NCBI GenBank assembly: GCA_032433595.1
Contig: JASWJB010000053.1
Coordinates: 62,001-126,000, forward strand
Source: Conoideocrella luteorostrata
Lineage: Eukaryota; Ascomycota; Sordariomycetes; Hypocreales; Clavicipitaceae
Length of the DNA: 64,000 nucleotides
Direction of reading: 5' to 3'
Under the pieces are notes generated by a model that did not search any database, was not told the DNA's origin, and was given only the letters and a program-made list of their open reading frames with translations. The position numbers and the translations under genes were made by a program. Of the stretch, positions 1 through 64,000 are shown in pieces (position 1 is the stretch's first letter; each line of letters begins with the position of its first letter).

Positions 1-447
1 AGCTGGCCATTGCAGCGCCAAAATGCTTAATTCAGGTTTGTTGACCCAATATGAGCCCAAGTTGAGGTCTAATGATCATGCATTCATATTGACTTTCTCA
101 GTCGAGGATTTACGGAAAATGTATAGTTGCAGATTACAATGCAGTGGAGAAAGGAAAATGTGCCAAGGAGTTCTCAAAACTTAAGGATTGTTATCTGGTA
201 AGTTCCCGTGCGTAAGGGATAATGATTGGGAATCCCTGAGCTAAACAACGGATCTACAGAAGGCTTTGTCACAGAAATAGTTTTGGTCATATACAGTACT
301 GTCTCTGGGCACGGCATTGCTTCGGGTTTATCGAGATGGTCACATTTGGCTTGTTTCTTAGGGACTGTCTACGGCACTCCGTCTATATACCTATTTGTTA
401 CTGCTCTTGCTGAGCGAAGAAGCAGTGGTGACCGGTTCAAAGGTACA
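1..447. other. Intergenic, 3' flank of isoleucyl-tRNA synthetase
   Basis: No convincing gene is seen. A short open frame at 226-471 (+) overlaps the end of the synthetase gene on the other strand, has no recognisable motif and is probably chance. The stretch likely holds the 3' UTR and terminator of the minus-strand gene. Confidence 0.6.
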
Positions 448-3400
448 TTAAATGCTGAGCAAGCGTATTAAAACCGTCGCTTGTTGCACCTCTTGTTCCT
501 CTTCTGCAATGATTTTAGACTTTTCTGTGCTTTCCTGTGCCGGCTCAAGAGGTCGTCGTAGAGTCTTTTCGAATGTATTGGAGTGGGCGACTAGAGCGTG
601 CGCCAATCCTATATCGTCAGGGTCGGACAAGACGGAATATTCCATCTTCACATCGTCTGTGGCCTGAAGTCCTGCCTTCTTACGAAGTCTTTGAACTCTA
701 TTGATGATCTCTCTCGCCAAACCTTCTTGCGCCAATTCTGGGTGAAGTTCTGAGTCTAGAATCGTCAGCACCTCATTGTCTGAGTTGATTTCCAACTTGG
801 TGGACGCTGCATCCTCCCGAAGTCCACGTCGAACCACTAAATCCCCAGTTTCGAGTCGAATCCCATCGACCCGAATTTCTCCTGTCTGTAAATATGCTTG
901 GACCTCCTCGCTAGTCAAGTTTGGAAGGGCCTTCTTCACACGAGCCATATCCTTTCTGAGTTTTTTCCCAAGAACAGGCCAGTCCGCTGTCACGCTGAGC
1001 TGCACATTGTAGCTTGCCTCGTCGCTAGAAAGAACAAGGTCTCGGATATTGAGCTCTTCTGTGATGTAGTTTTCTAGAGATTTGACATCATCCAGATATT
1101 GTTGGTCATGGTGTATAACTACCAGGGTTTTCAGCGGTGTCTTCAAACCAATACTTCTCCGTTCTCGTGAGACTCGAGCCAAGTCAATCACTCTTTGCAT
1201 TCTAGAGACTCTCCTTTCGACCTCAGAATTGAACAGCTCTTGCCTAACTTCTGGGAAAGATAAAAAGTGTACACTGCGAGGGTCTTCCGCCTGAAGTTCC
1301 TTGGGAATGTGGGACAACAGCTTGAGGTAGATGGTGTCTGACAAAAATGGTGTGAAAGGAGCCAAACCACGACAAAGTGTGTACAGGACTTCAAACAAGG
1401 CATTCAGCGCATGTTGTGTGTCTTGAAGACCATTCTCACCCTTGAGTCGTCGACGGTTAAAGCGGATATACCAATTGGTGGTGTTATCAATAAGTTCAAG
1501 TAGTCGAGGGACGACAGTATAGAGTCGATATCCTGTGTTCATGTCAGAGCGTGCAATTCCCGAAAATGGGACGTATTCTCGTACCTCGCATTTCCTCGTT
1601 AACAAATTCTAACAAACTTTGACAGCTTGCCAAGATCCACCGATCCATGACGTTTTCATTCTTTGATTCGATATCTGGATTCCAAATGTAGTTCACCCCT
1701 TCTGCCTTTTTAAGTAGCGCGGTTTGACCTTCGAAGAATTTGTAGCTGTTCCATAGAGGCAATAAAACCTTCTGAACCACTTCCTTGACGCCGGATTCCT
1801 TGAATCGCAATGGCTCGGCCCGTACAACTGGGGAGTTGATAAGATACAGCCGAAGGGCATCTGATCCATATTTGTCCATGACAATTGACGGGTCCGGATA
1901 GTTTTTAAGCCTCTTTGACATCTTTTTGCCATCCTCTGCTAAGACGATACCGTTCACAACACAATTTTGAAACGGGGAACATCCAAATAAATGTGTCCCA
2001 AGGACAAGAAGAGTATAAAACCAACCTCTTGTTTGATCAAGCCCCTCCGCAATAAAGTCCCCCGGGAACGAATCTTTGAACTTTTCGACGTTCTCGAAAG
2101 GGTAATGTTGACTAGCATATGGCATGCTTCCTGACTCAAACCAACAATCGAAAACTTCTTCAACCCGTCTTAAAGTTCCTTTACCCTTTCTACTTGGGAT
2201 AGTGATGTGATCAACCTCATCTCTGTGTATGTCATCAAGTTCGCCCTGATAGCCGCTAAGTTCTCGTAATTCCTCAACACTACCAATGCAAACTTTTTCT
2301 TCAAGGTCATCGCTGACCCACATGGGAATTGGCGTACCCCAATAGCGATTTCTACCAACATTCCAATCACGAGCGTTCGCTATCCAACTCGCAAATCGAC
2401 GCTCCTTAACGAATGAAGGCACCCAATGGGATCCTTCGATATTTTTTAGCATTTCGGGAACAATTTCAGGAATTCTGATAAACCACGAAGGCACTGCGCG
2501 ATAAATGAGTGGTGTATCCGATCTGGGACACATAGGGTAAGAGTGCCGCAGCTGTGACTCAACCACTAGACGTTCTTCAGCCTTTAGGTACTTAATTATA
2601 TGTTTATCAGCCTCCTTAACGTGCATCCCGGCGAAGTCTGGGACTTTGGCCGTGAAATGGCCAGTGTCGTCAAGTGGGTCTGGTGGTGGCCTTTTCTCGC
2701 TAATGACTCCTGCTGTGACAGCGATGTTGTAATCTTCCTCACCGAAAGCAGGCGCCTGGTGTACAATTCCAGTACCGCTGTCCGCTGTAACGTACATTGC
2801 ATTGAGAACACGAAAACCGTAGTCCTTGAAGTCTTCGTAAAAGTAGTCAAAAAGCGGCTTATATCGCCATCCAAGCATATCCTTGCCTTTGATTTTCCCC
2901 ACTGTAGAGTACTTGGCCTTCTTGGGGTCCTTGTATAAAGTCGACAGCAGCTGCTCCAAAATAACGTAAACTTTGCCAGATTTCTCATCATGAACCTTGA
3001 TATATTCGAAGTCAGGGTGAACGGCAAGGCCTGTATGAGAAGGAAGAGTCCAAGGGGTTGTTGTCCATGCCAGTAGGTGAACGTTTGGGTCATCTAGTAG
3101 CGGGAAGGAAACCACCACTGCTGGATCCGTCACGTCCTGGTAGTTCTGGTTGGCTTCGAAGTTACTCAGTGCCGTTGTAAGTACAGTCGAGTATGGCATC
3201 ACGCGATAACCTTGGTACACCTGTCCCTTGTCGAAAAGTTGTTTAAAAACCCACCAAAGCGATTCCATGAACTTGGGATCCATGGTCTGAGAACCTTCGT
3301 CAGCACAGTGCTGCTGGTCAAATATTTGGGCTTCCCACCTTGTAATCATTATCAAAGTCTATCCAGCGACCCAGGCGTTCTATTGTAAGTCGCCATTCAG

Positions 3401-3839
3401 AAGCATAGCGCATGACAATAGCACGACACTCTTCATTGTATCTCTGAATCCCAAACTTAGTGACGGCTGCTTTCCCAGATATGCCCAATTTCTTGTCGAT
3501 TTCGTGCTCAATGGGTAATCCATGTGTGTCCCAACCGAAACGACGCTCGACATGGAAACCTTTCATAGACCAATATCGGGGTATTATATCTTTGATGGTT
3601 GATGCCAGCAAGTGCCCATAATGGGGAAGGCCAGTTGCAAAAGGTGGCCCGTCGTAAAAGGTATAAAGTGGACGGCCACTAGACAGTTCAAGCTTTAGAA
3701 AAATAAAATCAGCGAATACAACCTACAGACTTTTTAAGTTGATCAGCGCCAAAATTCCCCATACCTGACGGTGAAATGCGTTAATGGCGCGCCATCGCTC
3801 GATGGTTGCTACCTCCTCTTTTGGAAAATCGATGGACAT
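448..3839 (-). CDS. ILS1: Isoleucyl-tRNA synthetase, cytoplasmic
   Basis: Charges tRNA-Ile with isoleucine in the cytosol (class I aminoacyl-tRNA synthetase). Four exons: 3765-3839, 3339-3692, 1585-3286 and 448-1532, with introns of 72, 52 and 52 nt; the joined frame is 1071 residues, the usual size for the eukaryotic cytosolic enzyme. The HIGH signature reads HYGH at about residues 49-52 and the KMSKS signature reads KMSKR near residue 600. The conserved [13 protein letters not shown] block and the anticodon-binding stretch [14 protein letters not shown] are intact. The start at 3839 (MSIDFPKEE) is chosen because this is the conserved fungal N-terminus; an in-frame upstream extension exists but looks non-coding. 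No mitochondrial presequence is seen. It is divergent from hymA across a 0.7 kb promoter. Confidence 0.96.
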
Positions 3840-4552
3840 GGCTGGCGGGTTGAGGACAATGTTTTTTTTGCGAATATTACCAATCGGACAGGCTGATAGC
3901 TGAACCACGAAGCAGCTCTCAACGACCTGACTTGAGTGTTAGGGAAAGAAATTGGTCACTCGATGGGTAGGTAATGAGAGGAAGGTTTTTTGTCAGTATA
4001 TGATGGTTACAGAAGGAAAATGGTGTGTGAGTCAAGGTGGGGGGGGGCCTTGATCATGGTGGGGGAATGGGTGAGGGGCAAGCAGTAAAGAGTCACTTTG
4101 GTTCAACTGTTGCCAGGAGTTACCGAGCGGGCATCATCTTCATCTTGATTATGCCTACTATATCAGCCTGCAGGCCCAAGAAATGATTCAATTTTTATTA
4201 GGGTCGATCCGGCGTTAGCAAATTAAGGCGTGGCATGTACATTTAGTGCTTGGTTAATACTCGCCTGCCTAGGTTCTTCAGGTGCCTTTGTTCTGGCACT
4301 GACGCGCTAACGGTCCAGCACCAAGCTCTGCACAATCCTTGCTGCTTGTCGGTAAACATCAGCCAGAACGCGGTCCTCCGAAAAAACTGAGTGAGCACTC
4401 TGTACTTGGTCCTTTGCACCCATGAGCCGTTAGCAAGTTCACAGAACCCTTGTATTTTGTCCTAGCAGACGGACTGAGAGAGCCATCTCGGGCGGTTGCG
4501 AAGGGGATTTGCTTCCCCCATACAACTTCGAACGTTGATCCCAGACCTTGCC
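3840..4552. promoter_or_regulatory. Divergent promoter region, ILS1 / hymA
   Basis: A 713-bp gap between two divergently transcribed genes, so it should hold both promoters and both 5' UTRs. It has runs of G on the plus strand near 4040-4055. No clear TATA box or recognised operator was found. Short open frames at 4359-4656 look accidental. Confidence 0.5.
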
Positions 4553-5887
4553 ATGTCCTTCCTGTTCGGCAGGGCACGATCTCGTGCCACGGCCGACCTG
4601 CCAAGACAAGCACGAGAACATGTATTGCGACTTGAGGGCCCCAATGCTACCGTCAAGGTATATTATGTCTAATCACCATTGTTTCTGTCTTTTCACAGCG
4701 ACGTTCTAATTCTGAACTTGTGCTAAACTATGTAGTCGGAAGAGCTGGCGAGAGTTCTAAGTCAAATGAAAGTTGTCCTACAAGGAACGCAAGGTAAGTC
4801 CAAAGTTCTAGAGCATATCAATAACCATAATCTTCTTTACAGCCCGCAGCACGTGTATCTTTGCATTGTCTGACTCGAAGTTCAGAAACCGACAGTTCTC
4901 CCGAACAGATATACCAACTTGTAACTGGTCTCATAGATGAAGACCTGCTCCACTTGTTGGCCGTGAACCTTTATCGTTTGCCCTTTGAATCGCGAAAAGA
5001 TACCCAAGTCATATTCTCATATGTGTTTCGATTTCGTCCTGCCTCTGCCGCTCCTAAAAGCGATCCAATCGCGCTGTCCTACGTCGTCTGTAACCGACCA
5101 CAGGTTCTCGTTGAACTATGCCGGGCTTATGACCATAAAGAAAGTGCTATGCCGGCCGGATCGGTTCTGAGAGAGTTATTAAAAAACGAGGCTGCAGCTG
5201 CAGTCATTCTCTACGACGATGGCGATGAACCTGGTTCTAGTGCTAAAGGCCTGAATGCCATTGACCGGGAGCGACCTCAGAGTGGAAGAGGTGTCCTCTG
5301 GAGATTCTTTGATTGGATCGACAAGAGTTCATTTGAGGTAGCAGCTGATGCATTCACTACATTCAGGGTATGATGCTCCTTTGCGGTACATCAAACGATG
5401 TTTGGTTAACCATGCTGTTCAGGAACTATTAACAAGACATAAAGATCTTGTTCCAAGATATTTGTCAGTGAACTTCGACATGTTTTTCGAGCAGTACAAT
5501 AATACGTTGGTGCAATCGAGCAGTTATGTCACAAAGCGCCAATCTATCAAGCTCCTGGGGGAAATTTTATTGGACCGGTCAAACTACAGTGTCATGACTG
5601 CCTATGTGGACCGTGGAGACCACTTAAAAATATGCATGAATTTGCTCCGCGATGATCGCAAAATGGTTCAGTACGAAGGTTTCCACGTGTTCAAAGTATT
5701 TGTTGCAAATCCGCACAAATCTATCGCAGTACAAAAAATTCTCATCATGAATCGCGATAAGCTTCTAACATTTCTGTCACATTTTCTCGAAGACCGGACT
5801 GATGACGAACAGTTCATTGATGAACGAGAGTTCCTAATCAAACAAATAAGGAACATGCCATCTAGTCCCGTTCAAACGCAGAGATAA
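4553..5887 (+). CDS. hymA: HymA / Mo25-like scaffold protein
   Basis: Mo25/CAB39 family scaffold, an armadillo-like helical repeat protein that activates germinal-centre kinases in the NDR/Orb6 (RAM/MOR) morphogenesis pathway. In Aspergillus the homologue hymA is needed for conidiophore development. Four exons: 4553-4657, 4736-4793, 4886-5367 and 5423-5887; introns 78, 92 and 55 nt; 369 residues. The second exon is only 58 nt. Conserved family blocks are complete: LVTGLIDEDLLHLLAVNLYR, ESRKDTQVIFSYVFR, SVNFDMFFEQYNNTLVQSSS, YVTKRQSIKLLGEILLDR and the C-terminal DEREFLIKQIRN. The start MSFLFGRAR matches the family's N-terminal pattern. It is convergent with the downstream SWIB gene. The identification is very secure. 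Confidence 0.95.
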
Positions 5888-6350
5888 TGCGGAGAAATTA
5901 AGTTAGTTAAATTGCGGACTCTGAGATATTGAGAACTTTGCTGCAGCCAGATGAATGCATCAGGCTTCTGCTTCTGGAACTAAACTAGGATACCTGATTG
6001 GACATGGAAGCAGTAGAAGGCGTTATTCTTTAATGTTCTTGGCGGTCTTGATAACTTAGTCAATTATTCTTGATATTTTTGGATCGCAAAAATCTGGTAA
6101 TTCTGCATAGAAACTTTGTTACATGGTGAGCTGAAACAACTTTCGTGTCCAAGTTCATTATGGAATAGATCCCCCCCCCATCCCGTCCCACGTTTCCTTC
6201 TCCGGACGAAAGTACAAGTGTTGCATACTCCAAGGGGAAAATCTATTGAACGCCACATTTTTCCCCGCGTTGATTCGAAGAACCTCGAATGTACTGTCGT
6301 CACGCCGCGGACTAATCGTACATTTCTTCAGAACATGGCATATGAAGCTT
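5888..6350. other. Convergent 3' region, hymA / SSR3
   Basis: A 463-bp gap between converging genes that should hold both 3' UTRs. It contains a run of nine C near 6172-6180. Open frames on both strands here overlap each other and carry no recognisable domain, so no gene is called. Confidence 0.5.
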
Positions 6351-8087
6351 CTAACGATGTCTGGACAGTAGCACATTGACACTCTCGCGAGCATTTTGCG
6401 TGGCCCAGACACTATGTGCACCCCCTTGTCTCCATTCATCGGCTGTCAGTGCATCTTCTCCACCCCTAGCCGTGTCACCCAAAATCACCTCAAGATCTCG
6501 CTTCTGAGAACTGAGCCAGCTCTTTACAAAATCAGCCGGATCTTGACTCAAAGATGTAAAGAATGAGTGCTTGGCTTTTGAGACAGCCATGGCTTGAATT
6601 AAGCGAGCTAACTGCTCATCAAGTAAGGTGACATCCTTGAGCATGGCTGCATAATCACCCTTGTTTACCAGAGGTTGCAGCGTGCTACGTAGAGGATCAT
6701 CTAGTAAGACCTGCACATCATAAACCGTTGCTTGTGGGTCTTTATGGAATTCTTCATCAACCCGAATCGTATACGGTAGACTTATTGGCGGTAATGGACG
6801 AAGATGCTGCGCAACATACTCATTCAACATTGGGATATAACCAATGTCGCCTCGTCCGACAACCTGATATCGTGATTAGCTGAGATCTATTGGAATTCAT
6901 TGCATTTGACCTGACCCTTTTCAAAAGTTCGTCACAGCGAAAATTGCGTTTCTCTTCATCCTCTTGCAGGTTCCAGAGCCTGATATATTCCCACAGCGCC
7001 GTAACCGCGTCTTGTTGGGTGGCTTCAGTCATGTCAACAATTTCTGCTAGTTCAGTGCTAAGCTGATACCGCTCGGGAAACTCGTGGCGATGTAGATTGA
7101 TTGTGATGTTTATATTTTCATCACCATTCCTCTTGAAGGTAAGTTCATCAAAATCGCCGGATGAACTCGTGGTAGCGCTAGAGCTTTTCGACGAAGCTTC
7201 CGGTTTTTTCCATTCAATCGTCTGCTCTGAATTCTTTGTGGGCTTCGAGCCATCAAAGCTGACGGACATGGCTTTGAAAAAGTGCGAAAATCGTGAGTTG
7301 TCAGCGGACGAAGCAGTGGTGTCCAAGGGATTACCGTGGTAACGCCTGCTGTCTTCTGAGACCCCAGTATTCCCTGGTGAAGGGATGAATGCCGTTTCTG
7401 AACTATGGGTTGTTGGTCGTCCTGTGATGATCTGGTCCACGTCTACCAAACGGCCTTCAATTTTCACACGATACGATGCTTCCATGTTCGGTGTGAAATC
7501 GAATGCGTCAACACTGAGTCCATTGCCTTGCCATGCCTGGTCCTCGACGGTGTTGCTGACCCAAATTCGAAGCGTTCTGCAGAGCTATTCGTCCGTTAGC
7601 CTTTTAGATGATTAGAGGAAGCTGGACCAATTCGATCCCATTGGGTTCCCCAGACTGACTTTACTAGCGGTTCGACTAGATGTTTCAGATACATCCAGAC
7701 GCTTGCGAGTGGTAGTGGCATCCAGCATTCTTTCAACATCTCTCAATGTTGTGTATCTTTGAACGGCTTCTGGGTCAATGATACTGTCCTTTACTCCCTC
7801 AGGGATATTCTTATCTGTAGGTTTGCGGCTCCGGCGTCTCGCCAATTCATTAGCGTGGGCTTGGGCTTGTTGTTGTTGCGCAATCTGCGCTTGGGTTAAA
7901 GGTACAGAGGGATGAGGGCCGGAGGACATCATTGGGCCTGAGAGATATCAGTTTCTCGTGCTACGCGCGATGAAAATGCGATTTTGTTCATGATAGAGTA
8001 CATACCTATGCCGCCACGGCGCTGATTAGCACCGTGAGGAGATCTTTGAGGCACCTGTTGTGCATAATTCCGATACTGTGGCTGCAT
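6351..8087 (-). CDS. SSR3: SWI/SNF and RSC complex subunit Ssr3 (SWIB domain, BAF60 family)
   Basis: SNF12/Rsc6/BAF60 family subunit of ATP-dependent chromatin remodellers in the nucleus. Four exons: 8006-8087, 7660-7937, 6916-7584 and 6351-6863; introns 68, 75 and 52 nt; 513 residues. The N-terminus is Gln/Pro-rich and leads to ELARRRSRKPTDKNIPEGV, typical of the family. RTLRIWVSNTVEDQAW follows, then a linker, and then the SWIB domain (YQLSTELAEIVDMTEATQQD through ALWEYIRLWNLQ, roughly residues 285-340). The last exon has family blocks LPPISLPYTIRVDEE and QALVN-like repeats. Introns 2 and 3 have unusual GTCAGT and GTCAGG donors, but only these splices give the conserved frame. A TCACGTGA site lies 112 bp upstream of the start. 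Confidence 0.9.
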
Positions 8088-9041
8088 TGTGAAGTCAGTC
8101 CAGCAAGTGCGTTATCGTCACGCGGCAACCTGATTCTTGTTTGCTGGCTGTCGCGCGTCTTGTTGGAGTCGGTGGGATATGTGGGCTCATGTGCATAATC
8201 ACGTGATCTCTACATATGATCGGGACTGATGAATCGAAGCTGCATCTAACAAAATAAATGACTGGACCTCATTATTCACTAAGTATTCCTTGTTGCCTAC
8301 CCATAAAACGCTTTGCTGGATTACAAATCTTTCTCCTATGTTAAGGGTTAAAGGGTTAAAAGTTCCTTTAACAACTCAAAATTCTGTTCATTGTAGATAT
8401 GTAAGGCGCGCAGTCTACTAGACCGAATGTGGGACAGGTAGTGTTGCTGTTGTTTCGGCAGTATTAGGTTATATGGACGCACTTAGCTGGTTGATTTATT
8501 AGATTGCCTCCGGCTTTGGACCATTGACTTGTCAAAAGACGTGCGGATGTTGTGGCAATGATATGAAACGCGCCATAGAAACTTTGTTGAACATAGCCTG
8601 CAGTACATAGAGCCTGTGTACGCGTATCGAAATGCTCAACCTCGGTCCATCATTCAAGCATTCAAGCAACACAAAAATGACGTGGTCCACTTTCGTTCTC
8701 CGCTCCAACTGATTCACGCAACTAGCATGCTGCAGACTGTAAAGTTGTCTTCTCCACTTAACATTAGTGGCCGCTGGAAGATGCTGCACTAAAGTTAACT
8801 CATCTCTCAACCTATAATAACAATAATGACGGCTAGAAAAGAATGCAGCAAAATACAAAAGGAAAACAAAGCGAACACCTTGTTTGACGCCTCGCTGACA
8901 ATGCTATGGTCGAATCTACTTGACAGTATATCAAATGGTTGAGTACGAATACTCAAAAACAACAAGAAAGGGAAACAAAAGAACGGCTGAAAACAAAGCT
9001 CCGAAGCCATCAGCGTCCATTTTCTAGCTGCAACTGATGGC
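8088..9041. other. Intergenic between SSR3 promoter and PKH 3' end
   Basis: A 954-bp gap with the promoter of the minus-strand SSR3 gene at its left side and the 3' UTR of the kinase gene at its right. It holds a TCACGTGA at 8199-8206 and a short run of GGGTTAAA-like units at 8345-8361. Open frames at 8532-9010 (-) have no recognisable features. Confidence 0.5.
8199..8206. promoter_or_regulatory. TCACGTGA E-box, upstream of SSR3
   Basis: Perfect palindromic TCACGTGA. Its CACGTG core is the binding site of Cbf1-like and other bHLH factors in fungi. It lies 112 bp upstream of the SSR3 start codon. Function is inferred from the motif and position only. Confidence 0.4.
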
Positions 9042-11388
9042 CTAAAATGCAGGCCCTAATCCGTTTCGAGACTGTCGTTTGCTGAACCGGTTTCTCTTAG
9101 AAGCATTATCGTCATGATTAGGTTGGCTTTTGCTCAGATGATTCCGCCCGCTTCGGTCATGGACACCCTGTGCGTCATGGTTATGAGCTCTGTTATCTAA
9201 TGTGCTAGATGGGCTCGATACTTCCGACGAAATTCCTCCAAAGGCATTATCTTCGCTATGAGTATTAATGATTTGAGATAACGCTATATCTTTCGCCCTT
9301 TCGAGGCATTCGATCCATTCATCGGCAGAAAGCCTACCGTCGTTACTGTTCAATGTGGCTTTGGTCTCTTCAAATGTATAGTGATAACCGGCCTAATTGA
9401 AACGTAAGCGACATTACCGTACACTGAGCAAGCTGAAGACTTACAGCATTAATACACCAGATCAATTGTCCCTTCGCGTCCTGTTGCGTTTTCCAGGACG
9501 AGTCAGATGCCAGGAGAGATAAATCCTGTTTTGCCCTTTTCTCTTCCCCCCCGGCGGGAGCAAGCACAACGCGGCCACTAGAAGTCACCATAACAAGCCG
9601 TTGTCTCTTCTTGGTTGTGCTGCCACCAAAAAATCGCGATAGTTTTTTATGGTTTTCGTCAGATCCCTTCCGGTTAACATTGCTTGGTAGCGGGGTGGAA
9701 ACAACCATTAGGTCTCCGAGCTTCAATATTCGTTCGTTATTCTTGGTCAGCACCGGTGACCACTCGATATCTAGTTGAGTTGGGGGGGGGAGTTCCGTAA
9801 TGATTCTGACAGGACGATTTGCTGCACTGGAACTCATTGGCTGGGAGTGCGGTATTGATCTAGACGGATTTTGCTTGCTTTTTGAAGGTCCAACTTCTGA
9901 AGGTAAGCTGTTTAGTTGGATAATGCTGGACTCTTGCGTGGGAGGAATATACGATCGTAATCTCGGCGCCTTTATTCGCCAAAGGCCTTTTCCAAATTGA
10001 TGCCCATCAAAGAATTCATGGTTTTTAATGTGTTCAATGGTCAGTCGCCTTGCTGGATCCAGGATTAGACATCTTTCAATGAGATCTCGTGCAGATGGAG
10101 GAAATCCCGTTGGAAACTCATACTCCAGATTCACAATCTTCTGGAAAGTAAGATACTCACTTCCTGCTTTGAACGGAGGTCTTCCAGCAAGAAGTTGGTA
10201 GATAATACAACCAAAGGCCCAAAGATCGCTAGCTTTACCTGCGCTTTTATGGGTCAAGAGTTCAGGACTGACATACTCGGCGGTGCCTACGAAGGACGCA
10301 GCTCGACCGTCATCAACGGCTTCTCTATTGGCTGGACCCTGAGCTTCGTGGGGGTCCTTTAAAATCTTAGCCGTACCGAAATCCGTAATCTTAACATGCA
10401 TCTCGTCGTCCAGTAGCACGTTTTCAGGTTTTAAATCGCGGTGAATTACTCCCCGTGAGTGCATGTAGTCGATAGCGTCGAGAATTTGCGCACCGTAAAA
10501 CCTGACGCAATCCATATCAAATGTACCGGTTTTTTTCAGTACGCCTAGAAGCTCTCCACCATTGCAAAGGTCCAGAACATAGTACAGTGAGGTTTCATCC
10601 TGAAAAGTGTAATAAAGACGAACAATACCAGGATGCTCTGTCAGGCGGTTGAGTGTGTTCTTTTCGATGTTGACGTATTTGATCTTCTTTTCCTTGATAA
10701 TGTGCCGCTTTTCAAGTACTTTGATGGCGTACTCTTTCAGAGTCTGTCGGTCCGTGGCAAGGTAGACAGTGCTGTATGAGCCTTCACCGAGGATACGGCC
10801 AAAAGAAAAGTCACGGACTCCTTTTTTGATTTGTCGAACCACCATTCGGCCGGCGCTATCAACTTCGCGGCGGACGCCAACAGCTGCCCCTCGGTCTTTC
10901 CAGTCCTCACTGGACATTTGTGACGGTGCCATTGTCGTAACCGAGTGAATACCGCTTCCGGACGAAGGGGAGTAAATATTTTTTGGGCTTCTTGAGTTTT
11001 GTCGTAACGGAGCAGCATCCTCGGATCCGGTATGAGCTGGTTCGGGGTGCGCTGGGTGGCGGACAATTCTATTTTCCATCAGAGAAATAGGTCGAAGTGG
11101 ACTTGTACCCCCTGACAGATCCCCGTTCGCAAGCACCGAATTGTGTAAAGCGGACTTACAATCTCCATCATCAGCAGTCTGGCTTGACTGATTAGAGAGG
11201 CTGTATTCTTGAGGTAAGATTTTGTTTGCATCAGTATCATGTTGATGAGTCGAGGTCGTTGCAGCGATACTAAGCGTCGATTCATGGATGCCGGAAGCCG
11301 AGTTAGTTAGAGTACCGTCAGCAGTATCATCAGGATTAGCTATTCGCAGCCCGCCCAGAGCCCGAGAAAGACTCAAGTCTCCATGCAT
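9042..11388 (-). CDS. 3-phosphoinositide-dependent kinase 1 homologue (Pkh/Ksg1 type)
   Basis: AGC-family serine/threonine kinase that phosphorylates the activation loop of other AGC kinases (Ypk, Sch9, Pkc1) in membrane-stress and sphingolipid signalling. Two exons: 9445-11388 and 9042-9392, with a 52-nt intron; 764 residues. The N-terminal 190 residues are low-complexity and start with a conserved LSLSRALGGLRIANPD block. The kinase domain covers about 195-465: glycine loop GEGSYSTVYLA, YAIKVLEK lysine, HRDLKPENVLL catalytic loop, DFGTAK, and the PDK1-type T-loop ASFVGTAEYVSPELL. A C-terminal region with a QLDIEWSPVLTKNNERILKLGDL block fits the PH-like domain of fungal Pkh proteins. The Met at 11388 is the first of the open frame; a further upstream exon cannot be excluded. 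Confidence 0.92.
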
Positions 11389-12635
11389 TGTGAGTTATCC
11401 AGAGCCGTTAACCTGGCCACCTGTAAAGAGGCAAGGACAGGTTCCCAGTCGAAATGGGAGAGAATTAGATGGTTGAGTCCCGTGGCCTTGCGATTGCCAA
11501 ATTTCGGGTGGCGGAACGACGTGCCGAACCCGCAGCTGCCTTACCTAATGAAGCACGTAGGACGTGCATCAATAGTAAGTCTACGGAGTATATACGGAGA
11601 ACTCCGTACAGGCAGCGACAATGCATGCACCTTTCCCTTGTACCAACACCTTCCGGATTACTACATTCACGCGGCATGCATAATAAATAGACAAATTATT
11701 GGCTATAAAGCACATGCGTTGAAGTTTTAGAGGAGAGCATGAGCTATTCGAGACGTTTGGAAATCGCAGCGCCCATTTACCAATTAGGTCCTTTGGAGAG
11801 GAGAGGTGCGTAGAGCGTAGTCATAGCCCAGTTCATATTTTGTGGGCGGAAAAGAGCCTCTTTGCTGACGGAATTGTTTCACGTGAAATTTGGATTTGAC
11901 CGGTTTGGTCAAGTAAAGTAAATTAACAATAAGAAAGGGCCCTAACCCGACTGTTAAGTAGATCAACAAGTTTTCCCTTCGCACTTGAATTGTGTCTATG
12001 TTCAGAGCCTTGCTCCTGTGCCTATCATGCCTGAATTGCTTTATTGAATGGCGCTCACGCCCGATAACCTTGGGCTAGGTTGCTCAACCACTTCATATTA
12101 TCGCATACCAGATTACTACGAATTGGTTCAGGTCCCTAGGCAATCTCGTTACTGAATTGAGGTTGTATTGCTAGCCGTGCCAGACACCAGCATACGTGTT
12201 GTGGGTGTGTGCTTTGGGCCGACAATGTATCTAAATAAGAATATTCAACTAAAGCTTAGCCGTCTATTGAAACAATTTTGATGCCAAGTTTTAGCTACAA
12301 TTTTCAGTGGAGACAGGCGCATCGACGTATACAAACACACCATTAAGAATTTGCTCGACGTAGTAGTGGAAGCATAACCTGCACTTATTCGCACTCCCAG
12401 GGGGATCTGACATAAAAAGTATGCCCAATCAAGATGATCTTTACGGTTTGCTGTTTGTCAGGCTGGGTCATGACTTCATCCGCATTCCCGTCGCAGCCCA
12501 TTGTTGGTGTGAGAATGCATAATGTAACTTAATTTGCTAGACGTACATCCTGCACTGTGTGCTAATGTGACCTAACTCGAGAATAAAGGAGCTAATGTAT
12601 ATCTTATCCTCCTCAGTACAATCTTAGCGGGATAA
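11389..12635. other. Intergenic, promoter side of PKH gene
   Basis: 1.25 kb without a supported gene. It holds TACGGAGTA at 11582-11590, a partial inverted copy at 11601-11609, and a palindrome TTTCACGTGAAA at 11877-11888. Several overlapping short frames on both strands have no recognisable product. Confidence 0.5.
11877..11888. promoter_or_regulatory. TTTCACGTGAAA palindrome upstream of PKH gene
   Basis: A 12-bp perfect palindrome with a CACGTG core, about 490 bp upstream of the kinase start codon. It is likely a bHLH-factor site, inferred from sequence only. Confidence 0.35.
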
Positions 12636-13589
12636 TTATTGATCTATTGCCATTGCAGTGTCCGTAAAGAATCCAACGTGTTGCTTGCTTTTGGCTAGGA
12701 CTAGCTCAGGTCCTTCAAACCTGGGTGGTAATAGTTTGAGATTTTGAAGTGCTCCTTCTGCCGTTCGGCTGACTAGTCTACCCTGGCGAAGGTTTTCAGC
12801 GAAGAGGAAATAGCCCTCTGAAGCTTCGACTAGATAAGATTGAAGGCCTTTGCTTTCCAGACACACTTGCACATTAGAAAGTCCGAAGTTGTTCTCGATG
12901 AAGCGGGCCCAGCCCCGGGCAGCGGCTTGAATATGCTCGTCGTCACTAATTTTTCTCCAGCCAATGCCCAGATGAAAAGTGAAGTTGTCGATCACTACCG
13001 TGTTATTGAAATCGTTACCGGATGAGTTGCTCTGTGTACGACTAGACGGGGCACAGTGCAGAGGGATTCGAGCAGATGAATTATCAGGGGCACAATCTAG
13101 CCGCTGTGACTTGTGACTGCGCGTTTCAAGCTGACTACTCTGAGTTTCTGGTACAGCTTTCTGTTTTTCATGTGTCGCTTCTTCCACCCATGTGCCAGAT
13201 TGGCTGCTAGCGTCTGTGACATAGCCAGTGGCAGGTTTGATCAAAACCATGCCCGGACCATAAATCCAGTCTTTCTGGGGGTCGTCAATAGCCACGGGTT
13301 GTGGATCTGGCTCAAGATTAATTGATGCTTCATCTCGAGACCGTTTTCTTCCACCAGATCGTGCAGGGGTGGCTTGAGCCGGAACAGTAGGCGCTGCGTT
13401 GTATTGCATGAGCGGCGATTGGTGGCGTCCGAACGTTCCAGCAGATAGTTGAGTTTGATAGCAAGGTTGTGGGATCACAAGCACTGGAGATGCGGTGTAG
13501 TAATGGTGAGAGAAATTGGCCATACTGGGTGTGAAGCAGTTGTCGAGTTTGGGACTGTTAATGATAAAATTAGTAGTCAATGAATTCAC
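12636..13589 (-). CDS. Uncharacterised protein, probably nuclear
   Basis: Single-exon frame of 317 residues; I do not recognise the family. The N-terminal 130 residues are low-complexity (Ser, Thr, Pro, Gln) and contain a basic stretch GGRKRSRDE that looks like a nuclear localisation signal. The middle has acidic and Gln/Ser-rich linker sequence with DPQKDWIYGPGMVLIKPATG. The C-terminal 110 residues look folded, with hydrophobic and aromatic spacing in FHLGIGWRKISDDEHIQAAA and GWARFIENNFGLSNVQVCLE. Codon use and length support a real gene. A small helical DNA- or protein-binding domain at the C-terminus is a guess. It is flanked by long gene-free stretches on both sides. Confidence 0.7.
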   Translation of the reverse strand: MNSLTTNFIINSPKLDNCFTPSMANFSHHYYTASPVLVIPQPCYQTQLSAGTFGRHQSPLMQYNAAPTVPAQATPARSGGRKRSRDEASINLEPDPQPVAIDDPQKDWIYGPGMVLIKPATGYVTDASSQSGTWVEEATHEKQKAVPETQSSQLETRSHKSQRLDCAPDNSSARIPLHCAPSSRTQSNSSGNDFNNTVVIDNFTFHLGIGWRKISDDEHIQAAARGWARFIENNFGLSNVQVCLESKGLQSYLVEASEGYFLFAENLRQGRLVSRTAEGALQNLKLLPPRFEGPELVLAKSKQHVGFFTDTAMAIDQ

Positions 13590-15489
13590 AAACCGCTTAT
13601 AAGCCCGGCATCAAGTTGACACAGATTGAAGTCGAGGGATTGTGCTTTGAAACAACCCGAAAGAACGGGTTGTCGTAGAGCACGGAAGAGTGGTCGGACT
13701 CTAATGAAAAGCGAACGAGAAAAGGAGTCGGGTGATCAAAATAGTATGAGACCGATATGCAGAAGCTCTACAAATTAAAGATGGCCGCAATTGGGCGACA
13801 TAAATGTCGCGAAAAGATCTAGTGACTCGTCTCGTGGGCTACTTGTCGTATATTGCCATATGATGAGGGTTGGTGTTGGTGAAGGAAGAGAGTTATGGTT
13901 GGCGTGCTTCCAGGGCCGAGGAAGATGACCTGAAAAGCCACGGGCAGCAGACAGCCTTGTCAGGTCAACTTGGGCGATCCGCAGCGATCAGCCCCAGGCT
14001 TCTTATTCGCCCGTTTTCGTATATGCTTTTCCCTACTAAACTACTAAGACATGCGGTACTCCGTACATAGGAAGAGAATTCATAACACTATATTTTAGTG
14101 TTCGCTATTAATGTATCTAGAGCTCCGCTAGGGTGGTAGTAAAGGTATTAGCCTAGTTTTCCATGGCCGGAAGCATCTACTCCGTACATAGCAAATAGTT
14201 ACTTACGAAGCACGTAGTACTAGCTAGACACCTAACTACCTAAATGCGGCCGTTCCTGGGGTGAACGAGTTTTGGTGCAGCTCTACTCCGTACGGAGTAT
14301 GGAGTAACTAGCGCATCTAGATTCTTGACCAGAGCGTCAACAAGAGGACCCCGTACTCTGTACTCCGTATTTCCCCCGCCCAAGGTTCTCATATTACAGC
14401 GGGAAACTCGAAAAATTAAAATCTACTTACGGAGTAGTTACCTACAGACCGACCGATTCTTTATTATTATTGGTCGCAATCCTTTCAAGAGCTTGGGTCT
14501 AGGCAAGTTGCAAACCAAGGTCGTACAACAACGGCCTTTTTTCAAGTAAATTAAACAAGATTGCGGAACCAGTGCCACGAATCAGAAATTCCTATAAATA
14601 TGGTTCAGTCTGGGGAACAGACTAGCATGTTGCATGTACATCGGCGGACAGGTCATGTACTAGCTATGTAGGTACTTAGTATGATGAGGCATTAAAGGCA
14701 ATAATTCTTCAGGGAAGTTTAGGCACGGCTCTTTTCTTACAACAGCGAAACTCCTTTGTACTTAGAGTCGCTCATATTGTAACTAAGAGTGTTTCGATTG
14801 GTGTTTTGAGGATAGGAAGCAAGCAGCCACCATATCTTGGGCGAAGGTATCTTTTCCTTTCGACCTTGCCAAACGGACTTAATTTATATAGACTGCTGGT
14901 CCTAAGCTTAAACCTACCTTCATATATTCAAACCATTGATAAGAAACGGTAGAGGTATCTTAGGATATTATTTCATCACTTACGTAACTCCGCACAGCGT
15001 AGAACAATTGTGACAGCACCACCCGCTCGAGGTCAACCTTGACGCTGAACTGGTGGTATTAGATACCTACCAGTCTATCATTTATTTTAACGGAAAAAAC
15101 CACTACCGCGCAACCGAGCGCTTTGAGTATACGTGCGTATAATGCAGGCAAATTTTAAGGAATTTTGTTTCAGATCGCTTGTCTTTTGCTGTAACCAGCG
15201 CAGTGAGCCCCGGGAAACTGCAGTGGATACTAACAGTAGCTGCTTACCACCTCGTGCTAACTAGTTACACAGCGAACTTGAATGGGCCAGCTTTAGTATA
15301 CGTCGTGGATAACAGTTGCCTCCTTAGCTCTCCCACTTCATAGACGCCAACGCTCTCGATCGGCTTTGCACAACATCGCTCTCGTTCCGATATTCCACGT
15401 TGACAACCAGCCATAGCCGCTCCCGTATTAATTCATATAGTGGTGAAGATCTGATTGTGGCTAGGTCTCACCGTCCAAGCAACAACATT
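13590..15489. other. Long intergenic stretch rich in TACGGAGTA words
   Basis: 1.9 kb without a supported gene. It has six exact copies of the 9-bp word TACGGAGTA/TACTCCGTA between 14057 and 14436, two of them fused into a 16-bp palindrome. Its right end carries the promoter and 5' UTR of the SNARE gene. Open frames at 13870-14070 and 14325-14549 run through the repeats and look accidental. Confidence 0.55.
14057..14436. repeat. Cluster of TACGGAGTA / TACTCCGTA words
   Basis: Exact copies at 14057-14065, 14178-14186, 14284-14292, 14291-14299, 14361-14369 and 14428-14436. The third and fourth overlap to make TACTCCGTACGGAGTA, a perfect 16-bp palindrome. Spacing is irregular, so this is a dispersed word, not a tandem array. 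Confidence 0.8.
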
Positions 15490-16348
15490 ATGTCTAAACC
15501 CAGCCAGCTGTTTCTGTTGGCTGACCACATCAAGCTGTCGCTTTTGGAGCGTCAACGTGCGACCAGCCTCAACCTTGAAAGTGACGCCCAGGATGGGTAT
15601 ATCTCGCGCTCCTTAGACCAGTTCCGTACCGGTCTCGCTTCCCTCGGGCAAGAGAAAGCTCGCCTTGAGCAAGAAGGCGATACAGAGTACGACACCTCAT
15701 AGCGTCACTACAACTTGTGATTTGATAGCGACATTACGCTAACTTAGCTATCTTCTTCTCATCAGGCTGGCTTCTAGCTTAGCGGACTCGCAGTCCAATC
15801 TACAACGACAGTTGGATGGCTTAACAGCTGAGTTTCATGGGTTCTCCAGCGCTGCGACAGAACATACCCTTACCGAACCGAACTCTACTGAATTGATCGA
15901 TGACTTCTCCCACGCATCGTCCCGGAGGCCAAAAACGGTCAGATTCAGTGATACTTCGTCGTCACCCTCACAAGAGCCGTTTGGCCCATACAGAGATGAT
16001 CCTTCAGTGGACTCTACTGGGTATCGCGACCAAGCTACTGACATGTCGAACCAACAACTCCACCAATACCACACCCAAATTTTAGAAGAACAAGACGAGC
16101 AACTTGATCGGCTGGGAGAGTCTATTGGCCGTCAAAGGGAAATAAGTATGCAGATCGGAGATGAGTTAGACAGCCATGTCGCTATGCTGGATGAGATGGA
16201 CACTGTCGTTGACCGCCACCAGAGCCGGCTGGATCGTGCCAAAACGGTGCTAGGGAAAGTAGGAAAAGGAGCCGGGGAGAATAAGCAAATTACGGCCATT
16301 GTTGTGCTTATCATTATACTGGTCTTATTAATTGCAGTCCTGAAATAA
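15490..16348 (+). CDS. SYN8: Qc-SNARE, syntaxin 8 / Syn8-like
   Basis: Membrane-anchored SNARE likely acting in late endosome and vacuole fusion. Two exons, 15490-15686 and 15766-16348, with a 79-nt intron; 259 residues. The N-terminal half is helical (FLLADHIKLSLLERQRATSL). The SNARE coiled-coil lies near residues 165-225 (QILEEQDEQLDRLGESIGRQ), and a single C-terminal membrane anchor of about 19 residues (ITAIVVLIIILVLLIAVLK) ends the protein. That is the tail-anchored layout of the syntaxin-8 group. An upstream in-frame Met at 15400 exists, but MSKPSQLFLLADHIKL looks like the family start. The match to Syn8 over Tlg1-type SNAREs is from overall pattern and is fairly sure. Confidence 0.87.
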
Positions 16349-16702
16349 ATCCATGGTACTTGATTGCACAATCGAGGGTTTGGAGAATTATATGAGATGG
16401 GATGGCGTTCTACGGCTTTGGTTGGTTCTTTTACACGCTGGGTACATATAATTCCTACATGGGCGTCAATACTTTGCATTAAAAGCCGTGGTCTTTGACT
16501 TCATAGCACATCTTTAGCCGATATTGTAATTTGCGAGCCCATATGAGAATTGTGGTGTAATGGTTATACAATAGCAACTGATTTCTATGCTTCGTTCAAG
16601 GGAATTTTATCCCTTAGAAACAACTTGTATCGAATCCTGACCTCTGCTTCTATCAGTCGTAACGGTAACATGGCTGTACGGAATCCTATACACATCGGCG
16701 TT
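16349..16702. other. Convergent 3' region, SYN8 / AMA1-like gene
   Basis: A 354-bp gap between converging genes. It contains a box-A-like and box-B-like pair (16553-16637) resembling a decayed tRNA, but no foldable cloverleaf. Confidence 0.5.
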
Positions 16703-19277
16703 TTAGCGTATCACGTCGCCTTCTTTGATGATACCCTGCAAATCTTCCAAGATATCGCTCCCTCCATACATGCCAGGTCTGGTAACCGCTCTGCTTCCTT
16801 CCGTTGACCAGACTTCGTGAAACTTGACAGTTTCGTCGCTGGACGCCACGATAATACACTCATTCAGGACTCTCTGGTCAGTATTCAGCTTCTTTCTCTT
16901 CTTCAGGACGCAGGGGTAAGGTACGGCATGTAAAGCACGTAAATCTACATCCTAAGGAATTACTGCAATTCGTGCACAATCAGGCCAACTAAACACCCCG
17001 ATGCGATATGGATGCTCTGGATGGGCGTAGCCGAAAGTGGCAGCTATCTCTCGTTTGGTATTAGACCAAATCAAGGACGTTACTTGAGCCGCAACAGGGA
17101 TAGTAGCAAGTGGTGACCCGGATATAGTATGAAAGAAATGAATGCACTTGTCGTTCGAGCCACCACCCGTGGCCACCAATCCTTCAAGCCATGGGCAAAA
17201 TGCGATAGCTTTGACTGCGGCTTGATGAACCTACATCTGTAGCTCACAGCCTGTAGATAGGCTTCGCGCATGACTTGGTAGTATTCTGATTGCTTCCGGC
17301 CGCTGTCCCGTAGTTATATTATAGTATTCCTGATCATTGGCAGTATGATGACGCGTTCGATCGTTGATAGCGGCGATTTGTATTGACTGGTTCGCCGCCT
17401 CTCTACTGTAATTCTGTGTTACGATCTGACCTTCTGAACGCAATCCGAGATGCTGCGGTGGTAGAATTTCGTTCACCTCAAAGAGTGCGCACAAGTTATC
17501 ATTAGCGCCTGAGGCGAACAAGTCGCCATTAGACGACCATGCCAAGCCACATATCTGCTGACTGTGTAATGAAATCTTGGCAACTAAGGATACCGACCCG
17601 GGCCAATGATCCCTGGTGTTTTCTGGCCACTCAACCAAGTAATAATACAAATCCCCACACTCGTCTCCGACAATCAAGTCTTCCGTGGCTACCAATGTGT
17701 TAGAACTAAAAGGATTGCTGGAGAATCGCAAGACAGAGCGAGGACGCCAGTTCACACAAGCAATGGCATAAGGCTGCTGAACTTCAAAACGTGGTGTTAC
17801 TTCGAAGAGAGACATGACAATCAAGGTACCGTCAGATCTTCCGGCGGCGAAAATGCTTTTCTTCCCTTCAACAGAAGAGAAAGACAATGATGTGAGCTAA
17901 ACACCATCCTGTTGAACACCGTTCACCGCTCGCACGCCCTCTTTATCCGACCAAGCGTATACAACATTACCCAGTCCAACTGCAAGCGTCTGGAAGCTCA
18001 ACGAATAGGCAAGTACAGAGCAATAGAAGTCATCCCGCAAGTTCGGCGCATCCAATACCCTGAGCAAAGTGTCAGCTCTGATTCACCAAAATGAGTTACG
18101 TCAACTAGACAGAACTTACTTGAACGGCCCAACTGGTAGTGAGCGCAACCTGGCAGGGTTGACCCGGGCTGTGAGTAGATTAGCTAAAGGCTATCAATGT
18201 TGTGATTTTCTTGAAAAGTAAGGCATACAGGATGCTTCAGGTTGTGCAGTAAGGTCTCCTTTCCAGTCTGCTTTGGATCTGCCCCGAATTGTCTCTGTGG
18301 TGAATGCAGCGAGCGAAGTAGTCCTCCACGGATTGAAAGGGGGCAGATTGAAGGCTAGGATTCTGCGGATAAAATTAATGTTGAGAGCGAAAGCAACAGT
18401 GTTGTAGGTATCATGTTTTTTGTGCTCTGATTGTCTGTGTACCGAGCGGGAATTATAATGGTGCATATCCGTTCCCTCATAGATGATACGTTCATCACTT
18501 TGTGCCGGAGTCTGAAAGAAGGAGCGAGGCATCAAATGAAAAGGTACCGTTATAGGTTGTTCGAATTCTGGAGATGGAGGTAGAAAGTCCACTTGGAAAA
18601 CTGTGTCAATATTTCTGAGAGAATGGGTCACACAAGATCAATTGAACTCTCACCCAATCCACTGTCGAATCCAAAGCTTGGTGTTACTTGCAAACCAAGG
18701 GCAGAGTAAAATCTTGACAGCGTCTGATGGAGATCAAGGCTGCTCAAGCCAATTCGAGCTCCAACCCTCATCAATCGCTCCGTCTGAGATAACCTACTTG
18801 CCTCTTTCATGGTTTGATAGCGTTCGTAGCAAGGTGTTGCATGATCCCTGATAGGAACATATCTATCGACTTTTGAGAGCATTGCCACAAACTGACAAAA
18901 TTCGCCAAAGCCGCTGGGGATCGTTCTTGTATTCAATTGTCTGCATGGCGTATAATAACCAAGCCAACTCTGTAGATGGCAGAGGGAATGATCCGAAACT
19001 TAGATTCTGTCAGTGCCAGCACTGTGCCCTCACTCAAATTCCAGTATTGATTCTTACGAGGTCTGTGGTAAGATGCTACTGAAACAGCAAGTAGTCCCCC
19101 GTTCGAAGCTACGAAGCGTGGATTCTCCGTAACCTCAGGGTTGCTGGCTGAGTGGCTGTCTGTCGAGCGGCTCGTGGTGTTATCTGTGCCGTAATTTCTT
19201 ACCGCCGGCAAGTTGCTGGTTTCATTATCGAGGTGCCGCCTGCTAAGTGTGTTCATTGCGTTGCCCGGACGTGGCAT
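16703..19277 (-). CDS. AMA1: AMA1-type meiotic APC/C activator, WD40, with three in-frame TAG codons
   Basis: Cdc20/Cdh1/Ama1-family activator that brings substrates to the anaphase-promoting complex; Ama1 acts in meiosis and spore formation. Exons: 19058-19277, 18654-18998, 18229-18600, 18120-18168 and 16703-18059; introns 59, 53, 60 and 60 nt. All phases fit, giving 781 codons. A C-box (DRYVPIR) lies at about 118-124. VLDAPNLRDDFYCSVLAYS opens the propeller, with later blades QICGLAWSSNGDLFASGAND and AVKAIAFCPW. The protein ends in Ile-Arg, the APC/C-binding tail. The last exon is crossed by TAG at 17897-17899, 17231-17233 and 16952-16954 (codons 383, 605, 698), with no TAA or TGA before the final TAA and no frameshift. 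The second and third replace positions where relatives usually have Trp. It may be a recoded gene or a young pseudogene. The first exon and start are the least certain. Confidence 0.82.
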
Positions 19278-20476
19278 TATGAGTACCTTGGCGAGGAACG
19301 TTGCGCTCGATCCGTAACAGTTACTGACGGTGGCGAACTAATATTAGAAGACAAGGAGACGAATGACAGAACTGAACGTCAACTTGCAGCCGTTCATCAG
19401 AGAAGTTCGTCTTGCTAGGGCCAAAATCAGGTGACTCCGATCACCAAAACTGCCATCATAGAGACAACAGAGTGTCTAGATATGAAGAAGTCCAAATGCC
19501 AGAAGTGTTCAGAAACTGTAGACTTACTCACTGTACGGGAGTGGGTGGGATAATGTTCGATTGTGAAGTTGAAGAGGTAGGGATGCTGACAGAAGTACAG
19601 CCAATGAAAAAGGGGAGGAAGACAGTCTGGTAGTGCTCTTGGAGCTATCAATAACACCTAGGTTGTGAGATATCCTGCATTTCGACATCGCTCGAGAGGG
19701 GCCTTCGCCTCACCTTGCACTCTCGTACATTTTGTACCTAGGCAGGTGCTCTGACAGGCAAGACTCTCCAACACTACCCTAGCGATGAAGCAACAGAAGT
19801 TGCAACCACGAAGCAGACGGAGCGTGTGTGTTGCGGCTTCCACCGTCCGTCATCACCTCGCTTAGTTTCTGTATCACTAAATTGGGATCGAACATATTGA
19901 TTAAAATTAGTGGATAGTAACGTACTTTTATTAGCTAGGGTGCGCCTAGTCTGTGCTCACCACAAGTGTTATTTTTGTATTCAGGCAATTCAGATCGTCA
20001 ATGACCAGAAAGCTAAACCTTAACACAAACAGCATCACAAAGTTGCACCAAGCTAATTAGATGTACCACACTATCTATGTACGTACTACCAGACATCTAC
20101 CATGGCTGACTAGTGAGCATGAAATATGTACAATTTTGAAATAAAGATATATATGTACCTTGAAATCAACACGCTTTCAGATCCATTAATTGATATTGTG
20201 CAGAACAGGATTCAGTTCGGCATATGCAATCATCAATAAATAGAACCTTGCAGACCCAATATAACAACAACAAAGGTGAACCGGCTTTAAGTCAAGCAAG
20301 GGCAAATGCGGTTGGAGATATGAGCATTTCCTCCTACCTACATGCGTGGCTAGGTTAATAGCTAAGCATTTGGTGAACAGAGCAGAACTCTTGTGGAATA
20401 GAGAAGGGCCAGCCGAAAACATGCTGCACCACAGCCTCTGTCAATAGCTTGCCCATGGTGTAGAGTAAAGCAAGGC
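19278..20476. other. Intergenic, AMA1-like promoter and chitinase 3' flank
   Basis: 1.2 kb. The left 400 bp may hide a further upstream AMA1 exon: a minus-strand frame near 19308-19365 followed by a 47-nt GT..AG stretch would join in frame to codons inside the called first exon. The rest is AT-rich with no supported gene. Confidence 0.4.
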
Positions 20477-22002
<1,526 letters not shown>

Positions 22003-25000
22003 TTTGTCGACCGAGCGCAACAGTGATTTGACCGAGAAAAGATATTCCGTCAAGTTTTATGACGCCACCGGGGCTCAAGAAGAAAATGGGAAACTTAGGG
22101 AAAGAGGTGGTATTCTCAATGAACAGCATGGATACAAGTGGCTTTCGTAAGGGTTTCTATTCCTATTTATACGCCGAAATGACAACGATGCTAACTAGGT
22201 TGTCAACTCACCATGGTGAAAGTTCACTAGTCGTGCTAACGTTGACACTGAAGGAGGGTATACTACTTCCGTGTGGTATGGGACAAACTATTGGAAGAAG
22301 GGTGGGATCATGCTACTCAACCATTTCCATATCTGCTACTGGCTCTTCGGCAAAGCTGATCTTGTGATGGTCTCGCTGGGACCGAAGGTCAAGCTGGCAC
22401 GTAGGCTGGCGTTGCTCCTGGTCAGCGCATAGCGCCAAACAAACTCTCATCTAACAGTCTGGCAACGTTGCTGATGTGCTTTCTGACCCCAACTTCGGAA
22501 ACCCATCTTAGGTTAATAGTGAGACCAGGTACAACACGGGGAGTCCATTTAGCATTCCACGAGCAGCTACTGCCCTGCAATTCGGAGCGCCTTGACAAGA
22601 TGATACAAACACCGCTCCACCTTTGGCATCTTTTGGCACGCACGTATCACTCATACTGGGTCACCATTCGTCTGCCCTGAAGCCCAAAGTAGACAAGTAA
22701 GATGGGGGTTGTGGTGGGATAGCTGCCCATTCAGTGGGAGAAGTGTATGCATAACCCACCTACTCCGTACAATCCAATCGCGAGAAATAACTACCCGGGT
22801 AATTAGTTGACTACTAACTACGGAGTAGTCAGTTACAATAGGAACACTCTCCTCGAACGTTGGTCAACTGGACTAGGAGTCCAGGCACGGGTCTGGGGGA
22901 CAATTGGAACTGTTTAGCCATCTTAGGAAGGAGAGGACATCCGTTTCTGTGCCTCATCTGCCTGTTTGGTGGCGAACTGAGGATGGTGGCTTACCAATGG
23001 GCGCTAGAGACATGCATATGTTCTCCGTACATACGGAGTACTCCGTACATGCTATATACTAGTATGACTGCGGACCGAAGAGCAGGGAGCCCACATGCTC
23101 GAATGCTCATTTACCCCTGGCGCCAATTTGCCCAAAGCTGCATCATCTCCGCGTGCAACACTCCGGCAGCCAGTGACCATCTCACTCCTTATTTTCAGGA
23201 CCCGCCGGACGAAGCCCACGGGGAGAAATGCTCAGGTCAATGGATCAGGTGTTGCATCTGCTGACAGTTGCTGATGTCATGCACACTCTTTTCTCATATT
23301 TTAGGTTGCCAACAACCAAGAAGTCTTGCTCCGAGTAGACAATATGTATTTTCACGCGCTATGTGCCGTCACCCAAGGCCAAGACCAGTGGGGAGCTTCA
23401 ACCACTCCCACATAATATCGCTACCAGGGGAGGGGGAAAAGGATTGTGCCATTTGCACCCCGAGTACTGAGTAGTATCGTATCTACTTGTAAATGGGACA
23501 AATATTCACAGGCGTCGATTACGGAAAACTAGGAGCTGGGGGGTAGAACGCAAAGAGCAAATCCGCGGCGGGCCTAGGCGTTCCGTACTGCCAGGTCGGC
23601 GTATACCTCCGTTTTCCGAAGTCGAATATTGTTTCACATCCAACTAAACTTTCAGCTATCTATATTCGTCCAAATGCTTGTTAGTCATAGGCTAGCAATC
23701 ATAGTCTACACAAATTGAACTCCTTGGAGTAAATACGCTCAATGTCTAGGAGACGCAGCTGGCCCATTCAGAAGAAACAGCTTCAGCACAAGTCATCGAA
23801 CATAATCGGCACACCGTATTCCGGTTATAGTCCCTCAAAATCCTTCATTTGGAGGCAGCATTCCAAGCTGACAGCCAAGCCATTTCCGTTCTGGCTGGCA
23901 GTATAATCGACGGAACGGCGCTGACAGCCCCATGTCAAGTTCTATCAAAGCAAAGAGAGTTTTATAAATCTCCCCCCACGTACCATAGCCTGTTCGCATT
24001 CTGTTCTTTTAAAACTGCGAAGGCCTGGCTCTGCACACCTCTCTCCCAGTGACGCTGGCGATAAGCACCTCGGTAATTGGAGTCATCAATTGGTGCGACA
24101 CAGGAGGTACGACGTGCCTGTGAGCAATACATCCACTGTCTTGGAAAATACTGTCTAGTAGATTCAATGCTGTGATTGGGACCGGGTTCAGACCATTCGC
24201 GCATAGGCGATTCATACTACTATACAAACTTTCCTACATTATATGAGAACATATCATTGTCTTCTAAGTAATACCGAGAGATATGCGAAACAAACGCTAA
24301 CAAACCGCGCGACTCAAATGCCTAAGCAGTATTCTGCCAGTGCAAAATGCTTTTTCAGTATGATATGACTTCCAAGGTATATTATTCAACATATTCAACT
24401 TCACTTCTATGTTACATGCAGGGTGTTTGGTGTAAGAGGAAAGGCAATTGCGGGATACTAGCTTGTCGATGAGGCTCAAATGTCACCCCACAGTTGATGT
24501 TGGTGCATAAAAGACCGAAGGAATACTAGCTGGTGAGAGTTTGTTTCAAGATACATGTTTTGACTAGGCCAATACTTCCCACATGCAGACTCCCTGTGTT
24601 CGAATTGTGCAGATGGCCTTTGGCTGGGGTCGCTTATATGTCTCTCACAACAAGGTGGACTCATACCTTACCTTCAGCAAATCATATCTGAATATCAATT
24701 CAAAACGCAATGGAACCCGATATTGGCTTGGGCATATGATCCTAGATTTATGCCACACTATTCTTGTGACTGTTGTTGATGAATTTACGATCAAAGAAAG
24801 CCGCAATCTGCAGTTCCAAGATCCGGTGCGTATTGCTGTACTATGATCAATCGCACGTCTAGTCCACGGGTCTTGGTCCTAAATACTTCAACGATTATCT
24901 AGCACCTGCCCAATTAAGCTGGTGATTACTTTGCGGATCTAGCCAATTGAGCAACTAATGTCGTGCGTAGTTGTGGAAGGAGAATGTGTGATTGTTAGAA

Positions 25001-26277
25001 GCGCAGCTACCAAGGTAGGTAGGTTGCAGTGTCGCCATCCGTTCCCTTTCAGCCCCGTAACCTTGTCGTTAATTAAGAGTTACTTCATTCGAGCGTGTGA
25101 GGGATTTCGGTCCGCGAAAAACCTCGGCGGATCCCCTGATGTGCAGGAATATGGTATGCAGTTCTTGATGACATTGCCGCCAAATAAGCCGTGGTCTCTC
25201 CAGCTGGCTCAAGCACCAATCCGCGCGCGGTCATGGTTTCCCAATTACTTGTAGTAGAAGTGGGCCGAGCAGCATACTAGATCCAAGGTGTGGCTTCGGA
25301 CGATGGGGTCTAGTCACTGTACACTCCACCGCCTACCACTAATATCTTGCACCTGCAACGTTACCAACCCCAGAATCTACTTGGTTATCTTGAGGCTCAA
25401 TCCTTACCTGCTGCGCCGGCTTGATGGTGGGAGAAGGGGCTGCAGTACGTGACTACCTCAATATTCAGACTCTAATGGAGGGTGAAACTCTTGATTTCTT
25501 ATGATCTATCTTCACGGCGCTTCACGTGTGGGTGTGAGTGAGTTGGCTAATACATGAGAGGCCCCGTGCCTTGATAAGCCCATAACTAATTGCACACCTG
25601 ATTCTTGCTACTCTGTCTCAGGTGCATGGTGTGTTCGTGCGAATCTGAATCTAGTTCAGGTGGTCAACCTGGGGTTCGACACATGGGTACCGCTTACTTA
25701 ACAACCCAGCTCCGTTTAGATAGACAAGAACGTCATGTTTTGCAGGTGTACGTATGAAACTACTAATCCATACAACCTCAGGGACGCAAGAAATGAACAT
25801 CGAGGCTAGATTCACGGCATTTTTTTTCTGGGAGAGCGTGCATTATCCTATCCCAGCCGGGAATAGGGTAGGCATCCGTTGACGCTGGAAATCTGTCTAA
25901 TCCACGCTAGTGGCTGTTGAAAGCAGGCACATTACTCCATAGTTCATAGTTACTATCGAGCCAGGTGACATTTGTTGAATGGTCGCAGGTGCATGCTGGA
26001 ATCTTGTCTTCAGCACCACAGCGCTGTAGGACAGTCCGGCAATTGGAAGATCCTCTCTAGACCCGCTTCTAGAATTCTGAAATGCCCCCATCGAACGAAG
26101 ACTGGAAGCCCCATATTTTTTGTCAGCACCCAGTTGACACCACTTAATTTATTTGCCTGACGAACATGACCAAACAAACACCCAGTACAACCTTGAACCG
26201 TAAATGGCTTATGCCTCCAAGGCAAACCCATATGTTGCATAATGGTCAGTGTAAGAGCCCTTTCCTCCACCGTCTTT
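22003..26277. other. 4.3-kb gene-poor region
   Basis: The largest gap in the window. No open frame in it shows a recognisable domain, and the longest (22860-23264, +, 134 codons) has the composition of chance sequence. It holds TACGGAGTA/TACTCCGTA at 22761, 22819, 23032 and 23039. The left end carries the chitinase promoter and the right end that of the prenyltransferase gene. It could be old transposon remains or a subtelomere-like island; nothing here decides. Confidence 0.5.
22761..23047. repeat. Second cluster of TACGGAGTA / TACTCCGTA words
   Basis: Exact copies at 22761-22769, 22819-22827, 23032-23040 and 23039-23047. The last two form TACGGAGTACTCCGTA, a perfect 16-bp palindrome with the two orientations in the opposite order to the palindrome at 14284-14299. 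Confidence 0.8.
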
Positions 26278-27662
26278 ATGGCGGTCAGTGTAGACAGCGA
26301 GGAGATAAGATTAACAACATAATAAAACAGCATAACGTGCCACGTACAACACTGCCCCGTACGAAAGAGCAAGGTGAGAAGGAGGCTCAAAGGATCAAGA
26401 AGTACAGAGAACTAGAACAGAATATTCGCCAGAGGGTTAGTTGGTCAAATACCGGACCGTCACATATGCTCATTTCTGGCATGTTTCTTCAACTAAAAGG
26501 GAATCCAGACCGTAACCTCAGAGTATGACGAGGAAACATTTCATCTCAGCTCAAAACTCCTACGGTTGAACCCAGAATATTACACAGTATGGAACATTCG
26601 ACGGCGCTGTTTGAGTTGTCTCACATTTTCTGCAGCGCCTAACGAGGACGGCGAATGTGAGTATCACTGCCACTGGGTTAGTAACTACCACATTAATAGG
26701 TTGAAGCCAACAAGCAGAGCGCTATCGGCCAAACCAACAATGGCACCGAGAATTCGCAACCGGCTGATTACAGCAATGACCGAAAATCTGTTGAGAGTAC
26801 GATCCGCTCCGAACTCGTATTTACTGTCCCTTTGCTCATCGAGTTTCCAAAATGCTACTGGATCTGGAAGTATCGCGTGTGGATGCTGCAACAGGCCACT
26901 GAGAAATTATTAGTCACTAATGCCAGGGTTGTGTGGGAAGAGGAACTTGTGTTAGTGCAGAAGATGCTCCATAAAGATTGCAGAAACTTCCATGCCTGGG
27001 GCTATCGGCGCCATGTCGTTTCACAGCTGGAAAACCCTATCCTTAACGGCAAGAGCATGGTTGAGTCTGAGTTTGTTTATACCACTATGATGACTCTAAC
27101 GGATCTTTCCAATTTCTCAGCTTGGCATAATCGTAGCCAGCTGATTCCCCGTCTTCTTAACGAGCGGAACGCTGATGCAGGTGCTCGTAAGCGATTTCTT
27201 GACGAAGGTGAGTTTTCGAGTTGTCGTCTCAACTTGCGTCAGATTTTTGTATGGCTCATCACGTCTATGTCTCATGTAGAGCGCGAAAATGTGCATGAGG
27301 CACTGAACTTGGGCCCAGATGACCAGTCCTTGTGGTATTATCACCAATATCTTGTTAATGCCATAATTGGAGCTTCTGGTCAAGGGCCGATTGTACGTGA
27401 CCTGTCGTTGGAGGAACGTCATAATTATTTGCAAGACGAGATAGCCTTCATTCAAGATCTTCTTGAAGACTATTTGGATGTGAAATGGATTTACGAGGCC
27501 CTTGTCGAATGTACACTGGCTGCAAAGAAACTCAGCGCTCATGAACTACAGCAAACAAAGAGGTATCCTTTAGCTGAGTGGATTCGGAAATTGCAAGAAC
27601 TTGACAAGAAACGGAAGGGCCGCTGGGACGATCTGGAGATGTATATCCAAGTGCATTACTGA
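26278..27662 (+). CDS. BET4: Rab geranylgeranyltransferase alpha subunit
   Basis: Alpha subunit of the type II protein geranylgeranyltransferase, which with the beta subunit and Rab escort protein adds lipid to Rab GTPases. The prenyltransferase alpha repeats are clear: NPEYYTVWNIRRRCL, FPKCYWIWKYRVWML, CRNFHAWGYRRHVV, NFSAWHNRSQLIPRL and DQSLWYYHQYLV. Best model: 26278-26283, 26331-26435, 26524-26660 and 26774-27662, about 378 residues. The first exon would be only ATG GCG, joined over a 47-nt GTCAGT..CAG intron to HNVPRTTLPRTK, which matches the family start. Intron 2 could shift by one codon. The third intron's ends are also uncertain, because a better-looking GTGAGT donor at 26656 does not give a working frame. 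The product is secure; the exact 5' exons are not. Confidence 0.87.
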
Positions 27663-27806
27663 GTAGGGACTAGGTTCTTAATATAGGTTCTTTTTAGTCA
27701 GGCTCGTGCTGCGAGAATCTTTTCCAACCACTAGCCGATTTTCAGTCATGACTATGACTAGTTCGCTCAAGCCATATTGTCAGTCTCAATATTCTGACTA
27801 GATATA

Positions 27807-29749
27807 TCAAGCTTCACAGTTGGACTTTATGAGATGACCCCCTTTGCCTACAAGTCCCTCTAGGTAGTCCAACATCACCTCTACCGGAAGCATATCTATA
27901 CGGCCGAGGGTTGGGTTAGAGGACTTCAAAACCTGGCCACCAAAAAGCACTCGGACGTAGTACTCTGATGGACTGGAAGTTGAGATTTGCGACGCCTCCT
28001 GTGCAGATGTCGCCACTGCCGTGGTAGGGTTGGATAGACACGCGCATGCTGATGACAAACGACCCTGATTGATGCATTCCGAAGGCGAAGACCTCGTGGT
28101 GGCTTGGTAGGTAGGTTTTGGTGTACTGACTTCCTGACATAGTGTTTTAGCTGACGCAAAATTTCGCAAAATATGACGAAGGCAATTATCGTGGATCTAT
28201 TACCGGTGTGCTTGCTGGATAAGGATTCGGAACTTGGGTTTTGCGCCTGTACAGTTCTAGTACGACTTCAGACCCCATTCCTGGCCAAACTATTTTGTCA
28301 ATTTGAAGTATAGAAAGAAAGCGAGATACTGATCCATCATGAGCGATATTGTGGTAATAACGGATCTTGGACTGCCCATTGATGACATCCCGAAGATGAT
28401 TGGTCAGCTCACCCACCCAGACACCAAGAGATGATGCACTGGCGGGGAGTGATGACGGATGATCACGATAAATTTGACTGTATTCCCAGTGTCCCATTCG
28501 ATACACGGCATCAGCGAGGCCCTGTGAGACGCAAGGGGTGCTATTTTGACCTTTAGCTAGCTTACACGGTAGAGGTCTATCATGGCATTGTCTTGCAGAG
28601 AGATTGTCATAGTAATGGTCAAATGAGGCGTGAAATCCGCCATCACTCGACGGCACTCCTGAAACACCATCTAGTGTCTGGAACAAGCTGGCAGATAAAT
28701 CTAGATGGATTTTCCAGTCAGGATTGCTGCTTGACTTAATAGCGTTGAATAGCTTGTCTGCTGCGCTGCAGGAATATTGCGGTTCCAAGCTATCAACTCC
28801 TACCGCCTGAAAGATGTATCCAGTAAACGTTTAGCCACAGCACTTCCTTAATTCAAACGGAACGAGAGGCAGGTGAGAAATCACGATAGAGCGGGTATGA
28901 CTAGCCGCCACATCAAATTGACTTACTTGAGCAAGTAATGGAAATGGCTCGTTTGTCGACCACATTCCGTTGATAACCATGCCGGCAACCTGGCTGGTGA
29001 TTATGTTGTTAGTGACGCGGTATCTGACGACAGACCTATAGTCGTCATGTTTTGCGGGAAGAAACCCCAAGAGACCATGATACACAGCGTAAAGATCTGC
29101 ACCGTGCTGCCAAGAGTCCCGCAAGCCGCCAACAGTGATCTGGGGGAAACTGCAGCTCCCAGCCCACCCTGTGGGAATGAAAGGGTTGTTAAGGGAATTG
29201 TACCCTTGGCGAAACACAGGCGCAGAATTTCTGCCTCCCAAAGGCTGCCCATAAAGAAACATGTGTACGTCATCACAGTCCCACTGATAGGATTCAATTG
29301 GGAAAGAATTGGATGCATACGGTGTTCGCTTATGGTGTCGATGAATCTAAACATCATATATCAGATAATCATTCAAGCTCTAGGATCCTAACCACGCGGG
29401 ACGAGACGTATGGAGAGCTTCAGCAACGCACCAACTCAACATATTGGAGATCGAATTCTTTGTCTGCTCGAACATATTCTCGTGGCCGAACATGTGGCAT
29501 ATTACACCAGTTGTAAGTTCCATATTCGCCGTCGGGTATAGTAGAGGAATTATATATGAAGCCATACGTTCCATTGGCATGAAGTGCTGACGTAATATTA
29601 TTGATCTGTGTCTTGGCTGGCGCATACCAACTTGTGTCGATCCCTCGTATGCTTGCTGGTATAACTTGATTGTCTGCACGTATTCCACGAGGTACTGAAG
29701 CTGCCACCGCGAGGAGTAAGAGCTTCAACATCCCGCAGATTTTACGCAT
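27807..29749 (-). CDS. Secreted histidine acid phosphatase family protein
   Basis: Histidine acid phosphatase (branch 2) fold, predicted extracellular phosphomonoesterase. Exons: 29432-29749, 28927-29346, 28204-28806 and 27807-28133; introns 85, 120 and 70 nt; 555 residues. A signal peptide (MRKICGMLKLLLLAVAAS) starts the protein. The phosphate-binding motif usually written RHGxRxP reads RHHKRTP here, right after the first intron. The second signature is IAHDGSV with the catalytic His-Asp. Several Asn glycosylation sites and paired cysteines fit secretion. The region before the C-terminal YYVRVLFGGQVLK block is a Ser/Thr- and Cys-containing linker that could hide another intron. The substrate is not clear; phytase is less likely because motif 1 departs from the phytase form. 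It converges with the BET4 gene. Confidence 0.85.
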
Positions 29750-30876
29750 AGGTTTACTTTCTATGCTATGGGCGGGAAGATAAGAAAGAAAAATATCACA
29801 CAAATGCATCAAGCCACTAAGTTTTGTTTGACAACTGGGTTGAAATATGTGCTTGAACTGGCAGACGGAGGGGATGGTAATAGTGGTCAGAAAGAATGGT
29901 ATTAGTAAGAATTATGAGGAAGTGGCATGTATTTTCCTCGTCACTGCGAATAAAAACAAAAAACACGGCTGATTTGAAAGTCTTTGCAACTATGAGCAGA
30001 AATGCAAAACATAAAGTAATATATTTACCAGTACGAGGGGGCGGGGTTTCGGTACATGCATCGTCATCACCTAAGCACTATCCACGAGTAGAGGACTAGA
30101 CCGACCCCACGTGGTCGTCGGTGTGCATGGGCTTATAATCTTAGATTCAATGTTTTTTGTTGGGCTAGCAGCAGCCGGCATGTAAGCCTTGAAATGGCCA
30201 ATTAGAACTTTTGGCGAATACGACTTAATCATGCTAACGTTACTGGCAACATTGAAGCGTGGCTGGGCCTTTGATACATCAACTTTCACTACTGGTACGT
30301 CACTCTGCTTCTTTGCAACTGTTCTGTTTCTCGGGTCTTGAAGACATCTCCAGAAATCAACGGTCAGACATGTGACCTGTTCTTCTCTAGTTCCCACCAA
30401 GGTACTTGAAACGGTCCGGATCAGGACAAACATGAAGGAAATTAGGACGGAATCAGGCCCGAGGGATATGGAGACTGGCAGGGCTAGATTTAGCCTTTTT
30501 GTAGGAGCAAATGCAATATCAATTGTCAAGTGAGGATGTCGTGAAACAACCGAGCTCGTTGTAGCCATATAAGGCACTGGCAGTGTCTGGTATGAAAGCA
30601 GTCATGCCAGATGGCATTACTCTAAAAGCATTTTGTACAAGAAGCACTCAAACATGCTCTTATTGCGTTGATAATAAATAAATGCTTCAAATGATATGCA
30701 AGCTTAACCGTCTAAGCCATCATAGTGACGTTTTAAAAATCCGTTCAAAACTAGACTAAATATCTTGTGGCTTGAACTGGTGGGTATTGGACTCTTACCC
30801 TGATGAAATTACTCGTAATCACCAAGTATGAATGACGCGCTTCTGGTAGAGACGTTCCACGTGCGTGGCAGCTTGA
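29750..30876. other. Intergenic, phosphatase promoter
   Basis: 1.1 kb between the phosphatase start and the 3' end of the JmjC gene. It contains one weak minus-strand frame (30071-30577), listed separately, and otherwise no supported feature. Confidence 0.4.
30071..30577 (-). CDS. Doubtful hypothetical protein
   Basis: An uninterrupted frame of up to 168 codons on the minus strand. I recognise no domain. It has a moderately hydrophobic patch (LALPVSISLGPDSVLISFMF) and a Lys/Arg-mixed C-terminal half. It may be an orphan gene or chance; codon composition is not clearly different from nearby non-coding DNA. Confidence 0.22.
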   Translation of the reverse strand: MPYMATTSSVVSRHPHLTIDIAFAPTKRLNLALPVSISLGPDSVLISFMFVLIRTVSSTLVGTREEQVTCLTVDFWRCLQDPRNRTVAKKQSDVPVVKVDVSKAQPRFNVASNVSMIKSYSPKVLIGHFKAYMPAAASPTKNIESKIISPCTPTTTWGRSSPLLVDSA

Positions 30877-33800
30877 TTATCCTCTGCCTCGCCATCTGCC
30901 TCGCCTCCTACCTCGTCCTCTACCTCGTCCTCTACCTCGTCCTCTCCCTGTTGTTTGACTCCTTCCTGCCTCTCGTTCTCGAATATGACAGAGATCAGGG
31001 CCAGTTGGCTGGTGGGCGGTTGTGCGGCTCGCTGGAATATCACCGTCGTCACTGTCATCACTGGACACTATGTTTCGATTGTGGTCAACAATGCTCTGAT
31101 ATTCGTCGTCGCTTGAGGCCATGTCCGTTAATCTAACAATCGTCTTCTGGTGATTGGAGCCATCTGACAGATCCAAATCGGAATGCTCTTTACTAGCTGA
31201 TTGAGTAGGAGCTTGTGATTCGCCTTCAGATCTGCTTGTTCCGCTCCTCATGGATGAGGGCTGACGCAAATTGTGTTTTTTGGGATAGTCTTCTACTAGT
31301 GATTGGGTTTGGGAAAACCCTATCACTGCCGAGGACTCCGGCGCATTAGAGATATTCTTCTCACTACGATTCTCCTTCGATAGTGGTCTGTCCTCCACTT
31401 TCCGCTTCCCAATTTTAAATCTTTTCCCCTGTAAAGCCAGTCGTTCCGCCATGGACATAAAGTGCTGGTTCGGAGATGCGGTAGACTTTTTAGGAGGTAA
31501 AATACGAGTGGTCAATTGCCTGGCCAATAATCTGTCATCATTAATGCCCACATAAGTTTGGTTATGTAGGGCTCCATCTCTGGCTATATTAACTTGTCCG
31601 TCATGAGATCCAGGTATCGTAGTAAACGCGCGTGGAAAAGTCGATGCAACACCTTCTGACGTATCTGGGAGAGTAGTGGATGCGATAAGTACTTTCCTTG
31701 GTCTGCCACGTGGACGCTTGGTTACGGGTGAAGGAGCAGCGACCGATATATCTGCTACTGAATCTGTTCTACGGGATCTTGATAGCTGCCGTGATTGTCT
31801 TTGTGGCGGCGGGCCTCGCTGCTTTGCACCGCGAGCGGGGGTCGATGCTTCCAATGGCTCCGGCAACCGCATTTCATGCCGGGTTGGCTCGGGACGGTTG
31901 GTAACGATGTTGGAATCTTCATTCCTGTCACTTGTTTGATCAGGGTCTTGATTTGCCAGTGTCTTGTCACTGACATTTTCTCCATCGGTTTCGTCAGCAT
32001 CTCCGTCTTCTACCTCAACATCATCAAGCTCCACGTATGATGTCAGAGGTTTCGCGTGGCGGAGGGCAGGCTCGTGGGAAGAGTTGTCAGGTTCTGTAAG
32101 GGCTTCCGCTCCAGTTGCTGTCGGACTGCTATGATGGATTGTTCTGCGAAAATCATCGATACTACTTGACTGCTGTAGCTTACTGTGTGACGGGGAAGCT
32201 GGGCCGTTGAGTAAACTTGATTCAAACAGTGCCGGGTCCATTATATCCATGAAATCTGCGTTGCTGGAGTGCCGAATTTTTTTGTGTTTAGACCTGCCTA
32301 CTATAAAGTCCAGATCTTCCTTATCACGCCTTGCCTTTCTTTTCGCTACACGAATTGACCTTCTCACGGATTCAGGTAGTTCGAGATCGTCAAGCTTTAT
32401 TGCGCCAGCGAGTGGTGCTTTATATGGATCGAATAAAATCTTGTCTGGAGTATCGTCTTGTTCATAGTATCCCATACCGATTCCATAGCTAGAGCGCACA
32501 GGTGGGTTAGGATAGGATGACTCGCCAGCATTTGAAGGGAACGCTGGCCTCAATGCACCAAGAACGGGACCAAATCCTGGGCTTGGTGTATCCGTAGTGA
32601 CGTCGATATCTAATGGAGGCGCGAGAAAGTCGCGGATGCCTTGCGACTTGCTCTCATGTACCCGAGTTGTATCGTCACCGTTGTATGAGATCGCATTGAC
32701 GGGCATTATTGGACCCTCTCCAGAGACATCAGTCTCATTGTTTACTTCATTAGGTGGGCCATTCGCTCTGGCATTGTCTGCTTGTTGTCGTAAGCGTTGC
32801 ATTCTGCGGCTGTCTTTGCTGCGGCCTTCTTCTCCTGCCGCTTTAAGCCACGAAAGATTGTGTACGCGGAAATCAACGAGTGCTTCAATACTCCGGTCGT
32901 CAGCGATTGGCCTGGTGTCGTGACCAAGAGACGTGTTTTTGGGAGTATAAGGATTGGTATTGCCTGCACGGCGGCAGTGCCCACAGTTACAAATACCCAA
33001 GCATTTAGGACATTGCCAGCTTTCATCCTGCAGAACAGTTTGGGGCATCATGTCAAAAGCTCTGTAGAGGACGCCATAACAATAAGCTTCTGCGCACTCC
33101 TCATTGGAGCATTCATGAACTCGGTAGCTATAATCCTTATGACAGCACACATGACATCTTCGGACTTCTCCTTGCTTCTGTTTTCGCTTGGTCTTCTTCT
33201 TCCGTTTGTCTTCACTACTATCTCGATCTGAATCACTTGGTTCATTGCGGTAGTCTTGTTTGGTAATGTCTCTCCATGGGCGTCTAATGAGAGCCTCCTG
33301 ACATATCTGCGCTACAGATTTCTTTCCCGAAATTTGCTGAGCGACTTCGAATGGTGCTGGGGAGCTGTACAGGTCGACGAAGCCGTCATTCATTACAACC
33401 ATTTCGCGCCATGCTTCATATTTCTCGATCAATCCAGGCCATGACCACTGCTCACACCATTGAAGACCAGAGACGCAAGCACAGGATCTCCCCATAGCGT
33501 AGCATTCCATGCAAATATCGTATGCGTCTTCATCACCGCCCAAAAGAGTTCTGACACAATGCTTGCAAGTAAGAAATCTGTTAAAGATGTTTGACCGGCA
33601 GTATGAACAAGTAACGCATGAGTCGAAGGGCAGAATTTCTACCTTTTTTTCTTTGTAAGCAAAGCCTTCATCAATGAGAACCTCCGAGAAAAGACTGAAC
33701 AGAGATTTGAAATCTCCGGATAATTGCTTTGCGCGAGGAGAATTTCTCACTATATCTCGACCGATGCCCATGAAGCTGTCCTGAGCAATTTCTTCTTGTC

Positions 33801-34984
33801 TTTCCATTTCCTTCAGAGCGTTGTGGTATTTCTCAAGAGTGTAATATATAATTGCCTTGTTTTTATACTGTTCATCGCGGCAGACTAGTCTCGCCTTCGG
33901 AAGGGCCTCATGCAATGCCAGACGAAGTGTCTCTGGGGTTGTACGATTCCAGGCCACCTTCATTGTTCGCGTGCCAGTGTTCCACACTTGGTGAACTGCA
34001 AGTGGAGGTATAATGATGAAGTCGCCTGGTCGCTGGTCTGCGAAGTACACATCAAAGGGAGCTTTTTTCCATGCGTTGATTTGTGCAAAATGCTTTTCAA
34101 TCTCGATATCGTGACCTAACACTGACAGAAAGTATTCACGCACAACATCGCGGTCCTTGCTCTCCGTCATAAACCAGATGGAGCTTCCACGCTTTTCGCC
34201 CGATTTGTTTCCAGAGGCCTCCACCATGATATTGTGACCAATAGACGCACACATTTCCCGATGAGCTGGTGTATACGTGCCTTCATGACCAATATAACAC
34301 ATAAGGTTTTCGGCACGCATATCTTTGGGGAGACTTGACATAAGATCCCCGGCAGGAGCTGCGCTAATTCCGACGGTGTGCGCCTCACTATCACAGTGCT
34401 TAGTTGTTGGCTGTCGTCGTATCCCTTCATTAGGCAAATGTGTTGTTACATTGTCGTTCAAGTAAAACAAATTAGGATGAAGGACTTTTTGTAAAACATC
34501 TCGCCATTCGGTCGGACAATCAATATCCTTGAGATAGAGCCTCTGCCGACGTTCATCTCTAAAATTTTGCGTCGTCCACTGGTTTGTCAATTGTTTCATC
34601 GATCTCAGATAATGCCCGGTTGTCATTGGGATGTCGATACCAGCCGAAACGTCGCGCACGTTCTCCTCTGCATAAGTTAGCAATGATCATGAACGATTTC
34701 GGGTGTCACTGACGTTTTTTGTCATAGGTTTTTTCCAGCCAGTCATGATTGAAAAGCCATTTTGGTAGTAATGCATCCCAACCATCGATGACGAGTGGTT
34801 TACCACCAGTAACAACATGCAATTGTATCAGCTTTTCGACCTCCAACTGACCTAGATCCCGAATTTGGTCTCTCGAGATTCTTTGAGCCCATTTGAAATT
34901 CGGTGTCCGATCCACTAGGCTATAAAGATCCAAGTCTAGAGGCAAAGGATCGAATTTGGCTTGAGGATGGAGCGAGGTAGGCAT
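30877..34984 (-). CDS. JmjC-domain chromatin protein with Cys-rich zinc finger and AT-hook
   Basis: Large nuclear protein, probably an Fe(II)/2-oxoglutarate histone demethylase. Two exons, 34714-34984 and 30877-34667, joined over a 46-nt intron with a GTCAGT donor; 1353 residues. The JmjC domain lies about residues 200-350, with iron ligands HxE (AHREM) and the distal His (PPLAVHQVWN) both present, so catalysis is plausible. Cysteine clusters follow (CVTCSYCRSN, CKHCVRTLLGG, then RRCHVCCHKDYS and WQCPKCLGICNCGHCRR), resembling the zf-4CXXC_R1 finger that accompanies JmjC in this group. Further on are basic segments and an AT-hook-like KRPRGRPRK. The C-terminus is a run of Arg-Gly repeats encoded by a 12-bp minisatellite. 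It diverges from COQ2. The exact histone residue acted on cannot be told. Confidence 0.88.
30890..30960 (-). repeat. 12-bp minisatellite encoding Arg-Gly repeats
   Basis: On the plus strand the unit CCTCGTCCTCTA occurs about three times in tandem with degenerate flanking units. On the coding strand it encodes alternating Arg-Gly at the end of the JmjC protein. Its unit length is a multiple of three, so copy-number change keeps the frame. Confidence 0.75.
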
Positions 34985-35402
34985 CGCTGCGCTGATTGCT
35001 GAGTTCTACACTCATTGCTCACGTTGATACTCTCTTGATTAGTAAAGGAAATACTTTGGAAATGAGCCTGGATATCCTTCACAGATGACGTGGAAATAGT
35101 CAAACAGGTTGCAAGCTTTGGCACGAAGAAGCCGCTGAGGTATGAATTCAATGTGGGGACAAGACAACAAAGGCACCGACAGGATGAATCACGTGATGTT
35201 TTTTCTTCCTTCACTGGTATTGTTGTTTTACAACGCCGTTGACAGATCTGTATAGGTCTAATTGGCAAGAGTTAATTCTAAATGCTCTACAGCTGCCAGA
35301 AATGAATTTCGACAATATCACGTCTCCAAGTGGGAATAACTAGCAGTTATCGGCCGTTAGAAATCGAGCTGTAGCTATATTACTCCGAGGAAAGCGACAG
35401 TT
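34985..35402. promoter_or_regulatory. Divergent promoter, JmjC gene / COQ2
   Basis: A 418-bp shared upstream region of two divergent genes. It has one perfect TCACGTGA at 35189-35196, roughly midway, which could serve either gene. Confidence 0.55.
35189..35196. promoter_or_regulatory. TCACGTGA E-box between JmjC gene and COQ2
   Basis: Palindromic CACGTG-core site, 205 bp upstream of the JmjC start and about 214 bp upstream of the first COQ2 Met. It is a likely Cbf1/bHLH site by motif only. Confidence 0.4.
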
Positions 35403-36626
35403 GTGGTGCTTACAACCAAAATGAGGCTGTTCAATTTGCCTAATGCTCCCATTGCGACTTTCAGGGTCTCTAGGACACATCGATTTTCAAAAGCTGCAAA
35501 CCGGATCAGTTGCCCTTCTCGAAAGAACATTTTCCAAGACATTTCTCGGCACAGGCAAAATGAACAGCAGCTCAGCAGGATACATCTAGCACACCTTAAA
35601 CAAAAATCAGCGGTTGAACCATTGGCAAAGGCAGAAATATCCGAGCCACGTCCAGACTACGAGCCACCCAAGTCCGGAATCTTGTCTGTCATTCCAGCAT
35701 CATGGGTACCATATGCAGAACTCACCCGAATTGACAAACCTTCAGGCACTTATTACCTTTTTTTCCCTTGTCTTTTTTCTACCTTGATGGCAGCACCCAT
35801 GGCATCGCCAGTGACATCGGTGGGATCCGTTGTTGGCACATCAATACTATTTTTTTCCGGCGCTCTGATTATGCGTGGAGCAGGATGCACTATCAATGAC
35901 TTATGGGATAGAAATCTTGATCCTCACGTTGCTCGTACTCGACTTCGACCCATTGCTCGTCGCGCGATCTCTCCTTTCAACGGGCTCGTGTTCACTGGCG
36001 TTCAACTTTTGGCAGGGTTGGGCATCTTGATCCAATTTCCAATTCCATGTCTTTTCTATGGCATACCTAGTCTCCTGTTTGTTGCAAGCTATCCGCTAGC
36101 TAAGAGAGTAACTTACTATCCCCAATTCGTTCTTGGATTGACCTTCTCTTGGGGGGCCATAATGGGATTTCCGGCGCTTGGGGTGGATTTGTTGTCGAAT
36201 TGGTCGGCTCTGACAGCTGCAGCTTGCCTTTATTCATCTAACATTGCTTGGACAGTCTTGTACGATATGATATACGCGCACATGGATATCAAGGACGATG
36301 CCAAGGCTGGTATTAAAAGCATAGCTCTAAAGCATGGTGCTCAAACAAAACGCATACTGACTGGGCTCGCTGCCACGCAAACCGCTTTACTTGCGGCTGC
36401 TGGTGTAGCCTCGGGTGCTGGGCCTGCTTTCTTTATTGGTAGCTGCGGCGGCGCTGCATTGACACTGGGCCTTATGATCAAGAGGGTCAATCTAAAGAGT
36501 GTTAAAAACTGTTGGTGGTGGTTTGTGAATGGATGCTGGATCACAGGTGGCAGTATCAGTATTGGACTGGCGGCAGATTACCTCCTTCGCCTATCAGGTA
36601 CCAGCTCTGACAAGTCACAGAGCTAG
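35403..36626 (+). CDS. COQ2: 4-hydroxybenzoate polyprenyltransferase, mitochondrial
   Basis: UbiA-family integral membrane enzyme that joins the polyprenyl tail to 4-hydroxybenzoate in ubiquinone synthesis, in the inner mitochondrial membrane. Intronless, 407 residues from the first Met; the second Met at 35421 (MRLFNLPNAP) is an equally good start. The N-terminal 75 residues are Arg/Ser-rich and lack acidic residues until late, as expected of a mitochondrial presequence. Both prenyl-diphosphate/Mg motifs are intact: INDLWDRNLD and YDMIYAHMDIKDD. TRIDKPSGTYYLFFPC is the conserved lead-in. About eight hydrophobic helices follow. The downstream RPS23 gene converges on it with a 276-bp gap. Confidence 0.95.
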   Translation: MVLTTKMRLFNLPNAPIATFRVSRTHRFSKAANRISCPSRKNIFQDISRHRQNEQQLSRIHLAHLKQKSAVEPLAKAEISEPRPDYEPPKSGILSVIPASWVPYAELTRIDKPSGTYYLFFPCLFSTLMAAPMASPVTSVGSVVGTSILFFSGALIMRGAGCTINDLWDRNLDPHVARTRLRPIARRAISPFNGLVFTGVQLLAGLGILIQFPIPCLFYGIPSLLFVASYPLAKRVTYYPQFVLGLTFSWGAIMGFPALGVDLLSNWSALTAAACLYSSNIAWTVLYDMIYAHMDIKDDAKAGIKSIALKHGAQTKRILTGLAATQTALLAAAGVASGAGPAFFIGSCGGAALTLGLMIKRVNLKSVKNCWWWFVNGCWITGGSISIGLAADYLLRLSGTSSDKSQS

Positions 36627-36902
36627 GCAACAAAGCTGTGAACAATACAGGCAAATTGCTGATATACATCACTTCACTTGATAAATCGATTTTGTATTGT
36701 AGCATCATTAGTACGCCGTTTTGGCAGAATTGTTCACACCGAATAAGTGCTTCAAAGAGACTTTTAAATTTTAAATGTTGAACCTAATCTCCTGTGATCA
36801 GATCCTAACCTGCGGTGCCAATACAAACAAAGCCGATATGACTCCTCGTGTCGAAATTTTGACCTAGAACGTCGCTTTCTCTAACACAATCCGTCCTCAC
36901 TT

Positions 36903-37400
36903 TTACGATCGGGGCTTCTCCTTCTTCTCCTTCCACAGTGCCAGCAAGCCGACACCGGAAACCTTGACAACCTTAAATCGGACTCCAGGAATATCACCCT
37001 TGGCTTTTCCCTTGCGACCAAATCCAGCGAGTAAAACCTCGTCGTTCTCATCCACGAAGTTTAAGCAACCGTCGTTAGGAACTGCTCCAACAGTAAGTTT
37101 CCAATGAGCAAATACAGTCTGCAGTAGGGGATGGAACATACCGAAGGCGGTAACTTTCTTGCCGTTCTTGATCAATTGAACACGGACACATTTTCGGATG
37201 GCAGAGTTGGGCTGCTTGGCCTCAACACCAACTTTTTCAAGAACAATTCCCTTTGCGTGGGAAGAGCCACCGAAAGGTGAGGATTTGAAAGCAGTACCCA
37301 AAGCACGCTTTTTATAGTGTAGGTCGGCCCATTTCTGGTCCTTTCGGTTCGTTCGCAGCTTGCGGGCCGCGTTAAGACCACGGGGTTTGCCTCCAGCCAT
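36903..37400 (-). CDS. RPS23: 40S ribosomal protein S23 (uS12)
   Basis: Ribosomal protein uS12 of the decoding centre. Two exons, 37142-37400 and 36903-37081, give 145 residues, the exact family length. The frame also runs open through the 60-nt intron, so an unspliced reading would give 165 residues with a 20-residue insert between KKVTAF and VPNDGCLNF. That junction is invariant in the family and the insert has GTATGT and CAG ends, so it is an intron. [20 protein letters not shown] and [20 protein letters not shown] are unchanged from other eukaryotes. It is divergent from an orphan gene over a promoter with two TCACGTGA sites. Confidence 0.98.
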
Positions 37401-37776
37401 TATTGCTACGCCAAGTTAGCTATCAGAGAAAGGCCGTTATCAGAAAGGGCTCGAGGTCGAGACACCGCGATATTTGCTATACGCACCGATTTATATGGTT
37501 ACCGCTCGGCGATGGGTTAGTGATGGTCTTCGGAAAGTAGCGAAAAGTCAGGCTTAACCTACCGAGTTCGTAAGTAGGGTTTTCTGGCCCTAGAGCGTCG
37601 AAGGTGTGGACGAGGTCCACTAAAATGAGTCTGATCACGTGATTATTATTGTAGCTTGGATATCACGTGACTAAATACAAACATCGGTACAAGTGTTTCG
37701 AGAATCTGGATACCCCGAACTGACATTCACCGCTAATTTAATACAGTTGTTACTAGAATTCAGTGCCTTTCATGTC
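37401..37776. promoter_or_regulatory. Divergent promoter, RPS23 / orphan gene
   Basis: A 376-bp region. It contains two perfect TCACGTGA sites 28 bp apart (37635-37642 and 37663-37670). The RPS23 side may hold a 5' UTR intron, common for fungal ribosomal protein genes, but I could not fix its ends. Confidence 0.6.
37635..37670. promoter_or_regulatory. Paired TCACGTGA sites
   Basis: Two identical palindromic E-boxes at 37635-37642 and 37663-37670, start-to-start spacing 28 bp, less than three helical turns. They lie about 240 bp upstream of RPS23 and 110-140 bp upstream of the orphan gene. Cbf1-like control of ribosomal protein genes is known in fungi; use here is inferred. Confidence 0.5.
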
Positions 37777-38574
37777 ATGTCGAAATTAAAGAACCGGCCG
37801 CGCGATCCGCCTCCAGCTCTCTTCTTGCATCCTTCACCCGGTGCATCACATGTTTCTCTTTCCAGTATATCAGCACCAGTGGCGACTGCGAGGCAACATG
37901 CTGCTACAATACGACAGGAACAATCTAACCCAGAGCGTAGCATGTCTATCCGTTCAGGATCCGTTCTAGCTCCTGATGTACAGCGTAGCAGTCGAGCCGA
38001 TAGCACTCGAAGTACGGACAAGACAGATGCCTTGTGGGCCGAGATGCAAGCCACTTTGGAGGAAGTCGAACTGTCCGCATCTGGTGGCACACATGTATTT
38101 GGGTCTGAACACGACCGTAAACTTTCTGAATTACGCTCTGCGCAGATTGGTCTCGCTCAGGCTTGGGCAAGGAGTGAAGCTGACGACGCCATGGATACAT
38201 CGCTACGAAACCAGGCAATCTCCTCAGCTGGTAGTGAATTGCGCAATATACGTCGCACTTTGGAGCCACAAGAATCAAGAGATGAAAACAGTGCTGATGA
38301 AGCCAAGTCTATTATGAAGCCGCACGCCGATGGCACCACAGGCCAAAAAGAGAGTGTAGATGTCCTTGAATTCAACATGAAAGAAGAAACTGAGGTGGAT
38401 ATTATTCTTGGCAGAAATCGAAGAGAGGCCAACGATAAGTACTTTCAACGAGTCAACAACGGTGTTATCGATGTTGTGGCTAAATTGGAAGACGTCGCTG
38501 TTGCTATGCGCTCAGTTGAACAAGAAAGTCAGGGCGTTTGGAACGAAAGTAATATTGCTGATACAGCTTGCTAG
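37777..38574 (+). CDS. Uncharacterised Ser-rich protein with helical C-terminus
   Basis: Intronless; 265 residues from the Met at 37777 (MSKLKNRPRDPPP). The open frame extends upstream to 37693, but that part is hydrophobic and unlike the rest, and it would overlap the promoter. The N-terminal third is Pro/Ser/Arg-rich and likely disordered. From residue about 85 on, heptad-like helices appear (TDALWAEMQATLEEVELSAS, KLSELRSAQIGLAQAWARSE), followed by an acidic linker. The C-terminal helix around residues 205-260 is regular (DVLEFNMKEETEVDIILGRN and onward). The family is not recognised; a coiled-coil adaptor is the most that can be said. Confidence 0.72.
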   Translation: MSKLKNRPRDPPPALFLHPSPGASHVSLSSISAPVATARQHAATIRQEQSNPERSMSIRSGSVLAPDVQRSSRADSTRSTDKTDALWAEMQATLEEVELSASGGTHVFGSEHDRKLSELRSAQIGLAQAWARSEADDAMDTSLRNQAISSAGSELRNIRRTLEPQESRDENSADEAKSIMKPHADGTTGQKESVDVLEFNMKEETEVDIILGRNRREANDKYFQRVNNGVIDVVAKLEDVAVAMRSVEQESQGVWNESNIADTAC

Positions 38575-39500
38575 GCACTGCTTCGAACGGTGAATCAGTA
38601 ACGTCTATAATTTGCATGTAACATATATGCCCTCGTCTGCTATAAGTGACGGAATATCAGCACTTAGAACGCCTGTATCGTCTAATACTGGAAGCCACTA
38701 AATCTTGCTAAGGGCATACAACGTCCACACTTATTGCGGTTTTTCAGGCTACACCACTCGGCAAACAAATAGGTCCACAAAATAATGTGCATGCCGTATT
38801 TACAGGAATGACTGGTGAGTGTGTAAATAATTTTGCAAGGGCTTATGAGATATTGCCTCGTCATACAGCCGGCGCAATTGTAGCTATGATCTGCCAACGA
38901 AAGGAGTAGGGGCATGAATCTCCCAGGCATGAGCTGGTAATCTAAATAGGTACGATATGAATAACGCCGGCAAACTCACATCGATAGTTGGCTTCCCAAG
39001 CTCCTCGGCTCTCAGTCATACTGTGTTTCGATCATTAAATACCTACAGTCTGTGTGCATAAATTTCCAATCCCCCCAGAGGTCAGTTGCGGTACTCGAGC
39101 TGGGTTGGAAATTATCGCACTCCCACTGTACTTCAAATTAAATTAAGGAAGTTTATGCTCAAAAATATGGTTTCCGAACAAATAAATTTCTGGGGACAGT
39201 GGACGTGGCAACGAACATAGTATTACGTCAATCCGATTGCGGTGGGGTTCTTCGCACACTTGGCGCCTTCCTAATCTGGCAGGTTGCAACGAAACTCCGA
39301 ACAGCAGGTGATGCACCGGATCAATATTTTAGCGACTGGTACCTCGATGATAGTGATGAGTGTCCGCCACCTCATGTCCGATTAACAGATTCTGTCGTCG
39401 TCATCATACTTCGCTTTATCTACGGAGTACAATATCACCGGTTGTGCGCCATCATAATCTCATCTTTACAAAATCCACTTTTGAGGCTGAATCAATTACA
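38575..39500. other. Intergenic, upstream of small secreted protein gene
   Basis: 0.9 kb with no supported gene. It holds one TACGGAGTA at 39421-39429, about 70 bp upstream of the next start codon. An open frame at 39199-39504 has no recognisable feature. Confidence 0.5.
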
Positions 39501-39844
39501 ATGAGACTTCTGCCACAACTGGTTATCGCTCTTGCGGCTGTACCCGCAGCGCGTGCTGTTGACCAGAAGAAATCAGCTATTGTATACTTCGACAACCCAG
39601 GCACTCCTGATTCCGTGATCGACCAAGCAAAGGAATCTATTATTAAAGCAGGGGGTAAAATTACGCATGTTTACTCTATTATAAGGTACGTGCACCCGTG
39701 GAAGTGTTCTGCTTGATTACTTATGTCGAGCACCGCAGGGGCTTTGCTGTTATTGCGCCAGAGAAGGCGCTGGAAAGTGTGCAATCATGGGGGACAGATC
39801 ATTCAATGAGGATTGAGGAAGACCAGATAATTTCAAGTCAGTGA
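39501..39844 (+). CDS. Small secreted protein with I9 (subtilisin propeptide/inhibitor) fold
   Basis: 96 residues from two exons, 39501-39685 and 39739-39844, with a 53-nt intron. A clear signal peptide (MRLLPQLVIALAAVPAARA) precedes a compact domain: SAIVYFDNPGTPDSVIDQAK, a helix with GGKITHVYSII, then GFAVIAPEKALESVQSW and a hydrophobic end. This order matches peptidase inhibitor I9 / proteinase B inhibitor proteins, which bind subtilisin-like proteases or act as their folding chaperones. It stands alone with no protease domain, so it should act in trans. The intron falls just before the GFAVIAP strand, a usual place in fungal homologues as I remember them. The inhibitory role is inferred. 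Confidence 0.8.
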
Positions 39845-40860
39845 TAAACGAGTCGGAAAGTTTGCGAAGGATATCACGCTGCGTGATACCGTACAATCAT
39901 TGATGGGATGAGACGAGCAAAGGAAAGGACCGAAGATGTTTGGTTGCCGAACACACTTGATACCCGCTTTATCTTGGCGAGTCCAATTTTCTTTTGTACA
40001 CATGGTTTATAGCGTATTGCGAATACTGAAATTTCCTCGATATCTTGTCGCCCTAATGAGCAAGCAATTGCAAGGTGATTGGCGCGCTCAGATAGACCGC
40101 CATTCAGGCTGTAAATATCGGGACAGGCCTATTTCAGCACTCAACTCTTTGGATTATATGACATTGGTAGAAAATTCTCAATGTTAACGTCGCTCCACGT
40201 TTCCCACATGCTCGTACAAACTAGCACAGAGACTTGCTGCGCGTGGTATTCGTTTGCAGAGAGCACTTCCTTCATATCTGCATAAACAGCAAAAATCTCA
40301 TCTGTTTCGCATCTATCTCGGAACCTAGCAGGCAAGAATCTGGGAATGTAAAACTTACACTACGGTGTGCAGTACATTAGCATCGAAGCGTTGGCGTCAA
40401 CGCTGTCATGGAGACTGAAGTGCATCACGTACTTACCCTAGCATGCGGGGGACAAATTATGTGACACTTGGCAGCGTGGTTTGGTTAGCCATGAAGCGTC
40501 ACGTAATTTGTCCCCCGCATGCCTAGGAACTTAAGTTGAGTGGGCTACCCTGATAGTGGAGTCGCTGACATATTTTGATGTACGACCCCTGCCACAGTCG
40601 CGTCAAATGTGCCTGTTACTCCCGACTGCTTCAGTAGCTCCTTCATATTGAGATTCTCTTGCTTCAGTTCCAGATTTTAGATGCGACTGCGCAAGACAGC
40701 GTCAAAAATTATCTGACAGCTAATGCTCCTTTAAAGTCGCTATGTTTTCCCTAATTTCAGTTCGAAAGTAGCCAAACTGCGTCGCCGTCCTACGTTTCCT
40801 ATCCATCATTGAACTTTGGCCTGCCGTGATCAAGATAACCTCCATTTTTGCGCCAAGACC
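39845..40860. other. Intergenic with a hairpin element
   Basis: 1.0 kb without a supported gene. It contains the inverted-repeat element at 40437-40527 and, at its right end, the promoter and 5' UTR of the Hook gene. Confidence 0.5.
40437..40527. mobile_element. 91-bp inverted-repeat (MITE-like) element
   Basis: Left arm 40437-40465 contains CATGCGGGGGACAAATTA and ends in TGTGAC; right arm 40498-40527 is its inverse (GTCACGTAATTTGTCCCCC then GCATG). The arms pair over about 28 bp with one mismatch and one single-base indel, around a 32-nt loop. There is no open frame. The size and shape fit a very short MITE or an inverted-repeat remnant, but a transcribed hairpin is also possible. No clear target-site duplication could be assigned. 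Confidence 0.55.
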
Positions 40861-43800
40861 ATGCCGACTTACAGCCCCAGAGCGCAGGTCGCTCTCCTCA
40901 AAGCAGTGAGTGAAATTTGCCCGAAACTTCTGCTCTCATGTTCACTGGATCTTGGCACATTAGAGGTAGCTAAAGTTTGAGGTAGGCAAACCGTGTTTTT
41001 GATTTGGGTCAAGTTGCGGAGTCTCTCGAAGAATTAGCAAATGGCATTTCTCTTGGTCAAATCCTTCACGAACTAGATTCCGAATTCGATCCATCCCACC
41101 TCGAGTCCAATCAAGGCACTTCAAAGTACTTGACGAACAAGCGGAATATCCAAACAGTTTACAAAGGTCTCTTCAGATTTATTCGTCGACAAGTTCCCGA
41201 GCTTAGTTGTCAGGCCAAGAAGTTTGATTATCATGCCGTTGCAGATAACCCCGAGCCTCAAGGCATAAGTCAGGTAGGTGACATCTAAATTGTCTTTCAA
41301 CATTGTAGTTAATACTGACACCGTCTTCAGTTGCTTGCGGTTATGGTATCTGCTGCTGCTATGGGCCCCGATAATGGAAAATACGTGCCAAGGATACAAC
41401 ATGGACTCGACCGTGAGAACCAGGCAGAGATAATGCAGATCATCCGCACAATGCAACAGGACATAGCTAACTACAAGGATGACGACGATCTCGACGAAGC
41501 CATTGATGCTGTCATGGAGGCCCGAGACATTGACCTGCTGGTAGAAGAGCAGAATGCCGCTCTAAGACAACAGCTAGAAAGCTCCAAAAAGACCTTGTCA
41601 GATTACATCACCCGCTTGGAATATTTGCAGCAGAGCCATGAGGAGTTGAAGTATGAAAAAGAGAAGAATGATCGGGAGCTCGAGGTTTTGCGTAAAGCAA
41701 CGCAAGACGGTGCCAACAGCGAGGAAGCTATTAAAGTCCTTGAAGCTCGAGTTCACGAGCAAATGGAAATTATAGCCAGGAATGAGGAAACGATTAGGAG
41801 CCATGACCGTGTGAAGGCACAACTAGAGAGTGAGGTGCTAAGGCTCAATCAGAAAAGCGTTCAGGCAGATGAACTTCGAGACCAAGTATCAGAATGGAAG
41901 CACAAGGCAGAAGAATTTGAGAAGAAGGCCAATACTGCAGAAAGATACAAACAGAAACTGGAGTCGCAGCAACATCTAGCCAAAGAAGTGCAAAATTTAC
42001 AATATGAAAAAGCTGAGTTGCAAGAGCAGCTACGGTCTCTGTTAGATGACAGGGAGAAGAATGACCGAACAAGAAAGGCCGAAGATGAGCTCACTAAGAT
42101 GATAACTCAATCCGAACAGCATTTGTGGGATGAGCGCAACCAGAAAACTCAGCTAATCAAAGACCTCGCTGGATTAGAGGAGGAGCTTAACAGGTTAAAA
42201 GCCCAAAGAACACATGACGAACGCTTTATTCAGGATTTGCAAGAGCAGGTGCAGCAAGAGCCGCATATGACGGCTTCTGGCGAAACTATCGGTGCGGCAT
42301 CTGGCACATTCAGTCTGGAGGATGAGCTAAATAATGCAACCGATGAGGATAGACAAGCCAACCTTCCTCTAGAGCTGTCACGTCTTAAAGCCGAAAACGA
42401 GCTTCTGCGACGAACACTAGGATCAACTGGTGATGCTGCCTTGCTTAAACGGGACCTTGAGGAACAACGCCGCCAGCGAGATCGTCTCCAGCAGAATTTT
42501 AATGACATTTTTGAAAAACACACAGTATCCCAAGAACAGATTGCGGCATTGGTGAATGACTCTACTTGCGAAGGGTAAGAAGAATATGCTGAATCGTGAC
42601 TAATACCGGGATTCGAACAGTGCTAATCGTATTTCGCTCATTGCAGATCCAAAGCGTTCATCAGCCTACGATCTCAATTGACGCGTTCTCAAAGTGAACT
42701 TGATGACATGAGAAAACAAGCTCATGGTCTGCAGTCACAGATGTTGGACACAGATCGGGAATTGATATCGGCAAAAGCAAGGCTTTCAGCCGCGGAAAAG
42801 GGAGGAATCGAGGCTATAGATGAACTCAAGAGCACTGACAAGCTGATATCCGAATCCCTCAAAGCAGAGCTTGACCGCTTGAGAGAAGACTACAATTTCG
42901 GCGTGAGTGAACGAGACGCACAAAAGTCTCAACTTATCGAGGCTTTACTTGCCAAGGACAGATTTAGAAAAGAAATCGAGGACACAAAGGAACTACAAGA
43001 AACTTCGACAAATGGGCCTGCCGACACGGACATGTCCGAGGCGATGAGAAAGTCCAGTGAAAAGATAGAAAAGCTTCGCACACGCCTGAAGGAGCGTAAG
43101 CAGGTGAGTTGGCTCTGCCATTGTTTCCTAAACTCCTATCGTCGCCCTGCCATGTCGCTTTTTCTTTTTCTTTTTGGAAAGTTCAGTGTGGAAACTGGTC
43201 AGCCAGACTGCGAATTCAGGAAGGTATAAGCTACCAGGATGTGAAGCCACAATGATTCGGTATAGACAAACTTGCTGCGTTGATACTCACACGTACCATC
43301 ATTAAGGCCGTTATCAACGATTGATAAAGGGCCCTAATGAGCGAACTTTCTGTGTGGTCGTAGCATTGAGATGACTTTCAGAACAGTCTTAAACGAGGAG
43401 CTATGTTGTTGTCAGCACCCAAGAAATAACACTTCAATTCGACCGGCTTGCCATATTCGTTCTAACTTTAGTCACCTACAGCAACTTGAACAGTCTGAAC
43501 AAGAAAAACTTGATCTGCAAAATCGGCTTAAGACGGCTCAAGTTGGCAAAACCTCTTTATCACAAGGAGTAAGTCTATTATTTCAACACCGTGCTCAGAT
43601 GGCTACTTTTTATTGCCATTGTCTAGTGGGATAATATGTTTTGCTAACTGAGATGTATCAACAAGGTGGCTGTTGATCAGATGATAAGGAACTTACAGAG
43701 AGAAAATGCTCTTATTGCGACGGCTTGGTATGACCTCACCAGCCGACTACAGAGCAACCATGTTGTGCTTCAGCGGCGGCATGATGCCCCTCGAAGCTGG

Positions 43801-43913
43801 TTGAACAAGCAGAGGCAGATGGTCAATGGTCAGTTGCGCCAACGCGACTTGCTCTACCTCTACTGACCAAGATTGTTCCAGCAACCCCACGAAGATACGA
43901 TCTAATGGGTTGA
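40861..43913 (+). CDS. Hook family dynein cargo adaptor
   Basis: HookA-like protein that links early endosomes, through its C-terminal cargo region, to dynein-dynactin. Seven exons: 40861-40905, 40986-41273, 41331-42574, 42647-43103, 43482-43568, 43666-43828 and 43882-43913; 771 residues, all phases consistent. The N-terminal HOOK (calponin-homology-like) domain spans about residues 1-150 (SLEELANGISLGQILHELDS, VYKGLFRFIRRQVPEL). Residues 170-700 are nearly continuous coiled coil (EEQNAALRQQLESSKKTL, HKAEEFEKKANTAERYKQKL). The C-terminal ENALIATAWYDLTSRLQSNH and VVLQRRHDAPRSWL blocks are the conserved Hook end. The fourth intron is 378 nt, several times longer than its neighbours. The last exon of 32 nt is inferred from splice signals; the alternative is a stop inside the preceding frame. 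Confidence 0.88.
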
Positions 43914-44487
43914 GCTTGCCATACGCGAACTTGCCGAAGCTTAGGGCATACGTCACACGATACGAGCTATGCAAGCTCTTGAGTATGTAGTCTGGATACA
44001 CTACCTGAACTTACTTCATAATTCTCTTCCCTATTTCATAAACTCATTCCTAGCCTAGTTTGGATTTGGATGTTGACATATGGATTTTACAAGCTGTGTA
44101 GTGAGTTGAACTCTCCGAATTATTAACTCCTCATACCCGCTTAGACTATTATTCTTTTTAATACATGTGACAATTTCTTACTTGGTTTTGTTTAAATCTT
44201 TTTCAGATATACTTTCGCGATTATCTCGTCAGCCTATCCTAAGAACCACGGTACATACTAGAGCTTTTCAATTTTGAAAATTCAAGCCCATTAGAGCGCT
44301 GTGTTGTATTTCACTAGTATTGCAAGTAATAGTTCGACTCCAATATTATTATTGTATGTTGTTGATACATGCAGATATAATAATCTGGACCATAAGACTA
44401 CATAGTGTGCCTAATTTGGTGCGAGAATACGTCCGCCTTCAAAACGGAAGTGCAATGCTAACTTGATTGCATCGCCACAAAGTCAAT
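43914..44487. other. Convergent 3' region, Hook / ADK1
   Basis: A 574-bp AT-rich gap between converging genes with T-rich and A-rich runs; presumably both 3' UTRs. No gene is seen. Confidence 0.5.
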
Positions 44488-45510
<1,023 letters not shown>

Positions 45511-46654
45511 AGTCGTAGAAGGAAAAGTAGTGGTTCAAGGTAGTTAGACGCGGCAGTGCGATAGGCAATTGGCGGACGAAATAATCTCGAAGTCGGGTAA
45601 CAAGTTAAAAAAAAAAGGGTGGGCTGCGAGATTTGAGGCGCGCGGATATCGGAGGACCAAGGTCGAGGAGGAAAAGAAGAATTGGCACTGAAGTCTGGAA
45701 TTCTGACAGAAGAAGCGCTGACAGCAGAGCCAGGGTCCGGGATGGTTTTCTTGTGATTCTGCCGACTTGGACCAGCTGTGCTCGGTTCGGCGCTGTGATT
45801 GGCTGTGAGCCCTTTTTGGTCCTCGGCTGGACCATGGTCGTACCAGGTAACTAACTACCAAGTACTTACTCTAGGTTTTTTCTGCGTTTGATACAGCACT
45901 TTATCTGTGGGGCATCGTTGTTGCCAAGGCCAAACATTTCCAGCCGCCAATAGATATAGCGAGTGGGAGAGCCGTGGGCGAAAAAATAGCATCAATAGTT
46001 GTACGAGTTGGGAGATCTGGCAGATTGGATGACTACTAAGAAAGACAGGCTAAATTCGAAGACTGCTATGCCAAAGCAAACCGCAAGAAGTGCCCGCATA
46101 TGAGCATGCGATGCTGTGCATCTATGCTTGAGCGCACTAAAATCCTTGATTAAAAAATGTCTATTGAAGCTACCCTATATAAGATGGCTAAAAGTTTGTC
46201 GTGCCGCATCGCAGAGCTTCACCTGCCCACTTTACTTAGGTAATCACGAATAGGAAGCTGATAGGACCACGTGACCTAGCACAATGATCCGTAGGCCACC
46301 ATGCTCAGCTCTCTGGTCCACCACCATGCCACTGAGAAGCTGCTAGGCAAGCCGACCTTAACCATTTGGCGGATGCGAAGTTCGCAACATTATCTCCATT
46401 GCGAGCCCCTACATCCTGACCTATCTTTTCATCAAAAGGCGGTTGGAATAAGCTCCTTGCACAACGAGACGTTTTCCCCTGGGAGGCTGCGATAACTGCT
46501 GGGGTTGTCAATCAGTTTAGGATCCCGTTGCAAGGCAGCCAGTCGTCCACGTACCTCGACCGCGGAACTAATATTCACCAAATTTTGGTTTCCCTTCGAC
46601 GTGCCCACACAGTCTTATTTTTTTGATTAATCATTATACATCTGAGAAGATATC
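45511..46654. promoter_or_regulatory. Divergent region, ADK1 / RPN8
   Basis: 1.14 kb between divergent genes, so both promoters lie here. It has an A-run at 45607-45616 and a CACGTG at 46268-46273. Several open frames overlap on both strands without recognisable features. Confidence 0.5.
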
Positions 46655-47879
46655 ATGCCTACTACCACCGCAGAAACGCTTTCACTCGTCACTCGGAACG
46701 TGTCCGTGGCACCTTTGGTCCTGCTCTCCACTGTCGACCACTACAACCGCACAGTTCAGAACAAGACAAAAAGGCGGGTAGTAGGTGTTTTGCTAGGACA
46801 GAACGACGGCAAAAACGTGAGAGTATCGAACAGCTTTGCGGGTAAGTTGTTATCGTGTTCTTCCACGTTGCTCACTATTTGGCCTTCTAATCTACTTTGT
46901 TCTTCAGTACCATTTGAGGAGGATGATAAGGACCCTTCCGTTTGGTTCCTAGACCATAACTATGTGGAGTCCATGAATGACATGTTCAAGAAAGTCAACG
47001 CCCGAGAAAAGTTGATCGGATGGTATCACTCCGGTCCCAAACTCCGAGCATCAGATCTCGAAATCAACGAGTTGTTCAAGCGATATACGCCAAATCCACT
47101 GCTTGTTATCATCGATGTTCAGCCCAAAGAGTCTGGCGTACCAACTGATGCGTATTTCGCTGTAGAGGAAATCAAAGACGTGAGTAATCAAGCTTCCTCA
47201 GCTGTTTCTGTAGTGATGCATATTCAGCTCTATTGAGAGGCAGCATCTATAATTACGCCGTGTCTTTCGTTATCTATGCGTGTACTAACTTGATTATCAG
47301 GACGGTACTACGACCTCTAGGACTTTCGTTCATACGCCATCCATCATTGAAGCGGAAGAAGCGGAGGAAATAGGTGTTGAACATTTACTCCGAGACATTC
47401 GGGATGTTGCAGTTGGTACTCTCTCGACACGCGTTACAAATCAGCTACAGTCGCTCCAAGGCCTTCATTTACGGCTACGTGACATTGGCGCCTATCTGCA
47501 AAAAGTTTTAGATGGGCAATTACCAGTAAACCATGCAATTCTAGGAAATCTCCAGGATGTCTTCAATCTGTTGCCAAACCTATCCAGCCCCGAACGCGAT
47601 GAAAAGTCTGGTAATGGAGAATTGGCATACGCTATGAGCATTAAGACGAATGATCAACTTATGGCCATCTATCTGAGCAGTTTGATAAGGGCCATTACAG
47701 CTTTCCACGATCTTATAGAGAACAAAATACAGAACAGGCAGCAACAGGAGGAGAAGGAAGCAAAGAAGGATGAAGCTGGAAACAAGGATGACAGCAAAGA
47801 AACTAGTCTGGGTGGAATGAATGGCGAACAGAAAGAGAGCAGTGACAAGCCAAAGGAAACGAAGGACAAAAAGAAATAG
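46655..47879 (+). CDS. RPN8: 26S proteasome regulatory subunit Rpn8
   Basis: Lid subunit of the 19S regulatory particle and partner of the deubiquitinase Rpn11. Exons 46655-46841, 46908-47179 and 47301-47879; introns 66 and 121 nt; 345 residues. The MPN domain spans about residues 15-150 ([46 protein letters not shown]). The metal-binding HxH pair of catalytic JAMM enzymes is absent, as expected for inactive MPN- subunits. The helical C-terminal part ([40 protein letters not shown]) matches Rpn8. The last 45 residues are a highly charged Lys/Glu tail. Confidence 0.97.
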
Positions 47880-48136
47880 CGATGCTAGAGTATTTAGAAG
47901 CTAATCAGGCGCCATTTTTTAACCTGTAGATACTCTGGATGGCGCAATTTCAGTCTACATGAGTCCCATACTTGTACACTGACCAAGTTACGTTAATAGA
48001 CTGGTAAAACTATTGAGGGTATGCCGTGTAATTTAATCCAACACAGGTCCGTCTTTTTAAAACCCGGTTTGTACAATATGCCGTATTACGATTTGTTTTT
48101 GGATATCCAAGATACTACTTTATCCAGACTTCGAAG

Positions 48137-48868
48137 TTATAAATCGGACACCAGAGCTGCCATATCGCATTTTGAAAAAACCCCTTCCATAATCCCAGCC
48201 ACTTGTGACCCTGCCCATTTCTCTGCGAGGAAGCACGCGAGGAGGTGCTTACAACATGACATATGGCCAATTGTATTGACACTTCCTGGACCGGGTAGAG
48301 TTCCCTCTGATGGGCGACCAAACCCCGAACACGGCACTGCAGCCACAGGGGAAACCGGATTGCCATCTAGGTTCCGATCGCAAAATTTGTCGAGAGAGAA
48401 TCCAGTGCAGGAGCAATTCCAAGCCGCCAGATGCACAATATGCCCGGTTGATGTTCCACGGACATCACTCATATTAAACCTGGAGTTACTTGTGGAAAGT
48501 AGCGATTGAACACTATAAACTGGCAGATACCCATGACTCAGTTCCTTTCGATCATTTGACACTGAGTTCAATTCGTGATGGATATTAATGTCGAGACCAT
48601 CGACAGTTGGTATTTTTTTGGTGCTGGGTGGGTCTGCCTTCACTTGTATTCTTGCAACAAGCTGCCTGTCTAACAAGTCTAGCGCTGGTAAGACAAGACT
48701 CGGGAAAAGTACATGAAGTGTAAGCATCAGTCCCCGAAAATCTGCGATCATTTCACCGTCGCGCAGTTGTGGCCGACCATCGCTAAATGGATTCAACGAG
48801 GCACGCCCCGACTCGGATATCGATGCTATAAGCGACGACAAAATTTGCTGGTGGGAGCGCAGTGTCAT
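48137..48868 (-). CDS. SWIM-domain protein, Sws1/Shu2-like
   Basis: Intronless, 243 residues. The C-terminal half has a SWIM zinc-binding pattern CxCx(n)CxH: HLAAWNCSCTGFSLDKF, then an insert, then SCCKHLLACFLAEKW. SWIM proteins of this size are the Sws1/Shu2 (ZSWIM7) family, partners of Rad51 paralogues in homologous recombination and meiotic repair. The N-terminal half is helical (HQQILSSLIASISESGRASL, HVLFPSLVLPALDLLDRQL). The HLAAWNCSC spacing fits Sws1 better than MEKK1-type SWIM proteins. Assignment rests on one domain, so moderate confidence. A predicted meiotic-recombination role is inference from the family. Confidence 0.68.
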   Translation of the reverse strand: MTLRSHQQILSSLIASISESGRASLNPFSDGRPQLRDGEMIADFRGLMLTLHVLFPSLVLPALDLLDRQLVARIQVKADPPSTKKIPTVDGLDINIHHELNSVSNDRKELSHGYLPVYSVQSLLSTSNSRFNMSDVRGTSTGHIVHLAAWNCSCTGFSLDKFCDRNLDGNPVSPVAAVPCSGFGRPSEGTLPGPGSVNTIGHMSCCKHLLACFLAEKWAGSQVAGIMEGVFSKCDMAALVSDL

Positions 48869-49350
48869 CTTGATTTCTATCGGTCTTCGCCATGAACTGC
48901 GAAATTTAATCGCAATTCTCTTCGGACATCCGGTGTTTATTTACTCGTTAAATTAGGAATGAAGTCGTGAATGGAGTCCATTGGAAGGTGATATACGGAG
49001 TAGAGTTAGGATGGAATGCAAAGTGGTAAAGCGGGGCCACGCGAAATTGCGTAAAAGCGAGCACTACATTGTGGACCTTACAACAGATGCGGTAGTGTAC
49101 TGAGTACAGATTTCGAAACAATACGGAGCATGTCACCGAGCATTGTTCATTCATCCGGGACCAAAACATATTTACATAGGTACCATGTACGCAAGGGTCT
49201 ACTAGTCTGGCCATTATTCTGAAGAGATGAAAAGGTACACATTACAAAGCCTTGGTAACTCTTATATCTTTTCCTACATGATAGAACTGATGCAAACAAG
49301 TACTGTATTGCCAACAGATGCCACAACTCGGATTCTAACCTTGTACTCTC
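48869..49350. other. Intergenic, SWIM gene promoter and HEM13 3' flank
   Basis: A 482-bp gap. It contains TACGGAGTA at 48994-49002. No gene is seen. Confidence 0.5.
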
Positions 49351-50649
49351 TCAAATCCAATCTTTTGGGTCTTTGAGCATTTCCACAAGACGGTGTTCTC
49401 TACTTTTAGGTTCGGGCTCATGCATGTACTTCCAGCTTGCAGTCAGAGGCAGGCTAACGAGGATGCTTTCCACGCGGGATCCCGGGGTGTTCAGTCCGAA
49501 AGCAGTGCCTCGATCGTGGACAAGGTTGAACTCAACATACTTGCCTCTTCGTAGCTGTTGCCATTCCTTCTCTTGCTCCGTAAATGGCATGTCCTTGCGT
49601 TTTTCCAGTATTGGGAGGTACGAGGGAATGAAAGATTTCAGACAATCTTGGATGAAAGCAAACGTGTTTTCTTGATCACGCTCTGCTTCATCGAGATCAT
49701 CAAAGAAGATGCCCCCGATGCCACGACGTTCACCTCTATGTTTGTTGTAGAAATACTCGTCGCACCACTTCTTGAATCGAGGATAGAAGGTCTTGTCGTG
49801 TGAGTCGCAGGCGTCCTTCAATGTTTTGTGAAAATGTATGGCGTCCTCATCGAATAAGTAGGAAGGGGTCAGGTCACTACCACCGCCGAACCACCACGCT
49901 TGAGAAGAGCCGTCCGGATTCGCCGTTTCAAAATATCTGTAGTTTAGATGTACGGTTGGTGCCATGGGATTCTTGGGATGAAGAACCATGCTCAGTCCAG
50001 CAGCAAAAAAGTCGAGAGATTCTACGTTCGGGTCCAGCATCTTATGGTTTGCGTGCATTTTTTGGATCGCGGGTTTTGGGAGGGATCCGTATACTACGCT
50101 GATGTTGACGCCTGCTTTTTCGAACACATTGCCGTCTTGGAGAACACAGGTTATACCACCGCCACCGTTCTTACGCTCCCATTCATCCTTCCGAAACTTC
50201 TTTCCGTCTACCTTTTCAAGCTCCTTGATAATGATGTTTTGTTGTTCTTTGATGAATTTTTCCATTCGAAGTCGCATTGGTGAGTCGTCGCTGACGGCTG
50301 CCTCCCGTTTTTTTTGGGCGTCCTTCTCCGCGAGGGTCGCCACATCGAGGCTAGCGGCGTGGCCGGCGTTCTGGGAAGAGAAATTTGAATGAGTGATCTA
50401 TTCAAGAGTCTATAAAGTGCGCTGCAGGTCATCACATACCAGTTGAAATGCCAACGGCGCCCCTACGGCAATTGCAATAATAGTAACCCATATAGGACTC
50501 CATGCTGGTCTATTGGCATGCCGAGTAGAATTGGAAACCGCTCGAAGACTTAACTTTGAAAGTAGGCCGTGAGTTTGCATTGCTGGAGTCCAAATGCGAG
50601 GACGGGCCATGGACGCAAGCCGTTGTGCGCAGCGGCTTGATGAAGCCAT
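49351..50649 (-). CDS. HEM13: Coproporphyrinogen-III oxidase (oxygen-dependent)
   Basis: Heme pathway enzyme converting coproporphyrinogen III to protoporphyrinogen IX with O2. Two exons, 50440-50649 and 49351-50370, with a 69-nt intron; 409 residues. The N-terminus is Arg/Ser-rich, then a hydrophobic stretch ([17 protein letters not shown]), which suggests a bipartite signal for the mitochondrial intermembrane space, unlike the cytosolic enzyme of budding yeast. Conserved blocks: [74 protein letters not shown] and [14 protein letters not shown]. It ends in the usual DPKDWI region. The upstream Met used is at 50649. Confidence 0.96.
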
Positions 50650-51940
50650 TGAGGACAAAGCTCTACGGAATGGCCTTAACTGCGACGTGTGAAGCTGGAC
50701 TGTCGAAGGTAGTACTGTTCTTGAGGCAGGTCGTCGAGTCTTGGGAAGGGACTTTAATATGTCGCTTCCATGAACATCGAATGTTGTTGGAATATCATCG
50801 ACTGATAGTACGTAATTGTGGATGTTAGTCGAAGTTACTCCGCCCCGTCATTTGCGTGTAGTGGGTCCCAATTGACATCACCAAAATTGGATGTTTCGCC
50901 GGGGGTTTAAGTTGGTGACTAAGTAACTCTTACGTCCTTGGTAGGCGGCGTATTTGCCTAGCTGGCTAACTCATGCACTTAAAAGCAAGTAGTTTTCGGA
51001 GTACGGAGCAGCGCGGCTACTTGATCTTCATTAGCGGTGCGAACCAATAACTCTACGATGTGGTGGGGTTATTCCGATGTGTTGTACTATGGTGATGTCG
51101 CCTCCATCGCAAGGCACTGACAATGACAGTTGTCTCAGGTAGGAGCTAATACATATGTGGAATCTTTCTCTATTACTGCTAGCTCGGAAAGTATCCTTTT
51201 CACCTTTTGGGGAAGATGTATATAACGGGCCTGGTGTTTAAGCGGGGTTTAAGAACACAGACGTAATATATAATTGCGCCATGCAGGTGTCTCTGGTTAC
51301 GCTGCAGACTATTGAATGTCTTCGCTGTTAATCTTAATGTTTGGTTACGTTCTTAGTAGCATAAGTCCTGAGAGATTGTTAGCATTGGGTTAAGTAGACG
51401 GAAAGTATCTGGCTCGTTGAGGTAAGGACACAGATATTATCTAGGCATTCTCCTGCTACAGATATGACTTTAGGATCGTCGTAATCATGACTAGGCACGG
51501 AGTAGTGATTGAATATTTGTTTTACCACGATATAAACCTGCCACAAGAGGTAACTAGTAGTCACGGACTGTGTATCATCTGCTCTCGCCAACCTTCGCGA
51601 TTCAACCTGCACTTTGACACTATTCCTAATTAGGACTAGCGTTATCCGTGCCCCGCGCTCTTGGGATCTCGTGCTGTCACTGCCTGCCACCGCCTCTCTT
51701 CGCTTGGTCATCTCTAGGTCCCCTCCTGCCACAGTCTGCTGCCTCGTCATCATCTGCCTAATACTTTAACCACCAAGCACCTTCCATTTTCCCACTCCTT
51801 TCCTCCATCAACCTCTGCCTTGCTACTATCGAGAGTATAACCTACACATTTATACCTCACCTCTCACCGATACACAAGTCCAGCAACAACAAGCTTACAC
51901 CGAAAGCAGTATCCATCTCGGTACCTGCACAACCGTGACC
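50650..51940. promoter_or_regulatory. Divergent region, HEM13 / ATG8
   Basis: 1.3 kb between divergent genes. The right 150 bp are C- and T-rich (51770-51870), a common fungal core-promoter/5' UTR feature, and lie next to the ATG8 start. A frame at 51379-51753 (-) is probably chance. Confidence 0.5.
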
Positions 51941-52540
51941 ATGCGAAGCAAGTTCAAGGACGAGCACCCTTTCGAGAAGCGTAAGGCTGAGGCCGAGCGC
52001 ATCCGTCAGAAATACGCGGACCGAATTCCTGTAAGTAATACATAACCCTCGAAAATCAGCCAGTGTAAGCTGTGTCAACAGTTGTAGCCGCTACAATACT
52101 AACCACAACAATGGGTTTGGGTGGTGGATCTTTACACATCGTCGCTCTTGCTCTGATGTCAATCTAACGATTTCTTTATCACTTCGTAGGTTATTTGCGA
52201 GAAAGTTGAGAAAAGCGATATTGCGACCATCGACAAGAAGAAATATTTAGTGCCATCGGATTTGACAGTCGGTCAGTTCGTTTATGTCATTCGCAAGAGA
52301 ATCAAGTTGTCTCCTGAAAAGGCAATTTTCATCTTCGTGGATGAGGTGCTGCCGCCAACAGCGGCCTTGATGAGCAGTATTTACGAAGAACACAAGGATG
52401 AAGACGGGTACGAACGCCTAACTAACCCCGATAAATTCATTCTGTTAGCTACGTTCACGTGTAGACATGGGCTAATTTTGGGATACAGGTTCCTCTACAT
52501 CACCTACTCCGGCGAGAATACCTTTGGTACTTCCCTCTGA
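51941..52540 (+). CDS. ATG8: Autophagy ubiquitin-like protein Atg8
   Basis: Ubiquitin-like protein attached to phosphatidylethanolamine on autophagosome membranes. Three exons: 51941-52030, 52190-52407 and 52489-52540; introns 159 and 81 nt; 119 residues. [20 protein letters not shown] and [20 protein letters not shown] are nearly invariant. The C-terminus reads ENTFGTSL, so Atg4 should cut after Gly116 to expose the conjugation site. The first intron is the longest of the coding introns in genes of this size here. The gene is fully intact. Confidence 0.98.
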
Positions 52541-54879
52541 TGCTGAGCAGTTATACTGGAATTGCTTGGAAGATGACCTAGGCGTTCCGGCTGTGCAAGG
52601 ACAAACTGTGTATTGATTTGACGATGATTTTTACTCAACTCTCTGCTGTTACATCTGCTTAGTACCCGAAACAACGTGCATGACTGGCGATCAACGTGTA
52701 TCTAGTGATTCTGCACCAGGCAAGTCGGGTGCAAATGGGCTAGAGTGTACGGACAATTCCGTAGAACGAGCGCTATCGTAAGAAGCTTTGCTCATTGCAA
52801 AACAACTGGCTTTCCGGCACTGACGGTTTACAACCATTTGAGATTTTGGATGCCGAAACAATAGCAACGAGATGTGGCATGTTATTTCGCTAAGGTTTTA
52901 ACATATTATTATGTGTGGAGAGCGGGAACTCACTGTGTACGGATGAATGGGACAGTACTTGATAGCGCGACAATGCATTTTTCTATTTGATTGTCTAGGA
53001 GGCACCTGATTAGAAACATTTCCTTCAACTGGCAGCTCGCAAGCGTGAAGAAGTTTGGTGTACTAAATAGCTGTATCGATACAGTCTCCCAAGAGAAGCC
53101 AATGGGGGTGCTCTGTTGTTCCCAACGACCCAATATTTTGGCGTTGCAACTTATGAAACATGTATCTGGTCTTTAAGCTACAATAGAGAAGTTTATGAGA
53201 ATGGTCCAGCAGTCCGGCGTTGAGCTGAGGCGCGGGGTTTGGCAACCTTCTTGCTGAAGCATTGCCTCCCAACGAATCTATAGCAGTTCAGAATCAATTC
53301 TGCTTAGCAGTTCTGTAAAAGTCTGCTGGCCTGCTACCAATTTTTTGCAAGCACGATTTGTAGGGTCTCTGGAGGATGGCTAGCAGCTACGACCTCGGAC
53401 CTTAAAACAACCTTGGATTAAACATATACTTGCTTGTTAGGTTTGGGAGGGTGATTCGGCGTCAGACCAGCAATATATCTATATAATCTAAACATGGTTC
53501 ACCGGGCCTTTCAGTTTGATGAATAAATATTGGCGCATTTCGCAAACTGCCTCTGTGAAGCTTGAAACTGAGATATGCACAGTACCGTTATGGACTCGCG
53601 TCGTGTCGCACAGCGTGAGTCAAGTCATGAACGGAGTTCAGGCCGCATATTGTTGCTAATGCGCAATAAAGTTCATTCACTATATACCATTGTAGCGGGC
53701 AGCTTCCAGAATCTCCAAACAGATCGTTAAGAATATAACGGGGCGTCAGTTTTTGGCCGCCGCACAGGCCAACCAACCATGTTTTGCTTGCCGCTCTCCC
53801 TTATTGCCTGCTTGCCCTATTCATACATAGCCTGTGAAGGCACAATGCACTTACGCCCAATCACAGATCTAGCACTTGTCACCATTGGCGGCTCGGACTG
53901 CGACGCAAGCCTGCCTCCCCATTAAATAAGCGCCTCAATGACGTTACACTCCAGGGGTTTTGGTCACTATTACCAAACGCCCTGGCAGGGCTCTACATAC
54001 TTGAGACTGGCCATGCGTGGCGCTAGATGTACCCACTCACTCTCTGCCTAACGACTCTCCATTATGCTGACATCAACGAGATTGAAAACACTGCGAGCAC
54101 TTGGAAAACGGCCGCCAGCGGCTGCTTAGATTTCACGGCCCGGTCAAAGAGTGAGGTAATTTGACCCCAAGCATGTCACATGGTCTCTTTGTTTGCCTTC
54201 TTACATTGTTTGGCAAACGGGTTTGGTGCCCAACTCAGCCCCGCAGTGCAGATGTGAACAACAATAGCTGAAATCATGCATTCTCTTATTCTCGCCATTG
54301 GCAACAATACTATCCTGGAGTGTTTCAGGTCGGATTGCCAAAGAATCTATGGGAGCGACAGGTACTCGTTCATGACTTGTATAGGCGCTCCGTATGAGAT
54401 TCAGCCCGGTTATCTTGCAAGTAGCGATATGACTGGATCATACCCTTGTTCAACAACGGCGCTTATTAGCTCAGCTCCACTACACTTACAACAAGAATAT
54501 GAAGTCGCGGTTGATCCATTGGCTATAGAATACACAAAGTGAATCAAGTAAGCTGGATGTTCTTGTTTTCGACCCCAAATTCACTGCGATAGTTGTGATT
54601 CCCCATGGTTACACTTACCTTATGTTCCCACGCATGAACACTCCGTTAAGAGAAAACAAAATCTGCTTTTGTACTTACAACCTCGTATTCCATTTAGTAT
54701 TCTTCGTTACTGTTTTTCTCATTACGACGATCTACTGTACGATACTCGCCCACGCCCTTGACTCATTTGCAATAGCGGCTGGTCCGCTTTACTTCGTTCT
54801 GAATGCTTTTACGATAACCAGCATTTCTTCAGGTGTATTTTCGTCTTCTAGACGAAAATCTCTACATTATCATTGTTAG
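52541..54879. other. 2.3-kb gene-poor stretch upstream of PRM1
   Basis: It holds the ATG8 3' UTR and the PRM1 promoter. Open frames at 54276-54542 and 54595-54879 (+) lie directly before PRM1. The second is hydrophobic and ends 1 bp before the PRM1 ATG, but has no recognisable domain and no splice that joins it, so it is not called. Confidence 0.5.
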
Positions 54880-57039
54880 ATGACGGTTATCGACATGAAT
54901 AGATTCGAGTTATTTTCCCGGCAGAAACCAAGCTCGACGACACCATACCCAGACCTAGCGACCACTCGTCACTCGAATTCTATCTTCATGGAAGAAATGC
55001 GTAAACCGGTTGAGCATCAATGGTCGGAATATCCATATATTACACCTTATTTGGGTTTGAGGTCCCGTCTCTCCCAAATATGGCTCAACAGATGGACCAT
55101 CCTCCTTATCCTCGTTCTCGTCCGCGTCGTTCTGCTCTTGGCTCAGTTGAACGATAACGTCGGAGACGCTAAAGAACGTGCGCTATCTGCTTGTACTAAA
55201 GTAGAGAGTATCGGTAGTGCTATGGCATCAATGCCTCACTATCTCTCCGCCGGCGTAAACGATCTTGCTGCTTCCGGCATAGAGAAAGCCCTTCATGCCA
55301 TGGTCAAAGTGCTCGATTTGATCATGCAAGGTGTGGAAGGGATCATAATATTTTACATAAACTTTCTGACGGCTACGTATGTCTGTCTCATCACGGCCAT
55401 GGTTCACGGCAGCTTAGATGTTGTCGCCTCTGTCACAAAAGACGCCACCGCAGCCCTCAATAAGGTCGTGGACAAAGCAACTGGGGAGATTCAAGATATA
55501 GCAGGAGGCCTTGAGAAGTCCATAAATGGTATAACCAAAGGTGTCCAGGATTCGATATTTGGGAAGTTCGTTCCAAATATTCCCAAAGTCGACTTTTCGA
55601 AACCAATCAACGAGTTGAAAGGATTCAACCTCGACTCGAGCAACTTTGTTTCAGACGTGCAGAAGCTGAATAAGGACTTGCCGAACTTCGAACAAGTACA
55701 GAATTTGACTAAACAAGCGATTTCAATTCCGTTCAATATCGTCCGAGAAGCCTTAAACCAAAGCTACAGCGGCTATAAGTTTGATAAGCATGTCTTTCCC
55801 TTAGCACAAAAGCAGCAAATGAAGTTCTGCTCTGACAATGACAAGCTGAGCGGTTTCTTTGGCAAATTATTTGAGCTGATTCATAAAGCCAAGATTACCT
55901 TCATCGTCATTTTGTCTTTTCTTGCTATTGCTGCCATAGCCCCGATGGCCTGGATGGAGATACGAAGATGGCGACGACAGGAGAAACACGCGAAACTCAT
56001 CGAAAAGAACCATTACGACCCTATGGACATCGTTTACATTGCATCTAGACCTATTACGGCCACCGTTGGTATCAAAATTACGTCAAAAATGCGAGGAAGG
56101 CGGCAGATTCTTGCCAGATGGTGTGTCGCTTACGCCACTTCAACTCCTGCGATCTTTGTCTTGTCTCTTGCCATGGCAGGATTCTTCTCCTGTTTCTGCC
56201 AATTCATTATATTGAAGGCTGTTCAGAAAGAGGTACCTGCGATAACAAGCGAAGTTGGGAATTTCGCAGACGATGTGATCACCAAACTGGAACAAGTCTC
56301 AAACAACTGGGCAGCTGATGCCAACGGGGTCGTCAAAGGTGTGAATGATGACATAAATAAAGACATTCTCAACTACGTCGCGAATGCCACTGGTGCTGTA
56401 AATAGCACTTTAAATACATTCATCGACACTATGCAGAAAGGCTTAGAAACGGTGTTTAATGGAACGATACTGCTTGGTCCGATCAAAACTGTATTACACT
56501 GTGTCATTGGCATCAAGATCGAGAGTGTCCAAAAAGGGTTGACGTGGGTTCATGATCATGCGCACGTCGAATTCCCTTTGTTTGACAACAACACATTCAG
56601 CGCTGGAGCCCAAAAAAGCGTCTCTGGCGATTCTGGCCTCGCGACATTTCTCGCCTCCCCATCCTCTGTCACCACCGATGAAGTAACTGGGGCTGTCAAC
56701 AGAGTCACTAATTGGCTTCTTAACAATCTCATTCAAGAGGCGCTAATTTCTACGGGGATTCTCCTCGTATATGTCATTGTTGTGCTGATCGGATTAAGTC
56801 GCTTCCTTACCGGCATGGCAATGCCAGGCCGCAACGATGGTGATAACAACTTTGCATACGCAGAAGAAGTTAGATGTCCCCCGAGTCCTCAAATTGTACA
56901 TGCACGGTCAACTGAGCACATCAATACCTACGATGAGAAGTCCATGGCGCTTGATTATAGAGGCGAGACGAAGACGAGCGGCTTACCTAATCGTGAACCA
57001 AGCTCATTTGAGCATTATGACTCTAAGCATCGCTTTTAG
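54880..57039 (+). CDS. PRM1: Plasma membrane fusion protein Prm1
   Basis: Multispanning protein that promotes plasma-membrane merger during mating and, in filamentous fungi, cell fusion. Intronless, 719 residues. Five hydrophobic segments are visible: WTILLILVLVRVVLLLAQL (about 70-90), GIIIFYINFLTATYVCLITA (about 150-170), ITFIVILSFLAIAAIAPM (about 340), TPAIFVLSLAMAGFFSCF (about 420) and ALISTGILLVYVIVVLIGL (about 625-645). The two long loops between them carry many Asn glycosylation sites and amphipathic helices, the Prm1 layout. VEHQWSEYPYITPYLGLRSR before the first segment is the conserved start. A second Met six codons in (MNRFELF) is an alternative start. Confidence 0.93.
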   Translation: MTVIDMNRFELFSRQKPSSTTPYPDLATTRHSNSIFMEEMRKPVEHQWSEYPYITPYLGLRSRLSQIWLNRWTILLILVLVRVVLLLAQLNDNVGDAKERALSACTKVESIGSAMASMPHYLSAGVNDLAASGIEKALHAMVKVLDLIMQGVEGIIIFYINFLTATYVCLITAMVHGSLDVVASVTKDATAALNKVVDKATGEIQDIAGGLEKSINGITKGVQDSIFGKFVPNIPKVDFSKPINELKGFNLDSSNFVSDVQKLNKDLPNFEQVQNLTKQAISIPFNIVREALNQSYSGYKFDKHVFPLAQKQQMKFCSDNDKLSGFFGKLFELIHKAKITFIVILSFLAIAAIAPMAWMEIRRWRRQEKHAKLIEKNHYDPMDIVYIASRPITATVGIKITSKMRGRRQILARWCVAYATSTPAIFVLSLAMAGFFSCFCQFIILKAVQKEVPAITSEVGNFADDVITKLEQVSNNWAADANGVVKGVNDDINKDILNYVANATGAVNSTLNTFIDTMQKGLETVFNGTILLGPIKTVLHCVIGIKIESVQKGLTWVHDHAHVEFPLFDNNTFSAGAQKSVSGDSGLATFLASPSSVTTDEVTGAVNRVTNWLLNNLIQEALISTGILLVYVIVVLIGLSRFLTGMAMPGRNDGDNNFAYAEEVRCPPSPQIVHARSTEHINTYDEKSMALDYRGETKTSGLPNREPSSFEHYDSKHRF

Positions 57040-57975
57040 CGTCTAATTTGCTGTGAGTATGGACACGATTTTTTGCGGCAACCGCCAAGCATGAGGATCA
57101 GAAAAAGAAAGAGAAAGAGAAAAAACATAAATAAATAAGACAAGGGCAGAACGAAGAGAAATCGAGACAGCAGCAAGGGTTGATTGTTTCAGAGTTGTAC
57201 GGGCGCTGTTCAAAATGCTTTTACGTATGCTCTTTACATAAAGGAACAATATTTAGTCTCTTCTATACCAAGAGGTATGCATATTCCTCCATAGAATGGC
57301 TTGGTATTTATCTTAACTTAATAGACATTTCGTGGCAATTACAACGGAAACAACTTGGTGTGGGTTTGGTCCAGATAAACTTAATTGTGTAGTGGTTATT
57401 CTCCACCTTGAACAGTGGCCAGGATCAGAATGTCGAAATTTTCGGCGATACTTAGGCTCCCCGTTCAAGGACAGAGCTTGGTAAAAAGTGATGCAAGAGT
57501 AGTCCAAGCATCTGTAATATTAATCATAAGCGACGAGTGGTGGCAGTTTTGCCAATGAAAACCGACCGCAAATATTTAATGAGCGATAAGATGCATCATC
57601 GATACTCCGTACAGCTCCAAGACCTAATATTACGAGGTATGTTCCTCTCCAGATCCCGCCTCGCACCGCCACCTATAACTATCCTGCTATTGTCCAACTA
57701 ATTAGTATTTCCAAGCACTCAAGAGAAGTGATGTGCTGATTTAGGCAAGTCCGACATATCGAAAGCAGAGCTACTGATGCGAGTGGCGGGATCTTGCATA
57801 AAAAAAAAGACGCTAGCGGGGCGGAGAGCATCGTTGCGGAATCGGATGCGAGTGACAGCACCCACCGTCTGAGTTAAAAGAGGTCGAATTCCGCCACTTT
57901 TTGATACTACTCCCACACTGTATTAAACCGTTCATTATTGCGGGCGGTTTCCCCAATTCGACTCTCAGCTCTACC
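57040..57975. other. Intergenic, TRP5 promoter
   Basis: 0.94 kb. It contains a purine-rich run of GA repeats near 57100-57125 and TACTCCGTA at 57603-57611. No gene is supported. Confidence 0.5.
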
Positions 57976-60521
57976 ATGAATGCCATCAAGCAAACGTTTC
58001 AGCGCTGCAAGGCGCAGAATAAGGTCAGTAGTCATCCTGCCCCTCACTCTTACCGCAGGTCGAACCGGCAACACCCTCGACCATAAGACTCTGGCAGAGT
58101 AAACAAACACTGACACCTTCCTTGCATTGGAGTAGGCAGCACTTGTGACATACGTCACTGCCGGTTTCCCTCGACCGCAAGATACACCTCATATTCTCCT
58201 GTCCATGGAAAAGGGCGGTTCAGGTACATGGAGCAAACCCCATGGACAAACTGTAAAATATGATACAAGCTGACGTGAATCTCTTCGGTTCAGATATCAT
58301 TGAGCTCGGTGTACCTTTCACAGATCCCATTGCCGACGGTCCGACTATTCAGACTGCCAATACTGTATGGTGGCTCCCACTATTGTCTTCCGATCGAATA
58401 GCGACTAATTTATTAAGGTTGCACTTGAACATGGTGTTTCTATTAAAACCACGCTGGCGATGGTTAAAACCGCGCGAGAGCAAGGATTACGAGCCCCAGT
58501 GCTCCTAATGGGCTACTATAACCCGTTATTGCGCTACGGGGAGGAAAGACTACTCCAAGACTGCCAAGCCGCTGGTGTCAACGGTTTTATTGTCGTCGAT
58601 CTGCCCCCGGAAGAAGCTGTTTCCTTCAGAATACTTTGCACAAAGGGAGAGTAAGTTGTCACTTTTGGACTATCCTGTTCTCATTTCCATTGGCCTTCAC
58701 AATTGTTCATGAATGTTAACAGGATTTTGCCACTGTAGCCTCTCATATGTTCCGCTCATCGCCCCCGCTACATCAGACGCTCGGATGAAGATCTTGTGTC
58801 AATTGGCGGATTCTTTCATATACGTGGTATCTCGACAAGGCGTCACTGGCGCATCAGGGTCTTTGAGTGCCAATTTGCCCGCTCTTCTCGAACGAGTCAA
58901 GAAGTGCAGCGGTAACAAACCTGCGGCTGTTGGCTTTGGCGTTAGCACGCGGGAACACTTTCTTAGCGTTGCCAACATTGCTGATGGTGTTGTCGTGGGT
59001 AGTCAGATTATCACAACTTTGCAGAAAGCTGCCACTGGTCAAGGTCCCGACGACGTTGAAAACTACTGTGCCTATCTCTGTGGTCGGGATTCTCTTACCC
59101 AAGACAATACAACTCGGGAGGTGGGGATCGTCGAGGCAATCAGCGACGCAAAAGGACCCAGCGGAGATAATGTAACCGTAAATGCCGTCATAACTGATGA
59201 CGCTCGTATTACCGCAGAGCAGGACAGCGCTCTAGTTGCGCAACTTGCAGCTTTGCACGGCAAAATACCGGAGAGATTTGGCGAATTCGGCGGCCAATAT
59301 GTACCTGAGAGCTTGATGGACTGCCTTTCCGAGCTTGAGGAAGGGTTCAACAAAATCAAAGACGACCCTGCATTCTGGGAGGAGTACAGGTCATATTACG
59401 ACTATATGGGACGACCCTCTCGCCTTCATTTGGCGGAAAGACTGACTGAACATGCAGGGGGGGCTAACATATGGCTCAAGAGAGAAGACCTTAATCACAC
59501 AGGCAGCCACAAGATCAACAACGCACTAGGCCAATTACTTCTGGCGAAGCGTCTGGGGAAGACCAAAATCATCGCGGAAACAGGTGCTGGCCAGCATGGC
59601 GTTGCAACTGCTACGGTTTGCGCCAAGTTCGGTATGGAATGTACCGTTTATATGGGAGCTGTAAGTTCTATTGCTGTAGCTATCGGTGCTGTTTCCTTTA
59701 ACTGACTCGTATTGTAGGAAGACGTACGTCGTCAGGCCCTCAATGTATTTCGCATGAGACTACTGGGAGCAAAGGTGGTTGCCGTAGAAGCTGGAAGTAA
59801 GACCCTTCGTGATGCCGTAAACGAAGCCCTTCGAGCCTGGGTAATTGAACTTGACACCACGCACTACATCATTGGCTCGGCAATTGGCCCTCACCCATTC
59901 CCAACTATTGTCAGGACGTTCCAATCAGTCATTGGCCACGAAACCAGGGAACAGATGTTGGAAAAGAAAGGCAAACTACCTGATGCTGTTGTCGCGTGTG
60001 TAGGAGGAGGCAGTAATGCTGTTGGAATGTTTTATCCCTTCTCTAACGATCCCACAGTGAAGCTAGTCGGAGTTGAGGCTGGCGGTGATGGTGTTGATAC
60101 TGGACGACACAGCGCCACATTGACCGGAGGCTCGAAGGGTGTGCTTCACGGAGTACGGACATACGTTTTGCAGGATAAAAACGGCCAGATCTCGGAAACA
60201 CACTCTGTGTCTGCTGGCTTGGACTACCCTGGAGTCGGCCCGGAGCTCAGCTCATGGAAAGATAATGAACGGGCCAAATTCATTGCTGCCACAGACGCTC
60301 AAGCTTTCCAAGGATTCAGATTGATCAGCCAGCTGGAAGGTATTATTCCAGCATTAGAGTCCGCACATGGCATCTACGGTGCTATTGAATTGTCCAAGAC
60401 AATGAAGAAGGACGAGGATCTTGTCATATGTTTGAGCGGCCGCGGAGATAAGGATGTGCAAAGTGTGGCGGAAGAGCTTCCCAGGCTAGGACCGCAGATT
60501 GGCTGGGATTTACGTTTTTGA
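57976..60521 (+). CDS. TRP5: Tryptophan synthase, fused alpha-beta
   Basis: Bifunctional enzyme for the last two steps of tryptophan synthesis: alpha splits indole-glycerol phosphate, beta joins indole and serine with PLP. Six exons: 57976-58023, 58136-58223, 58294-58364, 58418-58650, 58739-59660 and 59718-60521; 721 residues, the normal fungal length. Alpha part (1 to about 255): [58 protein letters not shown]. The beta part begins near [20 protein letters not shown]. The PLP lysine lies in [13 protein letters not shown] and the phosphate loop is [10 protein letters not shown]. The first intron has a GTCAGT donor. All junctions restore conserved sequence. It converges with the mitochondrial ribosomal protein gene. 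Confidence 0.97.
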
Positions 60522-60702
60522 AAGGGTTGATAAGTTCCGGCGTGCATTGCGTGCCTTATTAACGGGCGATATGTATGGCGAAAATGACAGTCAAAGCTGG
60601 TAGAAGTATAGATCATAAAGGGTATTCGTGCAACCGACGGTTCTATGTTTTTGGTTGGGGTACATAATACATAACACTAAGCTCGTGCAAATACATACAC
60701 AA

Positions 60703-61584
60703 CTATTTAGCCACAACCCTTGATCTTGCGTCTGTCGAATGGCCATCATCGAGCTCTTGAAGTTCGTTCAGTAATACTTCATCTGATAGTTCTCTCACTC
60801 CCTCCAAGTCAGCTAAGCTGTCGTCTCCCAAAATAAAAGCATCAGCTGCAGAAACACGCATTTCGTTCAATGTACCCCGACTGCGTGTGCTTAGCGGACC
60901 GGGGGTAGCATAATCGAGTGCAAAGTGAATTATATCGTCTCTGTTCTCAATTTCCTTCGGTTCTAATCCTAGAGTGATTCTCTCTTTATTCAATCGATGT
61001 TGAACAGCTTTGGTCTGCATTAGAATCCAGCGTAAGTTCCAGCCACCCGGCCCAAGCTCCTTGATTCGTGCTGACTTGCTCTTGAGAAGATAGTTCTCAA
61101 TACCACCTTCCCGGCGAATGGTCTTAAGTACACGAAGGGTAAGTCGAGTCTTGACACGAGCCCCGAGGGCAGGTGAGAAGAAAGCTTTCACGTGAACATT
61201 TGGTCGCCAGAAACGGCGGGACTTGTTATTGTGCCTTTCAGCTACGTTGTTGCCGAAGCGAATTCGGGCTGTGCCGTAGAGACCGTGGTTGGATTGCTTG
61301 TACACACGACGCTCTCCATATGGGTAGGGGGGAATTAGATCTGAGGGCAAGCGATGTGGCTTGATTGTCTTGGTTTGTTGCGGCAACGTTGTTGAGAATG
61401 CTCTGGAAGAAGATGTCGAGATATCATAGCGCGTCAATCGCCGTAGTGTCGCGATGGCAACTGTAGAGGAGAAATACAAAGGTATCGAAGAAGAAACATG
61501 GAGGGTGGATGTTGAAGGATATTTCGATGATAGTATAGCCGCTACCCGCTTGTGGACATTATGTAATAGAGCAGTTGTCGACAT
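60703..61584 (-). CDS. Mitochondrial large-subunit ribosomal protein bL28m
   Basis: Bacterial-L28-type protein of the mitochondrial 54S subunit (Mrpl24 in yeast naming). Intronless, 293 residues. The first 70 residues are rich in Ser, Thr and Arg with few acids, a mitochondrial presequence. The L28 core follows: KQSNHGLYGTARIRFGNNVA, RRFWRPNVHVKAFFSPALG, VKTRLTLRVLKTIRREGGIE, then NYLLKSKSARIKELG. The C-terminal 90 residues form the fungal extension. It is convergent with TRP5, with a 181-bp gap. Confidence 0.9.
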   Translation of the reverse strand: MSTTALLHNVHKRVAAILSSKYPSTSTLHVSSSIPLYFSSTVAIATLRRLTRYDISTSSSRAFSTTLPQQTKTIKPHRLPSDLIPPYPYGERRVYKQSNHGLYGTARIRFGNNVAERHNNKSRRFWRPNVHVKAFFSPALGARVKTRLTLRVLKTIRREGGIENYLLKSKSARIKELGPGGWNLRWILMQTKAVQHRLNKERITLGLEPKEIENRDDIIHFALDYATPGPLSTRSRGTLNEMRVSAADAFILGDDSLADLEGVRELSDEVLLNELQELDDGHSTDARSRVVAK

Positions 61585-61927
61585 ATTGTCGATTTGTAGA
61601 ACACGATAATTAACCTTCTATGATCGAAACATCGAGGTTCGGGGCGTTGCGTCCATCAGGTTCACCGGCAATTGCAGTTGCTGCTGAGTCCAAATCGCTG
61701 TTAGAACACTAGTAAGTAAGGACTTTTCCCATCTCGGGCGTGGTCATTAGGATAGCGAGCCTCGGGATGGATAATATTCCAGCCGGCTGGACTAATTCAT
61801 CAGGTGACTGCGTGGACGTTTCGCGGTCCATAATGGGCCACCCCACTAACTAACTAGTTAGTTAACTAAGTAGCCCCGGCTGCAGCAAGCAAACGGTGGT
61901 GTTAGACACGCAATCCTCCTCTCTAAC
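61585..61927. promoter_or_regulatory. Divergent promoter, bL28m / orphan
   Basis: A 343-bp shared upstream region. It contains ACTAACTAACTAGTTAGTTAACTA-like inverted repeats at 61845-61869. No recognised factor site is seen. Confidence 0.45.
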
Positions 61928-63110
61928 ATGATGCTGCCCCCGGTGGATGAGCAAGTTATCCGAGAAAATCCAGAATTCTCCAAGCTATATAAGACGCTGC
62001 AGAATGATGTTCTAAATCCAGATGGGTCAACTAAATGCGATAGCTCTCTTAGAGAGCGAACCGGTGTACAGAAGGTAAGTTGCTCTCTGGACCCTAATCA
62101 AAAGAGCTTGTCTTATCATGGTGGGCTGTCATGAGGTGGAATGTGCCTATAAACGCCGAACGAGGAAATATTGAATAGAAAGAGTATTCAGATCTGACGG
62201 GTTACGCCTCCACTGCTCAAAGTAGGATTTGAATCAAGAGCGACTCAATTGTACAAAACAGTATCTACTAGAGAGAGCAATCACAACAACTTCACTCCCG
62301 GACCCTAAAAAGCCTACGTCCAGGCCAGAAGATACGAAGTCAAGAACCGAAGAACCAGCACAGTCACCAACGTCATTTGCAGACCTTCTGCTCGTTCTGC
62401 CATCTCTCATCGATAGTGACCAGCCAACCGAACCGGAAGTTGCAGCTGAGATTCTCCGTTATTCGCTCTTTTCTGAGTTCGATTCTCATCTCCCTGAACT
62501 TGGTGATCTGGTTTCAGCCAACCTTCACGCTTCTGCTCTCAGTGTCGCACGAATTGCTCATCTATCTACGGACTCATCCACTCTCCCCCGTCACATCCCA
62601 TCTCTGCCGGCAGATCATGCTGCTCTTCGAGATAGGCTTTCGGAGGCGCGTTTGATGCTCATGAAGGGTCGTCTTAAGGCCCTTGTGGCATCAATCAATC
62701 TCCTCCAGTCATATACCCAATCGCTAGCACTGCTTGTTCAATCATTGGAATCCAAGCACGGACTAGCTTCTAGAAATCTTGAACTACGTGCTCTAGATGT
62801 GTCGCAAGACGCACAGCAGACAGAAATAGATGCTAACGCAGCACTCGATAATGTCAGCAAAGATATATACTCGCCCAAGGCGATTTCTGCACTGAAAAAT
62901 TATGCGTCTCACCTGAAGGACGCTCAAGGGCGCACGGCAGAACGAGTGCGAGGGCTGCAGGCGGAACTTGCTGAATACAGCGTTGGCAAGCATGAAGATG
63001 GTAGAAAGGAGAAGACAATGAGAGAGATGGCTAGGGTATACCGGGAAATAGAGAGTCAAATGGAAGACGTAAAGAAAGACCTCGACCGCCTCGACGATAG
63101 ACGGAGCTAG
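61928..63110 (+). CDS. Uncharacterised conserved coiled-coil protein
   Basis: Two exons, 61928-62074 and 62226-63110, with a 151-nt intron; 343 residues. It starts MMLPPVDEQVIRENPEFSKL; the second Met is an equal choice. The protein is almost all helical: EQVIRENPEFSKLYKTLQND, a linker rich in Pro/Ser/Thr, a helical middle (ADLLLVLPSLIDSD), a long helix ALRDRLSEARLMLMKGRLKA, and charged coiled coil to the end (TMREMARVYREIESQMEDVK). I recall similar N-termini in unnamed proteins of other ascomycetes, but I cannot name a function. A role as a structural subunit of a larger complex is only a guess from the coiled coils. Confidence 0.82.
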
Positions 63111-63461
63111 TTGAATGGTACCATTTCGAGTCCTGTAGAGAACTTGCAATCGCATAACAAAGCTTGCATAATAATTGTTTTGTTTTTAAAACTTTCTGTC
63201 TCATCTATGCCCGCTACAAATACATTTTGACGTTTTCGGCTGCGATTAACGACGCAGGACTGCGCCTCGAGAGTCCAGCAAAATCAGACCTTGCACACAT
63301 GCCCACTCATACAGCAACCCCAAAACTGTGCCGAAACACTGATCAGGATACGATATTCTCGCTGATTATTATCATTGTAGCCGGATCACGTGCTTCATAA
63401 CACTTCTTCCTGGTCCCCCTTCTCTGGTGTTGCCAGATTGCATATTTTACCATTCGAATAA
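63111..63461. other. Convergent 3' region
   Basis: A 351-bp gap between the converging orphan and aminotransferase genes. It contains a CACGTG at 63387-63392. No gene is seen. Confidence 0.45.
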
Positions 63462-64000
63462 CTAGCCCTTGACCTTATAGATTGCCTCGGCCAGACGACC
63501 AACATTGTTGGTTGTAATACCGGCAACAGAAATGCGACCATCCTTAGTTGCATAAACGGAGAACTCCTTGGCGAGCTTCTCCATCTCCTCCGCGGTCAAA
63601 CCCGTGTAGGCGAACATGCCAATCTGGTTAGTAATATGGGTCCAGTTGTGCTTGGAACCCAACTTTTCCAGGTTGTCCTTAAGAAGAGCGCGCATGGTGA
63701 TGATACGATCCGCCATGCTCTTGACTTCATCCAACCACTGCTTGTACAGCTTGGGGCTGCTCAGGATCTCGGTGGCAATACGAGCTCCATGAATAGGGGG
63801 ATTAGAGTACAGAGGACGAATGAGAATCTTGAGCTGAGAGTCAACTCGCTTCTTTTCAGCGCCGTCAGCACAGAGGAGAGAGAAAGCGCCAACGCGCTCA
63901 CCATAGAGACCCTATTTTCCAGAAAGAATCACTAGTCAGGCCATATTTCACGAAAGGATAAGAAAGTAAGACATAAAAATGGCAATGATAGGGGTCGCAA
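63462..64000 (-). CDS. Aspartate aminotransferase, C-terminal exon (truncated by window edge)
   Basis: PLP enzyme interchanging aspartate/2-oxoglutarate and oxaloacetate/glutamate. Only the last exon is inside, 63462-63911, 149 codons plus stop. The remainder to 64000 is intron or beyond-edge sequence. [14 protein letters not shown] follows the acceptor; [40 protein letters not shown] and [20 protein letters not shown] are class I aminotransferase blocks. The PLP lysine lies upstream, outside the window. Mitochondrial against cytosolic form cannot be settled without the N-terminus. Confidence 0.93.

Follow-up and report, generated by a model that had tools for sequence, protein, structure and literature searches.

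The closest described counterpart of the gene presented here is FgAMA1 (FGRRES_10728), the AMA1 ortholog of Fusarium graminearum, in which a UAG-to-UGG change was placed in an exon that had been mistaken for an intron (PMC4817773). Editing of FgAMA1 is reported to be needed for production of the full-length protein (PMC11156358, PMC9499528) and to be important for ascospore formation or sexual reproduction (PMC9600606, PMC12582100). In PUK1, as PMC4817773 describes it, the position of the UAG among two tandem codons varies by species, and it is the promoter, not editing, that plays the major role in up-regulation. The edited stop of CHE1 has led to false introns and truncations in annotations (PMC11169179). 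The editing of mRNA is attributed in PMC11087585 to Tad2-Tad3 together with the DUF726 protein Ame1, of which a Met-Val pair at residues 500-501 is required. No report of A-to-I editing in Clavicipitaceae or Metarhizium was found in the literature searched, outside which most subscription journals lie.

The window analyzed here, a 64,000-nucleotide stretch of the genome of Conoideocrella luteorostrata, contains an AMA1-type gene interrupted by three in-frame TAG codons. In all likelihood the gene is a functional AMA1 ortholog in which sexual-stage A-to-I editing restores tryptophan at all three codons.

Gene structure and identity

The gene is on the minus strand (19277-16703) and is organized in five exons that join in frame to code for 780 amino acids followed by a TAA (Table 1), as an earlier sequence-only reading of this DNA had proposed. 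The four introns are 59, 53, 60, and 60 nt long, all with GT..AG ends; the boundaries of intron 1 were set by eye, and because several alternative acceptors of introns 2 to 4 likewise keep the frame, exons 2 to 4 are likely but not proven. Exon 5, which contains all three TAG codons, is independent of the choice of acceptor upstream. The coding frame has three TAGs and, up to its terminal TAA, neither TAA nor TGA, and the other two frames have 26 and 33 TAA/TGA codons. No frameshift is present, and the earlier description of TAG as the sole interruption, at codons 383, 605, and 698, is confirmed, although the third TAG has its A at 16953 and not at 16952 as that reading gave it.

Table 1. Coordinates of the AMA1-type gene and its features in the window
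Feature	Position	Strand	Remarks
AMA1-type APC/C activator gene, start to stop codon	16703..19277	-	780 codons + TAA
Exon 1	19058..19277	-	
Exon 2, contains C-box	18654..18998	-	
Exon 3	18229..18600	-	alternative frame-keeping acceptors exist
Exon 4	18120..18168	-	alternative frame-keeping acceptors exist
Exon 5: nearly whole WD40 propeller, three in-frame TAG, IR tail, TAA	16703..18059	-	
C-box DRYVPIR, residues 118-124	18847..18867	-	
In-frame TAG, codon 383	17897..17899	-	relatives: Trp 106/120, His 11, Tyr 3
In-frame TAG, codon 605	17231..17233	-	relatives: Trp 119/120, gap 1
In-frame TAG, codon 698	16952..16954	-	relatives: Trp 115/120, Tyr 1, gap 4
C-terminal Ile-Arg tail codons	16706..16711	-	

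The C-box and the Ile-Arg (IR) tail are the APC/C contacts of this family, and both are found in the predicted product, the C-box as DRYVPIR at residues 118-124 and the tail at the end of the C-terminal EGDVIR. The propeller is represented by Pfam WD40_CDC20-Fz (PF24807), which matches the pieces before and after the second TAG (E values of 1.4e-11 and 8.8e-27), with each piece scoring under the curated whole-domain cut-off of 200 bits, and the sequence-only reading was correct in assigning all three elements. The nearest solved structures by sequence are CDH1, CDC20, and Slp1, the best match being 4ui9 chain R (E = 3.9e-32). The best relatives (best 120 of 1527) are fungal proteins that are 66-72% identical, several of them named AMA1 by their depositors, and among those listed the product is most similar to the AMA1 proteins of Metarhizium, Ustilaginoidea, and Claviceps. 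By its C-box, IR tail, CDC20-type propeller, and closer similarity to named AMA1 proteins than to CDC20/CDH1, the gene is predicted to be an AMA1/Mfr1-type APC/C activator. A product ending at codon 383 would be 382 residues long, retaining the C-box and some 50 propeller-region residues (counting from residue 327) but not the IR tail, in agreement with the stub, C-box included and almost no propeller, that had been foreseen.

A second intact AMA1, which the sequence-only reading had named as a result that would count against editing, was looked for in the 46.4-Mb genome and was not found; a 221-residue piece of AMA1 matched its own locus and one other, a 33% match on contig C284. There are two CDC20/Fizzy-family genes that score over the curated cut-off, on contigs C10 and C284, and neither has an internal stop, among the WD40 matches listed.

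AMA1 is adjoined by a family-18 chitinase gene (PF00704; 20477-21460, minus strand). AMA1 models of Purpureocillium lavendulum (P0058) and Fusarium langsethiae (P0171) contain PF00704, which suggests that the adjacency of chitinase and AMA1 genes is conserved and that the two have been fused in these gene models. A SNARE-domain gene (PF05739; 15743-16348, plus strand) converges with AMA1, the two stop codons being ~350 bases apart. The segment at 16550-16650 resembles a tRNA gene by eye but was rejected as one, as ARAGORN predicts no tRNA in the window.

TAG codons and tryptophan columns

All three TAG codons fall on tryptophan columns in the alignment of the best 120 of 1527 relatives, and UAG-to-UGG editing would therefore restore the residue found in the relatives. 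The closest full-length proteins, those of Metarhizium, have tryptophan codons rather than stops at all three sites, among the relatives listed, which is a point against the editing reading. Given the codon make-up of the gene, the chance that three nonsense changes would all be TGG to TAG is between 1.3e-4 and 4.3e-3 (for kappa of 1 to 10). Edited adenosines tend to lie in hairpin loops. Predicted local folds place the target A in such a loop at codons 383 and 605 and outside one at codon 698; this is no more than expected from the UA sites of the coding sequence (53 of 115 in hairpin loops), and local folding does not single out the three sites.

Conservation after the stops

Near-invariant columns, defined as those at least 95% identical in the relatives, are kept at 141 of 144 positions in total and at 126 of 129 after the first TAG. 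By segment, 15/15 are kept in residues 335-382, 46/46 in 384-604, 60/63 in 606-697, and 20/20 in 699-780, with all three losses falling within 606-697. Tajima-style counts, made at the protein level against Ustilaginoidea and three Metarhizium proteins and involving small numbers, show no consistent excess of changes on the window branch. Compared with Metarhizium album, the window protein has fewer changes in 384-604 (1 versus 9; P = 0.02) and more in 606-697 (4 versus 0; P = 0.12). A loss of constraint after codon 383, another result that the sequence-only reading had set against editing, is not found at the protein level.

Apparent stops at the same codons in relatives

The protein models of the relatives have gaps and premature ends at the same codons. 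The sole gap at codon 605 among the best 120 is in Ustilaginoidea virens, in which the model picks up again exactly at 606, and the gaps at codon 698 are in Tolypocladium capitatum, Trichoderma gracile, Trichoderma citrinoviride, and Cosmosporella. In Claviceps, as judged by eye, the model of Claviceps maximensis ends at 604, those of Claviceps sorghi and Claviceps digitariae skip 605, and Claviceps arundinis has tryptophan.

A query consisting of the piece between the first two stops recovered 35 shorter homologs. In the pooled set of 186 proteins, 157 reach the natural C-terminus and 29 do not, and 10 of the latter were set aside because of unaligned tails. Premature ends fall exactly one residue before a conserved tryptophan in 17 of the 19 aligned homologs, the exceptions being P0144 and P0145. 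Five end at 604 and seven at 697, the latter including Cosmosporella, Fusarium sp. DS 682, and Fusarium austroafricanum; three end at 618 (P0129, P0142, and P0185, one of which is Fusarium nematophilum) and two at 659 (P0138 and P0139). The tryptophan codons that follow the last two positions, 619 and 660, are intact in the window AMA1. Chance alone would hit 12 of 441 columns, corresponding to a binomial value of 4e-25, which is not a true probability because the sequences are related, the query itself ends at 604, and there is no control with an unedited gene.

Among the 24 Fusarium models listed, codon 383 is tryptophan in 8 and missing in 16. Fifteen of these 16, a set picked after viewing the alignment, lack residues 376-383, and seven of them resume exactly at 384. 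The gap occurs in Fusarium lateritium and Fusarium sarcochroum and in the F. graminearum, Fusarium sambucinum, Fusarium tricinctum, and Fusarium oxysporum groups. The sixteenth gapped model is from Fusarium solani, and because other F. solani-group models have tryptophan, a missing residue does not by itself prove a stop. Codon 383 is a tryptophan column within the gap of the Fusarium models, and the edited site of FgAMA1 is therefore probably the homolog of codon 383 in the window. From the missing residues and premature ends in the protein models, relatives seem to carry stops at the same AMA1 codons, and this comparison, proposed in the sequence-only reading, favors editing through its tryptophan columns, codon gaps, and premature ends alike. 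It is also a warning that AMA1 is truncated or mis-spliced in the public annotations of several species.

Putative editing machinery and other candidate edited genes

DUF726 matches are present at three loci in the genome, one of which (on contig C81) has the Met-Val pair that is missing at the other two. At this locus the Met-Val pair, an Asp, and a His are spaced from the serine of a GYS motif as are residues 500-501, 589, and 629 from 531 in FgAme1, and it is a candidate Ame1 gene; its main match runs across one TAG and one TAA as well, which are assumed to lie in an intron. A Tad2-like piece was seen by eye on contig C379. Tad3 was not identified in the genome, and a deaminase on contig C13 was rejected as Tad3, being unlike it by eye.

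PUK1 was not found among at least 141 kinase matches listed, in 12 TAG-bearing regions viewed by eye, or with a pattern for kinase subdomain IX. Several of the TAGs in the 12 regions are at the edge of a match or resemble intron ends by eye, and the subdomain-IX pattern has 13 matches compared with 7 for a reversed control. One of these, D-W-TAG-S-L-G on contig C211, is a chance match, as its surroundings are not those of a kinase. A kinase-like frame on contig C85 (~12415-12957, minus strand) has an in-frame TAG beside a conserved stretch, followed by TAA and TGA codons in the same frame; an edited gene, introns, and a pseudogene are candidate readings of it. RID and SPO22, two further genes with published editing, have no obvious in-frame TAG in translated genome regions viewed by eye without built gene models. 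No match to MAT1-1 was obtained in a genome search that had no positive control, and the HMG boxes do not point clearly to a MAT1-2 gene. When the window was scanned by codon score for other genes that a single stop divides, AMA1 itself was missed, and the scan is therefore uninformative.

Alternative explanations

The sequence-only reading offered a young pseudogene as the competing explanation, in which the need for AMA1 was lost in the lineage and three nonsense mutations drifted in. The presence of three stops in a single gene is in keeping with this, as are the lack of obvious in-frame TAGs in RID and SPO22 here, the failure to find PUK1, and the missing MAT1-1 match in a search without a positive control. 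However, the frame has no frameshift and no TAA or TGA, leaving a single type of stop; constraint persists past the first stop; all three stops are on tryptophan columns; and several relatives are inferred to have stops at these codons too. A pseudogene is accordingly disfavored and is very unlikely. It is even less likely that small introns remove the TAG codons and make editing unneeded. Annotation programs do put introns at these sites in relatives, and there is a related case in F. graminearum, where the edited stop of FgBUD14 is removable by alternative splicing of intron 2 (PMC11156358). GT-AG candidates of 45-139 nt that cover each TAG and keep the frame exist in the window (20/61, 7/12, and 19/57 for the three sites), but none of them combines a donor consensus with a branch site, and splicing would delete residues present in nearly all relatives.

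Readthrough of UAG by a suppressor tRNA, or its reassignment to tryptophan, would likewise yield tryptophan at the three sites, but of the 19 long frames that run from stop to stop in the window, 5 end at TAG, some of these ends being possibly intronic, and the two CDC20/Fizzy genes over the cut-off lack internal TAGs among the matches listed; we consider this barely credible. Creation of the three TAGs by RIP is just as hard to credit. RIP favors the change of CpA to TpA, which on the opposite strand converts TGG to TAG and is exactly the change required, but no second AMA1 copy was found in the genome, and the RIP indices of the gene are 0.74 and 1.27, compared with 0.60-1.03 and 1.09-1.37 in 16 bins of the window.

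Under the preferred reading, sexual-stage editing of AMA1, the unedited genomic frame would yield only the 382-residue stub. During sexual development, Tad2-Tad3 and Ame1 would convert the A of each UAG to inosine, which is read as G, and tryptophan would be inserted at the three edited codons, yielding the complete 780-residue activator, its propeller and IR tail included. We infer that editing occurs in C. luteorostrata, that it is confined to sexual tissue, and that it reaches all three sites. The tryptophan columns, the kept constraint, the failure to find a second copy, and the example of FgAMA1 all indirectly support the editing part of the original proposal, but its second part, the idea of a switch with UAG as its off state, is not supported. 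Because the up-regulation of PUK1 is mainly promoter-driven, AMA1 may already be restricted to the sexual stage, with editing doing no more than repairing its stops.

Within the editing reading, the chances are evenly balanced that the stops are tolerated damage, repaired by editing in a sexual-stage gene, and not a selected switch. Consistent with tolerated damage, the apparent stops are at differing tryptophan codons among the relatives (383, 605, 619, 660, and 698), and the up-regulation of PUK1 depends mainly on its promoter and not on editing (PMC4817773). Such recurrence is, however, also compatible with an off state being selected at whatever site it appears, and adaptive advantages are reported for some restorative editing sites in a review (PMC11156358). 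Turnover of sites between lineages thus fits both a switch and repair of tolerated damage. A broader proposal, to which we give somewhat less than an even chance, is that editable stops have arisen in AMA1 again and again, each time independently, across Hypocreales and relatives and at a minimum of five tryptophan codons, those just listed, and that what is conserved is a gene-level state of being unreadable until edited, rather than any given site. The window species, with three stops, would be the extreme case seen here and would act as an AND gate, in which production of the full-length activator requires strong editing of all three sites on the same molecule. Since stops seem to recur at several tryptophan codons of AMA1, gating and tolerated damage can be tested against each other with one gene in many species.

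Comparison with known systems

Editing-dependent AMA1 is already known in kind, as FgAMA1 has been published. What seems to be new, relative to the literature searched, is an AMA1 with three stops in a Clavicipitaceae-like species, together with the apparent recurrence of tryptophan-to-stop changes at five codons in relatives, and the reading given here would mean that AMA1 depends on editing not in Fusarium alone but also in a Clavicipitaceae-like fungus.

CDH1 and CDC20, of the Fizzy family, share the propeller family with AMA1, but, among the matches listed, no internal stop interrupts the two family genes that exceed the cut-off in this genome. CHE1 of Fusarium is similar in having a conserved premature UAG and the same types of wrong gene models in relatives, although it is a zinc-finger gene and is described as edited in hyphae (PMC11169179). 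PUK1/STK-21 of F. graminearum, Fusarium verticillioides, and Neurospora crassa is reported to be perithecium-specific, with UAGs at tryptophan codons that are edited to UGG (PMC4817773), but it codes for a protein kinase and the two codons are adjacent, whereas the three in the window AMA1 are far apart. The closest system is FgAMA1, an ortholog by similarity and likewise an AMA1 with a premature UAG, which is reported to be edited to UGG in sexual reproduction; it belongs to another genus and family, and the C. luteorostrata gene differs in having three stops.
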